Shown one piece after another: positions 1 through 64,000 of a stretch of DNA of 64,000 nt (position 1 is its first letter; each line of letters begins with the position of its first letter). Under the pieces are notes generated by a model. The model ran no database searches, was not told where the DNA came from, and worked only from the letters and a program-made list of their open reading frames with translations. The position numbers were made by a program, and so were the translations under genes. This DNA is from Synechococcus sp. RSCCF101 (lineage in GTDB: Bacteria > Cyanobacteriota > Cyanobacteriia > PCC-6307 > Cyanobiaceae), in the NCBI RefSeq assembly GCF_008807075.1, contig NZ_CP035632.1, positions 1,178,001-1,242,000 on the forward strand, in the 5' to 3' direction.

Positions 1-153
1 GATCTGCCACGCCTGATCCATCACCTCCTTCGGGCTGTCGGTGATCAGGGAGGCCACGCTGGGAGCACCCAGGAACGGGCTGGCCACGGCCACAGCCAGG
101 ACTCCGCCGCCCACACTCATCAACGCGATCAGACCAGTGCGTCGACGGATCAT
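1..153 (-). CDS. N-terminus of a probable carboxyl-terminal processing protease (partial)
   Basis: Only the first 51 codons lie in the window; the gene runs off the left edge. The start is the ATG at 153-151. The peptide opens with basic residues (MIRRR), then a hydrophobic stretch of about 25 residues that looks like a signal peptide or membrane anchor, then a segment ending DSPKEVMDQAWQI. That last motif resembles the beginning of the mature region of cyanobacterial CtpA/CtpB-type S41 proteases, which cleave C-terminal extensions of exported or photosystem proteins. The PDZ and catalytic regions are outside the window, so the family call rests on this short stretch and on the downstream ispG, a neighbour I recall for such genes in related cyanobacteria. 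Confidence 0.55.
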   Translation of the reverse strand, partial: MIRRRTGLIALMSVGGGVLAVAVASPFLGAPSVASLITDSPKEVMDQAWQI

Positions 154-213
154 CGCGGACTCCAGTGCGGCACTTCAATGTAACCAGCATTGCCGGGCCG
201 TGAAACCGGAGCG

Positions 214-1446
214 TCAGGGGTCCACCCAGCGACCGTCCTCCTTGATCAGGGCGATCAGCGCCTCCACCCCCTCGGCCTCGGGCACCTTGCGGATTTCATC
301 ACGGCCCCGGTAGAGGGAGATCACACCCGGCGTCTTGCCCACGTAGCCGTAGTCGGCATCGGCCATCTCTCCGGGACCGTTGACGATGCAGCCCATTACG
401 GCGATGTCGAGGCCGGTGAGGTGGGCCGTGGCGCTGCGCACCCTGTGCAGCACCTCCTCGAGATTGAACAGGGTGCGTCCGCAGCTGGGGCAGGCCACGT
501 ACTCCACCATCGTCTTGCGCAGGCCCATGGCCTGGAGGATGCTGTAGCAGACGGGGATCTCCTTCTCCGGCGCCTCCGTGAGCGACACCCGGATCGTGTC
601 GCCCAGGCCCTCGGCCAGCAGGCTGGCGATGCCGGCCGTGCTCTTGATGCGGCCGTAATCGCCATCACCTGCCTCCGTCACCCCCAGATGCAGGGGGTAG
701 TGGAAGCCGGCCCGGTCCATGGTGTGAGCCATCAGCCGATACGCGGCCAGCATCACCGGGGCGCGCGACGCCTTCATCGACACCACGATGTTGTGGAAGT
801 CGAGCGCATCGCAGATGCGGATGAACTCCATCGCCGACTCCACCATCCCCCGGGGCGTGTCGCCGTAGGTGAACAGCATCCGCTCGGCCAGCGAGCCGTG
901 GTTCACGCCGATGCGCAGCGCCTTGTTCTGATCCTTGAGCGTGCTCACCAGGGGCTCGAAGCTCTCCTGGATCCGCGCCCCGATGGCGGCGAACTCCGCC
1001 TCGCTGAAGGAGTCGCGGCCGGGATCGGGCTTCTCGAACACGAACAGGCCGGGATTGATGCGCACCTTGTCGACGTGCTGCGCCACCTCGAGCGCGATCC
1101 GGATGCCGTTGTGGTGCACATCGGCCACCAGGGGAACGGTGCAGCCCTGATCCCGCAGGCGATGCCGGATCTCCTTCATCGCCCGGGCATGGGCCATCGA
1201 CGGGGTCGTGACCCGCACGATCTCGCAGCCCACGTCCGCCAGACGACGGATGCCCGCCACCGAGCCCTCGATGTCGAGGGTGTCCTCATTGATCATCGAC
1301 TGCACCACCACCGGGTGCTGGCTGCCGATCGGCACCTCGCCGGCCCAGACGGTGCGGGTGGGGCGGCGATGGATGGCGGTGTCGAAGCGCGGATCCTGGG
1401 AGAGCTCCCGGTCGGAGCGTTCGCTGGGGACCAGGGTTCCGGTCAT
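214..1446 (-). CDS. ispG: 4-hydroxy-3-methylbut-2-en-1-yl diphosphate synthase IspG
   Basis: This is the penultimate enzyme of the MEP isoprenoid pathway. It reductively converts methylerythritol cyclodiphosphate to HMBPP with a [4Fe-4S] cluster, and in cyanobacteria ferredoxin supplies the electrons. The 410-residue length fits the bacterial family. The N-terminal TIM barrel carries [11 protein letters not shown] and [10 protein letters not shown]. The C-terminal reductase part carries [10 protein letters not shown] and [11 protein letters not shown], which supply the cluster cysteines and the conserved glutamate. The pathway feeds carotenoids, the phytyl chain of chlorophyll and quinones. 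The start ATG at 1446 gives a short non-conserved lead of about 30 residues before the conserved [10 protein letters not shown] segment. Confidence 0.96.
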
Positions 1447-1515
1447 GGGGTCTGCCGGGGTGGGGCGGAACGCGCCAACCCTGCCACAGGCCAGGCCGTC
1501 ACTGGCGCGGCGGGC

Positions 1516-2211
1516 TCAGGGCCGCACCTGCTTCAGGCGGCGGGTCACGTCCTGGAGGTCCTGCCAGGTGAGCCACTTCGGTGAACCGCGGTCCCGCGAG
1601 GCGTTGCGGAGCAGGTAGGAGGGGTGAAAGATCGGCATCAGCCAGCGCCCCTCCCACTCGCGCCACTGGCCCCGCAATCGGGTGATGCCGCCCTTCACCC
1701 CCAGGATTCCCTCCATGGCCGTGGCGCCGGCGAGCAGCACCACGGGTGGATCCACCAGCCGGATCTGCTCCTGCAGCCAGGGCCGGCAGGCCTCCATCTC
1801 CAGCGGCGTGGGCCGGCGGTTGCCGGGAGGCCGGCACTTGACGATGTTGCAGATGTAGGCGTCGCGCTCGCTGTCGAGCCCCACGCTCTCCAGCATGCGG
1901 TCCAGCAGCTGGCCGGCACGGCCCACGAAGGGCAGACCGGTTTCGTCCTCCTGGGCTCCCGGGCCCTCACCGATCACCATCAGGGGCGCCTCCGGGTTGC
2001 CCCGGGCCACCACCACCCGGGTGCGGGTGGCGGCGAGGCCGCAGCGCTGGCAGCTCCGGCACTGCGCCGTCAGCTCCTCCATCGAGAGCGACGGTTCCGC
2101 GATGGGTGGCTCCGTCGGGTCCGTCCCGGCCGCATCGAAGAGCGAGGGCGCCAGCAGCCCGGGATCGGAGGCGGGATCGGGCCGGGAGGCGCGGCCGGAG
2201 GAGGGCGGCAC
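1516..2211 (-). CDS. Family 4 uracil-DNA glycosylase (Fe-S)
   Basis: Predicted to excise uracil from DNA in base-excision repair. Seen in the sequence: GEGPGAQED (about residues 81-89), the family 4 form of the catalytic/pyrimidine-binding motif; GLPFVGRAGQLLD; CNIVKCRPPGNRRPTP; and near the C-terminus HPSYLLRN, the motif that intrudes into the minor groove. Cys51/54/57 with Cys126 and Cys142 provide candidates for the four [4Fe-4S] ligands expected in this family. The start used is a GTG at 2211, which adds about 40 low-complexity residues. An ATG at 2082, just before the first cysteines, is an alternative. The gene lies 20 bp downstream of the VOC gene on the same strand. Confidence 0.9.
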   Translation of the reverse strand: MPPSSGRASRPDPASDPGLLAPSLFDAAGTDPTEPPIAEPSLSMEELTAQCRSCQRCGLAATRTRVVVARGNPEAPLMVIGEGPGAQEDETGLPFVGRAGQLLDRMLESVGLDSERDAYICNIVKCRPPGNRRPTPLEMEACRPWLQEQIRLVDPPVVLLAGATAMEGILGVKGGITRLRGQWREWEGRWLMPIFHPSYLLRNASRDRGSPKWLTWQDLQDVTRRLKQVRP

Positions 2212-2231
2212 GGAGGCGGAGGTGCACGGGC

Positions 2232-2666
2232 TCAGGCCGAGGCTGCCACGGAGCCGGGCGGCGTCACCAGCAGCAGCACGCGGTTGCCCTCAGGGTCCCG
2301 GATCCAGGCCTCCGCCCCGAAGACCTCGCGCCGGGCCGCTTCGCTCAGGTCCGCTCCCAGGTCCGCCGCCTCAAGTCGCCAGGCCTCCAGCCGCTCCAGC
2401 TCCGCCCCGGGCGGCGACTCCCGGGTCAGCACCATCGCCAGGCGACCATCGGCCGGAGGCAGGTCCCCTCTGCGGCGCGAGGGCCTGTAGATCTGCAGCA
2501 GTGCTCCGCTGGTGAGCCGCAGGCGCCAGTGCCGCTCGGAGGCACCCTGAGTCGCCTGCACCCGCAGGAGCCGGGCATAGAACGCCGCCAGCGCAGCGGG
2601 CTGCGCCGCGGCCAGAACCCAGCCGCAGGCCACCGCTGCGCCCCGCTGATCCGCCGTGGAGGGCAT
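2232..2666 (-). CDS. VOC (glyoxalase/bleomycin-resistance-like) family protein
   Basis: A 144-residue protein with the two-module beta-alpha-beta-beta-beta pattern of the vicinal oxygen chelate fold. Visible are the opening GWVLAAAQPAALAAFYARLL segment and the closing AWIRDPEGNRVLLL segment, where RDPEGN is the typical final strand/turn. The metal-ligand positions cannot be assigned with confidence, so catalysis is uncertain; it could be a dioxygenase, a lyase or a binding protein. It lies immediately upstream of, and is probably co-transcribed with, the uracil-DNA glycosylase gene. Confidence 0.75.
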   Translation of the reverse strand: MPSTADQRGAAVACGWVLAAAQPAALAAFYARLLRVQATQGASERHWRLRLTSGALLQIYRPSRRRGDLPPADGRLAMVLTRESPPGAELERLEAWRLEAADLGADLSEAARREVFGAEAWIRDPEGNRVLLLVTPPGSVAASA

Positions 2667-2739
2667 GGGAGGGGCCGATGCAGCGCATCAGGCAGGATGA
2701 CTGTTTGTGAGTGCGTTCCGACACATCGGGCGCACGCCG

Positions 2740-3993
2740 ATGTCGACGCTGCCTCTCTCGCTGCGGGCCCGCGGCCTCAGACCCTCCCCCACTCTGGCGA
2801 TCACGGCACGGGCCAAGCAGCTCCGGGCCGAGGGTCAGACGATCTGCGTGCTCAGTGCCGGCGAGCCCGACTTCGACACCCCGGCCTTCATCCGGCGCGC
2901 GGCGAGCGAGGCGATGGAACGCGGCGCCACCCGCTACGGCCCCGCAGCGGGCGAGCCGCCGCTGCGGCAGGCGATCGCCAGGAAGCTGAGCGAGGAGAAC
3001 GGCATCGCCACCGAGCCCGCCCAGGTGCTGGTCACCAACGGCGGCAAGCAAGCGCTGTTCAACCTGTTTCAGGTCCTTCTGGATCCGGGTGAGGAAGTGC
3101 TGCTGCCGGCTCCGTACTGGGTGAGCTACCCGGAGATGGTGCGGCTGGCCGGCGGCAGCGTCCGCCTGCTGCCCTGTGAGCCCGGCAACGGCTTCCTGCT
3201 CGAGCCGGAGCAACTGGAAGCGGCCATCGGGCCGTCCACCCGCGCCCTGGTGATCAACAGCCCCGGCAACCCCACCGGCACGGTGCTGGGCCGCGAACGA
3301 CTCGAGGCCATCGCGGAGGTGCTGAGGCGGCATCCGCGGGTGGTGCTGATCTGCGATGAGATCTACGAGCACCTGCTCGCCGAGGGGGAGCGCCACCACA
3401 GCCTGCTGGCGCTGGCTCCGGATCTGCAGGAGCGGGGCTTCCTGGTGAACGGCTTCGCCAAGAGCTGGGCCATGACGGGCTGGCGGATCGGCTACCTCAG
3501 CGGGCCGGCCCATGCGATCGCGGCCTCTGTCGCCCTGCAGAGTCAGAGCACCAGCAACGTCTGCACCTTTGCCCAGTACGGAGCCCTGGCGGCCCTGCAG
3601 GGCGGCCGCGAGGAGATGGCGGCCATGGTGGCTGCCTACAACGAACGGCGCGACCTCCTGAGCAGCGGCCTGCAGGCGATCCCGGGTGTGTCACTGCAGC
3701 CCCCGCGCGGGGCCTTCTATGCCTTCCCGGACATCAGCGGCTTCGCTCTGAGTTCGCTGGAGTTCTCCCGCCGCCTGCTGGAGGAGCAGGGCCTGGCCGT
3801 GGTGCCGGGTGAGGCCTTCGGTGACGACCGCTGCATCCGCCTCTCCTGCGCGGCCGAGCCCTCCGCCATCCGCGACGGCCTGGAGCGGCTGGGCCGCTTC
3901 ATCGACAGCCTGCGGAACGGGGCTCTGCAGGCAGCCGCACCCTCGGCCATGGTGAGCGGCATGTCGTCAACCCGTCCCTCCCCGCAGCCGTGA
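2740..3993 (+). CDS. Pyridoxal-phosphate-dependent aminotransferase, class I (aspartate-aminotransferase-like)
   Basis: Transfers amino groups between amino acids and 2-oxo acids. Counting from the ATG at 2740 (417 residues), the family landmarks are SPGNPTG (174-180, with the PLP-contacting Asn), CDEIYE (205-210, with the Asp that binds the pyridine nitrogen) and the Schiff-base lysine K241 in NGFAKSWAMTGWRIGY. The N-terminal LSAGEPDFDTP is typical of class Ib aspartate aminotransferases. An in-frame GTG at 2707 would add 11 residues, but homologues usually start near the 2740 position. The stop overlaps the GTG start of the binding-protein gene by 4 bp (GTGA), so the gene heads the transporter chain. 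Its substrate is not visible from the sequence. Confidence 0.93.
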   Translation: MSTLPLSLRARGLRPSPTLAITARAKQLRAEGQTICVLSAGEPDFDTPAFIRRAASEAMERGATRYGPAAGEPPLRQAIARKLSEENGIATEPAQVLVTNGGKQALFNLFQVLLDPGEEVLLPAPYWVSYPEMVRLAGGSVRLLPCEPGNGFLLEPEQLEAAIGPSTRALVINSPGNPTGTVLGRERLEAIAEVLRRHPRVVLICDEIYEHLLAEGERHHSLLALAPDLQERGFLVNGFAKSWAMTGWRIGYLSGPAHAIAASVALQSQSTSNVCTFAQYGALAALQGGREEMAAMVAAYNERRDLLSSGLQAIPGVSLQPPRGAFYAFPDISGFALSSLEFSRRLLEEQGLAVVPGEAFGDDRCIRLSCAAEPSAIRDGLERLGRFIDSLRNGALQAAAPSAMVSGMSSTRPSPQP

Positions 3994-4979
3994 CGCCCCG
4001 TACCGCCTCCCGCCGGCTCGGCCTGCCACTGGCGCTGGCCCTGCTCTGGCCCGCCTCCCTCCTCCCCTGGAACCCCGCCGCTCTGGCCGCGGCAGCACCC
4101 GCCGCTCAGCGGTCCGCGGCTGAACAGCAGGGTGCCCTGCACGGGGCTGTGGCCCAGGGCCAGCTGCTGCGGATCGGGGCCATCCCCGATCAGAACCCCG
4201 AGAAACTCAACCGCCTCTACAAGCTGCTGGCCGACCATCTCAGCCGAAGCCTGGGTGGCGTGCCCGTGCGCTATGTGCCGGTGAGCGACTACACCGCCGC
4301 CGTGAGTGCCTTCCGTACCGGCCAGCTCGATCTGGTGTGGTTCGGAGGCCTCACCGGCGTTCAGGCCCGGCTGCAGCGGCCCGGGGCCAGAGTGCTTGCC
4401 CAGCGCGACATCGACAAGGACTTCCGCAGCGTCTTCATCGCCAACAGCGGCAGCGGTCTCACCCCGCTGAGCAGCCAGAAGGACCTGACCCGCCTGAAGG
4501 GCAAACGCTTCACGTTCGGATCGGAGAGCTCCACCTCCGGGCGGCTGATGCCCCAGCACTTCCTCGCTCAGGCCGGTGTGACCCTCAAGGACTTCGCCGG
4601 GGGAGCGCCCGGCTTCAGCGGCAGCCACGATGCCACCCTCGCCCTCGTCCAGAGCGGCGCCTATCAGGCCGGGGTGCTCAACGAGCAGGTCTGGCTCAGC
4701 AACGTCAGGGCGGGCAAGGTGGACGCCGACAAGGTGAGCGTGATCTGGCGCACACCCGGCTACCCCGACTACCACTGGGTGGCTCAGCCGGGGCTGGACA
4801 AGCGCTTCGGTGATGGCTTCACCGTCAACCTGAAGGAGGCGATCCTGGAGCTGGACGGCAGCAGCAGCGGCGAGCGGCGCATCCTCGAGCTCTTCGGCGC
4901 CGAGCGGTTCATCCCCGCCCGGGCGGCGGAATACCGGCCGATCGAGACGGTGGGCCGCGAGATCGGCAAGATCCGCTGA
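3990..4979 (+). CDS. phnD: Phosphonate/phosphite-type ABC transporter, periplasmic binding protein (PhnD-like)
   Basis: A 329-residue exported solute-binding protein. A signal peptide is clear: TPRTASRRLG is followed by a hydrophobic Leu/Ala stretch and an Ala-rich cleavage region near residue 35. The mature part has the PhnD-family hallmarks LRIGAIPDQNPEKLNRLY, VRYVPVSDYTAAVSAFRTG, LDLVWFGGLTGVQA and FTFGSESSTSGRLMP. Family members bind phosphonates or phosphite with variable specificity, and the exact ligand cannot be read from sequence. The GTG start overlaps the preceding stop. phnC begins 9 bp downstream, so the transporter genes form one operon. Confidence 0.9.
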   Translation: MTPRTASRRLGLPLALALLWPASLLPWNPAALAAAAPAAQRSAAEQQGALHGAVAQGQLLRIGAIPDQNPEKLNRLYKLLADHLSRSLGGVPVRYVPVSDYTAAVSAFRTGQLDLVWFGGLTGVQARLQRPGARVLAQRDIDKDFRSVFIANSGSGLTPLSSQKDLTRLKGKRFTFGSESSTSGRLMPQHFLAQAGVTLKDFAGGAPGFSGSHDATLALVQSGAYQAGVLNEQVWLSNVRAGKVDADKVSVIWRTPGYPDYHWVAQPGLDKRFGDGFTVNLKEAILELDGSSSGERRILELFGAERFIPARAAEYRPIETVGREIGKIR

Positions 4980-4988
4980 GCCGCGGCG

Positions 4989-5750
4989 GTGAGCCCCGTT
5001 CTCGAGCTGAAGGCCGTCGGGCTGGCCGGTCGCGGCCAGCCCCGTCTCGATGGCATCAGCCTCACCCTGCAGGCGGGGGAGCGGGTGGCCCTGATCGGGG
5101 CCAGCGGCGCCGGCAAGAGCAGCCTGCTGGCGGTGGCCAACGGCTCACTGCAACCCACGCGGGGAGTGGTGCGCTGGTTCGGCGAACCGGCCCCGCGCTC
5201 CCGGCGGCGCCGGCGTCTGCAGCAGCGGCGCATCGGCACCCTCTGGCAGGACCTGCGCCTGGTCGAGGCACTGACGGTGCAGCAGAACCTCAACTGCGGC
5301 TGCCTCGGCCGCTGGTCGCCCTGGCGTGCGGTGGCCAACCTGCTCGGCCCTGTCGACACCGCGGCGGGGCGGGAGGTGCTGCGCCGGCTCGATCTGGATG
5401 AAGGCCTGCTGCCGCTGCCGGTGCAACGGCTCTCGGGTGGCCAGCGGCAACGGGTGGCCATCGGCCGGCTCCTGCGCCAGCAGGCGGAGCTGCTGCTGGT
5501 GGATGAACCTCTGGCGGCCCTCGATCCACCGCGGGCCCGCTCGGTGCTCGCCCTGCTGATGGATCTGGCCGGCGACGGGGCCACCCTGCTGCTGAGCCTG
5601 CACCGGCCCGACTGGCTCGGCGGATTCGATCGGGTGATCGGCCTGGAGGGGGGCCGCTGCGTGCTCGATGCCGATCCGGCCAGCCTCGCCCCCGCTGCGC
5701 TCGAGCGCTTCTACGAAGCCGGAGTCGGCGAACCGGCGGAAACGGCGTGA
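4989..5750 (+). CDS. phnC: Phosphonate/phosphite-type ABC transporter, ATP-binding protein (PhnC-like)
   Basis: A 253-residue ATPase that should power import by the adjacent permease. It has Walker A GASGAGKSS (about 37-45), the Q-loop region GTLWQDLRLV, signature LSGGQRQRVAIGR and Walker B LLLVDEPLAALD. Assignment to the phosphonate class rests mainly on its place between phnD and phnE; the motifs alone fit any importer ATPase. The start is a GTG at 4989. The stop overlaps the phnE GTG start by 4 bp, which implies translational coupling. Confidence 0.9.
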   Translation: MSPVLELKAVGLAGRGQPRLDGISLTLQAGERVALIGASGAGKSSLLAVANGSLQPTRGVVRWFGEPAPRSRRRRRLQQRRIGTLWQDLRLVEALTVQQNLNCGCLGRWSPWRAVANLLGPVDTAAGREVLRRLDLDEGLLPLPVQRLSGGQRQRVAIGRLLRQQAELLLVDEPLAALDPPRARSVLALLMDLAGDGATLLLSLHRPDWLGGFDRVIGLEGGRCVLDADPASLAPAALERFYEAGVGEPAETA

Positions 5751-7402
5751 GCCGCTCCGCCGCAACCATCCGGCTGCCCGCGGCGCCGCTGCTGCCGCTG
5801 CTGCCCCTGCTGGGACTGCTGCCCCTGCTGGTGCTGCTGCCCCGGCTCTGGCACGGCGGCGGCGGCAGCCTGCTGCTCGCCCTGCTGCAGGGAGCGATCC
5901 GGCCCTCGCTGGATCCACTGGTGCTGCAGGACGTGCTGAGCGGTCTGGCGCGCACCATCGCCATCGCCTGGCTCGGATGGGGACTCTCGCTCGGTCTGGG
6001 GCTGGGGCTGGCCCTGGCCTGCTCCACCACCATCTGCCGGGTGCAGTGCGGACTCACCTGGCCGGCGCTGCTGCTGCGGCGATTGCTGGCCCTGCCGAGG
6101 GCCGTGCACGAGCTGATCTGGGGCCTGCTCCTGCTGCAGGTGTTCGGCCTGGAGCCGGCCGTGGCCATCGCCGCGATCACCATCCCCTATGGAGCCCTGG
6201 TGGCCCGGGTGCTGAGCGATCAGCTCGATGCACTCCCCACCGGCAGCCTGCAGGCCCTGCTCAGCGGCGGCAGCCCACCGGGCCAGGCGCTGCTCACCGG
6301 GCTGGCCCCGGCGCTGCTGCCGACCCTGCTGAGCTACGGCGGCTACCGGCTGGAATGCGCTCTGCGCAGCGCCACCGTGCTGGGGATCTTCGGACTGGGG
6401 GGCCTGGGCACCACCCTGCGCCTGACCATGCAGTCACTGCAGTTCCGCGAGCTCTGGACGGGCCTCTGGGCCCTGCTGGCGGTGATGCTGCTGCTCGAGC
6501 AGGGCCTGAGCCGGCTCCGGTCCCGCTGGGCCGCGCCGGAGCGACTGGTCGTGCAGAGCGCGCAGGTGGCGGCGTCGCCGGCGGTGGGGCGCCGCGGCCG
6601 GGAGCTGCTGGTCAGCCTGCTGGTCGTGCTGGCCCTGATGCTGGTCTCAGCCAGGGTCCTGGATCTCGGACCGGGCAGCGAGGGCTGGCCGATGCCGGTC
6701 GCGCTGATCGCAGCCGGCGACCCGGGCGCGGCGCTGCTGGAGGCGCTGCGATCCCTGCCCTGGTTGAGCCTCTGCTCACGCACGCTGCTGATGACGGCAC
6801 TGGCCGCCTGTCTGGCGGTGGGTCTGCCGCCCCTGGCCTGGCTGGTGCTGGAACCCTGGCCCGCCGGTCGCCTGCTCCTGAGTCTGCTGGCCGCCCTGGC
6901 ACGGCTGCTGCCGCCACCGCTGATCGCCCTGATGCTGCTCTTCCTGATGCAGCCGGGCCTGGTGGCCGGGGGCCTGGCGCTGGGCCTGCACAACTGCGGC
7001 GTTCTGATGCGGCTGTTTCTGGAGAGCGACGCGGCCGGCCAGCCGGACCGGGGTCGCGGCGGCCGCACCTGGGAAGCGCTGCGGGCGGCGGGGTGTCCGC
7101 CCCGCCTGGCCCTGCTCTACGGACGCGGCAGCGCCCTGGCGGCGCCCTACCTGGCCTACGGGGCCTACCGAGCCGATGTGATCCTGCGGGAAACGGCGGT
7201 GGTCGGCCTGGTGGGAGCCACCGGCCTCGGCAGCCAGCTGATGGAGTCGCTCAGCTCGTTCGCCTGGGGCGAGGTGGCCGCCGTGGTGGGCGCCTACATC
7301 CTACTGACCCTGCTGGGTGAGACCCTGAGCGACCGGGTGCGCCTGAAGCTGCTGCGGGCCGATGGTCCGCAGGCCGGCACCACCACCGCAGTCGCGCTGT
7401 GA
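5747..7402 (+). CDS. phnE: Phosphonate/phosphite-type ABC transporter permease, fused double-length PhnE
   Basis: An inner-membrane permease of 551 residues, about twice the usual PhnE length of around 260-290. The two halves carry matching permease motifs: LSYGGYRLECALRSATVLG in the first and YLAYGAYRADVILRETAVVG in the second, each followed by a GLGG/GLGS loop. The protein therefore looks like a tandem fusion that supplies both transmembrane subunits in one chain, with roughly twelve hydrophobic segments. A poorly conserved linker of about 80 residues lies between the halves. The gene starts with GTG overlapping the phnC stop and ends in a GTGA overlap with a possible upstream start of the next gene. 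No C-P lyase or phosphite dehydrogenase gene is visible nearby. Confidence 0.88.
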   Translation: MSRSAATIRLPAAPLLPLLPLLGLLPLLVLLPRLWHGGGGSLLLALLQGAIRPSLDPLVLQDVLSGLARTIAIAWLGWGLSLGLGLGLALACSTTICRVQCGLTWPALLLRRLLALPRAVHELIWGLLLLQVFGLEPAVAIAAITIPYGALVARVLSDQLDALPTGSLQALLSGGSPPGQALLTGLAPALLPTLLSYGGYRLECALRSATVLGIFGLGGLGTTLRLTMQSLQFRELWTGLWALLAVMLLLEQGLSRLRSRWAAPERLVVQSAQVAASPAVGRRGRELLVSLLVVLALMLVSARVLDLGPGSEGWPMPVALIAAGDPGAALLEALRSLPWLSLCSRTLLMTALAACLAVGLPPLAWLVLEPWPAGRLLLSLLAALARLLPPPLIALMLLFLMQPGLVAGGLALGLHNCGVLMRLFLESDAAGQPDRGRGGRTWEALRAAGCPPRLALLYGRGSALAAPYLAYGAYRADVILRETAVVGLVGATGLGSQLMESLSSFAWGEVAAVVGAYILLTLLGETLSDRVRLKLLRADGPQAGTTTAVAL

Positions 7403-7437
7403 GACCCTCGGACCGCCGCCGCGTCGCCTCCGCACCC

Positions 7438-8112
7438 ATGACCCTGCCGGTGCCGCGCAAGCTGGTGGTGATGGGCGACAGCACGGTGCAGGGCTGGGGG
7501 GACAGCGAGGCCGGAGGCTGGTGCGAGCGCCTGCGGCTGGAATGGATGGCTCAGCCCCTGGCCCCTGTGATCTACAACCTGGGCGTCCGCGGCGATGGCC
7601 TCGAACGCCTGGCCCGGCGATGCCTGCCGGAGCTCGAGGTGCGCGGTGAACTGCGCCGCCAGATCCCCCAGGGCCTGCTGCTCCAGGTCGGCCTCAACGA
7701 CAGCGCCCGGGTGGGGCGCGCCAACGGGCGGCCGCAGCTCTCCCCCGAGGGCTTCGGCTTCGGTCTGAACCAGCTGCTGCAGGAACTGCAGCAGCACGTC
7801 CCGGTGCTGGTGCTGGGCCTCACGCCGGTGGACGAGTCGATGATGCCCTTCGCCGGCCTGCTCCACTACAGCAATGCCGATGTGCGGCTGTACGAATCGC
7901 TGATCGAGGAGGCCTGCCTGGAGCGGGATGTGCCCTTCCTGCCGCTGATCGATGCTCTGCTCGGCGAGCCCGACTGGCTGCAGTGGCTCAGCCCGGACGG
8001 CATCCATCTCAACAGCGAGGGCCATGCCGAACTGCACCGGCGCATCAGCCGCTGGCCGGCCCTGCTGCGCTGGGCCGGGCTGGAGGCCAGGGTGATGGCC
8101 ACCCCGGGCTGA
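7438..8112 (+). CDS. SGNH/GDSL-family hydrolase (esterase/lysophospholipase L1-like)
   Basis: A predicted serine hydrolase of 224 residues. The block I nucleophile motif LVVMGDSTVQGWGD is near the N-terminus, block II glycine is in NLGVRGDG, block III asparagine is in VGLNDSA and the block V Asp/His pair is in DGIHLNSEGH. All four SGNH catalytic positions are therefore present. No signal peptide is seen, so it is probably cytoplasmic. The ATG at 7438 places GDS close to the start as in homologues; a GTG at 7399 overlapping the phnE stop would add 13 residues and would couple translation. Being last in the transporter chain suggests, but does not prove, action on an organophosphorus ester. Confidence 0.85.
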   Translation: MTLPVPRKLVVMGDSTVQGWGDSEAGGWCERLRLEWMAQPLAPVIYNLGVRGDGLERLARRCLPELEVRGELRRQIPQGLLLQVGLNDSARVGRANGRPQLSPEGFGFGLNQLLQELQQHVPVLVLGLTPVDESMMPFAGLLHYSNADVRLYESLIEEACLERDVPFLPLIDALLGEPDWLQWLSPDGIHLNSEGHAELHRRISRWPALLRWAGLEARVMATPG

Positions 8113-8212
8113 ACACGATCCCCCGTTGGGGGGAGCGCCGTTCCCTCCGGAGGGTGAGGTGCATTCCGGACGGCGCGCGGAGGCTGAAGGCATCCCCCGA
8201 GGTCTCCACACC

Positions 8213-9037
8213 ATGCACCCGAAACAGGTCCCGCTCGCGCGCCCGGCGCTTCGTGTCGTCGATGGACGGCAGGCTCTGCGGCAGCGCAACTGTCTCGTCC
8301 AGCACCATCTGGGCCTGGTGGGCCATGTGGCCGGACGACTGATCGCCCGAACCGACTGCCCCTACGACGATCTCTTCCAGGTGGGCTGCCTGGGCCTGAT
8401 CAAGGCGGCGGAAGGCTTCGAGCCAGGCCGGGGAGCGGCCTTCAGCAGCTATGCGATCGGCAAGATCCGCGGCGAGATGCTGCATTACCTGCGCGACCGT
8501 CACCATCCGCTGCGCAGCCCCTGGCGGCAGCGGGATCTTCATGCCCGCGGCATGCGCCTGGCGGCCGAATGGGCCCACCAGGGCCGCAGCCCCAGCGAGG
8601 CGGAGCTCGCCCTGGCGCTGGGCTGCAGCAGGGAGCAGTGGCAAGAGGCCAGGCAGCTGCATCACTGCCTGCAGATGCGCTCGCTCGATCAGCCGCTCGC
8701 TGCGGGCTCAGGGCAGGACGCCGCCGCGCCGACACTGATGGAGCAGCTGCCCGACCCCCGCAGCCAGGCCGACGATCCGGCCGCTGGGGAGCGGCAGGAG
8801 AGCCCTGGAGCGGGCCTGCTGCGCCAGCTGCTCGAGCAGCTCGATCCGCTGCTCCGGCGCCTGATCGAGGGCCGCGTGGTGGATGGTCTGAGCTGGTCGG
8901 CCCTCGGCGAGGAGCTGGGCATGCACCCGCGGCTGGCCCACCGCCGCTGTGACCAGCTGCTGGCGGAGCTCAGGGCGCAATTGCAGCCCACAGCCCCATG
9001 GCGATCAGCGCCCCCGCAACCGTCTGCAGGGCATTGA
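8213..9037 (+). CDS. Group 3 RNA polymerase sigma factor (SigF-like)
   Basis: An alternative sigma factor of 274 residues. Region 2 is well conserved: DDLFQVGCLGLIKAAEGFEP, FSSYAIGKIRGEMLHYLRD. Region 3 (QGRSPSEAELALALGCS) and a region 4-like helix-turn-helix (LIEGRVVDGLSWSALGEELG) follow. The order and length fit SigF/SigB-type group 3 factors, which in cyanobacteria serve stress or surface-structure genes. The ATG at 8213 is chosen because it is preceded by CGAGG about 9 bases upstream; the frame is open further upstream but without conserved sequence. The 3' end overlaps the convergent DUF92 gene by 68 bp, and the last 20 or so residues are Pro/Ala-rich and look non-conserved. Confidence 0.88.
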   Translation: MHPKQVPLARPALRVVDGRQALRQRNCLVQHHLGLVGHVAGRLIARTDCPYDDLFQVGCLGLIKAAEGFEPGRGAAFSSYAIGKIRGEMLHYLRDRHHPLRSPWRQRDLHARGMRLAAEWAHQGRSPSEAELALALGCSREQWQEARQLHHCLQMRSLDQPLAAGSGQDAAAPTLMEQLPDPRSQADDPAAGERQESPGAGLLRQLLEQLDPLLRRLIEGRVVDGLSWSALGEELGMHPRLAHRRCDQLLAELRAQLQPTAPWRSAPPQPSAGH

Positions 9038-9740
9038 CGAGTTCGTTGCTCAGCCAGGTCACTCGCACCTGAAGCGTGGCTCCGAGCACGCTCTCCAACA
9101 GGGTCGCCACCAGACCGGCCAGCACCACCGCCACCAGGGCCGCAACGCCCTGAATCAGGCCCAGGGCTGCCGCAAGCGCCGTCATCACCAGGCTGCCGCC
9201 CACGCTGGCCAGGGTTCCCTCCAGGCTCACGGCCCCCTCGCTGCCGGGGGCCACGGGCCGGAGCGTTGTGATCAGCCGCGGCTGACCGCCCCAGCGCTTG
9301 CCGATCTCGCTGCCGCACGTGTCGGCGAACTTGGCGCTGAAGCTGGCGGCGAAGCCCACCAGCAACAGGGGGCGTGAGGCCGGCAGCGCCGCCGCAAGGA
9401 GGGCCAGAACCGCTCCGGTGGCGGCGGAACCCCACACGTTCTCGGGCCCGCGGCGACCGCCGCGGGCTTCCGCCAGACCGGCCTGCGTCTTCCAGGCGAG
9501 ACCCAGCCGCGTCACAGCCGAGCCCATCGCCAGATAGAGAACGACGGCCAACCAGCCCCGCCAGCCCAGGCAGCCCCAGAGCACGGTGCCGAGGGCGGCG
9601 GCATGGGCCCAGCCCGCAGGCGTGAGCAGGGGCAGCCTGTGCAGGGCGGTGATGACCAGCGCGTGCAGAAGCGCCACCACCAGCCAGCCGGCGGCGGGCA
9701 CCGGTCCCGAGGCGAACAGAGGCGAGAGAGCCACGGGCAT
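8970..9740 (-). CDS. DUF92 family membrane protein (VTE6-like, possible phytyl-phosphate kinase)
   Basis: A 256-residue integral membrane protein with about six hydrophobic segments. The family signatures are FAASFSAKFADTCGSEIGKR and the GSEGAVSLEGTLAS loop. In plants and Synechocystis the DUF92 protein VTE6 phosphorylates phytyl phosphate, salvaging phytol from chlorophyll for tocopherol and related compounds. A similar role here is inferred from family membership only. The start is the ATG at 9740. The C-terminal end is encoded opposite the 3' end of the sigma factor gene. Confidence 0.85.
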   Translation of the reverse strand: MPVALSPLFASGPVPAAGWLVVALLHALVITALHRLPLLTPAGWAHAAALGTVLWGCLGWRGWLAVVLYLAMGSAVTRLGLAWKTQAGLAEARGGRRGPENVWGSAATGAVLALLAAALPASRPLLLVGFAASFSAKFADTCGSEIGKRWGGQPRLITTLRPVAPGSEGAVSLEGTLASVGGSLVMTALAAALGLIQGVAALVAVVLAGLVATLLESVLGATLQVRVTWLSNELVNALQTVAGALIAMGLWAAIAP

Positions 9741-9806
9741 GGCGAGCGGGGGATGTTTCGCAGCCCTAAGCCGGCAGGCCAGGACCGGATCCGACAGCGG
9801 ATAATC

Positions 9807-10259
9807 ATGGCTTCCGCTTCGCTCCGGCCCGTGGTCCTCCGCCGTCTCTTCCAGCGTCAGGGAGCCTTCTTCCTGAATCTCGAGGGCGGTGACACCCCCG
9901 ATTCCAAGGCGGCCACCCCGAAAGCCACGGTGGTGTCCCCCACACGCGAGGAGACGACGCCGGAGCCGGAGGCACCCGCAGCTGAGCCGGCCGGGACCAC
10001 CCCAGCTCCCGCTCCCCCGGCGGGCACAGCACCAACAGCAGCCGCACCGGCGGAGGTGGCCGCGCCCGCCGAGCCGGCCCCGATGACGACCGCCGAAGCC
10101 CTGCGCCTGGAGGCCATTGAGCGGCCCGAGCCGGTCTTGGCGACCTTCGCGCCGGAGTGTCTGGCCCCGTCCGCCGCTCTTCCCCGCCGGCGCCGCACCG
10201 GTGGAGCCAACCTCTCCGGCTTCAAGGCGATGGCGAAGGAGCTGGGCAAGGGGAGCTGA
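9807..10259 (+). CDS. Hypothetical Pro/Ala-rich protein
   Basis: A 150-residue protein without a recognised domain. It starts MASASLRPVVLRRLFQRQG. The middle third (about residues 35-90) is a low-complexity run rich in Pro, Ala, Glu and Thr that is likely disordered. The C-terminal third is more ordered (TTAEALRLEAIERPEPVLAT) and ends in a basic segment with RRRRTGG and KAMAKELGKGS. I know of no function. The ATG at 9807 is taken as start. Its 3' end overlaps the convergent rsmE gene by 38 bp. The start codon lies 66 bp from the divergent DUF92 gene. Confidence 0.6.
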   Translation: MASASLRPVVLRRLFQRQGAFFLNLEGGDTPDSKAATPKATVVSPTREETTPEPEAPAAEPAGTTPAPAPPAGTAPTAAAPAEVAAPAEPAPMTTAEALRLEAIERPEPVLATFAPECLAPSAALPRRRRTGGANLSGFKAMAKELGKGS

Positions 10260-11016
10260 GGCCGTCCCGCCAGGTTGCCAACTGGGCCACTGCCGCCACG
10301 GCGGCGGTGGGCGTGCGCAGGATCTGATCGGACAGGCTCACCGGCAGCCAACCGGCGCCTTCTGCGCGAGCCTCCTCAGCCGGGCTCCAGCCTCCTTCGG
10401 GGCCCACCGCCAGCACCACCCGGACCAGACCATCGCCGGATCGCCGCCTCAGCACATCCATCAGGCCGTCGAGGCGCCGGCGGGTGGTGGCCAGCAGACG
10501 GAGCTCCCCTGCCGCGGGGGGCGTCTCGAACACACCGCACGCCGGCTCGATGCCTTCCAGAGCCGGACACCAGAGTCGTTCGCACTGTTCGCAGGCCTCG
10601 GCCACGATCAGCCGCCAGCGATCGCTGATGGCGCCTGGCGCAGCGACACTCCGCTCGGCCCGGAGCAGGGTGAGCCGGTCCAGCCCCAGCTCCACCACCA
10701 TGCGGAGCCCCTCATCGAAGGAGCGCCGCGGAACGGCCAGGGCCAGTTCCAGCCCCGGTCGCGGCGGGGTGCCGGTCCGTCTGGGCTCGGAGAGCGACGG
10801 CTCCAGGGCCAGCGTCTCATCCGCGGCCAGCCGCGCCGACCAGAGATGGCCCGCTCCATCGACGACATCGCAGCGCTCGCCGCTGCGCAGACGCAGCACC
10901 TTGCGCAGGTAGTGGCGCTCCCGCTCCAGCAGGGTCACCACGCCGCCACCGGCATGCAGCCGATCCGGGGCGATCAGGAGTCGCCGGCGCTCCCGCCGAC
11001 CGCGGCCGTCAGGCAT
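10222..11016 (-). CDS. rsmE: 16S rRNA (uracil-1498-N3)-methyltransferase RsmE
   Basis: A SPOUT-class methyltransferase that modifies U1498 in the decoding region of 16S rRNA using S-adenosylmethionine. The 264-residue protein has the N-terminal PUA-like part (HYLRKVLRLRSGERCDVVDG) and the C-terminal knot motif VVLAVGPEGGWSPAEE followed by VSLSDQILRTPTAAVAA, the SAM-binding hallmarks of RsmE. The ATG at 11016 overlaps the end of the upstream DUF3531 gene by 8 bp, so the two are co-translated. Confidence 0.92.
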   Translation of the reverse strand: MPDGRGRRERRRLLIAPDRLHAGGGVVTLLERERHYLRKVLRLRSGERCDVVDGAGHLWSARLAADETLALEPSLSEPRRTGTPPRPGLELALAVPRRSFDEGLRMVVELGLDRLTLLRAERSVAAPGAISDRWRLIVAEACEQCERLWCPALEGIEPACGVFETPPAAGELRLLATTRRRLDGLMDVLRRRSGDGLVRVVLAVGPEGGWSPAEEARAEGAGWLPVSLSDQILRTPTAAVAAVAQLATWRDGLSSPCPAPSPSP

Positions 11017-11470
11017 CCGGGTCCGGGCCGGCGCTGAAGGTGAGGTCGGCGGGCTCCTCCACCGGCCAGTCCTCGTTCTCGCCTCCCACCAGCAGGGTCT
11101 GCAGCTGCACCACATCGGCATCGAGCTGCCGCAGGGCATTGATCAGCACATCGAGAGCCACGGCGTCACTGGTGCCGAAGTCCACCCAGACCCGCATCCA
11201 TTCCCCGCGGTACTCGGGCTCGCTCATGCTGTGCATCAGTGCCGGCAGAGCCTGATCGGCCTGATCGTGGTTGTAGGCCATCCAGCTGAGGCTGTCGGCC
11301 ACCTCCTGCACCTGCTGGTTGCCGGCGTTGAAGCCTCCGAGCTTGCCGAGCACGAACCAGCTGTCGAGCACGCCGTTGACGTAGGCCCGCTCTCCTCCCT
11401 GAGGGCTGCTGAGGAAGCGCAGCCAGAGCCAGCAGTTGAAGGGATCAACCTCCCGGAAATGAATGTCCAT
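11009..11470 (-). CDS. DUF3531 family protein (cyanobacterial/plastid conserved)
   Basis: A 153-residue soluble protein. The start MDIHFREVDPFNCWLWLRF and the later segments DSWFVLGKLGGFNAGN, WVDFGTSDAVALDVLINALR and GGENEDWPVEE match the pattern I associate with DUF3531, found in cyanobacteria and chloroplast-bearing eukaryotes. Its function is unknown. It is co-oriented with rsmE, with an 8 bp overlap, and diverges from an ABC ATPase gene 42 bp away, so both promoters must lie in or near that short gap. Confidence 0.82.
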   Translation of the reverse strand: MDIHFREVDPFNCWLWLRFLSSPQGGERAYVNGVLDSWFVLGKLGGFNAGNQQVQEVADSLSWMAYNHDQADQALPALMHSMSEPEYRGEWMRVWVDFGTSDAVALDVLINALRQLDADVVQLQTLLVGGENEDWPVEEPADLTFSAGPDPDA

Positions 11471-11512
11471 GGCCGCCCAGGATGGCGTTCCATCCAACAC
11501 GGCCGCGGCACC

Positions 11513-12157
11513 ATGCTCGAACTGGAGGGGATCCGCTATCGGGTGGCCGGAAGCCCCGCCGATCTTCTCGCCGGTGTGAACCTGGCGCTGCGGCCCGGCG
11601 TGCCGGCCCTGGTGGCGGGCCGCAGCGGCAGTGGCAAGACCACCCTGCTGGAGGTGATCAGCGGTCTGGCCCGTCCCACGGCCGGCAGCGTCCGCTGGAA
11701 GGGGGAGGTGGTCAGCGACCGTCAGCGGCGCTGGCTCTGCGGCCTGGTGTTTCAGTTTCCCGAACGCCATTTCCTCGGGCTCAGCGTGGGTCAGGAGCTG
11801 CGTCTCGGGCATCGCCGGGTGCCGGGCGAGCGGCTGGAGGCGGTCCTGGCCCGGGTGGGACTGGCGGGCCTGTCGCTGCAGCAGGCACCGGAGCGACTCA
11901 GCGGAGGCCAGCAGCGAAGGCTGGCGCTGGCGGTTCAGCTGCTGCGGGACCCTGGCGTGCTGCTGCTGGATGAGCCCACCGCGGGCCTCGACTGGTCGGT
12001 GCGCGGCGAGGTGCTGGAGCTGATCCGATCGGTGAGCAGCGATCGGGCTCTGCTGGTGGTCACCCATGAGCCCGATCTGTTCGAGGATCTCGTGGGCGAG
12101 CGCTGGCGGCTGGAGGCCGGTCATCTCGAGACGGCGCAGGCTCTCATCGCGCCCTAG
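11513..12157 (+). CDS. ABC transporter ATP-binding protein, ECF/CbiO-like
   Basis: A single ATPase domain of 214 residues. Walker A is [10 protein letters not shown] (about residues 35-44). The Q-loop [11 protein letters not shown] is typical of energy-coupling-factor and CbiO-type ATPases. The signature is [14 protein letters not shown] and Walker B is [12 protein letters not shown]. No permease or substrate-capture gene is adjacent, so the partner is unknown. The ATG at 11513 gives a normal N-terminus ([13 protein letters not shown]). Confidence 0.88.
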
Positions 12158-12192
12158 ACGCTCCGTACGATGCCGCCAGACAGGGTGCGGTG

Positions 12193-13107
12193 ATGGCCGA
12201 TCAGATCGTGAGGGCCACCGCCGCCGACGGTGGGATCCGGCTGGTGGCCGTCACGGTGACCGAGGCCACGCTCGAATGCCGCCGCCGCCACGGGCTCTCC
12301 TACCTGAACACGGCGCTGATGGGGCGCGCCATGGCGGCTGGCCTGCTGCTGGCCAGCTCGATGAAGGTGGCTCACGGACGGGTCAATCTGCGCCTGCGCT
12401 CGGATGGTCCGCTCAAGGGTCTGATGGTGGACGCCGGCCGCGACGGCACGGTGCGGGGCTATGTGGGCCGTCCCGACCTGGAGCTGGACCCGATCCCCGG
12501 CGGCGACGGCCATGGCGGTTTCGACTTCGCCGGCGCCGTCGGCACCGGATACCTCACCGTGATGCGGGATGTGGGGAAGGGTGAGCCCTACATGAGCACG
12601 GTGGAGCTGGTGAGCGGCGGCATCGGGGAGGACGTGGCCTCCTATCTGCTCCACTCGGAACAGACCCCGTCCGGTGTGTTCGTCGGCGAATCGATCGACA
12701 GCCGGGAGCTGCACATCTCCGGCGGCCTGCTGGTGCAGGTGCTGCCGAAGGCGGCCCGCGAACCGGCACTGGTGGCTCTTCTGGAGGAGCGCTGCCGTGA
12801 GATCGGCCACTTCAGCCGCAGGCTGCTGGATTGTCAGGGGAACCTGCGGCAGCTTCTGGAGGATGTGATGCCGGACCTGGATCCGAAATTGCTGGAGGAG
12901 GGTCAGGAGCGCGGCGATGTGCGCTTCTCCTGCCGCTGCAGCCGCCGGCGCAGCCTCGGTGCCCTGCAGCTCCTGGGCACGGCCGAATTGCGCAGCATGC
13001 TCGAGGAGGAGGGCGGCGCCGAGCTCACCTGCCAGTTCTGCCAGGAGGTCTACCGCGTCGGCGGCGACGAGCTGAGCCGGATGATCGACGAGCTGAGCGC
13101 GGCCTGA
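12193..13107 (+). CDS. hslO: Redox-regulated chaperone Hsp33
   Basis: A 304-residue cytoplasmic holdase activated by oxidation, which protects proteins during oxidative stress. Conserved landmarks are [20 protein letters not shown] near the N-terminus, [18 protein letters not shown], the [15 protein letters not shown] segment and the C-terminal zinc site made of CRC (in [10 protein letters not shown]) and CQFC (in [10 protein letters not shown]). All four zinc cysteines are present, so the redox switch should be functional. A GTG directly precedes the ATG start at 12193; either could be used. Confidence 0.95.
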
Positions 13108-13135
13108 GTGAGGGCCGGATCGCCGGTTCGCTGAG

Positions 13136-13831
13136 TCAGGCGAGCAGCAGGGAGCCGAGCAGAAGCAGCAGCCAGGCGGGGAGAGCGCGCAGCGCCTCGG
13201 GGCCGAGGGGCATCACCGCCATGGAGGGAACGCCATCGCCGGCGGCGGCGACCGTGGCCAGAAGCTCTCCGAGGATCAGGCCACTGGAGAGGAGAACCAC
13301 GCTCCAGCCCAGGGCGGGCAGAAGCCTGCGCTGGCGGCGCACCTGGGCCAGGACGCAGACCCCGGTGCTGAAGGCCAGCAGCAGGTCCGCCGGAGCGGAG
13401 GGAGAGGCCACGAGCACCAGCAGCACACCCACCTGGACAAGCAGCGGCACCCAGAGCTGGCGGCCGGCGGCCGGCTCGATCTGGGGCAGGAGCGATGTCT
13501 GGGGAAGGGAGAAGGAGGGAAGTCTGGGGAGTTGCCGCATGGGGCCGCCCGCAGCGGCCACGGGCCGGGCGGGCGTGGTCTCCTGCTGAGAGGCGGTTCG
13601 CGCCGCGGAGCTCACCTTGCCCTGCTGGCGCTCCTTGAGTCGCTCCATCAGCACGGCGTCGTAGGCCGCCTCGATCAGGGCCTGGGCCCTTGGATCGGAG
13701 CCGACATCGCGTAACCGGGCCTGCTTGGCAATCTGGACGGCCTCGAAGCTGGCGTCCTGACGGATGCCGAGCCGTTCATAGGGGTCCTGTGAACCGGCTC
13801 CATCGCGGGAAGGATCCGAGCCGGTGGTCAT
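13136..13831 (-). CDS. CPP1-like (DUF3353) J-like membrane protein
   Basis: A 231-residue protein. An N-terminal J-like region (DPYERLGIRQDASFEAVQIA ... QALIEAAYDAVLMERLKERQ, about residues 16-70) is followed by a linker and three to four C-terminal membrane segments. This is the layout of CPP1/CDF1-type proteins of cyanobacteria and chloroplasts; in plants CPP1 is a chaperone-like partner of protochlorophyllide oxidoreductase. The J-like part lacks an HPD motif, as in the family. A role in chlorophyll or thylakoid biogenesis is inferred from the family. Confidence 0.78.
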   Translation of the reverse strand: MTTGSDPSRDGAGSQDPYERLGIRQDASFEAVQIAKQARLRDVGSDPRAQALIEAAYDAVLMERLKERQQGKVSSAARTASQQETTPARPVAAAGGPMRQLPRLPSFSLPQTSLLPQIEPAAGRQLWVPLLVQVGVLLVLVASPSAPADLLLAFSTGVCVLAQVRRQRRLLPALGWSVVLLSSGLILGELLATVAAAGDGVPSMAVMPLGPEALRALPAWLLLLLGSLLLA

Positions 13832-13880
13832 GGCGGAAGCGGGCGGGCCGATGATCTTGGGAGAGCGTATCGCTCCTGAC

Positions 13881-14105
13881 TCAGAACAGGGGCTCGCTGC
13901 AGCGGAAACCGGCCTCCCGCTGCAGGCGCTGGCTCTGACGCTCCGCCTCGGCCTGCGGCAGCCAGGAGCGGCGCTTGAGCAGAGGCATCTGGGGCGGGAG
14001 ATGGCTGCCCTCCCGCATCTCAACCCGGTCCGGTGCCGGGGCGAAGCTCACGAAGTCACACCCTCCGTCCTGCCGACGACGCACTAACCAGAAGGTCTCT
14101 GCCAT
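13881..14105 (-). CDS. Small conserved hypothetical protein, possibly DUF1651-like
   Basis: 74 residues from the ATG at 14105. The protein begins MAETFWLVRRRQDGG and ends with a pattern of PP-x-MPLLKRR, a short amphipathic helix with QAEAERQSQRLQREAG and an aromatic/proline end. That layout is reminiscent of the short DUF1651 proteins of marine picocyanobacteria, but I am not certain of the family. No function is known. It lies between prfC and the CPP1-like gene on the same strand. Confidence 0.55.
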   Translation of the reverse strand: MAETFWLVRRRQDGGCDFVSFAPAPDRVEMREGSHLPPQMPLLKRRSWLPQAEAERQSQRLQREAGFRCSEPLF

Positions 14106-14169
14106 GGAAGGCGGGCACCCACACATGAAGGAATGTCAAGTCTGACCGGCCCGACCCGCCACTGTGGCC

Positions 14170-15792
14170 TCAGAGGGCAATCGGCTCCACACCGCTGGCC
14201 ACCGGAGCCACGCCACTGAGGCTGAGGTCCGGATGGTCCTCCTGCAGTTGCTGAAGGTTCCAGCTGTTCTTGAACAGCAGCACCGGTCGGTTCCAGGCGT
14301 CACTCACCGTCTTGCAGTTGAACAGCCGGCCCACGGCATCGAGGGCCGGCCAGCCCTCCTCCACCCAGCGGGCCAGGCTGAAGCCCAGGGGTTCAAGGCG
14401 AGTGGCCACGCCGTATTCGCTCTGCAGCCGATGCTGCACCACCTCCATCTGCAGCTGACCCACGGCCGCCAGGATCGGATCCCGCTTGCTCTGATCGGTG
14501 TCGTAGAGGATCTGAACGGCACCTTCCTCACGCAGCTCGTTCACCCCCTTGCGGAAGCTCTTGAACGCCGAGGGATTCGGATTGCGCAGCCAGGCGAAGA
14601 GCTCCGGACTGAAACAGGGAATGCCTTCGTATTCCACCTGCCGGCCGACGTAGAGCGTGTCGCCGATGGCGAACATGCCGGGGTTGTTGAGGCCGATCAC
14701 GTCGCCGGGATAGGCATCATCCAGCACGGCGCGCTCCTGGCCGAACAGCTTCTGCGGCCTCGAGAGACGGATTGAACGACCGGTGCGGGCGTGGCGCACC
14801 GTCATGTCCTTCTCGAACCGGCCGCTGCAGACCCGCACGAAGGCGACACGGTCCCTGTGGCGCGGATCCATGTTGGCCTGCAACTTGAAGACGAAGCCGC
14901 TGAAATCGGGATGCTCGGGCGGCACCGGCCCCTCCCGGCTGGAGCGAGCCATCGGCCTCTGAGCCAGATCGAGGAAGGCATCGAGGAACGGCCGGACGCC
15001 GAAGTTCGTCATCGCCGACCCGAAGAAGACCGGCGTCAGCTCGCCGCGATGCACGGCATCCATCTCCAGCTCGGCACCGGCCTCCTCCAGCAGTTCCAGC
15101 TCCTCCAGGGCCCGGGAGAGCAGCTCCTCCTCGACAGCGCCGCTGCTGCGAACCTCCTCGAGGCTCAGCACCTGCTCGCGGGCCTGACGACCCCGTTCGG
15201 CCCGATCGAAGAGGATCACCCGATGGCCCTGCCGGTCGATCACGCCGCGGAACTCGTCGCCGCTGCCGATGGGCCAGTTCACCGCCCAGGGCACCAGCCC
15301 GAGCTCGGCTTCCAGTTCGTCGAGCAGTTCGAGCGGCTCGCGGCCGGGGCGGTCCATCTTGTTGATGAACGTGAAGATCGGGATGCGCCGCATCCGGCAG
15401 ACCTCGAACAGTTTCCGGGTCTGGGGTTCCAGCCCCTTGGCGGCGTCCTCGAGCATCACGGCGTTGTCCGCCGCGGCCAGAGTGCGATAGGTGTCCTCGC
15501 TGAAGTCCTGGTGGCCCGGCGTGTCGAGCAGGTTGATCGTGGTGCTGCCGTAATCGAACTGCAGCACGGTGGAGGTGATCGAGATGCCGCGCTGCTTCTC
15601 CAGCTCCATCCAGTCGGAGGTGACGCGGCGCTGTTCGCCGCGGGCCTTCACCGCCCCGGCCTGCTGAATCGCTCCCCCGTAGAGCAGCAGCTTTTCCGTG
15701 AGCGTGGTCTTGCCGGCATCGGGGTGCGAAATGATCGCGAAATTGCGGCGACGCTCCACGGCCTCATGCAGGCTCTCGGGGGCAGCGGTCAT
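14170..15792 (-). CDS. prfC: Peptide chain release factor 3
   Basis: A translational GTPase that recycles RF1/RF2 from the ribosome after termination. The 540-residue protein has G1 [10 protein letters not shown] (about residues 20-29), the switch segment RGISITST, G3 [17 protein letters not shown]4 NKMD in [18 protein letters not shown], and RF3-specific C-terminal sequence ([18 protein letters not shown]). Length and order match RF3 rather than EF-G or EF-Tu. The start is the ATG at 15792, giving [20 protein letters not shown]. It diverges from the SulP transporter gene with a 109 bp gap. Confidence 0.95.
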
Positions 15793-15901
15793 CGATGAAC
15801 GTGGTGATTCGCTCACCCTGCCAGACGGGCTGATGCGGCGCGGCCGTCCCGATCGCGGAGACTGATCGGCGCAGGGAACGGCCCATCGCCCCGGAACCGC
15901 C

Positions 15902-17608
15902 ATGGAGCTGATTCACGGATTCCATCTGCGCAACCTGCGCGGTGATCTGCTCGGCGGGCTCACCGCCGCTGTGGTGGCTCTGCCGCTCTCGCTCGCCTTC
16001 GGTAACGCCGCCCTGGGGCCCGGAGGGGCCATCTACGGGCTGTACGGCGCCGTGGTGGTGGGATTCGTGGCGGCCCTGCTGGGCGGAACCCCCGCCCAGG
16101 TCAGCGGCCCCACCGGACCGATGAGCGTCACGGTGGCCGGCGTGGTCTCCAGCCTGGCTGCGGTGGGGGTCTCGCGGGAACTCGCCGCGGGGGAGATCCT
16201 GCCCCTGGTGATGGCGGCGGTGGTTCTCGGCGGACTGGTGCAGGTGCTCTTCGGTGTGCTGCGCCTGGGCCGCTACATCACGCTCGTGCCCTATTCGGTG
16301 GTGTCGGGATTCATGTCGGGCATCGGGGTGATCATCCTGGTGCTCCAGATCGGCCCTTTTCTCGGCATCAGCACCCGCGGCGGCGTGGTCGAGTCGCTGC
16401 GGACGCTGGCGCTGTCGTTTCAGCCCAATGGCGCCGCCTTGGCGGTGGGGCTGATGACCCTGGCGATCGTGTTTCTCAGCCCACGCCGGATCACCCGCTG
16501 GCTGCCATCGCCTCTGCTGGCGCTGCTGATCGTCAGTCCCCTGTCGCTGCTGCTGTTCGCCGATGCGCGGCTGGAGGCCATGAATCTGGCTCCTCTGGCC
16601 CGGATCGGAGCGATTCCGGAGGGTGGCCTGCGCATCACCCTGCCGGCCTGGGGCCAGCACTGGCCGGACCTGATGCGTGCCGGTCTGGTGCTGGCCGTGC
16701 TCGGGTCGATCGACTCCCTGCTCACCTCCCTGGTGGCCGACAACATCAGTCAGACCCGCCACGACTCCGACCGGGAACTGATCGGCCAGGGCCTGGCCAA
16801 CAGCTGCGCCGGCCTGCTCAGCGGACTTCCCGGTGCGGGAGCGACCATGCGCACCGTGATCAACATCAAGTCGGGCGGGAGCACGCCGCTCTCCGGCATG
16901 GTCCACTCCCTTGTGCTGCTGGTGGTGCTGCTGGGTGCCGGGCCGCTCGCCGCCACGATTCCCACCGCTCTGCTGGCGGGAATCCTGATCAAGGTGGGGA
17001 TCGACATCATCGACTGGGGCTTTCTGCTGCGGGCCCACCGGCTCTCGATGAAGACAGCGGTGGTGATGTACGGAGTGCTGCTGATGACGGTGTTCTGGGA
17101 CCTGATCTGGGGTGTGCTGGTGGGTGTGTTCGTGGCGAATCTGCTCACGATCGAATCGCTCACCGAAACCCAGCTGGAAGGGATGGCCGCCGACAATCCG
17201 GGCGGCAAGGGGTCGCAGCCGCCGCCGGCATCCATGACCCTGCCCGCCGAGGAGCAGGAGCTCCTGGAGCAGTGCGGCAACGACGTGATGCTCTTCCGCC
17301 TGCGCGGCCCCCTGAGCTTCGGGGCCGCACGGGGCATCAGTGAGCGGATGGCCCTGGTGCGCAGCTACCGCGTTCTGATCCTGGATGTCAGTGAGGTGCC
17401 GCGTCTGGGGGTCACCGCCACGCTGGCAATCGAACGCATGGTGGAGATGGCGCGCAGCCAGGGGCGCTCTGCCTACGTGGCCGGAGCGGGCGGCAAGGTG
17501 CGGGAACGGCTGGAGCGGTTCGGGGTGCACGGAATCCTCGCCAGCCGGTTGTCAGCGCTGGAGGCCGCCCACTCCGATCTGACCAAGGTCTCCGCCGGGC
17601 CCTCCTGA
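15902..17608 (+). CDS. SulP-family anion transporter, BicA-like
   Basis: A 568-residue inner-membrane transporter. The core domain has about 12-14 membrane segments and ends in a cytoplasmic STAS domain (about 450-560, with [20 protein letters not shown]). Segments that match BicA, the low-affinity, high-flux sodium-dependent bicarbonate carrier of cyanobacteria, are [29 protein letters not shown] (keeping the Asp and Thr implicated in sodium coupling in BicA), [16 protein letters not shown] and [16 protein letters not shown]. Bicarbonate is therefore the likely substrate, but sulfate or other anions cannot be excluded by sequence. The gene is not linked here to carboxysome or carbonic anhydrase genes. 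Confidence 0.85.
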
Positions 17609-17641
17609 AGCCCCTGTCAGGGCGATTCGCCGATGCCGGGC

Positions 17642-18481
17642 TCAGCTGTCGACGGAAGCGGCCAGAACGATCCGGTCGCGTCCCTCGTGCTTGGCCCGGT
17701 AGAGGGCTTCATCGGCGCGGTGGATCGTGTCGCTGTAGCGCTCCCCGATCCGATGCTCGGCCAGTCCGATGCTGACGGTGCACTGAATCACAACCTCGTT
17801 GCAGCTGGTCTGCATCAGGCGGATCTGCTGGAGGACGCGTTCGGCTCCGTGGATGGCCAGTGACTGCGGGGAGCCGGCAAAGAGGATCAGGAACTCCTCA
17901 CCACCCCAGCGTCCGCAGAGGTCGTAGTCACGCAGCTTGGCTTCCAGCGTTCTGGCGAGATTCACCAGGACGGCATCACCGGCATCGTGACCGTGGGCGT
18001 CATTGATGGACTTGAAGAAGTCGACATCCAGGATGGCAATACAATAGGCCGATCCGGTGCGGGCGCTCCGCTCATCCTCCGCCTGGCAGCGTTCGTTCAT
18101 CATCCGGCGGTTGCACAGGTTGGTCAGAGGGTCCCGGGTTGAGGCCACTTCAAGGGCCTCATTGAGGTCCTTGAGCATGGACTGGTAGCGATCCGAAATG
18201 CGAGTGACTTTCTCGATCTGCCGCTCCAGCCGCTCAAAGCGCTGATCAACGCTGCGACGTTCGGAGAAGGGTCGATTGCTGTTGCGGCGTTCCGGAGCAC
18301 CGGTCGCACGCTCCAGACGGTCGATCTTGTCGACGTGATCGTTCCAGAGGCTCTCGAGCGCCTGATGCAGGGGGTGATTGCGATAAGCAGGATCCTCGAG
18401 GAGGGACTGAATCGTCTTCTCGAGCTCGGCCTGGCAGGCGGATGGCGCTGGCAGCGAGGGGAGGTCGGGGGCCGGGGTCAC
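17642..18481 (-). CDS. siaD: GGDEF diguanylate cyclase, SiaD-like
   Basis: Makes cyclic di-GMP from two GTP. The 279-residue cytoplasmic protein has an N-terminal helical, coiled-coil-like half (about residues 20-115) and a GGDEF domain from DPLTNLCNRR (117-126) onward. The active-site motif GGEEF is at 193-197 and the metal-binding LDVDFFKSIND at 151-161. RDYD at 184-187, five residues before GGEEF, is a complete inhibitory I-site for product feedback. There is no sensor or membrane segment, as in SiaD, whose stalk is activated by SiaC. The GTG start overlaps the SiaC stop (GTGA), so it is the last gene of a four-gene coupled operon. Confidence 0.88.
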   Translation of the reverse strand: MTPAPDLPSLPAPSACQAELEKTIQSLLEDPAYRNHPLHQALESLWNDHVDKIDRLERATGAPERRNSNRPFSERRSVDQRFERLERQIEKVTRISDRYQSMLKDLNEALEVASTRDPLTNLCNRRMMNERCQAEDERSARTGSAYCIAILDVDFFKSINDAHGHDAGDAVLVNLARTLEAKLRDYDLCGRWGGEEFLILFAGSPQSLAIHGAERVLQQIRLMQTSCNEVVIQCTVSIGLAEHRIGERYSDTIHRADEALYRAKHEGRDRIVLAASVDS

Positions 18482-18870
18482 GGCTGCTCCGCTGTGATCA
18501 CGAAGGGGAAGGTGTAGTCCTCCTTGAACTCTTCGCCAAGCTCGGCAGCGCGAGGATTGCGATGGTCGTAGTACCAGCGCACACTCACATCCCGCCCGGT
18601 GGAAAAGGAGTCCTCAAGCGCATCAAAGACATCTATCATTGCCCGAATGCTGCTGGTGTTCAGATAGGTGAGGGAGAGAACCAACGCAAGAGGAGCCGAT
18701 GAGCTTGAGAGATAGAGCTCAGTCCACTCGATCAGATCGTCGAACAGTTCGAAGGTGTTCTCTGGATACGATTCACCCTCGATGCGAAGCAACCCCTCCT
18801 GCCAGACCGCATGAATCAACGGCGTGCAGGATGTGGGTTCAACGCGGAGATCACTGCCTTGCGTCACCAT
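18478..18870 (-). CDS. siaC: SiaC-like regulator (DUF1987)
   Basis: A small cytoplasmic switch protein of 130 residues. In Pseudomonas the unphosphorylated SiaC binds and activates the SiaD cyclase; SiaB phosphorylates it and SiaA removes the phosphate. The family motifs are here: RIEGESYPENTFELFDDLIE, then SLTYLNTSSIRAMIDV, where the Thr/Ser in NTSS is the expected phosphorylation site, then WYYDHRNPRAAELGEEF. The ATG at 18870 is used; another ATG at 18879 lies 2 bp after the siaB stop and would add three residues. Identification is strengthened by the exact gene order around it. Confidence 0.88.
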   Translation of the reverse strand: MVTQGSDLRVEPTSCTPLIHAVWQEGLLRIEGESYPENTFELFDDLIEWTELYLSSSSAPLALVLSLTYLNTSSIRAMIDVFDALEDSFSTGRDVSVRWYYDHRNPRAAELGEEFKEDYTFPFVITAEQP

Positions 18871-18880
18871 CGACCTCATC

Positions 18881-19438
18881 TCAGATCACCGCCCGCACAG
18901 CCAGGAACGCAAGACCATCCGGCACCAGCTGCTCATCCATGTAGGCCTGAACCGGCTGACGCACCGTCCGGGCCACCTGCAGCAGCCCCAGACCCGCACC
19001 GGAGGTGGCCCCATCCACGCGGGGGCGGCGCAGCTGCTTTTTGTAGCGCTGTTTGAGCGCCGCGGCGTCCAGGTCGTGCAGCTCGGAGATGCGACGGATC
19101 ACATCCCGGCCATCCTCGGGATGGACCCAGTTGCCGGCGGTGATGCTGATGGAGCCGGCATCGGTCTCACTGATCACAACCGTGGCTGAGGATTGCACGT
19201 CACTGAGCTCATGCGTACGGGCGTAGTGACTGATGTTCTGACAGAACTCGATGTAGACACTGAACACATCGACAGCTGTGGAGGCGTGGGGCTGAACCGA
19301 CTCGATATGCCGCTTGAGCGCAAGACCCATCTCACCGATGAGATTGCTTGAGATCAACCCATTGAAGCACATCAGGATCCGATGGTCATTGAAGGTCTGC
19401 CGCAACCTGCCCAGGCTCAGAAGTGCGTCCTCACTCAT
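18881..19438 (-). CDS. siaB: SiaB-like protein kinase (DUF6272 family)
   Basis: A 185-residue protein with a reduced GHKL-type ATP-binding fold: an N-box-like EFCQNISHYAR (about residues 67-77) and a G-box-like SGAGLGLLQVART near 145-157. Family members phosphorylate SiaC on Ser/Thr and so switch off the cyclase. The ATG start overlaps the SiaA stop by ATGA, and siaC starts 2-11 bp downstream, depending on which ATG is used. DUF6272 is often annotated as unknown; the kinase call relies on neighbours SiaA, SiaC and SiaD as well as on the two boxes. Confidence 0.85.
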   Translation of the reverse strand: MSEDALLSLGRLRQTFNDHRILMCFNGLISSNLIGEMGLALKRHIESVQPHASTAVDVFSVYIEFCQNISHYARTHELSDVQSSATVVISETDAGSISITAGNWVHPEDGRDVIRRISELHDLDAAALKQRYKKQLRRPRVDGATSGAGLGLLQVARTVRQPVQAYMDEQLVPDGLAFLAVRAVI

Positions 19439-20595
19439 GCGATCACAGCCTCATCGAAGCGGAAGCAGAGGATGGTCACATCGTCGCGCTGCTGATGATC
19501 ACCCCGGAAGTGGTCAAAGGTGGTTGCCAGCACATCCTTCTGCCGGTGAATCGGCAGAGCGGAGTTGCGCTGAATCCAGTCCTGGAAGCGATCAGTGCCG
19601 AAGCCGAAGCCATCGCTGCCTCCGGCCTGATCAAGGATGCCATCGGTGGTGAGGTAGTAGGTCGTTCCGGGCCGCAGCACCACATCATGATCGCTGTACT
19701 GGCCCTGTCGCTTCTGCCAGAGCGAACGCTTGTCGCCTCGGATCATGCCCACACGGCTGCCATCGCTCCAGAACAGATGAATGTGAGCACCGCTGAAGCG
19801 GAGCAGCGATCGATCGAAGTCGAGCATGACAAGGCCAAGGTCCATACCCGTCGCCAGGGCCCTGGATTCGTGGGCTTCACGGAACAGGGGCCGCATGAGC
19901 TGGTCCACGGTGTCCATCAGAACGGCCGGTGAAGCGATCCCGACCTGATGAACGGCCCGGTCCAGACTGGAGCGGGCCAGCATGGTCATCATGGCCCCGG
20001 CGACACCATGGCCGGCACAGTCGGCCACGCCGGCGAGGCAGCGGGAGCCTTCACGATGGAAGAGATAACAATCACCTCCCACACCGTCGCGTGGTTTCCA
20101 GATGACGAAATAATTGTCGGCGAACGTCTGCTGGAGCTGGGAGTCCGGCAGAATCGTTCGCTGGAGCAGGGAGGCGTAGCGGATGGAGGCGCCGATCTGA
20201 TTCTGAGCGGCGCGAAGTTCAACGTTGTAGTCGTTGAGCTTGCCGGTGTAGCTGCTGATCGTCTCGAGGACGGAATTGAAGCCACGGGCCACAGCCGAGA
20301 CCTCATCACTGCCACGCACGGTCAGTCGGGAGCTGAAGTCGCCGGATTCGATCTGCAGGGCTTCACGGGAGAGCACGCTCAGTGGGCCGAGCACCCGGGT
20401 GTAGATCAACCGGTAGGACAGCAGGGACAGCAGGACCAGGAAGAAGCTCAGCAGACCCGCAACCGGCAAGAGTTCCTGGCTGCGCCAGGGGCTGGCCACA
20501 AGCGCCTGGACAACGACGAACAGATAAATCAGAACGATCCCATTGCACACCGCCAGCAGGGTGAACAGCTTCTGAATCGTGAGCCGACGGGTCAT
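19435..20595 (-). CDS. siaA: SiaA-like membrane PP2C/SpoIIE phosphatase with HAMP domain
   Basis: A 386-residue membrane protein expected to dephosphorylate SiaC. Two membrane helices (about 11-31 and 43-62) are separated by only about a dozen residues. A HAMP domain (about 62-115) and a short helix lead into the PP2C/SpoIIE domain, with the metal-binding motifs DGVGGDCYLF, VADCAGHGVAGAMM, TTDGILDQAGG and RDDVTILCFRF. As far as I know, characterised SiaA proteins carry a large extracytoplasmic sensor region; here it is essentially missing, so the input signal must reach the protein through the membrane or HAMP segment, or by another route. It is the first gene of the coupled siaABCD order. 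Confidence 0.85.
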   Translation of the reverse strand: MTRRLTIQKLFTLLAVCNGIVLIYLFVVVQALVASPWRSQELLPVAGLLSFFLVLLSLLSYRLIYTRVLGPLSVLSREALQIESGDFSSRLTVRGSDEVSAVARGFNSVLETISSYTGKLNDYNVELRAAQNQIGASIRYASLLQRTILPDSQLQQTFADNYFVIWKPRDGVGGDCYLFHREGSRCLAGVADCAGHGVAGAMMTMLARSSLDRAVHQVGIASPAVLMDTVDQLMRPLFREAHESRALATGMDLGLVMLDFDRSLLRFSGAHIHLFWSDGSRVGMIRGDKRSLWQKRQGQYSDHDVVLRPGTTYYLTTDGILDQAGGSDGFGFGTDRFQDWIQRNSALPIHRQKDVLATTFDHFRGDHQQRDDVTILCFRFDEAVIA

Positions 20596-20661
20596 GCTCA
20601 GCGCCTGACTCTCTCAGGCTAGGGATTCCCCAGTGGGCTGACCATGGCAGAATCCGCTCAG

Positions 20662-20746
20662 GGAGGGGTGGTCGAGTGGTTGATGGCTCTGGTCTTGAAA
20701 ACCAGCGAGGTGCAAGCCTCCGTGGGTTCGAATCCCACCCCCTCCG
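20662..20746 (+). tRNA. tRNA-Ser (anticodon UGA)
   Basis: The cloverleaf can be folded by eye. Acceptor stem GGAGGGG (20662-20668) pairs with CCCCTCC (20739-20745), with discriminator G20746. The anticodon stem CTGGT/ACCAG encloses loop CTTGAAA with anticodon TGA at 20696-20698. A long variable arm (GCGAGG...CCTCC region) is typical of class II serine tRNAs. The T-arm is GTGGG-TTCGAAT-CCCAC (20722-20738). The 3' CCA is not encoded. The length of 85 bases fits. Confidence 0.97.
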
Positions 20747-20853
20747 CTTCTATTCTCCGATGCACGGCTGAAGCCGCCCGGTCAGGCCACAGCAGCTGAG
20801 GCTCTCCGTCACGTCAGCAGGCACTGACGCCGAGCGTTCGCTGGGCGTCGCCG

Positions 20854-21138
20854 ATGTGCCGCATGAGTGGATTTTCCTATCATCTGCCTGTCATCGTTCA
20901 GCGCATGGTTCCTGGAGACATCGCCCGCGTGCGCCTTGGAGAGGGTCACACCCGTCCGGTTCGCCGTTGCCTGGACGGAAAGCAGGCGCGGATCATCTCC
21001 ATGGAGGGTGATCTGCTCAAGGTCTCCCTCCTACACGACGCGTCCCGCACGTTCAGTGTGCGCAGCAGTGAAGTGGAGGCCCTTGAGTCCCCCGTGGAGC
21101 TTTCGAGCGAGCGGCACGCCGAGCCCATCGCACCCTGA
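20854..21138 (+). CDS. Hypothetical small protein
   Basis: Up to 94 residues with no family I recognise. The central part (MVPGDIARVRLGEG, RRCLDGKQARIISMEGDLLK, RTFSVRSSEVEALES) looks like a small beta-rich domain, somewhat like a KOW or SH3-type fold, but this is only an impression. The start could be the ATG at 20854, 20863 or 20905; the last begins at the ordered part. The 107 bp between the tRNA and this gene shows nothing else. It is convergent with the binding-protein gene to its right. Confidence 0.5.
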   Translation: MCRMSGFSYHLPVIVQRMVPGDIARVRLGEGHTRPVRRCLDGKQARIISMEGDLLKVSLLHDASRTFSVRSSEVEALESPVELSSERHAEPIAP

Positions 21139-21150
21139 CGACCGCACAGC

Positions 21151-22194
21151 TCAGCAGAGCTCGCTCAGCACCGGCCGGTCGCACAGCTGCTCCCCGCTGG
21201 TCAGCGGTCCCAGATCGTCCCAGGGCACGATCCACACATCGTCCGGCACATCCTCCAGGAGCGCATCCACACCCGGGTTGGGCAGTTCAACGATGCGGCG
21301 CTCGCGCAGGTTCAGTCGCCGCCGCAACCAGGGCCTGACCATGGCCTTCTCCAGCAGAGCCTGGTAACGACCGTCGGCGATCGCCCGCCTCAGACCCTCA
21401 TCCAGGGCGCTCGCGAGCTCGTCCTGACTGGGATGGACGTAGAACATCATCGCGAAGGGATACGCCAGCAACAGGTGGTCGTCCAGCTCGACCCGGGGGT
21501 AGCGGCGTTCCACGACGAGGTGATCGGTGCCGAGCTCCGGCAGACCGCGGGGGATCATGTCGATCCGGTTCTCGTTGAGCAGCTCGAACAGGAGATCGGG
21601 TTCCACTTCAAACGTGCGCAGGCCGGCAGCCGCCATCAGCCGGGCATCGCTCCAGCCGGTCCCCTGGGCCACAACCAGTCCCTGCAGATCCTCCAGCAGT
21701 CGGCTGGAGGCCAGTCGATCACGCCTGGAGCGGTTGACCCAGAGCCCACGCAGTCCCAGCAGCCCGCCGAGAACGGGCACCGGCACCGGCCTCAGGCGAC
21801 GGTGCAGCTCAGGGCCCGCGCCGAAGAAGCCCACAGTGAGTCCGGCGGGATTATCGCTGCTCACATCGGGCGAGGCAGCGAGGCGCTGCACCGCCATCTC
21901 CTGATTGCCGGGCAGGCGTGCGTAACCCATCACAAAGGGTCGGCCGCTGGCCTCCAGTGCCAGGCGCAGCACCCGATAGGGCAGGGCATCCGGTGTGCTG
22001 GAGGCCGTTCTGGGCACCACGACCCGCAGGGTTCCCGGCGGAACGTTGGCCAGCTCATCCACCGTGAGTTCATCGTCATCACGGATGGTCGGGCGCTCGC
22101 GGATGCGATCTTCGATCCGGGCCCACCCCACCGCGAGGATGGCGACCGAGGCCAGCAGGGCGCCGGCGGCCCAGATGCGCGAGCGCCAGCCCAT
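21151..22194 (-). CDS. Membrane-anchored periplasmic solute-binding protein (SBP_bac_3-like)
   Basis: 347 residues from the ATG at 22194. A single N-terminal hydrophobic segment (about residues 6-23) without an evident cleavage or lipobox site suggests a membrane anchor. The rest resembles the amino-acid-binding SBP_bac_3 fold: a first strand GTLRVVVPRT, a central LEDLQGLVVAQGTGWSD segment of the kind that crosses to the second lobe, LLFELLNENRIDMIPRG and the final helix ALDEGLRRAIADGRYQALLEKA. No ABC permease or ATPase is nearby. The start overlaps by one base the stop of the channel-like gene (TGATG), so the two are translationally coupled. A role as ligand-binding partner of that channel is inference. 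Confidence 0.7.
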   Translation of the reverse strand: MGWRSRIWAAGALLASVAILAVGWARIEDRIRERPTIRDDDELTVDELANVPPGTLRVVVPRTASSTPDALPYRVLRLALEASGRPFVMGYARLPGNQEMAVQRLAASPDVSSDNPAGLTVGFFGAGPELHRRLRPVPVPVLGGLLGLRGLWVNRSRRDRLASSRLLEDLQGLVVAQGTGWSDARLMAAAGLRTFEVEPDLLFELLNENRIDMIPRGLPELGTDHLVVERRYPRVELDDHLLLAYPFAMMFYVHPSQDELASALDEGLRRAIADGRYQALLEKAMVRPWLRRRLNLRERRIVELPNPGVDALLEDVPDDVWIVPWDDLGPLTSGEQLCDRPVLSELC

Positions 22195-23273
22195 CAGCCG
22201 CTCACCACCCCGCGGGGGATCAGGGCGTAGATGGCGCTCATGGTGAGCAGCAGGTAGCTGGGCAGCACGGCGGACTGGAGCAGGGAGCGCCACCGTCTCG
22301 GCCAGCCCTCCATCTGGTGATCGATGATCTCATCGGCACCGATCACATAGAGGATGCCCACCAGGATCACCAGCTGCAGCTGGCCAATGAACCCGGCCAT
22401 CGCATCCACAGGCAGGATGCCGGCCAGGAAGACGTAGTTGCCCGCCGCGGAGACCACTGCCGCCAGGATCAGATCGTCCCGGGTGCGATGAATCACGAGT
22501 GCCAGCACGCAGAGGCCGATCGCCAGCATGTAGCCGAGAAAATCCGGCACCAGATAGAGCGAGGCTCGTCTGGAGATCTCCAGCGTGCTCGTCACCGCCT
22601 CGGCCCGCCCGGGCGAGCCGACCTCCAGGCGCGGGTCGCCCAGGTTGCTGAGGGTCTGAAGCCGGTTCAGGCTGATGCCGCTCTCCCCGAGCTGCCAGCC
22701 ATAGAGATAGAGGGTGGGACTGACACCGCTGTTGGCCGTGTCGACCTCCAGTGCGGGGCTTCGGCGCAACGGGTTGGCATAACCCACCTGCAGGTTGAGG
22801 AGATGGCTGTCGAAGGGATAGCTGTCGAGGCGCCAGCGATGCACGAAGCGCCCGTGGACCGTGTACAGCGACCAGATCCGCGATCCGATGCGCTCCCGGC
22901 TGAGCCGTTCGAAGCGGTCCAGATCTGCATTGAAGATGCTGTTGAGCACCGTCAGGTCGTCGCTGGGGTTCTCGGCCTCATCGCCGGGCCAGAGGGTCCA
23001 GAGATACAGCTGAGCGTTGAAGGAGGCGTTGTGGAGATCGATCCCGTCCAGCTGGGTGAGGTACATCCCCACCCGCAGGGTGTCCGGGAGAAGCGGCGCC
23101 TGATCGATGGTGGCCGGCAGCCCCGGCATCGGATCATCCGAGGCGAAGGGAACAGCGGCTGGGGCGGGAACGGCCCGCATGCCGGGACCGGCCAGCAGAG
23201 CCAGCAGCGTGATCACCACGATGAGGGCCCGTCCCCGCTTCCAGCCAGGTCTGCCGTGGGTCCGACGCGCCAT
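22194..23273 (-). CDS. Pentameric ligand-gated ion channel-like membrane protein
   Basis: 359 residues with a signal peptide (about 1-40), a beta-rich extracytoplasmic domain (about 60-235) and four C-terminal helices at about 239-261, 267-287, 293-313 and 330-352. This is the topology of prokaryotic pLGICs. The domain has an opening strand LRVGMYLTQLDGIDLHNASF, a tryptophan-containing LYLWTLWPGD segment and SYPFDSHLLNLQV at 151-163, matching the conserved aromatic-Pro-Phe-Asp of the Pro-loop. TLEISRRASLYLVPDF leads into the first helix, as in the family. Flanking cysteines of eukaryotic Cys-loops are absent, as in other prokaryotic members. The second helix (RDDLILAAVVSAAGNY) is unusual for a pore helix, so channel activity is uncertain; a sensor role is possible. 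Confidence 0.68.
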   Translation of the reverse strand: MARRTHGRPGWKRGRALIVVITLLALLAGPGMRAVPAPAAVPFASDDPMPGLPATIDQAPLLPDTLRVGMYLTQLDGIDLHNASFNAQLYLWTLWPGDEAENPSDDLTVLNSIFNADLDRFERLSRERIGSRIWSLYTVHGRFVHRWRLDSYPFDSHLLNLQVGYANPLRRSPALEVDTANSGVSPTLYLYGWQLGESGISLNRLQTLSNLGDPRLEVGSPGRAEAVTSTLEISRRASLYLVPDFLGYMLAIGLCVLALVIHRTRDDLILAAVVSAAGNYVFLAGILPVDAMAGFIGQLQLVILVGILYVIGADEIIDHQMEGWPRRWRSLLQSAVLPSYLLLTMSAIYALIPRGVVSG

Positions 23274-23337
23274 CAACGCAGCCAGGGGGGAACGGCGCTC
23301 AGGACAAGGAATGCCATCACCGGAACGCGGGCGCAAC

Positions 23338-23370
23338 ACTTCTCAAGGTTTCCGTTACAGTTTGAGAAGT
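23338..23370 (+). promoter_or_regulatory. Promoter/operator-like region of the hli gene
   Basis: A perfect 9 bp inverted repeat, ACTTCTCAA (23338-23346) and TTGAGAAGT (23362-23370), flanks 15 bases that contain TACAGT at 23356-23361, a reasonable -10 box 25 bases before the ATG. The -35 region is weak. The string GTTACAGTT also occurs upstream of the second hli gene near 32965. An operator or a RpaB-type HLR1 half-site is possible but not proven. Confidence 0.4.
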
Positions 23371-23386
23371 CGACCACTTCAACTCC

Positions 23387-23530
23387 ATGTCCGACTCCAC
23401 CTCCCGCTTCGGATTCGTCGCCTTCGCCGAAACCTGGAACGGCCGCATGGCCATGATGGGCTTCGTGATCGGTCTGGCCACCGAACTGCTCACCGGTCAG
23501 GGCATCCTCTCCCAGATCGGCCTCGGCTGA
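23387..23530 (+). CDS. hli: High-light-inducible protein (single-helix CAB-like), 47 residues
   Basis: A small thylakoid protein of the LHC superfamily. The single membrane helix carries the chlorophyll-binding motif AETWNGRMAMMGFVIGLATE (about residues 14-33), where ExxNGRxAMxGF is diagnostic. HLIPs bind chlorophyll and carotenoid and protect photosystem assembly under strong light. The protein ends GQGILSQIGLG, as is usual for short Hli proteins. It has its own promoter-like region and a strong terminator, so it is probably monocistronic. Confidence 0.93.
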   Translation: MSDSTSRFGFVAFAETWNGRMAMMGFVIGLATELLTGQGILSQIGLG

Positions 23531-23570
23531 GTCGACGTCCCTGAAAGGGGTCGTCCAGACGCCCCTCGTC

Positions 23571-23613
23571 AAAGACCCCATGCCGACGAGCCGTTCGCCG
23601 GCATGGGGTCTTT
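23571..23613 (+). terminator. Strong hairpin terminator after hli
   Basis: A perfect 15 bp inverted repeat (23571-23585 with 23599-23613) with a 13-base loop. The outer pairs are AAAGACCCC/GGGGTCTTT, so the descending arm ends in TTT, then C. It lies 40 bp after the hli stop and before the SNase-like gene. Confidence 0.8.
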
Positions 23614-23711
23614 CAGTGCATTGGCCCGCAACCCTGTCGTGATGCGATGAACCCGGCACCTGGCATCTGGCCTCTGCTTCAATGCCGGACCCGAGCCTGA
23701 GGCCTGTGGCC

Positions 23712-24272
23712 ATGCGAGGCGACCACCCCACCCGACTGCGGCACTGCCCGCCCCTGATCCTCTGGGGCCTGCTGGGCGCGACTCTGGCCATGGCTGCTTC
23801 AGGAGCCCGTCTCGTTGCTGGCGAACGTCCCCGCCAGGAGGGCACGGTGCTGGCCGTTCAGGATGGCCAGGAGCTTCTGGTCCGCTTCGACAACGAGGCC
23901 GACAGCGTGCGCCTTGCCTGTCTCCAGGCACCCCGGCCGGAGCAGCAGCCCCACGCCGGCGACGCCCAAAGAGCTCTGGAGGAGCTGGTCGGAGCGGGAG
24001 ACTCGGTGTCGCTGGAGCTGCGGGGACGCGACGTGTACGGTCGCACGGTTGCGGTCGTGCGGCTGGGCCAGCAGGACCTGGGAGCCCAGCTGGTGGCCGG
24101 GGGCATGGTCTTCGCCCATGACGGCTACGTGGGCCGTTGCGATGATCTGGGCTATCCCGCTCTGCAGAACGAGGCCAGGAAGGCGGGCCGCGGCTTCTGG
24201 CGGAGCCATCCGGAGGGCATCGCGCGTCCCTGGAACCTGATCGAGCAGCAGGGCGGCAACCAGCTGCCGTAA
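23712..24272 (+). CDS. Exported thermonuclease-like (SNase) protein
   Basis: A staphylococcal-nuclease-fold protein of about 186 residues from the ATG at 23712; an ATG at 23682 would add ten residues. A signal peptide or anchor is present (LILWGLLGATLAMAASGARL). The OB-fold core shows GTVLAVQDGQELLVRF, DSVRLACLQAPRPEQQP, ALEELVGAGDSVSLELRGRD, YGRTVAVVRLG and NEARKAGRGFWR. In the classic family the metal and phosphate ligands are in R-LxGIDAPE and D-YGR; here the first is altered to RLACLQAPRPE, so nuclease activity may be reduced or different. Confidence 0.82.
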   Translation: MRGDHPTRLRHCPPLILWGLLGATLAMAASGARLVAGERPRQEGTVLAVQDGQELLVRFDNEADSVRLACLQAPRPEQQPHAGDAQRALEELVGAGDSVSLELRGRDVYGRTVAVVRLGQQDLGAQLVAGGMVFAHDGYVGRCDDLGYPALQNEARKAGRGFWRSHPEGIARPWNLIEQQGGNQLP

Positions 24273-24390
24273 GCAGGGCCGCGTCCTGAACGATCCGCCA
24301 CCCCGAACCCGCCAAACCGCAGCAACGCCGACAGCTCGGATCGGCCCGGGCCGGTTGAGATGGAGCGTCATTGCCACACGCGAAGCAACG

Positions 24391-24627
24391 GTGCCTTACG
24401 AACCCGGGACCTCCGACTGCCGGCTGCTGATCGAATCCAAGAGCAGCATTGAAGCCACCCTGATGCGGCTCTCCCAGCTGGAGGGCACCGATCACATCCG
24501 CCGCCAGCTGGTGTCCGTGTACAACCAGCTGGAGGGGCTCCACGATCTCAAGCGAGCCCAGCGCAACCCACCCACGGAATCCGACGGCCCATGCCCTTCC
24601 GAAATGATCAGCGCCCTGCCTGGCTGA
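24391..24627 (+). CDS. Hypothetical small helical protein
   Basis: A 78-residue protein from the GTG at 24391; a TTG at 24355 is the only longer alternative. The middle is clearly helical (IEATLMRLSQLEGTDHIR, QLVSVYNQLEGLHDLKRA) and the C-terminus is short and polar. No family is recognised. The last 37 bp overlap the 42-codon membrane-protein frame that starts at 24591. Confidence 0.5.
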   Translation: MPYEPGTSDCRLLIESKSSIEATLMRLSQLEGTDHIRRQLVSVYNQLEGLHDLKRAQRNPPTESDGPCPSEMISALPG

Positions 24628-24719
24628 ACTGGGCCTTCCTGGCCATGTTTCTCTGGAGCAGCTGGCAACTGGCCGGGTTCTGGCTGCAGCGTCTTCACGG
24701 CAGCTCCCTGATGGGATGA
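24591..24719 (+). CDS. Possible 42-residue membrane protein
   Basis: A short frame from the ATG at 24591, overlapping the end of the preceding small gene by 37 bp. The peptide is a short polar lead (MPFRNDQRPA), then WLNWAFLAMFLWSSWQLAGF, a convincing Trp-rich transmembrane helix, then a basic tail. Cyanobacteria have many such single-helix proteins. No ribosome-binding site is obvious, so it is a candidate rather than a firm gene. Confidence 0.4.
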   Translation: MPFRNDQRPAWLNWAFLAMFLWSSWQLAGFWLQRLHGSSLMG

Positions 24720-24783
24720 CATGCAGGGGATGCCCCCCGGCGGCGCTCAGGCAGGCGCGCCGGGTCAGGGCTGCCCCGGCAGA

Positions 24784-25914
24784 TCAGACATAGGGATAGG
24801 CGTTCGGCACATAGAACTGTTCGTTGATGGGAGGCCGCACGTAATCGCCCTGCTCGGCCCTCGGCGGCAGCTCGATCGCCGGCGGGGTCATGTCGTCGTA
24901 GGGGACCTTGCTGAGCACGTGGCGGATGCAGTTGAGGCGGGCGCGGCGCTTGTCGTTCGCCTCCACCGTGAACCAAGGCGCTTCGGGGATGTTGGTGCGG
25001 GCGAACATCTCATCCTTGGCTCGGGAGAACTCCACCCAGCGGTTGCGGGATTCCAGATCCATCGGGCTCAGCTTCCAGCGCCGCGTCGGGTCCTCGATGC
25101 GCGACCGGAAGCGGGCCTCCTGCTCCTCGTCGCTGACGGAGAACCAGTACTTGAGCACCATGATGCCGCTGCGCACGAGCATGCGTTCGAATTCGGGGCA
25201 CGACTGCATGAACAGCTGCACATCCGCCTCCGAGCAGAAGCCCATCACCCGCTCCACACCGGCGCGGTTGTACCAGCTCCGGTCGAACACCACGATCTCC
25301 CCCGCTGAGGGGAAGTGCTGCACGTAGCGCTGGAAGTACCACTGGCTGGATTCCTGATCCGAAGGCTTGGAGAGGGCCACCACCCTGCAGCCGCGGGGAT
25401 TCATGGGCTCGGTGAGGCGCTTGATCGTTCCGCCCTTGCCGGCGGCGTCACGGCCCTCGAAGAGCACGATGAGGCGGAATCCGGTGGCCTTCACCCAGTA
25501 CTGCATCTTGACCAGCTCGGTCTGCAGCCGCGCCAGATCGTGCTCATAGACCTTGCGGCTGAGGCGTTTGCCGGCCTTCGAGCCCGGGGCCTCCACCAGA
25601 TCCTCGAGCAGCTCGGAGGGGCGGAACACATCCACACCGTTGCCCTGCACCGCGGCCAGCACATCGCTGGGCACCTTGTAGGCCGGATGCTTGCCATGAC
25701 CGCTTCCCCGGCGCCGGTGCTTGCCGGCCTTGATCTTGCCGGCCTTGGCCTTGCCCTTGCCGCTGAGCTTCAGCTTCTTCTTTCCCTTGCCCTTGGCCGC
25801 CGGCCAGAGGGAGGGCGCTCCGGTGCTGTCCGAGGCAACCGCCTCTGCCTTCCGGTCCTTCCTGTCGTGCTTGCTTCCCATCGCCGCCTCGGCCCACGCT
25901 GATGCCTCTGTCAT
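24784..25914 (-). CDS. ppk2: Polyphosphate kinase 2 family protein
   Basis: Transfers phosphate between polyphosphate and nucleotides; most family members drive nucleotide phosphorylation at the expense of polyphosphate. 376 residues from the ATG at 25914 (alternative ATG 25881). The first 75 or so residues are Lys/Gly/Ala-rich, of the type GKGKKKLKLSGKGKAKAGK, and look disordered. The catalytic P-loop kinase core follows: Walker A FEGRDAAGKGGT (about 152-163), the lid segment SQWYFQRYVQHFPSAGE, Walker B IVVFDRSWYNRAGVERVMG and the C-terminal FTVEANDKRRARLNCIRH. This is a single-domain PPK2. The basic extension may bind polyphosphate or nucleic acid (inference). Confidence 0.92.
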   Translation of the reverse strand: MTEASAWAEAAMGSKHDRKDRKAEAVASDSTGAPSLWPAAKGKGKKKLKLSGKGKAKAGKIKAGKHRRRGSGHGKHPAYKVPSDVLAAVQGNGVDVFRPSELLEDLVEAPGSKAGKRLSRKVYEHDLARLQTELVKMQYWVKATGFRLIVLFEGRDAAGKGGTIKRLTEPMNPRGCRVVALSKPSDQESSQWYFQRYVQHFPSAGEIVVFDRSWYNRAGVERVMGFCSEADVQLFMQSCPEFERMLVRSGIMVLKYWFSVSDEEQEARFRSRIEDPTRRWKLSPMDLESRNRWVEFSRAKDEMFARTNIPEAPWFTVEANDKRRARLNCIRHVLSKVPYDDMTPPAIELPPRAEQGDYVRPPINEQFYVPNAYPYV

Positions 25915-25969
25915 GGCGACGACGGCGCGTCCGCGCCACAAACGGACACGTTCTGCACATGTGGGGGAC

Positions 25970-27319
25970 TCAGGTGGGTCCAGCAGAAGCCAGGGAGCGC
26001 CCCACCAGGGCAACCGCAAAGCGCCCATCGGCGCCGGGCTGCTGGAGCCGGCGCAGCTCACCGCCGTGCCAGCGGGCCACCCGTGCCGCGATGGCCATGC
26101 CCAGACCGCAATGGCCCTGTCCGCCCCGGGCCTGGTCGAGACGCTGAAAGGGCTGCAGGGCACGCTCCCAGGCCTCGGCGGAGATGCCCTCGCCCTGATC
26201 CCACACCTGAATGGCGAAGCCGCCCTCCTCCCCCTCGATGAGCCGCACGACCACCGGTGGTGTGCCGTGGGCAAGGGCGTTGTCCACCAGATTGGCCACC
26301 GCCCGGGCCATGGCGATGGGCTGCACCCGGGCGGTGAGCGCCCGCAGCTCGAGGCGCACGGCCCCGGGGTCGTGCTGGGCCAGGGCCTCGGCCAGCAGGG
26401 CGTCGAGCGGCACCTCCACCGCCGCCTCGTGCTCACCGCCACCGGCGAAGAGCAGGAACTGGGAGGTGATGCGCTCGAGCGCATCCAGATCGCGCTCACC
26501 CCTCTCGCGGATCTCGGCCACCCGGTCCGCACCGCTGACCGGTGCCGCCAGCAGGGAGAGCCGGAAGCGGAGACGGGTGATCGGGCTGCGGAGGTCGTGG
26601 GCGATGCCGGCGAGCATGGTGGCCCGCTCCTGCTGAGTCGCCTCCAGCCGGGCCAGCATGGCGTTGAAGTGGCGGGTGAGGCGGCGCACATCGGGAGCAC
26701 CCGTTTCCTCCACGGCCGGCTGCCGGCCGGAGCGCCCCACCCGTCCGAGCGCCCGCTCCAGCGCGCGCAGGGGCTGCTCCACCTCCAACAGCAGGAACGC
26801 GGCACCGCTGATGGTGGCACCGCTGACCAGGGCCAGGCTCAGCAGGAGCGGCGCCGGCGGCCAGCTGACCGGTGAGCGCAGGGCGGCGAAGAGCCACACC
26901 GGCTCCAGCGGCGAGATCAGCTCGATCCACACCCCCCGCTCGGGCCCCTGCGCCATCTGGATCGCCGGGCAGTGGGACAGGCGGCGGCAGAGCTCCCCCT
27001 GCAGGGCCAGGCCCTGCCGCCGCAGAGAGGCCGGGCCGGCCCGGGGATTGAGGATGCTGCGTGCCATGCCACCCGGAACGGGCTGCACGATCAGCCGGAG
27101 TCCGGTGAGTTCGGAGACCAGGGGGGGAGGGAAGCGCTCCAGCGCCAGTTCGCTGAGCCGGACGGTCAGAGCGAGTCCGCGGCCGAGCTGGGCGGTCTGG
27201 AGACGCTCGATCTGCTGGGCGAACACCTGCTGGAACACGAGCAGGCTGGCCAGGGAACTGCCGGCGAAAGCCCCGATCAGCCGGCCCAGCAGCAGCCATC
27301 GCCAGGGCAGCCGGCTCAT
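25970..27319 (-). CDS. Sensor histidine kinase, EnvZ-like
   Basis: A 449-residue inner-membrane kinase. Two membrane helices (about 8-30 and 155-178) enclose a periplasmic domain of about 120 residues. A HAMP linker is followed by the dimerisation/phosphoacceptor helix with MLAGIAHDLRSPITRLRFRL (His241). The N-box is VANLVDNALAHG, then WDQGEGI and the G2 box GLGMAIAARVARWHGG. The AHDLR-SP-TR-R pattern and overall length are those of EnvZ. The ATG directly abuts the stop of the OmpR-like regulator (TGA-ATG), so the pair is one operon in the ompR-envZ order. The C-terminus ends 55 bp before ppk2 on the same strand. Confidence 0.92.
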   Translation of the reverse strand: MSRLPWRWLLLGRLIGAFAGSSLASLLVFQQVFAQQIERLQTAQLGRGLALTVRLSELALERFPPPLVSELTGLRLIVQPVPGGMARSILNPRAGPASLRRQGLALQGELCRRLSHCPAIQMAQGPERGVWIELISPLEPVWLFAALRSPVSWPPAPLLLSLALVSGATISGAAFLLLEVEQPLRALERALGRVGRSGRQPAVEETGAPDVRRLTRHFNAMLARLEATQQERATMLAGIAHDLRSPITRLRFRLSLLAAPVSGADRVAEIRERGERDLDALERITSQFLLFAGGGEHEAAVEVPLDALLAEALAQHDPGAVRLELRALTARVQPIAMARAVANLVDNALAHGTPPVVVRLIEGEEGGFAIQVWDQGEGISAEAWERALQPFQRLDQARGGQGHCGLGMAIAARVARWHGGELRRLQQPGADGRFAVALVGRSLASAGPT

Positions 27320-28044
27320 TCAGCGCGAACGGGGTGTCCCATCGGGAACGAACACATAGCCGTAGCCCCACACGGTCTGCAGATAGCGGGGACGACTCGG
27401 ATCCGGCTCGATCAGCCGCCGCACCCGCGAGACCTGCACATCCATGCTGCGGGTGTCGGTCTCACTCTCCGGGCCCCGGGCGAGCTCGATCAGGCGCTCG
27501 CGCGACAGGGGGCGGTGGGGATGCTGCACGAATGCCGCCAGCAGGCTGAATTCACCGCAGGTGATCGTCACGGTCTCGCCGGAGCGCTCCAGGGTGCGGG
27601 CGGCCAGATCGAGCACGTTCTCCCCGAAGAGCACCTTCTCACCCTCCGCCAGGGGGCTGCCGGGGGGAGGGGGGCGCGGCGGCGGAGCACCGCCTCGATC
27701 CGGGCCGTGAGCTCCCTCGGCAGGAAGGGCTTGGCCAGGTAGTCATCAGCCCCCTGCTCGAGACCGATGATGCGGTCCACCGCCTCACCCTTGGCGGTGA
27801 GCATCACCACCGGAAGATCGTCCCCCTGATCGCGCAGCCGTCGCAGCAGGGTCAGCCCATCCTCGCCCGGCATCATCAGATCCAGCACCACCAGATCGGG
27901 CCGCTGGAACTCGAGCCTGGCCATCAATTGACGGCCGTCGCTCAGGGCCCGGACCTCGTAGCCCTGATCGAGCAGATAGGTGTTCACCATCTGGCGCAGA
28001 TCGGGGTCATCATCAACGACCCAGATGGTGGAGGGCTTGCCCAT
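27320..28044 (-). pseudogene. OmpR-like response regulator split by a frameshift
   Basis: Two overlapping frames together give one OmpR-family regulator. The first, from the ATG at 28044, encodes the receiver domain (WVVDDDPDLRQMV, phospho-acceptor Asp55 in VVLDLMMPGEDG, Thr/Lys in MLTAKGE and LAKPFLPRELTARIEAVLRR). It then leaves frame in a C-rich linker and stops at 27568. The second frame holds the winged helix (CGEFSLLAAFVQHPHRPLSR, SMDVQVSRVRRLIEPDP, YLQTVWGYGYVFVPDG). One extra C in either C6 run opposite 27662-27674 would restore an uninterrupted protein of about 241 residues. It may be a sequencing error, a real mutation or programmed slippage. Both halves look very like proteobacterial OmpR. 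Confidence 0.85.
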
Positions 28045-28200
28045 GGCCGTGTCAGGCAGCGACTGGCCCGACTGTATGGATCGCAGCGGCCTCGAACCCA
28101 GGAATTGGGATCGGGTCACAGCTGCAGCCGCTCGGGACACACCTCAGTCATGGCGACGGCGTCAGGCTGTGCCCGAACGCTGCGGGGGCCGGTGTCGTTG

Positions 28201-28713
28201 ATGTCAGTCTCGCCACGGAGGCCGGTTGCGGCGATCTTGGCTCTGCCGGCGCTGCTGACCTTCGCCCTCGCGGCGCCACCGGTGCTGCGGGCCGATGGCC
28301 TCTCCGGCCAGGCGGTGCAGGGGGTGAGCAGCTACCGGGAGCGACTGCGGCAGCTGTTCCAGCGCTATGACCGCAACGGGGATGGACGGCTGGATGCCGG
28401 CGAGGTGAACGGCCATCCCTACCTGCAGCGCCAGCTCAGGCGCCGACGGCCCGCCCGCAACCACCTGGTGCGCAGCGATCTGATGCCGGCCCAGCGCACG
28501 GTGCTGGGAGAGCGGCTGCGGCAGCGCTTCCGGGAGGCCGACCGCAACGGTGATGGCCGCCTGAACCGCAACGAGGCCGGCACCATCCCGTGGCTGCTGC
28601 AGCGCTTCCGCATCGCCGACATCGACGCGGATGCGGGCATCACCCTGCGGGAGATCTGGATCCTGCAGCGGGCCCTCAGCCCGAGGCCGACGCCTCAGGG
28701 CCGCCGGGACTGA
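28201..28713 (+). CDS. Exported EF-hand calcium-binding protein
   Basis: A 170-residue secreted or periplasmic protein. The signal peptide spans about residues 1-32 (RRPVAAILALPALLTFALAA). The mature part has two canonical EF-hand loops, DRNGDGRLDAGE and DRNGDGRLNRNE, and a third degenerate one, DIDADAGITLRE, each preceded by a helix. The acidic positions 1, 3, 5 and 12 are intact in the first two, so calcium binding is likely. The role is unknown. An upstream in-frame ATG at 28150 is less likely because it would bury the signal peptide. The 3' end overlaps the convergent membrane-protein gene by 19 bp. Confidence 0.8.
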   Translation: MSVSPRRPVAAILALPALLTFALAAPPVLRADGLSGQAVQGVSSYRERLRQLFQRYDRNGDGRLDAGEVNGHPYLQRQLRRRRPARNHLVRSDLMPAQRTVLGERLRQRFREADRNGDGRLNRNEAGTIPWLLQRFRIADIDADAGITLREIWILQRALSPRPTPQGRRD

Positions 28714-29054
28714 AACGGCGAGAGCAGAACCCGGCCGAACCGCACCAGGCCGGCCACGATCAGCAGCAGCGCCATCACGGCCAGACCCACCATCAGCAGC
28801 ATGCCGGCGAGAGACAGCACCGAGCGGGCCAGCAGCGCCAGGCCAGCGATCAACTCATCGATCACCTCGCTGATCACCAGCAGCACATCGAGATCCCGGG
28901 GCACCCGCACCAGCGCCAGCAGCAGCCCCACCCCTGCGGCCACCAGCAGGGCCGGCTCCGTCAGCCGTCGCCAGAGGGGCTTGAGCCGACGCCGACGCGG
29001 GGCCGGGCCGCGCGACGACCCGCGTTTCACCAGCCTCATGCGCGGACCCGTCAC
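28695..29054 (-). CDS. Hypothetical two-helix membrane protein
   Basis: 119 residues from a GTG at 29054, chosen because GGAGGGGG lies at good spacing just upstream; an ATG at 29039 is also possible. A basic N-terminal segment (RRRRLKPLWRRL) precedes one hydrophobic helix (EPALLVAAGVGLLLALV), an acidic amphipathic stretch (DLDVLLVISEVIDELIAG) and a second long hydrophobic region (LAGMLLMVGLAVMALLLIVA). No family is recognised. The gene converges on the EF-hand gene. Confidence 0.55.
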   Translation of the reverse strand: MTGPRMRLVKRGSSRGPAPRRRRLKPLWRRLTEPALLVAAGVGLLLALVRVPRDLDVLLVISEVIDELIAGLALLARSVLSLAGMLLMVGLAVMALLLIVAGLVRFGRVLLSPFQSRRP

Positions 29055-29093
29055 ATCCCCCTCCCATGTGGGCATGGTGCGGGACGCGTCAAG

Positions 29094-29354
29094 TCAGGGT
29101 GTGCCGCCGACCTCATCCAGCCGGTGACCGGCACGGCGCATCCAGCGCTCGAACTCGATCAGCACCAGTTCGTTCGGGCACTCCACCAGGGAGAGGCCCT
29201 CCACCGTGCAGTCGCCACTGCCGCCGTGATGGAGGGAAATGTGGAAGTCGGGCCCGCTCAGACCGCAGACCTCAGGATCGCTGCGGACCACCACATCGAG
29301 ATGGGCACCCAGACGGGCGACCCGTCGACGCAGCTCCGACCAGCTCATCGTCAT
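29094..29354 (-). CDS. Hypothetical small protein
   Basis: 86 residues, start ATG at 29354 with a second ATG at 29348. It begins with an amphipathic helix (SWSELRRRVARLGAHLDVVV) and continues with GPDFHISLHHGGSGDCTVEG and ECPNELVLIEFERWMRRAG. It contains several His and two Cys residues, but no metal site can be argued. No family is recognised. It follows the DUF4335 gene on the same strand with a 27 bp gap and may be in its operon. Confidence 0.55.
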   Translation of the reverse strand: MTMSWSELRRRVARLGAHLDVVVRSDPEVCGLSGPDFHISLHHGGSGDCTVEGLSLVECPNELVLIEFERWMRRAGHRLDEVGGTP

Positions 29355-29381
29355 CGACGGATCCCGGACACAGCGTCGCCA

Positions 29382-30029
29382 TCATCCTCCCTCCGGTCCG
29401 GCCTCTGCCGCGGAATCCCCCGACTCGCCGCCGGCTTCCGGCACCGGCGTCTCGAGCGTCGGTGCGGGCGGCTCAGTGGACCGGGGCAGAGGGACGACCA
29501 GGGCGAGGGCCGCCACCGCCACGGCGCTGCCCACCCCGAAGACCGGGGCACTGAGCCGCTGACGCAGCGGCACGCGTTCCTGCAGCTCACGCCGGGGCAG
29601 CGGGCGGTCGGCCTCGAGCGGGAAGGTCACCTTCAGCTGCGGGTCCAGACGCATGGCGTCGAGGCAGCGCACCAGATCGGCCAGTTCGCCGTCATCGATG
29701 CTCAGGCTGAGCGGATCGGTCCCCTCGACGCTGCTGCGCAGCAGCAGCTCATGGCCGGGTGCCGCCGGGGCGATGCTCACCGGGGCGTCAGCGCCGCCCC
29801 GGGGCAGGGCCACACCGCTGAGCAGATGGCGCGCATAGGGCAGCACCACGCTGGTCAGGGCCTGCAGATGCTCGCGGCGCCCCTCGAGCTGCGGGCGTCC
29901 CACCAGCTCCAGCGTCCAGCCGGTCACGATGCCGATGGTCTCGGCGGCCTGGTCGGAGGAGACATCGGGAACGCCGCTCACGACCAGACGGACGGCCGCT
30001 TGCTCGTAGCGACGGGAGCGCTGGATCAC
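29382..30029 (-). CDS. DUF4335 family protein
   Basis: 215 residues from a GTG at 30029, which gives the start xIQRSRRYEQAAVRLVVSG expected for the family (a short strand that leads into a conserved beta domain). The central segments LEGRREHLQALTSVVLPYARHLLSG and LSIDDGELADLVRCLDAM fit the cyanobacterial DUF4335 pattern. Near the C-terminus one hydrophobic helix (VFGVGSAVAVAALALVV) is followed by a Pro/Glu-rich tail, so the protein is tail-anchored or bitopic. It follows the DUF3038 gene by 25 bp; I know these two families as neighbours in cyanobacteria. Function unknown. A longer reading from ATG 30104 would overlap DUF3038. Confidence 0.75.
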   Translation of the reverse strand: MIQRSRRYEQAAVRLVVSGVPDVSSDQAAETIGIVTGWTLELVGRPQLEGRREHLQALTSVVLPYARHLLSGVALPRGGADAPVSIAPAAPGHELLLRSSVEGTDPLSLSIDDGELADLVRCLDAMRLDPQLKVTFPLEADRPLPRRELQERVPLRQRLSAPVFGVGSAVAVAALALVVPLPRSTEPPAPTLETPVPEAGGESGDSAAEAGPEGG

Positions 30030-30054
30030 GACCGGAACAGAGGGGGTGGAGAGG

Positions 30055-30594
30055 TCAGGGTGCCGAGTCAAGCAGGCTGGCCCGCAGGCGCGGCACGCCG
30101 GCATTTCCGGCCACCAGGGCGAGGGTGAGGATCAGCTGCCGCTCAAGCTCGCGGGCCCGATCCGGGGCCAGGAGGCGCTGCACGCCGCTGCGACGAAGGT
30201 TCATGCGCTCATGCAGCAGATCCTGAAGGCGGCTGTGGAAGAGGGTCCAGCGATGGGCGTTCACCTCCGCCGGTTCCGCCCCCGACAGCAGCTGCCGCAG
30301 AAGGGGGTAGAGCCGTTCCGCCATGGCGCAGACCAGATGGATCAGAGCCTCGCAGTCCCGGGCGGGCAGGCCGCCGCGGCGGGTTGCCCGGCGCAGCGGG
30401 TTGTGGCAGCGGCGCGACCAGAGGGCGACCCGGTCCGGCAGCAGTTCGCCGTAGCCCAGCTGCCGGCACATCCAGACCATCGCCTCGCCGCCGTTGAGAT
30501 CGAGCGCCTCCTCCGCCAGCAGCAGCAGATCGAGCCGTTCCAGGCCCCGTCGCCCCAGCTTCGCGTCCGCCGGTGCGGCAATCGTCTGACTCAT
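30055..30594 (-). CDS. DUF3038 family protein
   Basis: A 179-residue, mostly helical soluble protein: LGRRGLERLDLLLLAEEALD, NGGEAMVWMCRQLGY, VALWSRRCHNPLRR, LHERMNLRRSGVQRLL. These segments match the cyanobacterial family DUF3038, usually found beside DUF4335, as here. No function is known. It is divergent from apt with a 41 bp gap. Confidence 0.78.
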   Translation of the reverse strand: MSQTIAAPADAKLGRRGLERLDLLLLAEEALDLNGGEAMVWMCRQLGYGELLPDRVALWSRRCHNPLRRATRRGGLPARDCEALIHLVCAMAERLYPLLRQLLSGAEPAEVNAHRWTLFHSRLQDLLHERMNLRRSGVQRLLAPDRARELERQLILTLALVAGNAGVPRLRASLLDSAP

Positions 30595-30635
30595 GGCTGC
30601 GATGATGCCAGCGCCACAGGCCTTCCGTCACGCCC

Positions 30636-31202
30636 ATGTCCGCAGCAGGCCGCCCCGGCGAGACAGAGGCCGGGGCGATTCCGGTGGACCTGCGCTCCCT
30701 GGTGGCGGAGATCCCGGATTTCCCCAAGCCCGGCATCCTCTTCCGCGACATCAATCCCCTGCTGCGCCATCCGCGGGGCTGGCAGGAGGCGATGCGGCAG
30801 CTGTCCGGGGTGTGCGAGCGCCTGCAACCGGACCTGATCGTGGGGATCGAATCGCGCGGCTTCATCGTGGGCATGGCACTGGCCACGAGCCGATCTCTGG
30901 GCTTCGTTCCGGTGCGCAAGCCGGGCAAGCTGCCTGGCGCCGTGCTGGGGGTGGAGTACGAGCTGGAGTACGGCAGCGACCGGCTGGAAATCCCCTGTGA
31001 TGCCCTCAGCGGATCGAGCCGCGTGCTGGTGGTGGATGACCTGCTGGCCACGGGCGGCACCGCCGCGGCCAGCGCCCGGCTGGTGGAGCAGGCCGGCGGC
31101 CGGGTGTGCGGCTTCGCCTTCCTGGTGGAGCTCGCCGGGCTGGCCGGACGCCGGCAGCTGCCGGACGGCGCCCCGGTGGAGTCGCTGATCGTCTACGGCT
31201 GA
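30636..31202 (+). CDS. apt: Adenine phosphoribosyltransferase
   Basis: Salvages adenine to AMP with PRPP. 188 residues; the PRPP-binding loop [14 protein letters not shown] is at 130-143. [18 protein letters not shown] (26-43) and [14 protein letters not shown] (70-83) are typical of Apt. About 14 extra residues precede the conserved start of the family. A single gene, flanked by divergent and convergent neighbours. Confidence 0.95.
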
Positions 31203-31211
31203 ACCCCAGGC

Positions 31212-31397
31212 TCAGGGCTGGCGGTCCTGCCACTCGAGCACGGCCTCGAGCTGATCGATGGAGAGCAGGCCGAAGCGCCAAAGCACCACCGGCAGCGGGG
31301 CCTGCTCAAGGGCGGCCTGCCGCATCCCCAGCTGCAAGGCGTTGTCGCTGATGCCCAGACGCTGCTGCAGAAAGCGCAGCAGGGCCTGAGGCGGCAT
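31212..31397 (-). CDS. DUF2949 family small protein
   Basis: 61 residues from the ATG at 31397; a GTG at 31424 would add nine. The pattern LLRFLQQRLGISDNALQLG followed by LPVVLWRFGLLSIDQLEAVL and WQ matches the short helical DUF2949 proteins of cyanobacteria. No function is known. It overlaps the 3' end of the UbiH-like gene by 92 bp in another frame on the same strand, which is unusual. Confidence 0.72.
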   Translation of the reverse strand: MPPQALLRFLQQRLGISDNALQLGMRQAALEQAPLPVVLWRFGLLSIDQLEAVLEWQDRQP

Positions 31398-32613
31398 GGG
31401 CTGGGGCGTGGTGCTGAAGATCACGGCGGCCCGGGAGCAGACCCGGTAGTCCGAGCTCCATCATGGCCAGGGCGAGCCGACGCAGGGCGGATTGCTGCCG
31501 CAGCAGCGCCAGCGCCAGGCGCCGCAGCGGCAGCAGCAGCGGCTGGCGGTTGGAGAACAGCCGCACCAGCAGATCGGTGCTGAGAAGGGTGAGCAGCAGA
31601 TCGAGCCGACGCCGCAGGGCGTAGCGACTGGGGATGGCGGCGGCCCGCAATCGTCCGGCCCTGGCCAGGGCCGCGAGGCGATGGATCGTGGCCACATCCC
31701 GCCAGCAGAGATTGAGCCCCTGCCCCCCGACGGGGTGGCAGCGGTGGGCCGCCTCCCCCACCAGCAGCATCCGACCCCGGCTGAGCCTGGGCGCCAGACC
31801 GATGCCCACCGGGAAGGCCCTGGGCTGATCGCGCAGGCCCTCGGGCTCCAGGCCTCCGGGCAGCACGGCCGCCAGCGCATCAAGGAAGGCGGAAGGCGAG
31901 AGGTCCGTCAGGCGTTCGGCGCGCTCTTTGCCGCAGCTCCAGACCACCTGGGCCCAGCCCCGCTCCAGCGGCAACACGGCCAGCGGCCCCTCCGGACGGA
32001 AGCACTCCCAGGCGCAGCCGGAGGTTGGAGCGCCATGGCCCTGACTCAGGGCCACCGTGGCCGTGACGCACGACTGGCCGTAGCGGTGCTCCCACCAGGG
32101 CAGCCGGGCCTGCCGCCGCAGACCCGATCGGGGTCCATCACAGGCGAGCACCAGATCAGGCGCCGGTCCCGGCGACTCGAAAGGTCCATCCACACCGAGC
32201 TGGAGCGAGACCGAAGCGGCCGCGGACAGCCGCTCAAGCAGCAAGGCCATGAGGGGCCGGTGGCCGAGGATCCAGCCGATGGCGGCGGCTTCGGCCGGGA
32301 GGTCGTCGAGACCGAAGAGCACGTGCCTGGCAGCAGCCCGGTCCTCGAGCTGCAGCCGCTGGAAGGGACTCAGGTTGGGGCGGAGCCCAGCCCAGAGGCC
32401 TAGCTGCTGCAGCAGGATCCGGCTGGACTGACTGATGGCGTAGGCCCGCTCGCGCGCGAGCAGGGCCGATGGATCGAGCCGGTCGCGCAGCTCCACGATC
32501 CAGCCGGCGTCAGCCAGGGCCAGCGCAGCCAGGGCACCGGTGGGTCCGGCTCCGATGACCCGTGCCCGCAGCTCTCTGCTGGTGGCCGTGCTGTGCTGAC
32601 GGTTGCGTCCCAT
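31306..32613 (-). CDS. UbiH/VisC-like FAD-dependent monooxygenase
   Basis: A flavoprotein hydroxylase of 435 residues. The N-terminal dinucleotide-binding motif is RVIGAGPTGALAALALADAG (about residues 16-35). The second FAD motif is MLLVGEAAHRCHPVGGQGLN, diagnostic of aromatic hydroxylases such as UbiH/UbiF. ERAYAISQSSRILLQQLG fits the DG-like middle region. In cyanobacteria such proteins are candidates for quinone or other isoprenoid ring hydroxylation; the substrate is unknown. The conserved part appears to end near AMMELGLP; the last 39 or so residues lie over the DUF2949 gene and look like read-through sequence (Ala/His/Arg-rich). Confidence 0.82.
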   Translation of the reverse strand: MGRNRQHSTATSRELRARVIGAGPTGALAALALADAGWIVELRDRLDPSALLARERAYAISQSSRILLQQLGLWAGLRPNLSPFQRLQLEDRAAARHVLFGLDDLPAEAAAIGWILGHRPLMALLLERLSAAASVSLQLGVDGPFESPGPAPDLVLACDGPRSGLRRQARLPWWEHRYGQSCVTATVALSQGHGAPTSGCAWECFRPEGPLAVLPLERGWAQVVWSCGKERAERLTDLSPSAFLDALAAVLPGGLEPEGLRDQPRAFPVGIGLAPRLSRGRMLLVGEAAHRCHPVGGQGLNLCWRDVATIHRLAALARAGRLRAAAIPSRYALRRRLDLLLTLLSTDLLVRLFSNRQPLLLPLRRLALALLRQQSALRRLALAMMELGLPGLLPGRRDLQHHAPAHAASGPAALSAAASGHQRQRLAAGDAAGRP

Positions 32614-32618
32614 GAACA

Positions 32619-32643
32619 AACCCTGGCGGGTCTCGCCAGGGTT
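32619..32643 (-). terminator. Hairpin terminator after the second hli gene
   Basis: A perfect 10 bp inverted repeat, AACCCTGGCG and CGCCAGGGTT, with a 5-base loop, followed on the minus strand by TGTTC after the final TT. It lies 41 bp downstream of the hli stop and immediately before the ATG of the UbiH-like gene, so it would also separate the two transcripts. Confidence 0.65.
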
Positions 32644-32684
32644 CAGGCTGGCGCAGCGGCTGGCTGCGCCGTGAGCAGAGGCAC

Positions 32685-32939
32685 TCAGCCGATGCCGAGC
32701 AGGCCGCGGGTGAAGGCCTCACCGCCGAGGGCGAACTCGGTGGCCAGGAGGGCGATGAAGCCGAGCATGGCCATGCGGCCGTTGAGCTTCTCGGCACGCT
32801 CGTGGAAGCCCCAGCCACGCTCGGGGCTCACCACCTCCATGCGGGGCTCGGTGGCGAAGGCGTTGAGGCGGCCGCCGTCTTCGGTGGTGACGGTGGCACC
32901 GCGGATGCTGGCGGGAGCGGCGGGGGTGGCCTGGGTCAT
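32685..32939 (-). CDS. hli: High-light-inducible protein (CAB-like), 84 residues
   Basis: Second HLIP of the window. A hydrophilic N-terminal region of about 45 residues (TPAAPASIRGATVTTEDGGR, then RMEVVSPERGWGFHERAE) leads to the chlorophyll-binding helix AEKLNGRMAMLGFIALLATE (about 49-68), which has the diagnostic ExxNGRxAMxGF. It is therefore the longer HliA/B-type layout. It binds pigments at photosystems under excess light. Start ATG at 32939; a promoter with a palindrome lies just upstream. Confidence 0.94.
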   Translation of the reverse strand: MTQATPAAPASIRGATVTTEDGGRLNAFATEPRMEVVSPERGWGFHERAEKLNGRMAMLGFIALLATEFALGGEAFTRGLLGIG

Positions 32940-32961
32940 GGTCTTCTCCGGAACTGAACGA

Positions 32962-32989
32962 ACTGTAACCGATTATTTCGGTTTGTAAA
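32962..32989 (-). promoter_or_regulatory. Promoter of the second hli gene with internal palindrome
   Basis: On the minus strand, -35 TTTACA (32984-32989) and -10 TACAGT (32962-32967) are separated by 16 bases. The spacer is almost entirely a perfect 6 bp inverted repeat, AACCGA-5-TCGGTT, at 32967-32983. That position is right for an operator that competes with polymerase. The ATG lies 22 bases after the -10 box. Confidence 0.55.
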
Positions 32990-33008
32990 GCGCCTCTTGC
33001 TCCGGGGC

Positions 33009-33671
33009 TCAGCGGCGCCTCCGGCTGCGGCCCAGGCGCCGCTCGCACAACTCCTCGAACAGCGGCCGGATCAGGTAGGGGTACTCGCCCACCCAGTCGC
33101 GGGTCTGGGGCAGCCAGGCATCGCTGATGGCCCCGATGCGGCGGAAGTCCTTGTACTCGCTCAGCACCAGGGCACGCACCACCATGCCCGGACGCAACTG
33201 CTGATGCTTCTTCTCCATTGGGAAGCGGAGCTGGCCCAGGTAGCCGTCCTCATCCTCCAGATCGAGGCAGAGCCAGGTGCGGCGATTCTCCACCAGCTCG
33301 AGGCTGCCGCGGCGGTCCACCTTCTCCTGCCGCCCCTCGACCCGCTCCCGGGTGTGGAGATCGGCGATGCGCCCCTCGAACAGAGCGGCCTGCGGGTAGC
33401 GACGCAGCTGCGCGTTGCGCTGGCCGCCCTCGAGGATCGGCCCCCAGAGCATGTACAGCAGAAACACGAAGCCGACGATCAGCCAGGCGGGACCCCAGCG
33501 GCTGTTGAGCTGGCTCTGGGAAATCAGCAGGGAGATCACCCCGCCGATAGCGGCGATCAGCAGGCGCTGCAGCACCGCGCGGGGGTTGCCGCTGCAGACC
33601 TTGAACTGCGGTCCGGAGGCCACGGCGGGAATCAGCCGCTGCATCTCGGCGGCCGGGATGGGGATCAGCAC
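33009..33671 (-). CDS. Conserved cyanobacterial membrane protein of unknown function
   Basis: 220 residues. After about 35 soluble residues come two membrane helices (LLIAAIGGVISLLI at about 37-50, AWLIVGFVFLLYMLW at about 61-75). A C-terminal cytoplasmic domain of about 140 residues follows, with LFEGRIADLHTRERVEGRQE, WLCLDLEDEDGYLGQLRF and LRPGMVVRALVLSEYKDFRR. The last part looks like a small beta domain. Similar proteins are sometimes labelled as a phosphate transport permease in databases, but no permease motif is visible here. It follows dapB by 22 bp. Confidence 0.68.
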   Translation of the reverse strand: MLIPIPAAEMQRLIPAVASGPQFKVCSGNPRAVLQRLLIAAIGGVISLLISQSQLNSRWGPAWLIVGFVFLLYMLWGPILEGGQRNAQLRRYPQAALFEGRIADLHTRERVEGRQEKVDRRGSLELVENRRTWLCLDLEDEDGYLGQLRFPMEKKHQQLRPGMVVRALVLSEYKDFRRIGAISDAWLPQTRDWVGEYPYLIRPLFEELCERRLGRSRRRR

Positions 33672-33693
33672 CGGAGGCGACAGGCAGCGGTCA

Positions 33694-34542
33694 TCACAGC
33701 AGGCGCTCGAGGCCGTAGACCAGCCCGCCGAGCTCGCGGACCCGCCGCACCGTGTGCAGCACGCCGGGCATGTAGGCGGACCGCTCGATCGTGTCGTGGC
33801 GGAGGGTGTAGGTCTCCCCGGCCGCGCCGAACATCACCTCCTGGTGGGCCACCAGCCCGGGCAGGCGCACCGAGTGGAGCCTGAGGCCGCTCTCACGCCG
33901 TCCGCCCCGGCAGCCCGGCAGGGATTCATGCTCCTCCACCTGGGGCGCGTTGAAGGTCTTGCCCAGCTCCTCCATCAGCTCCGCAGTCTTCACGCAGGTG
34001 CCGCTGGGGGCATCGGCCTTGCGGTTGTGGTGCAGCTCGGTGAGCTCGGCGAAGTCGTAGAAGCGGGCCGCCGCGGCGGCCGCCTGCTGCAGCAGCACCA
34101 TGCCCACCGAGAAGTTGGGGATCACCGCTCCCCCCATGGAGGCCTTCTGGGAGAAGGTGGCCAGATCCGCCAGCTGCTCAGGCGTGAGCCCGGTGGTGCC
34201 GATCACCGGATGCACCCCGTAGGCGATGGCGGCCCGGGTGTGCTCGTAGACGACGGAGGGATGGGTGAAGTCCACCAGCACGGCCGCTCCGCCCCGACGC
34301 GCCTCCTGAGAGGCCTGACAGAGGCTGCCCTCGAAATCGCTGCTCAGCGCCACCCCGAGCTCCTCCAGGCCGAGGGCCAGACCCACGTCCTGCCCCTCGG
34401 AGCCGGCTCCGGTGTCGATGGCGCCGGCCAGGCTGCAGTCGGCGGCGCTGACCACCGCCTTCACCACCTCCGCCCCCATGCGCCCGAGGGCTCCGGCCAC
34501 CACCACGGGGATGGGCTGGGAGCCGGGATCGGTCGGGGGCAT
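33694..34542 (-). CDS. dapB: 4-hydroxy-tetrahydrodipicolinate reductase
   Basis: Second step of the diaminopimelate/lysine pathway: NAD(P)H-dependent reduction feeding peptidoglycan and lysine synthesis. 282 residues with the nucleotide-binding start [46 protein letters not shown] and the catalytic/substrate region [20 protein letters not shown], with the His and Lys of the family ([12 protein letters not shown]). [20 protein letters not shown] is typical of the C-terminal part. Confidence 0.96.
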
Positions 34543-34568
34543 CCGCTGGAGCGCTGGGGGGTCTCAGC

Positions 34569-37511
34569 CTATGGAGCCACGGCCACCGAACCAGCCGGAT
34601 CGCTCAGGCCCTCCAGCAGGCCGGACTCGTCCACCGCATCGAGCTGGGCGGGGTCGAGAAAGCGCCGGCAGTAGTCCGCCGCCACACCCGAGCGCACGAA
34701 CAGGGCGAAGAGCTCGGGATCGAGATGGCCGCGCCGCACCATGCCCGCCATGATCCCCAGCGATTCCGAGAGGGTCTTGGCGCTCTTGTAGGGACGATCG
34801 GGGGCGGTGAGGGCCTCGAAGATGTCGGCGATCGCCATGCTGCGGGCCACCGGGCTCATGGCGGCGGCCTGCAGCCCGCGCGGGTAGCCCGTTCCGTCCA
34901 TGCGTTCGTGGTGGCCGCCGGCCAGCTCCGGCACCTCCGCCAGGTGATCGGGGAAGGGCAGGGCCGAGAGCATCTTGATGGTGAGCACGATGTGCTCATT
35001 GATCGTGTAGCGCTCCTCCTCGGTGAGGGTGCCGGCCGATACGCAGAGGTTGTGCAGCTCGCCGTGATCGGCCTTGAGCTCGGGCACCGCCATCCGGAAG
35101 CCCCAGGGGTTGCCGGGAGGAAGCTGCTCGGCGGGAGGGCGGGCGATCCGGTGGCGCGGGCGGTCCGCCAGCAGGGGCTCCTGCACCGGCAGGGCCGGTG
35201 CAGGCTCCAGATCGCGCTGCAGACGTTCATCGCGGCTGAGGCCCAGACGGTCGTCGAGGGTGCGGGTCCAGCGGCGGCGGGCGATGCGGCGCAGCCGCTC
35301 GGCATCCTCGGGCGCCATCCGTTCAGCTCCCAGATTGCAGCGGGCCACGAAGGCGAACTCCTCATCGAGGTGGGCCAGGTCTTCGGCCAGGCGCCGCTGG
35401 GAAACCTCGCCTCCGTCCGGCTCGCCGCCTCCTCCGCCGGCGGCGGCCCGGTCGCGCCAGTGGGCGATGCAGCGCTCGGCCTTGAGCAGCTCGAAGCGCA
35501 TCCGCACCTCATGGATGCGGTCGTAGGGCATCTGCAGCTTGGTGGCCTTCTCCACCACCGCATCGGGTGTGGAGACCTTGCCGCAGTCGTGCAACCAGGA
35601 GGCCAGATGCACCGCCTCCCACTCCCGCGCGGTGAGATCGAAGCCGGCGAGGGAGCCCTCCCGGCTGCGGCAGGCGGCCTGCACCAGCGCCTCGGTCAGC
35701 TCGGGCACCCGGCGGCAGTGGCCACCGGTGTGGGGGCTCTTGGCATCGATGGCATCCGCCAGCAGCTGGATGAAGGCATCGAAGAGGCGCTTCTGGTCAT
35801 CGAGGAGCTTGCGGGTCTCCAGCGCGGTGGCGGCCGAACCCGACAGGGCCTCGCAGAAGGCGATCAGGGGCTGCTCCGGCGGCTCGATGAACCAGAGCAC
35901 CAGCAGACCGAGCGGGCGCTGGTCGCGGTTGAGCAGCGGCAGCAGTAGGCCGCAACGGGCATCCTCCGGGGCGGACGCCGCCAGCTGCTCCTCCAGAACA
36001 CCGCCGCCGGCAGCCGGCGGCAGATCGAGCAGGCCGCGCGGGATCGGCTCGAGACCCCCCGGGGGCAGAGCGATCGCGGCGGCCTCAGCATCCGTACCCT
36101 CCGCTCCGGCGGCGCAGTGCAGGCGGCCCTCCTGGCGATCCACCCTGTACATCCGTCCGGACCTCGCCCTGGTCTCCGTCACGGCGTCATCGAGCAACTG
36201 CTGCAGCAGAGCGGTCACGTCCGGCTCGCAGGCCAGGGATTCGGAAGCAGCAAGAAAGCGTCGGATGCTGTCCTCCATGCGGGCCAGAGTGACCTGCAGT
36301 TCGTCCACCTCTGCGATGAGGCTCGCTGCCGGAGCGTCGGCGGTGAACTCGAACGCTCGGATGCGCCGGGCACGGCGGCTGAGGTCACGCAACGACCGGC
36401 CAAAGCGACGCGCCAGGGGCACCATCAGCAACGCCCCGATCAGCACCAGAGCGGTGCTCAGACCGGCCAGGCGATGCAGCAGAGCACGGGGTTCGGCCAG
36501 CAGCTCACCCTCCGGAATGGCCAGAACAACCACGGGTCCTCCGGCACTGAGCGGATCGGGGAGCTCCAGAGCATCGGCCCACCAGACCTGCCCATCCACC
36601 CGCAGCCGGGTGAGAGGGCCCTCGCCGCGTCTGGACAGCGGACCGAGCCTGGAGAGCACCGGATCCGGCAGGGAGGCCAGAGACGGCAGCAAAACGCTCG
36701 TGACCGGGCCCGCGCTGGATGCCATCACCCCGCCATCGCTCAGCACCGCGATGCGGGTTCCGGGGGTGATGCGCAAACGCTCCAGTCGCTCGTAGATGCC
36801 CTGAAAGGCAATCGAGGCGCCCACCAACTCGTCGCCACCCGGCAGCGTCTTCACAACGGCTTCACCGATGCCGGGAAACAGGGGGAGCTCGTACGGCCCC
36901 ATCACCTCAAGCCGGCCGTCGGCATCCCAGCGGCGACGCTCGAGGTCGAGAAGGGCTTCCGAGGCGGCAAGCGTCTCGCGGCGACAGGGCAGCTCGGAGA
37001 AGGCGATCGAGTCCTCGACCGGAATCACGGTGAAGCGGCAGCTCCAGCCCCCGGCCGTGCGCTCGGCCCGCAGCACGCCGACCAGGGGCTCGTACGGGAC
37101 CGACGCAACGCTGACGTCGTCAACCCGGAGCGGATTGACGAGCGCCAGGTAGCTCCCGTCGGCGGACCTGCGGAAGTAGCTGTAGGTGGTTTGCTCAGGC
37201 CCGAGGAAGAGGGCGGCGAACTCCCTCTGGGCGTCTTCGGACTGATCCTCGACGCCCCTCAGCAGCGCCTCGTTGGTCACGAACCAGTCAAGACCAAGGC
37301 CCACGCGGCGACTGGACAGCTGAGTCGAAAGCTGCTGACGCACCGACTGCACCAGGGCATCCAGGCGCTCATCAGTGCTGCGGCGCAGGATGGCGCTCGC
37401 GCCGCTGTACGCGAGCCCCAGAAGAGCCCCGCCGCCCACCAGCACCACGGGCATCAGAACGCCCAGCAGGGCGGCGACGAAGGGGAGGCTGCGGCGGCGG
37501 GAGGCGGGCAC
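34569..37511 (-). CDS. HD-GYP phosphodiesterase with extracytoplasmic sensor, HAMP and GAF domains
   Basis: A 980-residue membrane protein predicted to degrade cyclic di-GMP. The order is: first membrane helix (about 9-36), a large extracytoplasmic Cache-like region (to about 345), second helix (about 350-367), HAMP (about 368-425), GAF-like domain (about 430-590) and a catalytic HD-GYP domain. The HD pair lies in SWLHDCGKVSTPD (about 640) and the GYP motif in GGHHERMDGTGYPRGL (867-880), both intact. Between them are about 220 residues, against about 55 usually, so roughly 150 residues (Gly/Glu- and Arg-rich) are inserted near 685-835. The gene is divergent from chlH with a 99 bp gap. Confidence 0.88.
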   Translation of the reverse strand: MPASRRRSLPFVAALLGVLMPVVLVGGGALLGLAYSGASAILRRSTDERLDALVQSVRQQLSTQLSSRRVGLGLDWFVTNEALLRGVEDQSEDAQREFAALFLGPEQTTYSYFRRSADGSYLALVNPLRVDDVSVASVPYEPLVGVLRAERTAGGWSCRFTVIPVEDSIAFSELPCRRETLAASEALLDLERRRWDADGRLEVMGPYELPLFPGIGEAVVKTLPGGDELVGASIAFQGIYERLERLRITPGTRIAVLSDGGVMASSAGPVTSVLLPSLASLPDPVLSRLGPLSRRGEGPLTRLRVDGQVWWADALELPDPLSAGGPVVVLAIPEGELLAEPRALLHRLAGLSTALVLIGALLMVPLARRFGRSLRDLSRRARRIRAFEFTADAPAASLIAEVDELQVTLARMEDSIRRFLAASESLACEPDVTALLQQLLDDAVTETRARSGRMYRVDRQEGRLHCAAGAEGTDAEAAAIALPPGGLEPIPRGLLDLPPAAGGGVLEEQLAASAPEDARCGLLLPLLNRDQRPLGLLVLWFIEPPEQPLIAFCEALSGSAATALETRKLLDDQKRLFDAFIQLLADAIDAKSPHTGGHCRRVPELTEALVQAACRSREGSLAGFDLTAREWEAVHLASWLHDCGKVSTPDAVVEKATKLQMPYDRIHEVRMRFELLKAERCIAHWRDRAAAGGGGGEPDGGEVSQRRLAEDLAHLDEEFAFVARCNLGAERMAPEDAERLRRIARRRWTRTLDDRLGLSRDERLQRDLEPAPALPVQEPLLADRPRHRIARPPAEQLPPGNPWGFRMAVPELKADHGELHNLCVSAGTLTEEERYTINEHIVLTIKMLSALPFPDHLAEVPELAGGHHERMDGTGYPRGLQAAAMSPVARSMAIADIFEALTAPDRPYKSAKTLSESLGIMAGMVRRGHLDPELFALFVRSGVAADYCRRFLDPAQLDAVDESGLLEGLSDPAGSVAVAP

Positions 37512-37610
37512 GGGCAGGCGGTGACACCCCTTTGTTACGCCTGTTTCAGGCCGCCGGCATCAACGGGGACTGACCCGTAATCTGCTTCACATTGCTCAAC
37601 AGGGTCGCTG

Positions 37611-40600
37611 ATGTTCACTCAGGTCCGCTCCGCCAGCCGCCGAGTCAGCCCTGGAGTGGATCCCCGCAGCAGCGATGGGCAGGCCCGCCGCGTGCTGCGG
37701 GTGGTGTACGTGGTGCTCGAACCCCAGTACCAGAACGCCCTCACCCAGGCCGCGACGGGTCTCAACGAAGCGGACGGGCCGCTGGCGGTGGATCTGTGCG
37801 GCTACCTGATCGAGGAGCTGCGCGATGCGGACAACTACGCCGATTTCTGCCGCGATGTGAGCGAGGCCGATGTGTTCATCGCCTCGTTGATCTTCATCGA
37901 GGATCTGGCCCAGAAGGTCGTCGATGCGGTGGCCCCGCACCGCGAGCGGCTCAAGGCAGCGGTGGTCTTCCCCTCCATGCCGGAGGTGATGCGCCTGAAC
38001 AAGCTGGGCAGCTTCTCGATGGCCCAGCTGGGCCAGAGCAAGAGCGCCATCGCCAGCTTCATGAAGAAGCGGAAGGAGGCCGGCGGCGCCGGCTTCCAGG
38101 ACGCGATGCTCAAGCTGCTCAACACCCTGCCCACGGTGTTGAAGTACCTGCCAGTGGAGAAGGCCCAGGACGCCCGCTCCTTCATGCTCAGCTTCCAGTA
38201 CTGGCTGGGCGGCACACCGGAAAATCTGCGCAACTTCCTGCTGATGCTGGCGGAGAAGTACGTGTTCCCCGGTGCCGAGGGCGACGCCCCCACGCTCGCG
38301 GTGGCCGATCCGGTGGTGTTCCCGGATCTCGGCATCTGGCACCCTCTGGCGCCGGCGATGTTCGAGGACATCCGGGAATACCTGAACTGGACGAGCAGCC
38401 GCAGCGACCTGCCCGAGGCGGCGCAGCGGGGCCCCGTGATCGGCCTGGTGCTGCAGCGCAGCCACATCGTCACCGGCGATGAGGCCCATTACGTGGCCGT
38501 GATCCAGGAGCTGGAGTACCGCGGCGCCAGGGTGATCCCGGTGTTCTGCGGCGGCCTCGACTTCTCCAGGCCGGTCAACAGCTTCTTCTACGACCCGCTC
38601 AATCCGGAGCAGCCGCTGGTGGACGGGGTGGTGAGCCTCACCGGCTTCGCTCTGGTGGGCGGCCCGGCCCGGCAGGACCATCCGCGGGCAATCGAGGCGC
38701 TGAAGCGCCTGAACCGGCCCTACATGGTGGCGCTGCCGCTGGTGTTCCAGACCACCCGCGAATGGGAGGACAGCGACCTGGGCCTGCACCCGGTGCAGGT
38801 GGCGCTGCAGATCGCCATCCCCGAACTCGATGGGGCGATCGAACCGATCGTGCTCAGCGGCCGCGACGATGCCACCGGCAAGGCCCACACCCTGCAGGAC
38901 CGGGTGGAGGCGATCGCCGAGCGGGCGATCCGCTGGTCATCGCTGCGGCTGAAGCCGCGGCTGCAGAAGAAGCTGGCGATCACCGTCTTCAGCTTCCCGC
39001 CCGACAAGGGCAATGTCGGCACCGCCGCCTACCTCGACGTGTTCGGCTCGATCCATCGGGTGCTGGAGGAGCTGCGCCGCCGCGGCTACGACGTGCAGGA
39101 CGTGCCCCGCACCCCGAAGGGCCTGATGGAGGCCGTGCTCAAGGACCCCGAGGCGATGGAGGGCGCGCCGGAACTGGCCATCGCCCACCGCATGAGCGTG
39201 AGTGAATACGAGCGCCTCACCCCCTACTCCGAGCGGCTGGAGGAGAACTGGGGCAAACCGCCCGGCCAGCTCAACAGCGACGGCCAGAACCTGCTCATCT
39301 ACGGCCGCCACTTCGGCAACGTGTTCATCGGCGTGCAGCCCACCTTCGGCTACGAGGGCGATCCGATGCGGCTGCTCTACTCCCGCAGCGCCAGCCCCCA
39401 CCACGGCTTCGCCGCCTATTACACGTATCTGGAGAAGATCTGGAACGCCGATGCGGTGCTCCATTTCGGCACCCATGGCTCGCTCGAGTTCATGCCCGGC
39501 AAGCAGATGGGCATGAGTGAGACCTGTTACCCCGATTCCCTGATCGGCAGCCTGCCCAATCTCTATTACTACGCCGCCAACAACCCCTCCGAGGCCACCA
39601 TCGCCAAGCGGCGCGGCTATGCCTCCACCATCAGCTACCTCACCCCGCCGGCCGAGAACGCCGGCCTCTACAAGGGCCTGAAGGAGCTGGGGGAACTGGT
39701 GGGCTCCTATCAGCAGCTGCGCGAGGGCGGCCGCGGTGTGCCGATCGTGAACGCGATCGTGGAAACGGCCCGCCAGTGCAATCTCGACAAGGACGTGGCC
39801 CTGCCGGATCAGGACGCCGGCGCGCTGAATCTCGAGGCCCGCGATGCGGTGGTGGGCGCGGTGTACCGCCAGCTGATGGAGATCGAGAGCCGGCTGCTGC
39901 CCTGCGGTCTGCACACCATCGGCAAGCCGCCCACGGCCGAGGAGGCGATCGCCACGCTGGTCAGCATCGCCGCCCTCGAACGCGAGGAGGAGGGCATCCG
40001 CTCCCTGCCGGGTCTGCTGGCGGAAGCCGTTGGCCGCCGGATCGAGGATGTGTACGCCGGCAACGACGCCGGCCACCTGGCCGATGTGGCGCTCAACCAG
40101 CGCATCACCGAGACCAGTCGCGCCGCCGTGGGCGCCATGGTGCGCTCCCTCACCGGCCTCGACGGGCGGGTCAACCTGCGCGGCAACTTCGGCTGGCTGG
40201 TGGATGCCCTCTCCCGCTTCGGCATGAAGCTGCCCTCCCCCTGGCTGCGGGCCTGCTGCGGAGCGGGCTTCGCCCAGGTGGACAGCAAGGCGCTCGACGG
40301 CCTGTTCGCCTATCTGCGCTTCTGCCTGGAGCAAGTCTGCGCCGACATGGAGATGGAGAGCCTGCTGCGGGCCCTCGATGGCGAATACGTGCTGCCCGGC
40401 CCGGGCGGCGATCCGATCCGCAATCCGGGCGTGCTGCCCAGCGGCAAGAACATCCACGCCCTCGACCCCCAGGCGATCCCCACCCGGGCCGCCGTGGCCG
40501 CCGCCAAGGGAGTGGTGGACAAGCTGCTGGAACGGCAGCGCGAGGATGAGGGCCGCTGGCCCGAGACCATCGCCTGTGTGCTCTGGGGCACGGACAACAT

Positions 40601-41627
40601 CAAGACCTACGGCGAATCGCTGGCCCAGATCCTCTGGTTCATCGGCGTGCGGCCCCTGGCCGATTCCTTGGGCCGGGTCAACCGGCTCGAGCTGATCCCA
40701 TTGGAGGAGCTGGGCCGGCCGAGGGTGGATGTGGTGGTGAACTGCTCGGGCGTGTTCCGCGATCTGTTCATCAACCAGATGGCCCTGATCGATCAGGGCG
40801 TGAAGATGGCCGCCGAGGCGGACGAGCCGCTGGAAAGCAACTTCGTGCGCAAGCACAGCCTCGAGCAGGCCGAGCAGCAGGGCACCACGGTGCGGGAGGC
40901 GGCAAGCCGGGTGTTCAGCAACGCCAGCGGCAGCTACAGCTCGAATGTGAATCTGGCGGTGGAGAACTCCAGCTGGGAGGAGGAGAGCGATCTGCAGGAC
41001 ATGTACCTCTCGCGCAAGAGCTTCGCCTTCAACGCCGACAACCCGGGCGAGATGAATCAGAAGCGCGAGGTGTTCGAAGCCACCATGAAAACGGCCGATG
41101 TCACCTTCCAGAACCTTGATTCGGCCGAGATCTCACTCACCGATGTGAGCCACTACTTCGATTCCGATCCCACCAAGCTGATCCAGAGCCTGCGCGACGA
41201 CGGCCGCGCTCCCTCCAGCTTCATCGCCGACACCACCACCGCCAACGCCCAGGTCCGCTCCCTCAGCGAAACCATCCGCCTCGACTCGCGCACCAAGCTG
41301 CTCAACCCCAAGTGGTACGAGGGCATGCTCGATTCTGGCTACGAGGGCGTGCGCGAAGTGGCCAAGCGGCTCAATTTCACCCTCGGCTGGAGCGCCACCT
41401 CGGGCCAGGTCGACAACTTCGTCTACGAGGAGGCCAACGACACCTTCATCAACGATGAAACGATGCGTCAGCGGCTGCTGGAGCTCAATCCCAACAGCTT
41501 CCGCCGCATGGTGGGCACCCTGCTGGAGGTGCACGGCCGGGGCTACTGGGAGACGAGCGATGAGAACATCGAACGCCTGCAGCAGATCTATCAGGACGTG
41601 GAGGATCGCATCGAAGGAGTGAAGTGA
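37611..41627 (+). CDS. chlH: Magnesium chelatase subunit H
   Basis: The 1338-residue porphyrin-binding subunit of magnesium chelatase, which inserts Mg into protoporphyrin IX with ChlI and ChlD and is stimulated by Gun4: the first committed step of chlorophyll synthesis. The sequence is conserved throughout, for example [74 protein letters not shown] and the C-terminal [20 protein letters not shown]. Length and these motifs separate it from CobN. No chlI or chlD is in the window. It appears to be a single-gene unit. Confidence 0.98.
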
Positions 41628-41650
41628 GCCCCGGCCAAGACGGCCACCCC

Positions 41651-41683
41651 TGAGCATCGGCGAGCCTCCCGTGCCGATGCTCA
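41651..41683 (+). terminator. Hairpin after chlH
   Basis: A perfect 11 bp inverted repeat, TGAGCATCGGC (41651-41661) and GCCGATGCTCA (41673-41683), with an 11-base loop, 23 bp after the chlH stop. There is no T-run on either side, so it may act as a factor-dependent or 3'-stabilising structure rather than a classic terminator. Confidence 0.5.
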
Positions 41684-41770
41684 CACTGTCCATCCAGATA
41701 TGGAGTCAAGGGTTAGACTCCGGCCGCTTCTTCACGCCATGGGCAGCGCCAGTTCGCCCTGCGTTCCGAC

Positions 41771-42865
41771 ATGACATCCAGCCCCGCCGCCAGCTCTGAA
41801 TCCGCAGCGTCCGCTGGCGGCTCCGGTCTGACCATCGGGGGCAACCTCGTCATCCGGTTGAAGGAGTCGAGCATCCCGGTGCGGGTGCTGCCCGACTGTC
41901 CCTTCTGGGGCGCCACGGTGCGCTGCTACGACCTGACCTCGATCGGCGCCGGCATCCGGCCGGCCGAGGCTGATGCCTGTGCGGTGCTCGGCCTGGATCC
42001 GGAGTATGTGAACGAGGCCCGCCGCAACCCCGGTGGTGACAATGGCCAGCGTCTCAGCCGGTTGCAGTACGACCACAGCTCACTGATCGCGGTCGACGAA
42101 GGCGATCGGGTCAACCACTGCATCAGCGAAGCCAACTGGATGGTGCTGCACAAGCTCGCCTCCGAGCTGGCCAGCGAGCGCAGCGCCGCGATCCGCCAGG
42201 CCAACACCGAGGCGCTGCTCACGATGGATCTTGCGCTGCTGCGCCAGCGCGATGACAAGCTCGAGTTCCGCGTGGCGGTGGATCACAACCGTGCCCTGAT
42301 GGCGAAGCATCACGGGGACGAGCTGTTCGACGATCCCGCCCTCAAGCAGCACTACAAGCAGATGGAGGCCTCCGGCCTCAGTGCGATCCACCGCTGTCTG
42401 TTCGGCATGGACGAACGTCAGATCCTGGTGTATCTGCAGGCCCCCGGCCACGACGTGCCGGTGATCGCCGATCGCCTCTCCACCCACGACTTCCTCGGTG
42501 CGGACGACCGCCAGCGGGTCTTCGGTCTCCAGCAGGCGGTGGCCCGCAATCTGCAGAAGGTCACCAGCTACCAGGCTGACCTGCCGGCCTTCGTGGCGTC
42601 GATCCACCAACGCTTCGTCAGTCTGGACGACACCTACGCCACCCGAGCACCCCTGAAGCAGAAGGCCAGCATCGCCCTGGCCGTCGTGGGAGGACCTCAG
42701 CTCATCACCCCATTGAATGGTGGAGAGCCAGCCTCACAACCAGACGCGCCTGAATCAGCCGAAGCCGATGCACCCGAGGTGATCAAGGAGGTGAAGGTCA
42801 ACATGGGGGGGCTCGACGCCTTCCGCAAACTCCAGGAGCGTCACAACCAATCCGGCGAGGACTGA
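41771..42865 (+). CDS. Protein of unknown function, 364 residues
   Basis: A soluble protein I do not recognise. After a Ser/Ala-rich lead of about 18 residues come beta-type segments (LTIGGNLVIRLKESSIPVRV, WGATVRCYDLTSIGAG) and a long largely helical middle (WMVLHKLASELASERSAAIR, NTEALLTMDLALLRQRDDK). A region with FGMDERQILVYLQAPGHDVP and FGLQQAVARNLQKVTSYQAD follows. The last 50 residues are acidic and Pro-rich and end GLDAFRKLQERHNQSGED. There is no signal peptide or membrane helix. It stands alone between chlH and another unknown gene. Codon usage looks like that of its neighbours. Confidence 0.65.
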   Translation: MTSSPAASSESAASAGGSGLTIGGNLVIRLKESSIPVRVLPDCPFWGATVRCYDLTSIGAGIRPAEADACAVLGLDPEYVNEARRNPGGDNGQRLSRLQYDHSSLIAVDEGDRVNHCISEANWMVLHKLASELASERSAAIRQANTEALLTMDLALLRQRDDKLEFRVAVDHNRALMAKHHGDELFDDPALKQHYKQMEASGLSAIHRCLFGMDERQILVYLQAPGHDVPVIADRLSTHDFLGADDRQRVFGLQQAVARNLQKVTSYQADLPAFVASIHQRFVSLDDTYATRAPLKQKASIALAVVGGPQLITPLNGGEPASQPDAPESAEADAPEVIKEVKVNMGGLDAFRKLQERHNQSGED

Positions 42866-43001
42866 GCCGGGCCGGGCCATGCCTGCCGACACCGTGACGT
42901 TCGTTGGCCCTGCCCGCGGCATCGCCTCGCAGCGGTGATAGTGTCGATCTGGCCCGGTCGGCCCGATGGTGACGGCCCACCAGAGCACCGGAAACGAGAG
43001 C

Positions 43002-43529
43002 ATGAGTGAGACTCCAGCCGCAACGCAGGAGATGTGCCGAACCACATCCACTGTGGTTCGCGCCGACTGGGGGCCCTGGCTCGAATCCAGCTCAAAACAG
43101 CTGGCACCGCTGATCGCTGCCACCTACGTCCTGGGCTTCATGGCCGGTGAAGCGATTCACCACCTCAATGACCTCCTTGCCGGGGTCCGGGCCGGGGCTC
43201 CAGAGCCCCGGCCCGGTCCGCCGGCGGCCGGTGCAGCGCCAGCGGGTCAGCGAAGCGCTCAGCACCAACCGGGTTGGGCTAGCGGGGCAAGAACCGTCTC
43301 CGGGAGGCTGGCTGTTCCCGGACAAACCTCGTCCAACTCTGGCAGAGGCGCGCGTCCCGGCAGGCTCACCGTGGCGGCATCTGCATCGGGTCCAGTCTCT
43401 GCCGGATCCCAGCTCCCTGCGGACGCAAGCAGCAACGAGCAGGAGCAGCACGCCTCGAAGGTCTATCTGCACGCGATCAGCCCGGGAGAACTGATGAAAA
43501 TGGCAGACCATGCCCGCGTCTCCCAGTGA
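43002..43529 (+). CDS. Hypothetical protein with one hydrophobic segment and a low-complexity middle
   Basis: 175 residues from the ATG at 43002 (an upstream GTG or ATG frame also exists). The part that looks real is near the N-terminus: RADWGPWLESSSKQLAPLIA, then ATYVLGFMAGEAIHHLNDLL. The middle (about 60-145) is rich in Gly, Ala, Pro and Ser and may be disordered. The end (HASKVYLHAISPGELMKMAD) is again ordered. No family is recognised. It ends exactly where the convergent response-regulator gene ends (43529/43530). Confidence 0.45.
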   Translation: MSETPAATQEMCRTTSTVVRADWGPWLESSSKQLAPLIAATYVLGFMAGEAIHHLNDLLAGVRAGAPEPRPGPPAAGAAPAGQRSAQHQPGWASGARTVSGRLAVPGQTSSNSGRGARPGRLTVAASASGPVSAGSQLPADASSNEQEQHASKVYLHAISPGELMKMADHARVSQ

Positions 43530-44270
43530 TCACTGGAGCATGTAGCCCACACCGCGAACGGTGTGGATGAGGGGCGCAAGCTCGGGGCGCTCGAGCTTCT
43601 TGCGCAGATAGCGGATGTACACCTCCAGAAGGTTCGGATCGCCGAAGAAGTTGTCTCCCCAGACGGCGTGGAGGATCTGCAGACGTTCCTGCACCTGTCC
43701 CTGATGGCGCATCAAGTGAAGCAACAGGTCGTATTCCTTCACGGTGAGCTTCACCAGCCTGCCGGCTCTGTTCACCACGCGTGAGGCCGTGTTGATGGTG
43801 AGGTCTCTGCAGCGCAGGTCATCACCGGCGACATCGCGCTGACCCATGCGGGATCGGCGGCTCCAGACCCGCAGGCGAGCCAGCAGTTCCTCGAAGGCAA
43901 ACGGGCGCGCCAGCACATCATCCGCACCGGCATTGAGATAGCCCACCCGTTCGGATACCTCGGCTCCGCGAGCCAGGCAGATCAACGGCGTAGGCAGGCC
44001 ACGCTCACGCACCTGCTGCAGCAGATCCACCACATCCTGCTGGTGCGCTGGGGAGTCGCGTCCAGGCACGTTGATCAGGGCCGCAAAGGGGCGTCGCTGC
44101 TGGAGCAGATCCGGGAGATCCACTGGAGTCGGCACTTCCAGAACCGACCAGTGGGATGCCTCGAGGGTCTTGAGCAGCAACACGCCCTCGTCAGCCTCTC
44201 CCGGCAACACAGCGAGGGGCTGGCTTGGCTCAGCCGCGGGAGGAGGTGCAGCCAATGCTGAAGAAGGCAC
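43530..44270 (-). CDS. Winged-helix response regulator with degenerate receiver domain
   Basis: A 246-residue OmpR/PhoB-type regulator. The C-terminal DNA-binding domain is normal (TVKEYDLLLHLMRHQGQV, ILHAVWGDNFFGDPNLLEVY, YIRYLRKKLERPE, IHTVRGVGYMLQ). The receiver-like half lacks the phosphorylation residues: the acidic pair after the first strand is replaced (LAVLPGEADEG), the phospho-acceptor position in FAALINVPGRD is not Asp, and the usual KPF is RPF (LARPFAFEELLARL). It should therefore act without classical phosphorylation. No kinase gene is adjacent. It lies downstream of the giant repeat gene on the same strand, behind a terminator. Confidence 0.88.
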   Translation of the reverse strand: MPSSALAAPPPAAEPSQPLAVLPGEADEGVLLLKTLEASHWSVLEVPTPVDLPDLLQQRRPFAALINVPGRDSPAHQQDVVDLLQQVRERGLPTPLICLARGAEVSERVGYLNAGADDVLARPFAFEELLARLRVWSRRSRMGQRDVAGDDLRCRDLTINTASRVVNRAGRLVKLTVKEYDLLLHLMRHQGQVQERLQILHAVWGDNFFGDPNLLEVYIRYLRKKLERPELAPLIHTVRGVGYMLQ

Positions 44271-44284
44271 GGCTCCATGGTCGC

Positions 44285-44311
44285 AAAAAAGGGCCGCCCT
44301 CCGGGCGGCCC
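44285..44311 (-). terminator. Rho-independent terminator of the giant repeat gene
   Basis: On the minus strand GGGCCGCCC and GGGCGGCCC form a perfect 9 bp GC-only stem with a 3-base loop, followed by TTTTTT. It starts 49 bp after the stop of the giant gene and just before the response-regulator start. Confidence 0.92.
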
Positions 44312-44359
44312 TGCTGATCCGGAGGAGCGGCCTGGGCCTCCTCCCACCACTGCATGGAA

Positions 44360-47300
44360 TCAGGCGTAGTCGTGGCCGGCGGTCTCGTGGGGTGGGATCA
44401 CATCGAGAGCATCGGCTTCCACCGTGTCGTGCCCCGGCAGGCTCTCCGCTTCCAGCGCGAGCAGGTCCTCGGCATGGAAGGTCTCCAGGCTGGGATCGGC
44501 GTCGAGATCCACATCGGAGCTCTCCTCTCCGATGCTGTGCTCACCGTTGACGAGATACTCGGTCTGAATCTCCGCCACGGCGTCGTCAGACACCGTGGTC
44601 GGATCCTCAGGCGTCTCAAGGCTGCTCAGCCCGGCATCGCCGTCCTGAAGCAGGAGCGGGTTCGCCAGGGCCTCTTCCAGAGCCGACGCCAGTTCCACAT
44701 CAGCCACAGTGCCATCGGCGGACACGTCGAAAGCGGGCGACTCCAGCTCCGCAGCCAGATCTCCAGAGCCATCCTCCGTCTCGCCGGGGAGATCCGTCTC
44801 TGCGACGAGTGGCTCATCGAGGTCCGTCTCAGGGGTGCCGGAGGGCGTTTCCGACTCCTCGACCAACTCAGCAGACTCCACTGGGTCCGTCTCGACGAGA
44901 CGATCCATGACCGACTCCGGCAGCTGGGCCAGGGCGGTGTCCAGGGCCTCTGGGGTGAGGGCCGGGCCGGCAGGCTCACTGAGCCCTGGATCCGCCGCAT
45001 CTGAGGCGACGGCTTCAGCGGCAGCCGACTCACTGCTGGCCAGCGCTTCGTTGAGGGCCTGATCCACGGGGGCCAGTTCCTCAACGCTGATCTCTCCCTC
45101 TGCGAGAGCCTGGAGGCTGGCGGTGAGCGGGTTGAGCTGTGACGCATCGAGTGCACCGCTGCCGACACTGTGAAGCACCTGAGCGAAGGAGCCCTGGGTG
45201 AGGGACTGAACCGCACTGATGGCATCCACGGCCTCATCCATCACTTCGATGTCTGCGATGGAGGCCTGCAGGGCGTCCTGGCTGGCCGTCATGAAGGCCA
45301 GAACGGCACTGTCGCTGGTGGTGGTGAGGGAGAGTGCCTCGCCGGTCTGGCTCAGGACCGTGGGGTCGGCCAGATCAACCGGGGCAGAAGTGCTGTCGGA
45401 TGTGCTGACCAGCGTGTCCGACAGAGCGGAGAAGGCGTCGTAGGACACAGCCGCTTCAGTGCTGCCGGTTTCGGCGGAAGCAATCTCGGAGAGCTGAACG
45501 GCGGCCGTCATCACGGATGCGGCCGCAATGAGACCCTCTACGCCATTGACCATGGGATCAAGGCTGGTCAGCGAGCGATCGCTCTTGATGTCGAGCGCCG
45601 CCTTGAGACGTGCCTCAGCCTCGTCCAGAGATTCACCCTTCTCCAGACGTGGTTGCAGCAGGCTGGTCAGTGGTGTCACCACAGAAGCGCCGGCCGGGCC
45701 GTACAGATTGATGTCGTATGAGAGACCGGTCTCGGTGTCGGTGCCACCGGTCTGCACCGCCCTTGCTTCACCGAGTGTGAAGGAGCCGTCGTCGTTGACG
45801 TCGAGCTGGGATAGAGAAGCAAACCACTGCAGGGCACCTGTGGTGTCAGTTGAACCGATGAACTCACTCGCTTCCAGAACCCCGTCCAGGTCAGCATCCA
45901 GATAGAGCGAGGCGTCAGCAATCGGGCCGTCAATGGTGCCGGTGCGGTTGGATAGCAATACATCATCGGTGTTCACCGTGACACCATCGGTATCAATGAT
46001 GAACGTGTCATCCGAGGCGTCAGTGTAGCTGACAGTCAGAGTGTAATCGTCGCCACCTGACCCACCAGGTCCACTGAGAGTGATGCCATCGTAGTTCTCA
46101 CCTCGAATCACGATGAAGTCATCCACCCCGCCAGCATTGAAGTCCCTGATGAAGTCAACATCTGTGCTGCTGCCCTCACCTTTGATGAAGGTGAACCAGT
46201 CGGTGCTACGCGTCCCCGAACCGGGATCGCCAAACATCTCATCACTGCCAGTGCCACCGACGATCTGATCCTTTCCGCTGCCACCGGTAATGACATCGTC
46301 ACCGGAGAGGCCAAGGATGATGTCATCGCCAGCATCACCATTGATCGTGTCGTCCACTCCCGACCGTCCTATCAGAAGATCAGAGAAGCCTGAGCCATTG
46401 AGAGTACCTTCATCATAGTTGATCTCAACATCGGCCTCGAAGTTCGGGGTGGCCACAGCCGCGACGCTGTAGGTGAAGGCACCTTCAATCCCGCCAGTAC
46501 CACCATCGAAGGTGAAGACAACGTCGGAGCCGTTCTTGACCACAGTTCCTTCAACAGCATTGCTGAGACCCAGGATCGTGGGATCTGTAATAGAGCGGAA
46601 CGTGTCGTTCGCCAGGAGGGCCCACTCAGGGATGCGCAGCGTTGAGCCATCAGACGTGATGTCCTGGTTGGTCTCAATCCGTACGTTACGGATCACATCT
46701 TTCGTTCCTTCAAGATCGATGGAGAGATCAAGAGACTCCGTAGCCCGATCTCCATCCTCATCAACGATTTCATAGCCGTAGGACGAAGTGAAGGAGTCTG
46801 AGATGTCGTCTGTCGGGGTGAACACATACTGGCCTCGATCGGGTCCAGTGAATTGAACGGTGAGGGTGCCCCCGATACCGTCATTGGGATCAGCATCAGG
46901 AATGGTGATCTTCCCGTCAGCGTCGACATCTGCGATGGTGTAGACATCACCGGTTGCGGTATCGGTGATCGAGACCAGATCACCAGGAAGATCCGTACCG
47001 AGATAAGCCTTGGCGGTTTCCGTAGGGTCACTGGTGAGAATCTCGGCCTGAACAGGCTGAGAGGAAACCAGCGCCACCAGGGTGTCCTGAAGCTGAGACA
47101 CATCCTCCACAATGATCGCTTCAGCATCCTTACCTTCGCCTCCGAACTCATAGGCGATGTTGTCCAGGAATCCCTTGGCGGTGGTGTTGCCCGCAAGGGC
47201 CTCGGAGATACCCAGCGAGTAGTAGGTCATCTCCTGAGACTCCAGGAAACGAGCCCAGGCTTCCTGCTCACTGATGTTGCCACCACTGCTGGTATTGGTG

Positions 47301-50300
47301 ATGCCGTCGCTGCCGGTTGTCACGCTGACGGTTCCCTGACCGCCGTAGTTCGCCGTGGGCCAGGACTCACTCTCATTCGGCTCGCCATCGGAGATGAAGT
47401 AGCCGATGTTGGCGAAGTCGGGATCAAAGCCCGTGTTATTGAGAGTGTCCTGAGCCTCGAGCAGCGGAGCGTCGTAGTTGGTTCGGCCACCAGCATCCAA
47501 ACCAATGATCACATCCTTGGCCTCGGCAGCGGTGTACCAGGACTGGCCACCAACGGTGATCAGGTCAGCATCACGACCACTCCGTTGGCTGAACTCAATG
47601 ATCTGAACATTCAGATCGGCCGAATCGGTGTACTGCGACTCGTACTGATCCAGGACCTCCAGCAGTGCATTCTTGAGCAGATCAAAGCGGACAGCATCGG
47701 GGAAGTCAGTGGAGAACTCCATGCTTCCAGTCACATCCACCAGCAGCTGCAGGTTGGTGCCGCGTGGTTCGGCCGTGCCTGTGTTGGTGAGATTGGGAGC
47801 GAAGGGGCCGGAGTCCTCGATCAACAGCAGTTCGCCGTTGCCGAGATCCAGGCCGGAACTGACGGCGAAGTCTCCATCGGCATCGCCCAGCGTCTGAGTC
47901 ACCAGCAAGCTGTTGGGAATCTGGGTCTTGAGCGCCGCCTCATCGTCAGACGAGGCGTTGCTGTGCCAGATGTTGTAAGGATTGGAGGCTGCGTCGCCGG
48001 GATCAACGGTGCCACCAGCCTCGTCGTCCTTGTACTGGAAGGTGATGATGCCCGTGGAGGAGTCCACATCGATGGTGAAGACATCGACTGATTCCGTGGT
48101 CCCTCCGGCATCCACCTGCAGCTCGGCACTGCCGGTGATCAGACCTGTCTGGGCATCCTGGTTGAGAACAATCTCGTTGCCCTTACCATCCGCCTTGAAG
48201 GAGTCAAGGATGAAGAGGCCCGAGAGCACGTTGTCGCCAACAAGCTCGAGGTCGTAGCTGACCGGTGTACCGGGCAGATCGGCACCCGGATTGTCGACAC
48301 CAGGCTGGCTGAAGGCCGGGCTCACATTGAGAGTGGCTGAATAAACACCATCGAAGACAGAGAGTTCGGACTCATCCAGAGCTGCATTCTCGCCGTTGAG
48401 AGCCGTGGGGTCGGGATCGGCAACCTGGGGTCCGTCATCTCCGAACTTGATCTGATGGCCGAGATCAAGATCCTTCTCGGTAACACCCTTGTCACCATCC
48501 GCGTCGGTGTCGGTCACCGTGACGGTCAGACTGACCTTGCCGTCACCAAGAACGGCAAGGTCGTTGATGTAAGAACCGGAGTATTCGTCCTGGCTGGCAT
48601 GATCAACGGCCGCCACCTGGCTGAGGGTGAGGGTGTCGTTGGTGTCATCCAGCGTGAGGGTGAACACCGTGCCACTCGTAGTGGCACCCGTGATGACATC
48701 ACCGTTCTGAGTCAGCGTGATCGCCTCACCACCACTGGTGAGGCCCGAATCAACACTCGGGCTGGCCAGTTTCAGAGCGTGACTGATGTCCCGGCCTCCG
48801 GCGCCATCGGCACCGAGGTCCGATGGATCAACCGTGTAGAAGTCCGCCAGGTTCACGGTCGCCACAGTCGAAGAAGGGTTCGTGTCCTCTCCCAGTTCAG
48901 CACCCACAAAGTTGCCACCGGTGAGACCGCCATCGAAGGTGAGCAGAGCGGTCTGGTCATCAAGAGTGAGGCCGGGCTGGTTGGGTCCGTCATCGGTGAA
49001 CGAAATGTTCCCGCTCAGATCGATCGTGTCCGTCGCCACGTCGCCATCGGCGTCCGTCAGCGTTCCCTTCAGCAGCACCGCATCCGCAACGCCAAGACCC
49101 GTCACATCCGTGTCGAACGACGGGCTGTCGTTCGTGTCGCTGCGACCGTGCTCCACAGCACGCCGCTGATCCAGCGTCACCGCTCCCGTCGATGCATCCA
49201 CGCTCAGCGTGAACACCAGGTCGTCGCTCGTCTCCGTACGGCCTTCGATCACGCCGCCGGCCGTCTCGCTCAGTTCCACAACCTCACCGGTCGCCACATC
49301 CACAACTGACGTCGTGGCATTGCTTCCAACCTCCAGGTCGTAGGTCACCTCCGGTGCAGGGCTTCCCTGATCCGCTCCGGGCAGTTCGCTCGTCACGGTG
49401 AACAGGCTTCCTGCTCCCTCGGTGTCCGTCGTCGTTCCGCCTTCGTTGCCGCCGCTCAGTCCGCCGTCGTCGGTCTGCAGCAGACCACCTCCCAGCGTCA
49501 GATCCAGAACCGGTCCGTCATCGGTGAACTTGATGTTCCCGCTCAGATCGATCGTGTCCGTCGCCACGTCGCCATCGGCGTCCGTCAGCGTTCCCTTCAG
49601 CAGCACCGCATCCGCAACGCCAAGACCCGTCACATCCGTGTCGAACGACGGGCTGTCGTTCGTGTCGCTGCGACCGTGCTCCACAGCACGCCGCTGATCC
49701 AGCGTCACCGCTCCCGTCGATGCATCCACGCTCAGCGTGAACACCAGGTCGTCGCTCGTCTCCGTACGGCCTTCGATCACGCCGCCGGCCGTCTCGCTCA
49801 GTTCCACAACCTCACCGGTCGCCACATCCACAACTGACGTCGTGGCATTGCTTCCAACCTCCAGGTCGTAGGTCACCTCCGGTGCAGGGCTTCCCTGATC
49901 CGCTCCGGGCAGTTCGCTCGTCACGGTGAACAGGCTTCCTGCTCCCTCGGTGTCCGTCGTCGTTCCGCCTTCGTTGCCGCCGCTCAGTCCGCCGTCGTCG
50001 GTCTGCAGCAGACCACCTCCCAGCGTCAGATCCAGAACCGGTCCGTCATCGGTGAACTTGATGTTCCCGCTCAGATCGATCGTGTCCGTCGCCACGTCGC
50101 CATCGGCGTCCGTCAGCGTTCCCTTCAGCAGCACCGCATCCGCAACGCCAAGACCCGTCACATCCGTGTCGAACGACGGGCTGTCGTTCGTGTCGCTGCG
50201 ACCGTGCTCCACAGCACGCCGCTGATCCAGCGTCACCGCTCCCGTCGATGCATCCACGCTCAGCGTGAACACCAGGTCGTCGCTCGTCTCCGTACGGCCT

Positions 50301-53300
50301 TCGATCACGCCGCCGGCCGTCTCGCTCAGTTCCACAACCTCACCGGTCGCCACATCCACAACTGACGTCGTGGCATTGCTTCCAACCTCCAGGTCGTAGG
50401 TCACCTCCGGTGCAGGGCTTCCCTGATCCGCTCCGGGCAGTTCGCTCGTCACGGTGAACAGGCTTCCTGCTCCCTCGGTGTCCGTCGTCGTTCCGCCTTC
50501 GTTGCCGCCGCTCAGTCCGCCGTCGTCGGTCTGCAGCAGACCACCTCCCAGCGTCAGATCCAGAACCGGTCCGTCATCGGTGAACTTGATGTTCCCGCTC
50601 AGATCGATCGTGTCCGTCGCCACGTCGCCATCGGCGTCCGTCAGCGTTCCCTTCAGCAGCACCGCATCCGCAACGCCAAGACCCGTCACATCCGTGTCGA
50701 ACGACGGGCTGTCGTTCGTGTCGCTGCGACCGTGCTCCACAGCACGCCGCTGATCCAGCGTCACCGCTCCCGTCGATGCATCCACGCTCAGCGTGAACAC
50801 CAGGTCGTCGCTCGTCTCCGTACGGCCTTCGATCACGCCGCCGGCCGTCTCGCTCAGTTCCACAACCTCACCGGTCGCCACATCCACAACTGACGTCGTG
50901 GCATTGCTTCCAACCTCCAGGTCGTAGGTCACCTCCGGTGCAGGGCTTCCCTGGTCCGCTCCGGGCAGTTCGCTCGTCACGGTGAACAGGCTTCCTGCTC
51001 CCTCGGTGTCCGTCGTCGTTCCGCCTTCGTTGCCGCCGCTCAGTCCGCCGTCGTCGGTCTGCAGCAGACCACCTCCCAGCGTCAGATCCAGAACCGGTCC
51101 GTCATCGGTGAACTTGATGTTCCCGCTCAGATCGATCGTGTCCGTCGCCACGTCGCCATCGGCGTCCGTCAGCGTTCCCTTCAGCAGCACCGCATCCGCA
51201 ACGCCAAGACCCGTCACATCCGTGTCGAACGACGGGCTGTCGTTCGTGTCGCTGCGACCGTGCTCCACAGCACGCCGCTGATCCAGCGTCACCGCTCCCG
51301 TCGATGCATCCACGCTCAGCGTGAACACCAGGTCGTCGCTCGTCTCCGTACGGCCTTCGATCACGCCGCCGGCCGTCTCGCTCAGTTCCACAACCTCACC
51401 GGTCGCCACATCCACAACTGACGTCGTGGCATTGCTTCCAACCTCCAGGTCGTAGGTCACCTCCGGTGCAGGGCTTCCCTGATCCGCTCCGGGCAGTTCG
51501 CTCGTCACGGTGAACAGGCTTCCTGCTCCCTCGGTGTCCGTCGTCGTTCCGCCTTCGTTGCCGCCGCTCAGTCCGCCGTCGTCGGTCTGCAGCAGACCAC
51601 CTCCCAGCGTCAGATCCAGAACCGGTCCGTCATCGGTGAACTTGATGTTCCCGCTCAGATCGATCGTGTCCGTCGCCACGTCGCCATCGGCGTCCGTCAG
51701 CGTTCCCTTCAGCAGCACCGCATCCGCAACGCCAAGACCCGTCACATCCGTGTCGAACGACGGGCTGTCGTTCGTGTCGCTGCGACCGTGCTCCACAGCA
51801 CGCCGCTGATCCAGCGTCACCGCTCCCGTCGATGCATCCACGCTCAGCGTGAACACCAGGTCGTCGCTCGTCTCCGTACGGCCTTCGATCACGCCGCCGG
51901 CCGTCTCGCTCAGTTCCACAACCTCACCGGTCGCCACATCCTCAAGCGTCGTTGTGGTGCTCGTTCCCAGAACCAGGTCGTACTCCACTGCCGGGTCGTT
52001 CTCAGCGCCATCGGCGCCAAACTCAGCGGTGACGGTGAAGAGGCTTCCAGCGCCCTCTGTGTCCGTCGTGGTCCCGCCTTCGTTGCCGCCGCTCAGTCCG
52101 CCGTCGTCGGTCTGCAACAGACCGCCTCCGAGCGTCAGATCCAGAACCGGTCCATCATCGGCAAACAGCAGATTGCTGCCGATCTCGGTGGAGACGTCCT
52201 CCTTGACCACATCCCCATCGCTGTCGGTGAGAGTCACCACAGCCGAAAGCGTGATCAGACCAGACAGATTCACCTGATCGCTGGGGAAGCCCGTCGCCGG
52301 ATCGTTGGGAGCCGCGGGGTCGGTCTGAGCAGTCAGCTGGGTGATGGCAGCGGACTGGGTCAGGGTCACCTCACCCGTGGTGTCATCGGTCACCGCGATG
52401 GTGAAGGACACATCGGCGCTGGGGGCGGAGGCGTCAAAGGCGCTATCGGTCGAGCCATAGATGGTGCTGCCGTCAGCACTGAGGAACAGGTAGATGGGGT
52501 CATCGCTGCTCTCCTCGGTCAGGCCAGAACTCACCAGGCCTGTACTGGGGTCGGGATCAACACTCAGGCTCAGCGCAAACTCGGCTGCATCCTTCTCGCC
52601 AGCGGCATCGGCGCCGTAGCGCTCAGTGATGGCCGCTTCGAACGCCACTTCATAGCTGGCGGAATCAGACGCGGGGAAGCCGCCTGTGAAGTTGCCATCA
52701 CTGGGGACAGCCGCAGCATCCGCGGTGGTGATCGCAAGACCACTGATGTCGACCACTCCGACATCGGCTTTCGGTCCATCGTCAGCGAATGAGAGGTTGA
52801 CGCCGATGTCCGTTTCAACGTCGTTTGCCTCTGAATCGCCGTCGCTGTCGGTCACCGTCACCGTTGCAGCCAGGGTCACCAGGCCGGCCAGAGTCACCTG
52901 ATCACTGGGGAAGCCGCTGGTGGGGTCGTTGGGGTTGGTCGGGTCGGTTTGTGCCGTGGGCTGTGTGATTGCAGCTTTCTGGGTCAGAGTCACCTGCCCA
53001 GTGGCGGCATCGGTCACTTGAACCGTGAAGGCTTCGTCACCCGATGGTGCGTCGGCGTCGAACGTGTCGTCGGTGGAGCCATAAATCGTGCTGCCGTCGC
53101 TTCTGAGGAACAGATAGATCGGGTCGTCGCCGCTCTCCTCAGTCAGACCGGAATCGACAAGGCCGGTCTGCGGATCGGGATCCGCACCCAGCTTCAGCTC
53201 GAAGCCGGCCGCATCCTTCTCGCCGTCAGCGTCAGCACCGAAGCGCTCAGTCACTGCGGCTTCGAAGGCCGTCTCGTAGATGGCGAAATCAGTGGCCGGG

Positions 53301-56300
53301 AAACCGCCGGTGTAATTGCCGTCGGAGCCAACAGCAGCGGCATCGGACGTGGTCACATCCAGTCCGGTGATATCCACATCACCAACCTCAGCCTTCGGAC
53401 CGTCGTCAGCGAACAGAAGATTACCGCCGATCTCAGTGGAGAGGTCATCACTCACCGAGTCACCGTCTGCGTCAACAACGCTCACCGTGGCCAGGAGGGT
53501 GACAAGACCCGCCAGATCCACTTGGTCCGTTGGGACTGTTGCAGCGGGATTGGCCGGAGATGCATCTTTGCGGCCGTGGGTCAGTGCAGCCTTCTGGGTG
53601 AGCTTGACAGTTCCCTTGTCGCTGTCAGTCACCTCAACGGTGAAGGACTGCTCAGCACCAGGGGCGTTGGGATCAAACCCTTGGTCGGTCGAACCGTAGA
53701 TGGTGGTTCCATCGCCGCTGAGGAACAGATAGATGGGGTCATCGCCCGTCTCCTCGGTCAGACCCGAATCCACAAGACCAGTCTGAGGATCAGGGTCAAC
53801 GCTGATGCTCAGAGCAAAGTCTCCGACCTCAAGCTGCCCGGCACCGTCCGTTCCATAGAGTTCGGTCGTGGAGGCCTCAAACGCGGCCTCATAGTCCACG
53901 GAGTCGGTGGCAGGGAATCCACCGGTGTAATTGCCATCCGCTCCGATGGCGGCTGCATCAGAAGTTGTCAGCTCAAGCCCAGTGATATCGATCGCGCCAG
54001 ATTCGACCGACGGGCCGTCATCGCCGACCAACAGCGCTTCCTGGCCGATGTCAATGCTCTGGGTGGCAGTGTCTCCATCAGAGTCAACAACCGTTTTGGT
54101 GACAATGAGCTGGTTCTCGAGCGCCGTCTTGATCGCTTCCTCGTCATCCGCATCCGTTGCATCCGAATGCCAGATGTTCGCCGGGTCTGTTTGATCGCTG
54201 TACTCGAATGTCACAACACCAGCGTTGTCGACCGAGATCTCAAAGATGCGTTCTCCGCGGATGGAACCAGGCGTATTCCGGAACACAACACCGGAAACAG
54301 TTCCATCGCCGTTGTCGACCAGGTCGATGGATGCTCCCTTGCCGGGGTCCGTCGTTGGGTCGGTGGGATCACCTTCGCTCGGATCGAGAATGAACAGACC
54401 CGAACGAGCATCCGCTCCGCTGAACGACACCGCATAGGTCGTCTCACCAGCAGCATCAGCTCCGTAGGACTCAACACCAAAGACGCTCGAGAGATCGAGT
54501 GTGGCGCTGTAGACGCCGTCATCCGACAGTGCCGACTCGTCCAGAGTCGCCACGGCATCCAGCGCGCCTGCATTGGCGATCTTCGGACCGTCATCGGCAA
54601 ACTTCAGGTTCCCGCCGATCTGCGTCGTCAGGTCCTCCGTCACCACATCGCCGTCGCTGTCGGTGATCGTCACCGTCGCGGACAGCGCCACCTGACCGGC
54701 CAGATCCACCTGGTCGCTCGGGAACACCGCATTCGGATCACTCGGATCCGTATCCACACGATCGTGCGTCAACGCTGCGTTCTGCGTCAGCGTCACCGTC
54801 CCCTTGTCGCTGTCCGTCACCTCAACCGTGAACGACGACGCTCCGGGCGCTGACACATCAAACGCCGCATCCGTCGAGCCATACACCGTCTGGCCATCCG
54901 CACTCACGAACAGATAGATCGGCGCATCTGGACTTCCCTCCTCCGTCAGACCCGAATCGATCAGACCAGACGCATTCGGCGTGCCCGTCAGGCTCAGCTC
55001 GAAATCATCCGCATCCTTGCTCGCTCCAGCATCGTCATCCGCTCCATAGCTCTCGATCACAGCGTCCTCGAACGCCACCTCGTAATCCGAGCTGTCGCTC
55101 GCCGGGAAGCCACCATCGAAGTTGCCGGCATCCGCCGCCGCATCCGATGTCGTCACACCCAGATCGCTGATGTCGATCGCAGCAACGTCATCCACCGCAG
55201 GACCGTCATCGGCAAACTTCAGGTTCCCGCCGATCTGCGTCGTCAGGTCCTCCGTCACCACATCGCCGTCGCTGTCGGTGATCGTCACCGTCGCGGACAG
55301 CGCCACCTGACCGGCCAGATCCACCTGGTCGCTCGGGAACACCGCATTCGGATCACTCGGATCCGTATCCACACGATCGTGCGTCAACGCTGCGTTCTGC
55401 GTCAGCGTCACCGTCCCCTTGTCGCTGTCCGTCACCTCAACCGTGAACGACGACGCTCCGGGCGCTGACACATCAAACGCCGCATCCGTCGAGCCATACA
55501 CCGTCTGGCCATCCGCACTCACGAACAGATAGATCGGCGCATCTGGACTTCCCTCCTCCGTCAGACCCGAATCGATCAGACCAGACGCATTCGGCGTGCC
55601 CGTCAGGCTCAGCTCGAAATCATCCGCATCCTTGCTCGCTCCAGCATCGTCATCCGCTCCATAGCTCTCGATCACAGCGTCCTCGAACGCCACCTCGTAA
55701 TCCGAGCTGTCGCTCGCCGGGAAGCCACCATCGAAGTTGCCGGCATCCGCCGCCGCATCCGATGTCGTCACACCCAGATCGCTGATGTCGATCGCAGCAA
55801 CGTCATCCACCGCAGGACCGTCATCGGCAAACTTCAGGTTCCCGCCGATCTGCGTCGTCAGGTCCTCCGTCACCACATCGCCGTCGCTGTCGGTGATCGT
55901 CACCGTCGCGGACAGCGCCACCTGACCGGCCAGATCCACCTGGTCGCTCGGGAACACCGCATTCGGATCACTCGGATCCGTATCCACACGATCGTGCGTC
56001 AACGCTGCGTTCTGCGTCAGCGTCACCGTCCCCTTGTCGCTGTCCGTCACCTCAACCGTGAACGACGACGCTCCGGGCGCTGACACATCAAACGCCGCAT
56101 CCGTCGAGCCATACACCGTCTGGCCATCCGCACTCACGAACAGATAGATCGGCGCATCTGGACTTCCCTCCTCCGTCAGACCCGAATCGATCAGACCAGA
56201 CGCATTCGGCGTGCCCGTCAGGCTCAGCTCGAAATCATCCGCATCCTTGCTCGCTCCAGCATCGTCATCCGCTCCATAGCTCTCGATCACAGCGTCCTCG

Positions 56301-59300
56301 AACGCCACCTCGTAATCCGAGCTGTCGCTCGCCGGGAAGCCACCATCGAAGTTGCCGGCATCCGCCGCCGCATCCGATGTCGTCACACCCAGATCGCTGA
56401 TGTCGATCGCAGCAACGTCATCCACCGCAGGACCGTCATCGGCAAACTTCAGGTTCCCGCCGATCTGCGTCGTCAGGTCCTCCGTCACCACATCGCCGTC
56501 GCTGTCGGTGATCGTCACCGTCGCGGACAGCGCCACCTGACCGGCCAGATCCACCTGGTCGCTCGGGAACACCGCATTCGGATCACTCGGATCCGTATCC
56601 ACACGATCGTGCGTCAACGCTGCGTTCTGCGTCAGCGTCACCGTCCCCTTGTCGCTGTCCGTCACCTCAACCGTGAACGACGACGCTCCGGGCGCTGACA
56701 CATCAAACGCCGCATCCGTCGAGCCATACACCGTCTGGCCATCCGCACTCACGAACAGATAGATCGGCGCATCTGGACTTCCCTCCTCCGTCAGACCCGA
56801 ATCGATCAGACCAGACGCATTCGGCGTGCCCGTCAGGCTCAGCTCGAAATCATCCGCATCCTTGCTCGCTCCAGCATCGTCATCCGCTCCATAGCTCTCG
56901 ATCACAGCGTCCTCGAACGCCACCTCGTAATCCGAGCTGTCGCTCGCCGGGAAGCCACCATCGAAGTTGCCGGCATCCGCCGCCGCATCCGATGTCGTCA
57001 CACCCAGATCGCTGATGTCGATCGCAGCAACGTCATCCACCGCAGGACCGTCATCGGCAAACTTCAGGTTCCCGCCGATCTGCGTCGTCAGGTCCTCCGT
57101 CACCACATCGCCGTCGCTGTCGGTGATCGTCACCGTCGCGGACAGCGCCACCTGACCGGCCAGATCCACCTGGTCGCTCGGGAACACCGCATTCGGATCA
57201 CTCGGATCCGTATCCACACGATCGTGCGTCAACGCTGCGTTCTGCGTCAGCGTCACCGTCCCCTTGTCGCTGTCCGTCACCTCAACCGTGAACGACGACG
57301 CTCCGGGCGCTGACACATCAAACGCCGCATCCGTCGAGCCATACACCGTCTGGCCATCCGCACTCACGAACAGATAGATCGGCGCATCTGGACTTCCCTC
57401 CTCCGTCAGACCCGAATCGATCAGACCAGACGCATTCGGCGTGCCCGTCAGGCTCAGCTCGAAATCATCCGCATCCTTGCTCGCTCCAGCATCGTCATCC
57501 GCTCCATAGCTCTCGATCACAGCGTCCTCGAACGCCACCTCGTAATCCGAGCTGTCGCTCGCCGGGAAGCCACCATCGAAGTTGCCGGCATCCGCCGCCG
57601 CATCCGATGTCGTCACACCCAGATCGCTGATGTCGATCGCAGCAACGTCATCCACCGCAGGACCGTCATCGGCAAACTTCAGGTTCCCGCCGATCTGCGT
57701 CGTCAGGTCCTCCGTCACCACATCGCCGTCGCTGTCGGTGATCGTCACCGTCGCGGACAGCGCCACCTGACCGGCCAGATCCACCTGGTCGCTCGGGAAC
57801 ACCGCATTCGGATCACTCGGATCCGTATCCACACGATCGTGCGTCAACGCTGCGTTCTGCGTCAGCGTCACCGTCCCCTTGTCGCTGTCCGTCACCTCAA
57901 CCGTGAACGACGACGCTCCGGGCGCTGACACATCAAACGCCGCATCCGTCGAGCCATACACCGTCTGGCCATCCGCACTCACGAACAGATAGATCGGCGC
58001 ATCTGGACTTCCCTCCTCCGTCAGACCCGAATCGATCAGACCAGACGCATTCGGCGTGCCCGTCAGGCTCAGCTCGAAATCATCCGCATCCTTGCTCGCT
58101 CCAGCATCGTCATCCGCTCCATAGCTCTCGATCACAGCGTCCTCGAACGCCACCTCGTAATCCGAGCTGTCGCTCGCCGGGAAGCCACCATCGAAGTTGC
58201 CGGCATCCGCCGCCGCATCCGATGTCGTCACACCCAGATCGCTGATGTCGATCGCAGCAACGTCATCCACCGCAGGACCGTCATCGGCAAACTTCAGGTT
58301 CCCGCCGATCTGCGTCGTCAGGTCCTCCGTCACCACATCGCCGTCGCTGTCGGTGATCGTCACCGTCGCGGACAGCGCCACCTGACCGGCCAGATCCACC
58401 TGGTCGCTCGGGAACACCGCATTCGGATCACTCGGATCCGTATCCACACGATCGTGCGTCAACGCTGCGTTCTGCGTCAGCGTCACCGTCCCCTTGTCGC
58501 TGTCCGTCACCTCAACCGTGAACGACGACGCTCCGGGCGCTGACACATCAAACGCCGCATCCGTCGAGCCATACACCGTCTGGCCATCCGCACTCACGAA
58601 CAGATAGATCGGCGCATCTGGACTTCCCTCCTCCGTCAGACCCGAATCGATCAGACCAGACGCATTCGGCGTGCCCGTCAGGCTCAGCTCGAAATCATCC
58701 GCATCCTTGCTCGCTCCAGCATCGTCATCCGCTCCATAGCTCTCGATCACAGCGTCCTCGAACGCCACCTCGTAATCCGAGCTGTCGCTCGCCGGGAAGC
58801 CACCATCGAAGTTGCCGGCATCCGCCGCCGCATCCGATGTCGTCACACCCAGATCGCTGATGTCGATCGCAGCAACGTCATCCACCGCAGGACCGTCATC
58901 GGCAAACTTCAGGTTCCCGCCGATCTGCGTCGTCAGGTCCTCCGTCACCACATCGCCGTCGCTGTCGGTGATCGTCACCGTCGCGGACAGCGCCACCTGA
59001 CCGGCCAGATCCACCTGGTCGCTCGGGAACACCGCATTCGGATCACTCGGATCCGTATCCACACGATCGTGCGTCAACGCTGCGTTCTGCGTCAGCGTCA
59101 CCGTCCCCTTGTCGCTGTCCGTCACCTCAACCGTGAACGACGACGCTCCGGGCGCTGACACATCAAACGCCGCATCCGTCGAGCCATACACCGTCTGGCC
59201 ATCCGCACTCACGAACAGATAGATCGGCGCATCTGGACTTCCCTCCTCCGTCAGACCCGAATCGATCAGACCAGACGCATTCGGCGTGCCCGTCAGGCTC

Positions 59301-62300
59301 AGCTCGAAATCATCCGCATCCTTGCTCGCTCCAGCATCGTCATCCGCTCCATAGCTCTCGATCACAGCGTCCTCGAACGCCACCTCGTAATCCGAGCTGT
59401 CGCTCGCCGGGAAGCCACCATCGAAGTTGCCGGCATCCGCCGCCGCATCCGATGTCGTCACACCCAGATCGCTGATGTCGATCGCAGCAACGTCATCCAC
59501 CGCAGGACCGTCATCGGCAAACTTCAGGTTCCCGCCGATCTGCGTCGTCAGGTCCTCCGTCACCACATCGCCGTCGCTGTCGGTGATCGTCACCGTCGCG
59601 GACAGCGCCACCTGACCGGCCAGATCCACCTGGTCGCTCGGGAACACCGCATTCGGATCACTCGGATCCGTATCCACACGATCGTGCGTCAACGCTGCGT
59701 TCTGCGTCAGCGTCACCGTCCCCTTGTCGCTGTCCGTCACCTCAACCGTGAACGACGACGCTCCGGGCGCTGACACATCAAACGCCGCATCCGTCGAGCC
59801 ATACACCGTCTGGCCATCCGCACTCACGAACAGATAGATCGGCGCATCTGGACTTCCCTCCTCCGTCAGACCCGAATCGATCAGACCAGACGCATTCGGC
59901 GTGCCCGTCAGGCTCAGCTCGAAATCATCCGCATCCTTGCTCGCTCCAGCATCGTCATCCGCTCCATAGCTCTCGATCACAGCGTCCTCGAACGCCACCT
60001 CGTAATCCGAGCTGTCGCTCGCCGGGAAGCCACCATCGAAGTTGCCGGCATCCGCCGCCGCATCCGATGTCGTCACACCCAGATCGCTGATGTCGATCGC
60101 AGCAACGTCATCCACCGCAGGACCGTCATCGGCAAACTTCAGGTTCCCGCCGATCTGCGTCGTCAGGTCCTCCGTCACCACATCGCCGTCGCTGTCGGTG
60201 ATCGTCACCGTCGCGGACAGCGCCACCTGACCGGCCAGATCCACCTGGTCGCTCGGGAACACCGCATTCGGATCACTCGGATCCGTATCCACACGATCGT
60301 GCGTCAACGCTGCGTTCTGCGTCAGCGTCACCGTCCCCTTGTCGCTGTCCGTCACCTCAACCGTGAACGACGACGCTCCGGGCGCTGACACATCAAACGC
60401 CGCATCCGTCGAGCCATACACCGTCTGGCCATCCGCACTCACGAACAGATAGATCGGCGCATCTGGACTTCCCTCCTCCGTCAGACCCGAATCGATCAGA
60501 CCAGACGCATTCGGCGTGCCCGTCAGGCTCAGCTCGAAATCATCCGCATCCTTGCTCGCTCCAGCATCGTCATCCGCTCCATAGCTCTCGATCACAGCGT
60601 CCTCGAACGCCACCTCGTAATCCGAGCTGTCGCTCGCCGGGAAGCCACCATCGAAGTTGCCGGCATCCGCCGCCGCATCCGATGTCGTCACACCCAGATC
60701 GCTGATGTCGATCGCAGCAACGTCATCCACCGCAGGACCGTCATCGGCAAACTTCAGGTTCCCGCCGATCTGCGTCGTCAGGTCCTCCGTCACCACATCG
60801 CCGTCGCTGTCGGTGATCGTCACCGTCGCGGACAGCGCCACCTGACCGGCCAGATCCACCTGGTCGCTCGGGAACACCGCATTCGGATCACTCGGATCCG
60901 TATCCACACGATCGTGCGTCAACGCTGCGTTCTGCGTCAGCGTCACCGTCCCCTTGTCGCTGTCCGTCACCTCAACCGTGAACGACGACGCTCCGGGCGC
61001 TGACACATCAAACGCCGCATCCGTCGAGCCATACACCGTCTGGCCATCCGCACTCACGAACAGATAGATCGGCGCATCTGGACTTCCCTCCTCCGTCAGA
61101 CCCGAATCGATCAGACCAGACGCATTCGGCGTGCCCGTCAGGCTCAGCTCGAAATCATCCGCATCCTTGCTCGCTCCAGCATCGTCATCCGCTCCATAGC
61201 TCTCGATCACAGCGTCCTCGAACGCCACCTCGTAATCCGAGCTGTCGCTCGCCGGGAAGCCACCATCGAAGTTGCCGGCATCCGCCGCCGCATCCGATGT
61301 CGTCACACCCAGATCGCTGATGTCGATCGCAGCAACGTCATCCACCGCAGGACCGTCATCGGCAAACTTCAGGTTCCCGCCGATCTGCGTCGTCAGGTCC
61401 TCCGTCACCACATCGCCGTCGCTGTCGGTGATCGTCACCGTCGCGGACAGCGCCACCTGACCGGCCAGATCCACCTGGTCGCTCGGGAACACCGCATTCG
61501 GATCACTCGGATCCGTATCCACACGATCGTGCGTCAACGCTGCGTTCTGCGTCAGCGTCACCGTCCCCTTGTCGCTGTCCGTCACCTCAACCGTGAACGA
61601 CGACGCTCCGGGCGCTGACACATCAAACGCCGCATCCGTCGAGCCATACACCGTCTGGCCATCCGCACTCACGAACAGATAGATCGGCGCATCTGGACTT
61701 CCCTCCTCCGTCAGACCCGAATCGATCAGACCAGACGCATTCGGCGTGCCCGTCAGGCTCAGCTCGAAATCATCCGCATCCTTGCTCGCTCCAGCATCGT
61801 CATCCGCTCCATAGCTCTCGATCACAGCGTCCTCGAACGCCACCTCGTAATCCGAGCTGTCGCTCGCCGGGAAGCCACCATCGAAGTTGCCGGCATCCGC
61901 CGCCGCATCCGATGTCGTCACACCCAGATCGCTGATGTCGATCGCAGCAACGTCATCCACCGCAGGACCGTCATCGGCAAACTTCAGGTTCCCGCCGATC
62001 TGCGTCGTCAGGTCCTCCGTCACCACATCGCCGTCGCTGTCGGTGATCGTCACCGTCGCGGACAGCGCCACCTGACCGGCCAGATCCACCTGGTCGCTCG
62101 GGAACACCGCATTCGGATCACTCGGATCCGTATCCACACGATCGTGCGTCAACGCTGCGTTCTGCGTCAGCGTCACCGTCCCCTTGTCGCTGTCCGTCAC
62201 CTCAACCGTGAACGACGACGCTCCGGGCGCTGACACATCAAACGCCGCATCCGTCGAGCCATACACCGTCTGGCCATCCGCACTCACGAACAGATAGATC

Positions 62301-64000
62301 GGCGCATCTGGACTTCCCTCCTCCGTCAGACCCGAATCGATCAGACCAGACGCATTCGGCGTGCCCGTCAGGCTCAGCTCGAAATCATCCGCATCCTTGC
62401 TCGCTCCAGCATCGTCATCCGCTCCATAGCTCTCGATCACAGCGTCCTCGAACGCCACCTCGTAATCCGAGCTGTCGCTCGCCGGGAAGCCACCATCGAA
62501 GTTGCCGGCATCCGCCGCCGCATCCGATGTCGTCACACCCAGATCGCTGATGTCGATCGCAGCAACGTCATCCACCGCAGGACCGTCATCGGCAAACTTC
62601 AGGTTCCCGCCGATCTGCGTCGTCAGGTCCTCCGTCACCACATCGCCGTCGCTGTCGGTGATCGTCACCGTCGCGGACAGCGCCACCTGACCGGCCAGAT
62701 CCACCTGGTCGCTCGGGAACACCGCATTCGGATCACTCGGATCCGTATCCACACGATCGTGCGTCAACGCTGCGTTCTGCGTCAGCGTCACCGTCCCCTT
62801 GTCGCTGTCCGTCACCTCAACCGTGAACGACGACGCTCCGGGCGCTGACACATCAAACGCCGCATCCGTCGAGCCATACACCGTCTGGCCATCCGCACTC
62901 ACGAACAGATAGATCGGCGCATCTGGACTTCCCTCCTCCGTCAGACCCGAATCGATCAGACCAGACGCATTCGGCGTGCCCGTCAGGCTCAGCTCGAAAT
63001 CATCCGCATCCTTGCTCGCTCCAGCATCGTCATCCGCTCCATAGCTCTCGATCACAGCGTCCTCGAACGCCACCTCGTAATCCGAGCTGTCGCTCGCCGG
63101 GAAGCCACCATCGAAGTTGCCGGCATCCGCCGCCGCATCCGATGTCGTCACACCCAGATCGCTGATGTCGATCGCAGCAACGTCATCCACCGCAGGACCG
63201 TCATCGGCAAACTTCAGGTTCCCGCCGATCTGCGTCGTCAGGTCCTCCGTCACCACATCGCCGTCGCTGTCGGTGATCGTCACCGTCGCGGACAGCGCCA
63301 CCTGACCGGCCAGATCCACCTGGTCGCTCGGGAACACCGCATTCGGATCACTCGGATCCGTATCCACACGATCGTGCGTCAACGCTGCGTTCTGCGTCAG
63401 CGTCACCGTCCCCTTGTCGCTGTCCGTCACCTCAACCGTGAACGACGACGCTCCGGGCGCTGACACATCAAACGCCGCATCCGTCGAGCCATACACCGTC
63501 TGGCCATCCGCACTCACGAACAGATAGATCGGCGCATCTGGACTTCCCTCCTCCGTCAGACCCGAATCGATCAGACCAGACGCATTCGGCGTGCCCGTCA
63601 GGCTCAGCTCGAAATCATCCGCATCCTTGCTCGCTCCAGCATCGTCATCCGCTCCATAGCTCTCGATCACAGCGTCCTCGAACGCCACCTCGTAATCCGA
63701 GCTGTCGCTCGCCGGGAAGCCACCATCGAAGTTGCCGGCATCCGCCGCCGCATCCGATGTCGTCACACCCAGATCGCTGATGTCGATCGCAGCAACGTCA
63801 TCCACCGCAGGACCGTCATCGGCAAACTTCAGGTTCCCGCCGATCTGCGTCGTCAGGTCCTCCGTCACCACATCGCCGTCGCTGTCGGTGATCGTCACCG
63901 TCGCGGACAGCGCCACCTGACCGGCCAGATCCACCTGGTCGCTCGGGAACACCGCATTCGGATCACTCGGATCCGTATCCACACGATCGTGCGTCAACGC
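44360..64000 (-). CDS. Giant tandem-repeat RTX/VWA surface or secreted protein (5' end outside window)
   Basis: More than 6,500 codons with no stop; the start lies beyond the right edge. From the N-terminal side come about fifteen 205-residue repeats, each with VDLAGQVALSATVTITDSDG and ending FADDGP, then four diverged units. Next are six 176-residue units starting LDLTLGGGLLQTDDGGLSGG, then two further diverged units. A VWA domain follows (about 47060-47760, with metal-site motif LLVDVTGSMEF). RTX nonapeptides (GDAGDDIILGLSGDDVITGG, about 46225-46390), an EF-like segment (DADLDGVLEASE) and an acidic tail of about 450 residues complete it. The repeats resemble DUF5801/T1SS-143-type units of type I-secreted adhesins. 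Composition (Asp, Thr, Ser, Gly; almost no Cys) fits a calcium-stabilised extracellular fibre. No secretion genes are in the window. Confidence 0.9.
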   Translation of the reverse strand, partial: ALTHDRVDTDPSDPNAVFPSDQVDLAGQVALSATVTITDSDGDVVTEDLTTQIGGNLKFADDGPAVDDVAAIDISDLGVTTSDAAADAGNFDGGFPASDSSDYEVAFEDAVIESYGADDDAGASKDADDFELSLTGTPNASGLIDSGLTEEGSPDAPIYLFVSADGQTVYGSTDAAFDVSAPGASSFTVEVTDSDKGTVTLTQNAALTHDRVDTDPSDPNAVFPSDQVDLAGQVALSATVTITDSDGDVVTEDLTTQIGGNLKFADDGPAVDDVAAIDISDLGVTTSDAAADAGNFDGGFPASDSSDYEVAFEDAVIESYGADDDAGASKDADDFELSLTGTPNASGLIDSGLTEEGSPDAPIYLFVSADGQTVYGSTDAAFDVSAPGASSFTVEVTDSDKGTVTLTQNAALTHDRVDTDPSDPNAVFPSDQVDLAGQVALSATVTITDSDGDVVTEDLTTQIGGNLKFADDGPAVDDVAAIDISDLGVTTSDAAADAGNFDGGFPASDSSDYEVAFEDAVIESYGADDDAGASKDADDFELSLTGTPNASGLIDSGLTEEGSPDAPIYLFVSADGQTVYGSTDAAFDVSAPGASSFTVEVTDSDKGTVTLTQNAALTHDRVDTDPSDPNAVFPSDQVDLAGQVALSATVTITDSDGDVVTEDLTTQIGGNLKFADDGPAVDDVAAIDISDLGVTTSDAAADAGNFDGGFPASDSSDYEVAFEDAVIESYGADDDAGASKDADDFELSLTGTPNASGLIDSGLTEEGSPDAPIYLFVSADGQTVYGSTDAAFDVSAPGASSFTVEVTDSDKGTVTLTQNAALTHDRVDTDPSDPNAVFPSDQVDLAGQVALSATVTITDSDGDVVTEDLTTQIGGNLKFADDGPAVDDVAAIDISDLGVTTSDAAADAGNFDGGFPASDSSDYEVAFEDAVIESYGADDDAGASKDADDFELSLTGTPNASGLIDSGLTEEGSPDAPIYLFVSADGQTVYGSTDAAFDVSAPGASSFTVEVTDSDKGTVTLTQNAALTHDRVDTDPSDPNAVFPSDQVDLAGQVALSATVTITDSDGDVVTEDLTTQIGGNLKFADDGPAVDDVAAIDISDLGVTTSDAAADAGNFDGGFPASDSSDYEVAFEDAVIESYGADDDAGASKDADDFELSLTGTPNASGLIDSGLTEEGSPDAPIYLFVSADGQTVYGSTDAAFDVSAPGASSFTVEVTDSDKGTVTLTQNAALTHDRVDTDPSDPNAVFPSDQVDLAGQVALSATVTITDSDGDVVTEDLTTQIGGNLKFADDGPAVDDVAAIDISDLGVTTSDAAADAGNFDGGFPASDSSDYEVAFEDAVIESYGADDDAGASKDADDFELSLTGTPNASGLIDSGLTEEGSPDAPIYLFVSADGQTVYGSTDAAFDVSAPGASSFTVEVTDSDKGTVTLTQNAALTHDRVDTDPSDPNAVFPSDQVDLAGQVALSATVTITDSDGDVVTEDLTTQIGGNLKFADDGPAVDDVAAIDISDLGVTTSDAAADAGNFDGGFPASDSSDYEVAFEDAVIESYGADDDAGASKDADDFELSLTGTPNASGLIDSGLTEEGSPDAPIYLFVSADGQTVYGSTDAAFDVSAPGASSFTVEVTDSDKGTVTLTQNAALTHDRVDTDPSDPNAVFPSDQVDLAGQVALSATVTITDSDGDVVTEDLTTQIGGNLKFADDGPAVDDVAAIDISDLGVTTSDAAADAGNFDGGFPASDSSDYEVAFEDAVIESYGADDDAGASKDADDFELSLTGTPNASGLIDSGLTEEGSPDAPIYLFVSADGQTVYGSTDAAFDVSAPGASSFTVEVTDSDKGTVTLTQNAALTHDRVDTDPSDPNAVFPSDQVDLAGQVALSATVTITDSDGDVVTEDLTTQIGGNLKFADDGPAVDDVAAIDISDLGVTTSDAAADAGNFDGGFPASDSSDYEVAFEDAVIESYGADDDAGASKDADDFELSLTGTPNASGLIDSGLTEEGSPDAPIYLFVSADGQTVYGSTDAAFDVSAPGASSFTVEVTDSDKGTVTLTQNAALTHDRVDTDPSDPNAVFPSDQVDLAGQVALSATVTITDSDGDVVTEDLTTQIGGNLKFADDGPAVDDVAAIDISDLGVTTSDAAADAGNFDGGFPASDSSDYEVAFEDAVIESYGADDDAGASKDADDFELSLTGTPNASGLIDSGLTEEGSPDAPIYLFVSADGQTVYGSTDAAFDVSAPGASSFTVEVTDSDKGTVTLTQNAALTHDRVDTDPSDPNAVFPSDQVDLAGQVALSATVTITDSDGDVVTEDLTTQIGGNLKFADDGPAVDDVAAIDISDLGVTTSDAAADAGNFDGGFPASDSSDYEVAFEDAVIESYGADDDAGASKDADDFELSLTGTPNASGLIDSGLTEEGSPDAPIYLFVSADGQTVYGSTDAAFDVSAPGASSFTVEVTDSDKGTVTLTQNAALTHDRVDTDPSDPNAVFPSDQVDLAGQVALSATVTITDSDGDVVTEDLTTQIGGNLKFADDGPAVDDVAAIDISDLGVTTSDAAADAGNFDGGFPASDSSDYEVAFEDAVIESYGADDDAGASKDADDFELSLTGTPNASGLIDSGLTEEGSPDAPIYLFVSADGQTVYGSTDAAFDVSAPGASSFTVEVTDSDKGTVTLTQNAALTHDRVDTDPSDPNAVFPSDQVDLAGQVALSATVTITDSDGDVVTEDLTTQIGGNLKFADDGPAVDDVAAIDISDLGVTTSDAAADAGNFDGGFPASDSSDYEVAFEDAVIESYGADDDAGASKDADDFELSLTGTPNASGLIDSGLTEEGSPDAPIYLFVSADGQTVYGSTDAAFDVSAPGASSFTVEVTDSDKGTVTLTQNAALTHDRVDTDPSDPNAVFPSDQVDLAGQVALSATVTITDSDGDVVTEDLTTQIGGNLKFADDGPAVDDVAAIDISDLGVTTSDAAADAGNFDGGFPASDSSDYEVAFEDAVIESYGADDDAGASKDADDFELSLTGTPNASGLIDSGLTEEGSPDAPIYLFVSADGQTVYGSTDAAFDVSAPGASSFTVEVTDSDKGTVTLTQNAALTHDRVDTDPSDPNAVFPSDQVDLAGQVALSATVTITDSDGDVVTEDLTTQIGGNLKFADDGPKIANAGALDAVATLDESALSDDGVYSATLDLSSVFGVESYGADAAGETTYAVSFSGADARSGLFILDPSEGDPTDPTTDPGKGASIDLVDNGDGTVSGVVFRNTPGSIRGERIFEISVDNAGVVTFEYSDQTDPANIWHSDATDADDEEAIKTALENQLIVTKTVVDSDGDTATQSIDIGQEALLVGDDGPSVESGAIDITGLELTTSDAAAIGADGNYTGGFPATDSVDYEAAFEASTTELYGTDGAGQLEVGDFALSISVDPDPQTGLVDSGLTEETGDDPIYLFLSGDGTTIYGSTDQGFDPNAPGAEQSFTVEVTDSDKGTVKLTQKAALTHGRKDASPANPAATVPTDQVDLAGLVTLLATVSVVDADGDSVSDDLSTEIGGNLLFADDGPKAEVGDVDITGLDVTTSDAAAVGSDGNYTGGFPATDFAIYETAFEAAVTERFGADADGEKDAAGFELKLGADPDPQTGLVDSGLTEESGDDPIYLFLRSDGSTIYGSTDDTFDADAPSGDEAFTVQVTDAATGQVTLTQKAAITQPTAQTDPTNPNDPTSGFPSDQVTLAGLVTLAATVTVTDSDGDSEANDVETDIGVNLSFADDGPKADVGVVDISGLAITTADAAAVPSDGNFTGGFPASDSASYEVAFEAAITERYGADAAGEKDAAEFALSLSVDPDPSTGLVSSGLTEESSDDPIYLFLSADGSTIYGSTDSAFDASAPSADVSFTIAVTDDTTGEVTLTQSAAITQLTAQTDPAAPNDPATGFPSDQVNLSGLITLSAVVTLTDSDGDVVKEDVSTEIGSNLLFADDGPVLDLTLGGGLLQTDDGGLSGGNEGGTTTDTEGAGSLFTVTAEFGADGAENDPAVEYDLVLGTSTTTTLEDVATGEVVELSETAGGVIEGRTETSDDLVFTLSVDASTGAVTLDQRRAVEHGRSDTNDSPSFDTDVTGLGVADAVLLKGTLTDADGDVATDTIDLSGNIKFTDDGPVLDLTLGGGLLQTDDGGLSGGNEGGTTTDTEGAGSLFTVTSELPGADQGSPAPEVTYDLEVGSNATTSVVDVATGEVVELSETAGGVIEGRTETSDDLVFTLSVDASTGAVTLDQRRAVEHGRSDTNDSPSFDTDVTGLGVADAVLLKGTLTDADGDVATDTIDLSGNIKFTDDGPVLDLTLGGGLLQTDDGGLSGGNEGGTTTDTEGAGSLFTVTSELPGADQGSPAPEVTYDLEVGSNATTSVVDVATGEVVELSETAGGVIEGRTETSDDLVFTLSVDASTGAVTLDQRRAVEHGRSDTNDSPSFDTDVTGLGVADAVLLKGTLTDADGDVATDTIDLSGNIKFTDDGPVLDLTLGGGLLQTDDGGLSGGNEGGTTTDTEGAGSLFTVTSELPGADQGSPAPEVTYDLEVGSNATTSVVDVATGEVVELSETAGGVIEGRTETSDDLVFTLSVDASTGAVTLDQRRAVEHGRSDTNDSPSFDTDVTGLGVADAVLLKGTLTDADGDVATDTIDLSGNIKFTDDGPVLDLTLGGGLLQTDDGGLSGGNEGGTTTDTEGAGSLFTVTSELPGADQGSPAPEVTYDLEVGSNATTSVVDVATGEVVELSETAGGVIEGRTETSDDLVFTLSVDASTGAVTLDQRRAVEHGRSDTNDSPSFDTDVTGLGVADAVLLKGTLTDADGDVATDTIDLSGNIKFTDDGPVLDLTLGGGLLQTDDGGLSGGNEGGTTTDTEGAGSLFTVTSELPGADQGSPAPEVTYDLEVGSNATTSVVDVATGEVVELSETAGGVIEGRTETSDDLVFTLSVDASTGAVTLDQRRAVEHGRSDTNDSPSFDTDVTGLGVADAVLLKGTLTDADGDVATDTIDLSGNISFTDDGPNQPGLTLDDQTALLTFDGGLTGGNFVGAELGEDTNPSSTVATVNLADFYTVDPSDLGADGAGGRDISHALKLASPSVDSGLTSGGEAITLTQNGDVITGATTSGTVFTLTLDDTNDTLTLSQVAAVDHASQDEYSGSYINDLAVLGDGKVSLTVTVTDTDADGDKGVTEKDLDLGHQIKFGDDGPQVADPDPTALNGENAALDESELSVFDGVYSATLNVSPAFSQPGVDNPGADLPGTPVSYDLELVGDNVLSGLFILDSFKADGKGNEIVLNQDAQTGLITGSAELQVDAGGTTESVDVFTIDVDSSTGIITFQYKDDEAGGTVDPGDAASNPYNIWHSNASSDDEAALKTQIPNSLLVTQTLGDADGDFAVSSGLDLGNGELLLIEDSGPFAPNLTNTGTAEPRGTNLQLLVDVTGSMEFSTDFPDAVRFDLLKNALLEVLDQYESQYTDSADLNVQIIEFSQRSGRDADLITVGGQSWYTAAEAKDVIIGLDAGGRTNYDAPLLEAQDTLNNTGFDPDFANIGYFISDGEPNESESWPTANYGGQGTVSVTTGSDGITNTSSGGNISEQEAWARFLESQEMTYYSLGISEALAGNTTAKGFLDNIAYEFGGEGKDAEAIIVEDVSQLQDTLVALVSSQPVQAEILTSDPTETAKAYLGTDLPGDLVSITDTATGDVYTIADVDADGKITIPDADPNDGIGGTLTVQFTGPDRGQYVFTPTDDISDSFTSSYGYEIVDEDGDRATESLDLSIDLEGTKDVIRNVRIETNQDITSDGSTLRIPEWALLANDTFRSITDPTILGLSNAVEGTVVKNGSDVVFTFDGGTGGIEGAFTYSVAAVATPNFEADVEINYDEGTLNGSGFSDLLIGRSGVDDTINGDAGDDIILGLSGDDVITGGSGKDQIVGGTGSDEMFGDPGSGTRSTDWFTFIKGEGSSTDVDFIRDFNAGGVDDFIVIRGENYDGITLSGPGGSGGDDYTLTVSYTDASDDTFIIDTDGVTVNTDDVLLSNRTGTIDGPIADASLYLDADLDGVLEASEFIGSTDTTGALQWFASLSQLDVNDDGSFTLGEARAVQTGGTDTETGLSYDINLYGPAGASVVTPLTSLLQPRLEKGESLDEAEARLKAALDIKSDRSLTSLDPMVNGVEGLIAAASVMTAAVQLSEIASAETGSTEAAVSYDAFSALSDTLVSTSDSTSAPVDLADPTVLSQTGEALSLTTTSDSAVLAFMTASQDALQASIADIEVMDEAVDAISAVQSLTQGSFAQVLHSVGSGALDASQLNPLTASLQALAEGEISVEELAPVDQALNEALASSESAAAEAVASDAADPGLSEPAGPALTPEALDTALAQLPESVMDRLVETDPVESAELVEESETPSGTPETDLDEPLVAETDLPGETEDGSGDLAAELESPAFDVSADGTVADVELASALEEALANPLLLQDGDAGLSSLETPEDPTTVSDDAVAEIQTEYLVNGEHSIGEESSDVDLDADPSLETFHAEDLLALEAESLPGHDTVEADALDVIPPHETAGHDYA
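46225..46390 (-). other. RTX calcium-binding nonapeptide block
   Basis: Within the giant protein: successive GDAGDDIIL, GLSGDDVIT, GGSGKDQIV, GGTGSDEMF repeats of GGxGxDxUx type. They bind calcium after export and are typical of type I secretion substrates, where they lie near the C-terminus. Here about 600 residues follow them. Confidence 0.85.
47060..47760 (-). other. von Willebrand factor A domain within the giant protein
   Basis: The domain begins LQLLVDVTGSMEFSTDFPDA, where DVTGS is the metal-ion-dependent adhesion site DxSxS variant. It continues with NVQIIEFSQRSGRDADLI, GLDAGGRTNYDAPLLEAQD (with the MIDAS Thr/Asn loop) and FANIGYFISDGEPNESE (with the final MIDAS Asp). All metal-site loops are present, so ligand binding is plausible. 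Confidence 0.85.
49005..51941 (-). repeat. 528 bp tandem repeats (176 residues), about 5.5 near-identical copies
   Basis: Units recur every 528 bp, e.g. starting positions 49398, 49926, 50454, 50982 and 51510. The copies I compared are identical except for one base: 50954 is G where other copies have A, a synonymous GAT/GAC change on the coding strand. A sixth, diverged copy follows up to about 52160. The repeats are in frame within the giant gene. Confidence 0.93.
54586..64000 (-). repeat. 615 bp tandem repeats (205 residues), about 15.3 copies, apparently perfect
   Basis: From 54586 to the window edge the sequence repeats every 615 bp. All blocks I compared line by line are identical, including third codon positions. 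The array continues past the window. Copies below 54586 (52160-54020) are clearly related but diverged, so the perfect part is a recent expansion or is kept uniform by recombination. Copy number in the true genome could differ from the assembly. Confidence 0.95.

Follow-up and report, generated by a model that had tools for sequence, protein, structure and literature searches.

A Channel-Like pLGIC Homologue and a Membrane-Anchored Solute-Binding Protein Encoded as a Tightly Linked Gene Pair in Picocyanobacteria: A Candidate Bipartite Receptor

Introduction

The prokaryotic members of the ART-LGIC/Cys-loop/Pro-loop superfamily (pLGICs), which include GLIC, ELIC, and DeCLIC, are the closest described relatives of the channel-like protein considered here. 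To our knowledge, most bacterial pLGICs have no known natural ligand or role. The idea that such proteins are paired with PBP-II binding proteins has been in the literature since 2004 (PMC549065). The study of Tasneem et al. (2004) predicted operons that join PBP-II genes to bacterial ART-LGIC genes, held that a stand-alone PBP-II and the adjoining pLGIC gene cooperate functionally, and put the bacterial ART-LGIC forms forward as chemotaxis receptors (PMC549065).

Here, we describe such a pair in the window, a 64,000-nucleotide stretch of the Synechococcus sp. RSCCF101 genome. A channel-like protein of the pLGIC superfamily (CH) is encoded ahead of a membrane-anchored type II solute-binding protein (SBP). 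The arrangement fits the operon type as Tasneem et al. describe it, a pLGIC gene beside a stand-alone PBP-II (PMC549065), in 31 of 32 cases, the other lying at a contig end.

Results

Gene Organization

Both open reading frames were found on the minus strand of the window with the TGATG stop/start overlap that the first-pass annotation had reported. CH, the first gene of the pair, was defined from its open reading frame and translation and encodes 359 aa (22194..23273, minus strand), with an in-frame GTG upstream at 23339 on the same strand as a possible alternative start. SBP, the second gene, encodes 347 aa (21151..22194, minus strand). The overlap (22192..22196, minus strand) arises from one base held in common by the CH stop TGA (22196-22194) and the SBP start ATG (22194-22192). 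In 17 of 33 judgeable loci, a start codon is available that shares 1 or 4 bases with the stop. Going by the overlap, CH and SBP would be expressed as one operon.

The Channel-Like Protein

CH was modeled without templates as a single chain in AlphaFold2, with moderate confidence (pLDDT 69, pTM 0.56). The top match of this model was GLIC (Foldseek E 7.4e-15), and the match runs through both the ectodomain and the membrane domain. The VIA comparison with GLIC gave Z 17.2 and an rmsd of 3.7 over 274 residues, spanning residues 64-357.

Profile searches, which the first-pass annotation had proposed as a test of pLGIC membership, gave a divided answer. CH of the window had no match to the Pfam Neur_chan_LBD/memb families above the curated cut-off, and one of the 13 CH clade members reached E 0.078. 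The profile of the 13-member clade, by comparison, found GLIC at E 4.5e-5 over the whole sequence (0.0043 for the best single stretch), and profile-profile comparison of the clade with canonical cyanobacterial relatives gave 99.6% and E 1.8e-23. NCBIfam named none of CH, SBP, or the two relatives submitted, and a PF02931 search of the strain's own genome, in which no control gave a signal, was uninformative.

Hydropathy indicated a hydrophobic signal at the CH N-terminus. The beta-sandwich ectodomain, delimited from AlphaFold2 secondary structure and the GLIC alignment, covers residues 62-235 (22569..23090, minus strand). It contains S-Y-P-F-D at residues 151-155, and within this the Pro-loop tip Y152-P153-F154-D155 (22809..22820, minus strand), recognized from the sequence and the signature in Table 1 of PMC4795631. 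Y152, P153, and D155 are invariant in all 13 sequences and F154 nearly so. Also invariant in 13/13 are the pre-M1 arginine R235, the beta9 tryptophan W193, and the M2-M3 proline P288; hhalign likewise pairs R235 and P288 with canonical pLGIC residues. CH therefore keeps six of the seven superfamily positions in that table (Y152, P153, D155, W193, R235, and P288). All 13 CH sequences have glycine (G247) at the seventh position, that of the M1 14' proline. Across the superfamily this position is Pro in 77% and Gly in 5% (PMC4795631 Table 1), so that Gly is a listed minor alternative and proline is no absolute requirement. Taken together, we regard the assignment of CH as a pLGIC homologue as almost certain. 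CH is also a relative of the animal neurotransmitter-gated channels, here in a picocyanobacterium.

The membrane domain comprises four transmembrane helices, M1-M4, at residues 241-352 (22218..22553, minus strand; model helices and hydropathy), modeled at 241-260, 265-284, 289-320, and 326-351. The M3-M4 link in the model is very short, at five residues (320 to 326), and CH therefore lacks a cytoplasmic signaling domain. M2, the predicted pore helix, extends from R265 to P288 (22410..22481, minus strand) as judged from alignment columns in 13 sequences, where the opening R-D-D-L-I-L, G278, and P288 are all invariant. Mean conservation is highest in M2 (0.88), compared to 0.83 in M3, 0.80 in M1, and 0.65 in the ectodomain.

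Four MAFFT modes, and hhalign as well, put P288 opposite the M2-M3 proline. They part over the beginning of the helix: all four MAFFT modes placed R265 at 0' and D267 at 2' in a gap-free alignment, whereas hhalign assigned 0' to I269 and −2' to D267 and opened a four-residue gap ahead of Leu-Pro. The statement that M2 aligns without gaps thus holds for the MAFFT modes and fails in hhalign, and the register of the first turn differs between the two by four residues. Given this disagreement, we assign no prime numbering within the first turn. In the MAFFT register, the 6' position is Ala/Gly in CH and Thr in the canonical relatives. The second helix had been described as atypical on first reading; it is less so than that description suggests, since the closing Leu-Pro matches canonical M2 in every alignment tried, although the register of the first turn varies by four residues.

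The Solute-Binding Protein

SBP has a single transmembrane helix, the N-terminal membrane anchor at residues 4-32 (22099..22185, minus strand), seen as a model helix over the same residues and as a hydropathy peak at 7-25. Some SBP rows of alignment A2 take the earliest available start codon; their N-termini, that of L006 most of all, may be too long. The Venus-flytrap domain covers residues 52-324 (21223..22041, minus strand; VIA aligned span) and is followed by a C-terminal segment with C338 and C347 (21154..21183, minus strand). Both cysteines are invariant in 13/13, and a disulfide between them is possible.

The SBP model (pLDDT 86) has a two-lobed type II fold and matched SocA in Foldseek (E 2.5e-12). 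VIA ranked the ligand-binding core of GluR0 (2pyy) first, with Z 17.0, tied with amino-acid-binding proteins. Similarity to SBP_bac_3 was weak, at E 0.0044 and 17.2 bits, missing the Pfam cut-off of 26.4; at E up to 1, 9 of the 13 members of the SBP alignment matched, the best at 1.5e-4. The sequence match to SBP_bac_3 proteins falls in the C-terminal lobe. The N-terminal helix and type II fold agree with the earlier description of a membrane-anchored, SBP_bac_3-like protein, with a profile score below the cut-off.

Distribution and Linkage

Relatives were found in named genomes with an alignment query, whereas a scan with a single protein found nothing. L022 was left out of all alignments as a weak match that is Na/Ca-exchanger-like by its sequence. 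Alignment A4 holds 33 rows. It omits L007, L010, L023, L025, L080, L088, L091, L092, L053/L077, L054, L075, L076, and the second gene of L078, each a near-duplicate, a fusion, or very divergent. In two relatives, apparent CH-SBP fusions with open frames of 739-749 aa proved to be separate ORFs.

The CH gene was patchily distributed: of the 400 genomes sampled from the family, 32 carried it, counting genes irrespective of whether the frame is intact. SBP lay directly downstream in 31 of these 32, and the remaining contig ends ~30 bases past CH. In named genomes, SBP adjoined CH in 21 of 22 loci; the exception, L121, is this contig-end case (the same contig as G659), where SBP is unjudgeable and a short match lies mostly within CH. 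In G624, one of these 31 pairs, the SBP frame is split. No complete SBP gene was seen without a CH gene among the 400 sampled genomes, and no relative was confirmed in viral contigs. Adjacency persisted at 37-50% identity to the window proteins, in seven genera, and in MAGs labeled as other phyla. Of the genes in this neighborhood, only CH and SBP were shared by more than three of the six genera. This adjacency is far beyond chance. The first-pass annotation had named rare adjacency as the outcome that would count against its pairing, and the genes were adjacent in all 31 judgeable genomes.

CH and SBP distances were correlated at 0.96, and at 0.92 in a partial Mantel test given RpoB (p 0.0001). 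The two genes have a common history that departs from that of RpoB. Specifically, G060 and G196 share 99.7% identity in RpoB, 53.9% in CH, and 46.4% in SBP, with collinear flanks. The pair is deleted or replaced as one cassette. In four genomes with deletions at the locus, CH was gone and the SBP remnants were broken. A single gap removed CH plus most of SBP in G130, G540, and G564, whereas in G173 both CH and the start of SBP are missing and a later stop is present. Because one gap took both genes in three of the four genomes, co-loss is weakened, and partly trivial, as proof of CH-SBP dependence.

Neighboring Genes, Fusions, and Chemotaxis Genes

Pfam was run on 15 neighboring ORFs at 10.2-32.6 kb of the window, a selection of the ORFs there, and 14 were matched. 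None of the 15 was an ABC-transporter component, as expected from the initial observation of an SBP lacking an ABC partner. One of them is a sulfate permease. SiaABCD-like c-di-GMP genes beside the window pair were not counted as part of it because they were near the pair in just 2 of 13 genomes.

MCPsignal or CheW matches (E 0.001) were found in 0 of 13 pair-bearing genomes tested, where 3/3 comparison genomes matched and 7 of 14 control genomes gave a signal. Classical chemotaxis was consequently rejected as the output of the pair in these 13 genomes. Elsewhere, one genome has two tandem genes for a distant cyanobacterial pLGIC that combines PBP-I, pLGIC, and a type II binding domain in one chain, the last of these following M4. 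Another cyanobacterial pLGIC subgroup adjoins che genes.

Discussion

The fold and profile match to GLIC, together with adjacency in 31/31 judgeable genomes, supports CH and SBP well as a functional unit, in line with the functional link first suggested for this locus. The linkage is unusually tight, and we consider it very probable that the two are an obligate functional pair. Since the CH gene is always followed by the SBP gene where visible, they are probably one receptor. A physical complex between them is fairly probable, and it is rather likely, by a somewhat smaller degree, that CH conducts ions. We favor, with slightly better than even expectation, a bipartite receptor channel in which the tethered SBP senses a ligand and ion flux is the output. 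CH would assemble as a pLGIC-type membrane protein, probably pentameric, with its ectodomain presumably facing the periplasm, and SBP would be tethered next to it through a membrane helix of its own. The binding protein would then close around a small solute, for which an amino-acid-like compound is the most likely, if tentative, class. The closed form would alter contact with the CH ectodomain, the change would travel via the Pro-loop/pre-M1/M2-M3 junction, and the M2 pore would open to give an ion flux.

The results speak neither for nor against the earlier suggestion of a new sensor class in place of a channel. The main alternatives differ in what CH does. It might be a non-conducting receptor of pLGIC fold, in which SBP shifts the helices and the signal passes to an unlinked cytoplasmic partner. 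The odd invariant R-D-D at the M2 start and the small residues along M2 would suit this, as would the cyanobacterial pLGIC subgroup beside che genes, where Che signaling would be natural; we nevertheless think it unlikely, as there is no cytoplasmic domain, the M3-M4 link is very short, no third nearby gene recurs in more than three genera, and M2 is the best-conserved segment. Rather unlikely, too, is a CH gated by itself through protons, calcium, or a ligand. SBP would merely tune it or concentrate ligand, as PMC549065 proposes for PBP-II partners. The complete ectodomain, with its conserved Pro loop and pre-M1 arginine, is compatible with self-gating, and GLIC is called a proton-gated channel in the matched PDB entries, but SBP was present in 31/31 judgeable genomes, above expectation for a dispensable tuner, with the split frame of G624 maybe an exception.

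Solute uptake, with SBP handing substrate to a CH pore or facilitator in place of ABC permeases, would explain the transporter-type fold of SBP and the lack of an ABC component among the examined neighbors. It is very improbable given that CH retains the coupling residues of the superfamily and that pLGIC pores let ions through, not amino-acid-sized solutes. We give still less credence to adjacency as a by-product of common descent or mobility with no functional link. The pair is indeed patchy (32/400) and replaced or deleted as one cassette, yet adjacency holds at 37-50% identity, in seven genera and in MAGs labeled as other phyla, while the neighbors change, and these two kinds of module are found fused elsewhere.

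For the bipartite receptor channel that we favor, the genome context supplies a candidate ligand sensor alongside the channel, and this compact, self-contained pair of genes is expressible in E. coli or oocytes. Should SBP gate CH, a Cys-loop pore and a glutamate-receptor-type clamshell, both modules of animal-synapse receptors, would be joined in one bacterial receptor, and the 2004 prediction would become a testable system. A doubtful further step is an obligate two-chain receptor in which a tethered glutamate-receptor-like Venus-flytrap gates a Cys-loop-type pore in trans, as electrical or ionic sensing of dissolved nutrients in bacteria that lack MCP and CheW. Chemotaxis occurs in some swimming marine Synechococcus, and we know of no sensor for it. 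The pair could be a chemosensing route in marine picocyanobacteria.

Compared to known systems, CH resembles GLIC, ELIC, and DeCLIC in the fold of its ectodomain and membrane domain, and shares with prokaryotic pLGICs the Y-P-x-D Pro loop, pre-M1 Arg, beta9 Trp, and M2-M3 Pro. It differs in having Gly for the M1 14' Pro, an invariant R-D-D at the M2 start (register ambiguous by four residues), and a separate binding-protein gene in every judgeable genome, and in falling below Pfam and NCBIfam thresholds. GluR0, a bacterial ionotropic glutamate receptor whose ligand-binding core was the first-ranked solved structure for SBP, has its binding core and pore on one chain, and that pore is unrelated to CH. 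SBP resembles the SBP_bac_3 amino-acid-binding proteins (SocA, LAO, GlnBP) in fold and C-terminal-lobe sequence; unlike them, it has its own membrane helix, a C-terminal segment with two invariant Cys, and no ABC partner found nearby. An added ligand-binding or modulatory module on a pLGIC also occurs in the PBP-I-pLGIC fusions noted in PMC549065 and in DeCLIC, with its extra N-terminal domain (PMC9897478). In contrast to both, the module here belongs to PBP type II and is a separate protein, encoded downstream and carrying a membrane anchor of its own. The module types and the idea are those of the ART-LGIC/PBP-II operons as PMC549065 describes them. Relative to that description, the present analysis adds the linkage in numbers, the co-inheritance, the search in which MCP/CheW were not found, the obligate clade, the invariant R-D-D at the M2 start, and the C-terminal fusion.

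Conserved Gene Pair and Its Linkage

The first-pass annotation had proposed that a channel-like protein and a solute-binding protein, encoded by overlapping genes, may form a two-part chemosensory channel. The first gene of this minus-strand pair (23273-22194, 359 aa) encodes the channel-like protein, CH, and the second (22194-21151, 347 aa) encodes the membrane-anchored solute-binding protein, SBP; the CH stop and SBP start form TGATG, with one base common to both. The N-terminus of CH is hydrophobic and is followed by an ectodomain bearing an S-Y-P-F-D motif and by four C-terminal helices; SBP has a single transmembrane helix at its N-terminus. Pfam gave no pLGIC profile match for the window CH protein alone and placed the SBP_bac_3 match of SBP below threshold (E 0.0044), while NCBIfam matched neither protein. 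Both would be overlooked in an annotation made with Pfam and NCBIfam. Just downstream of the pair lies a tightly ordered SiaABCD-like c-di-GMP cluster (17642-20595, minus strand), in which Pfam identified a SpoIIE phosphatase with HAMP, DUF6272, SiaC and a GGDEF diguanylate cyclase. Such genes lie near the pair in only two of the 13 pair genomes.

The distribution of the pair was investigated at two scales. When 201 genomes from the window's family were searched at protein level with CH, 23 gave matches, of which 13, the window's own included, formed a close set at E 2.4e-73 or better. Across these 13 genomes, of six genera, the order and strand of CH and SBP were constant, and within ~7–9 kb they were the only ORF clusters found in more than three genera. 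Two clusters reached three genera, both made up of ORFs on the opposite strand that overlie or flank the pair. In a survey of 400 genomes (cut-offs of E 1e-30 for CH and 1e-10 for SBP), CH was found in 32 and SBP in 36, and both were present and adjacent in 31, the sole doubtful case being G624, where the SBP frame is split. No CH demonstrably lacked SBP among the 400 genomes; in the 32nd CH genome, G659, the contig stops ~30 bases after CH, so SBP cannot be judged there. Nor was a complete SBP seen without CH in this set: the contig starts inside SBP in G612, SBP has an internal stop in G173, and G130, G540 and G564 hold only C-terminal remnants. Among named genomes, SBP lay downstream in 21 of 22 CH loci, and the remaining one, L121, is the G659 contig; the 22 loci and the 400-genome set are not independent, since L120, L121, L124, L126 and L127 match survey contigs exactly in length and are the same contigs. 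The 21 pairs include four from MAGs labelled Myxococcota and one from a MAG labelled Halioglobus (L106-L108, L110, L111), whose SBP is ~40–42% identical to the nearest alignment member. These pairs suggest inter-phylum transfer, or mis-binning.

Spacing, taken as the nearest candidate start codon in the SBP frame, was scored at 33 of 35 loci (L121 and L124 were not judgeable). At 17 of the 33 loci this start and the CH stop overlapped, by one base or by four; the start lay 5–18 bases past the stop at 14 loci and 43–49 bases past it in two MAG loci (L110, L111). We infer translational coupling of CH and SBP.

Joint Inheritance

Pairwise distances of CH and SBP were correlated at 0.96, compared to 0.72 and 0.73 for each with RpoB, and a partial Mantel test of CH and SBP given RpoB gave 0.92 (p 0.0001, 9999 permutations). 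RpoB of G060 and G196, two of the genomes surveyed, is 99.7% identical, whereas CH is 53.9% and SBP 46.4% identical, and the flanks of the pair are collinear with a DNA identity of 84.8–87.6%. The cassette has been replaced here, or has diverged, as one unit at a single locus. Four relatives carry deletions at this locus with differing ends; co-loss counts for less than it first appears, because a single gap took CH and most of SBP in three of the four. The same contrast, noted for L099 against L097 at one chromosomal locus of two near-identical species (proteins about half diverged between flanks of 85–88% DNA identity), marks this as a hypervariable or exchanged cassette.

Identity of the Two Proteins

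Searched against the PDB, a profile of the 13 CH sequences matched GLIC (E 4.5e-5 over the whole sequence), the best single stretch (0.0043) lying around the Pro loop. Profiles widened with distant cyanobacterial relatives, from which they draw strength, reached best E values of 9.3e-25 and 4e-35 against GLIC and GLIC chimeras, with matches across both the ectodomain and the membrane domain. The AlphaFold2 model of CH (no templates, 13-row alignment; pLDDT 69, pTM 0.56) had the strand and helix order of a pLGIC. GLIC was its top PDB match in Foldseek (E 7.4e-15), and VIA aligned the two over 274 residues (Z 17.2, rmsd 3.7). Of the seven superfamily positions in Table 1 of PMC4795631, six (Y152, P153, D155, W193, R235, P288) are invariant across the 13 CH sequences, as the residue typical of the superfamily or the partner listed for it. 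The seventh, the M1 proline with glycine as a 5% alternative, is glycine in every CH, and hhalign placed G247 opposite that proline. By predicted fold, motif and profile, CH belongs to the pLGIC superfamily.

The SBP model was confident (pLDDT 86). Foldseek matched it best to binding proteins for opines and amino acids (SocA 5l9o, E 2.5e-12), and in VIA the first rank went to 2pyy, the ligand-binding core of GluR0 (Z 17.0, rmsd 2.6, 203 residues), in a tie with many amino-acid binding proteins less than 1 Z unit away. Weak SBP_bac_3 matches were present in nine of the 13 alignment members, and two cysteines are invariant at the extreme C-terminus. A tblastn search of plasmids with SBP matched 19 records, all distant and none with 80% coverage, the named hosts being Paraburkholderia, Caballeronia, Pseudoalteromonas, Catenovulum, Aeromonas and Saccharobesus; one match was annotated as a diguanylate cyclase and one as a transporter substrate-binding protein.

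Predicted Pore Helix and Putative Output

M2 was the best-conserved segment of CH, with a mean majority fraction of 0.88 and 11 of 24 columns invariant, compared to 0.83 for M3, 0.80 for M1, 0.65 for the ectodomain (30 of 174 invariant) and 0.52 for the M3–M4 link. R265-L270 reads R-D-D-L-I-L in 13/13 sequences, followed by A271 (Ala/Gly), V274 (Val/Phe), G278 (Gly), V281 (Val/Ile) and P288 (Pro). Four MAFFT modes (seven canonical rows each) and hhalign all set P288 opposite the canonical closing proline. The register of the M2 start is ambiguous and differs between aligners: MAFFT set R265 opposite the canonical R0', with the acidic pair at 1'–2', whereas hhalign moved CH by four residues, with D266-D267 at −3'/−2' and a four-residue gap before Leu-Pro. 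GLIC has an acidic ring at −2', so the hhalign register would more closely resemble an ordinary cation channel. Such strong sequence constraint argues that M2 has some function, from which conduction does not follow as proof.

MCPsignal and CheW were unmatched in all 13 pair genomes tested, compared to 9–16 MCP and 8–20 CheW matches in three genomes used for comparison, where pLGIC-like genes neighbor che genes; seven of 14 control genomes were positive in this search. On these genome matches, output through a Che system is unlikely in the CH clade. Ion flux would be the simplest output of the pair, given that CH has no cytoplasmic domain and there is no conserved third gene.

Elsewhere in cyanobacteria, another pLGIC-like subgroup adjoins che genes, namely CheW and MCP (L078, L079), CheB and CheA (L081), and CheR (L080, with CheW- and MCP-like ORFs judged by eye). 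At L017, L019 and L024, the gene of this subgroup follows CheR with a 4-base overlap. These neighborhoods support pLGICs as chemosensory parts in cyanobacteria outside the window's clade. Four further pLGIC-like genes (L084-L087), with Glu two residues past the M2 arginine, lie upstream of an apparent trigger-factor gene by sequence, and, on a visual reading of the ORF starts, another at L083:2811-5754 lies between apparent ABC-2-type permease genes.

Comparison with Known Systems

Tasneem et al. (2004, PMC549065) placed some bacterial ART-LGIC genes in conserved neighborhoods with stand-alone PBP-II genes, suggested that the partners cooperate, and proposed a role as chemotaxis receptors; their alignment includes a Synechococcus sequence, which may or may not be of the CH family. 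The pair type is already known as a prediction. Among the later open-licence papers found on pLGIC and binding-protein pairing, titles and abstract openings named no such pair. Added here are a clade with quantified, constant CH–SBP linkage and joint inheritance, in whose 13 tested genomes MCP and CheW were not found, a conserved M2 signature, fold-level identification of both proteins, and a fusion of a pLGIC module with a type II binding domain. This fusion occurs in a distant cyanobacterium (G314) as tandem minus-strand genes, L077:900-4463 (1187 aa) and L077:4550-8101 (1183 aa), each encoding PBP-I, then a pLGIC module and, C-terminal to M4, an SBP_bac_1 domain of type II (residues 799–1086 and 799–1089). 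The first copy has no extra hydrophobic segment between M4 (ending at ~750) and that domain; the second has one extending to 763, which may be M4 itself. In both the fusion and the window pair, the channel module precedes the type II binding module, but the binding domains are of different SBP families, so the fusion supports a partnership of module types rather than common descent with the window pair.
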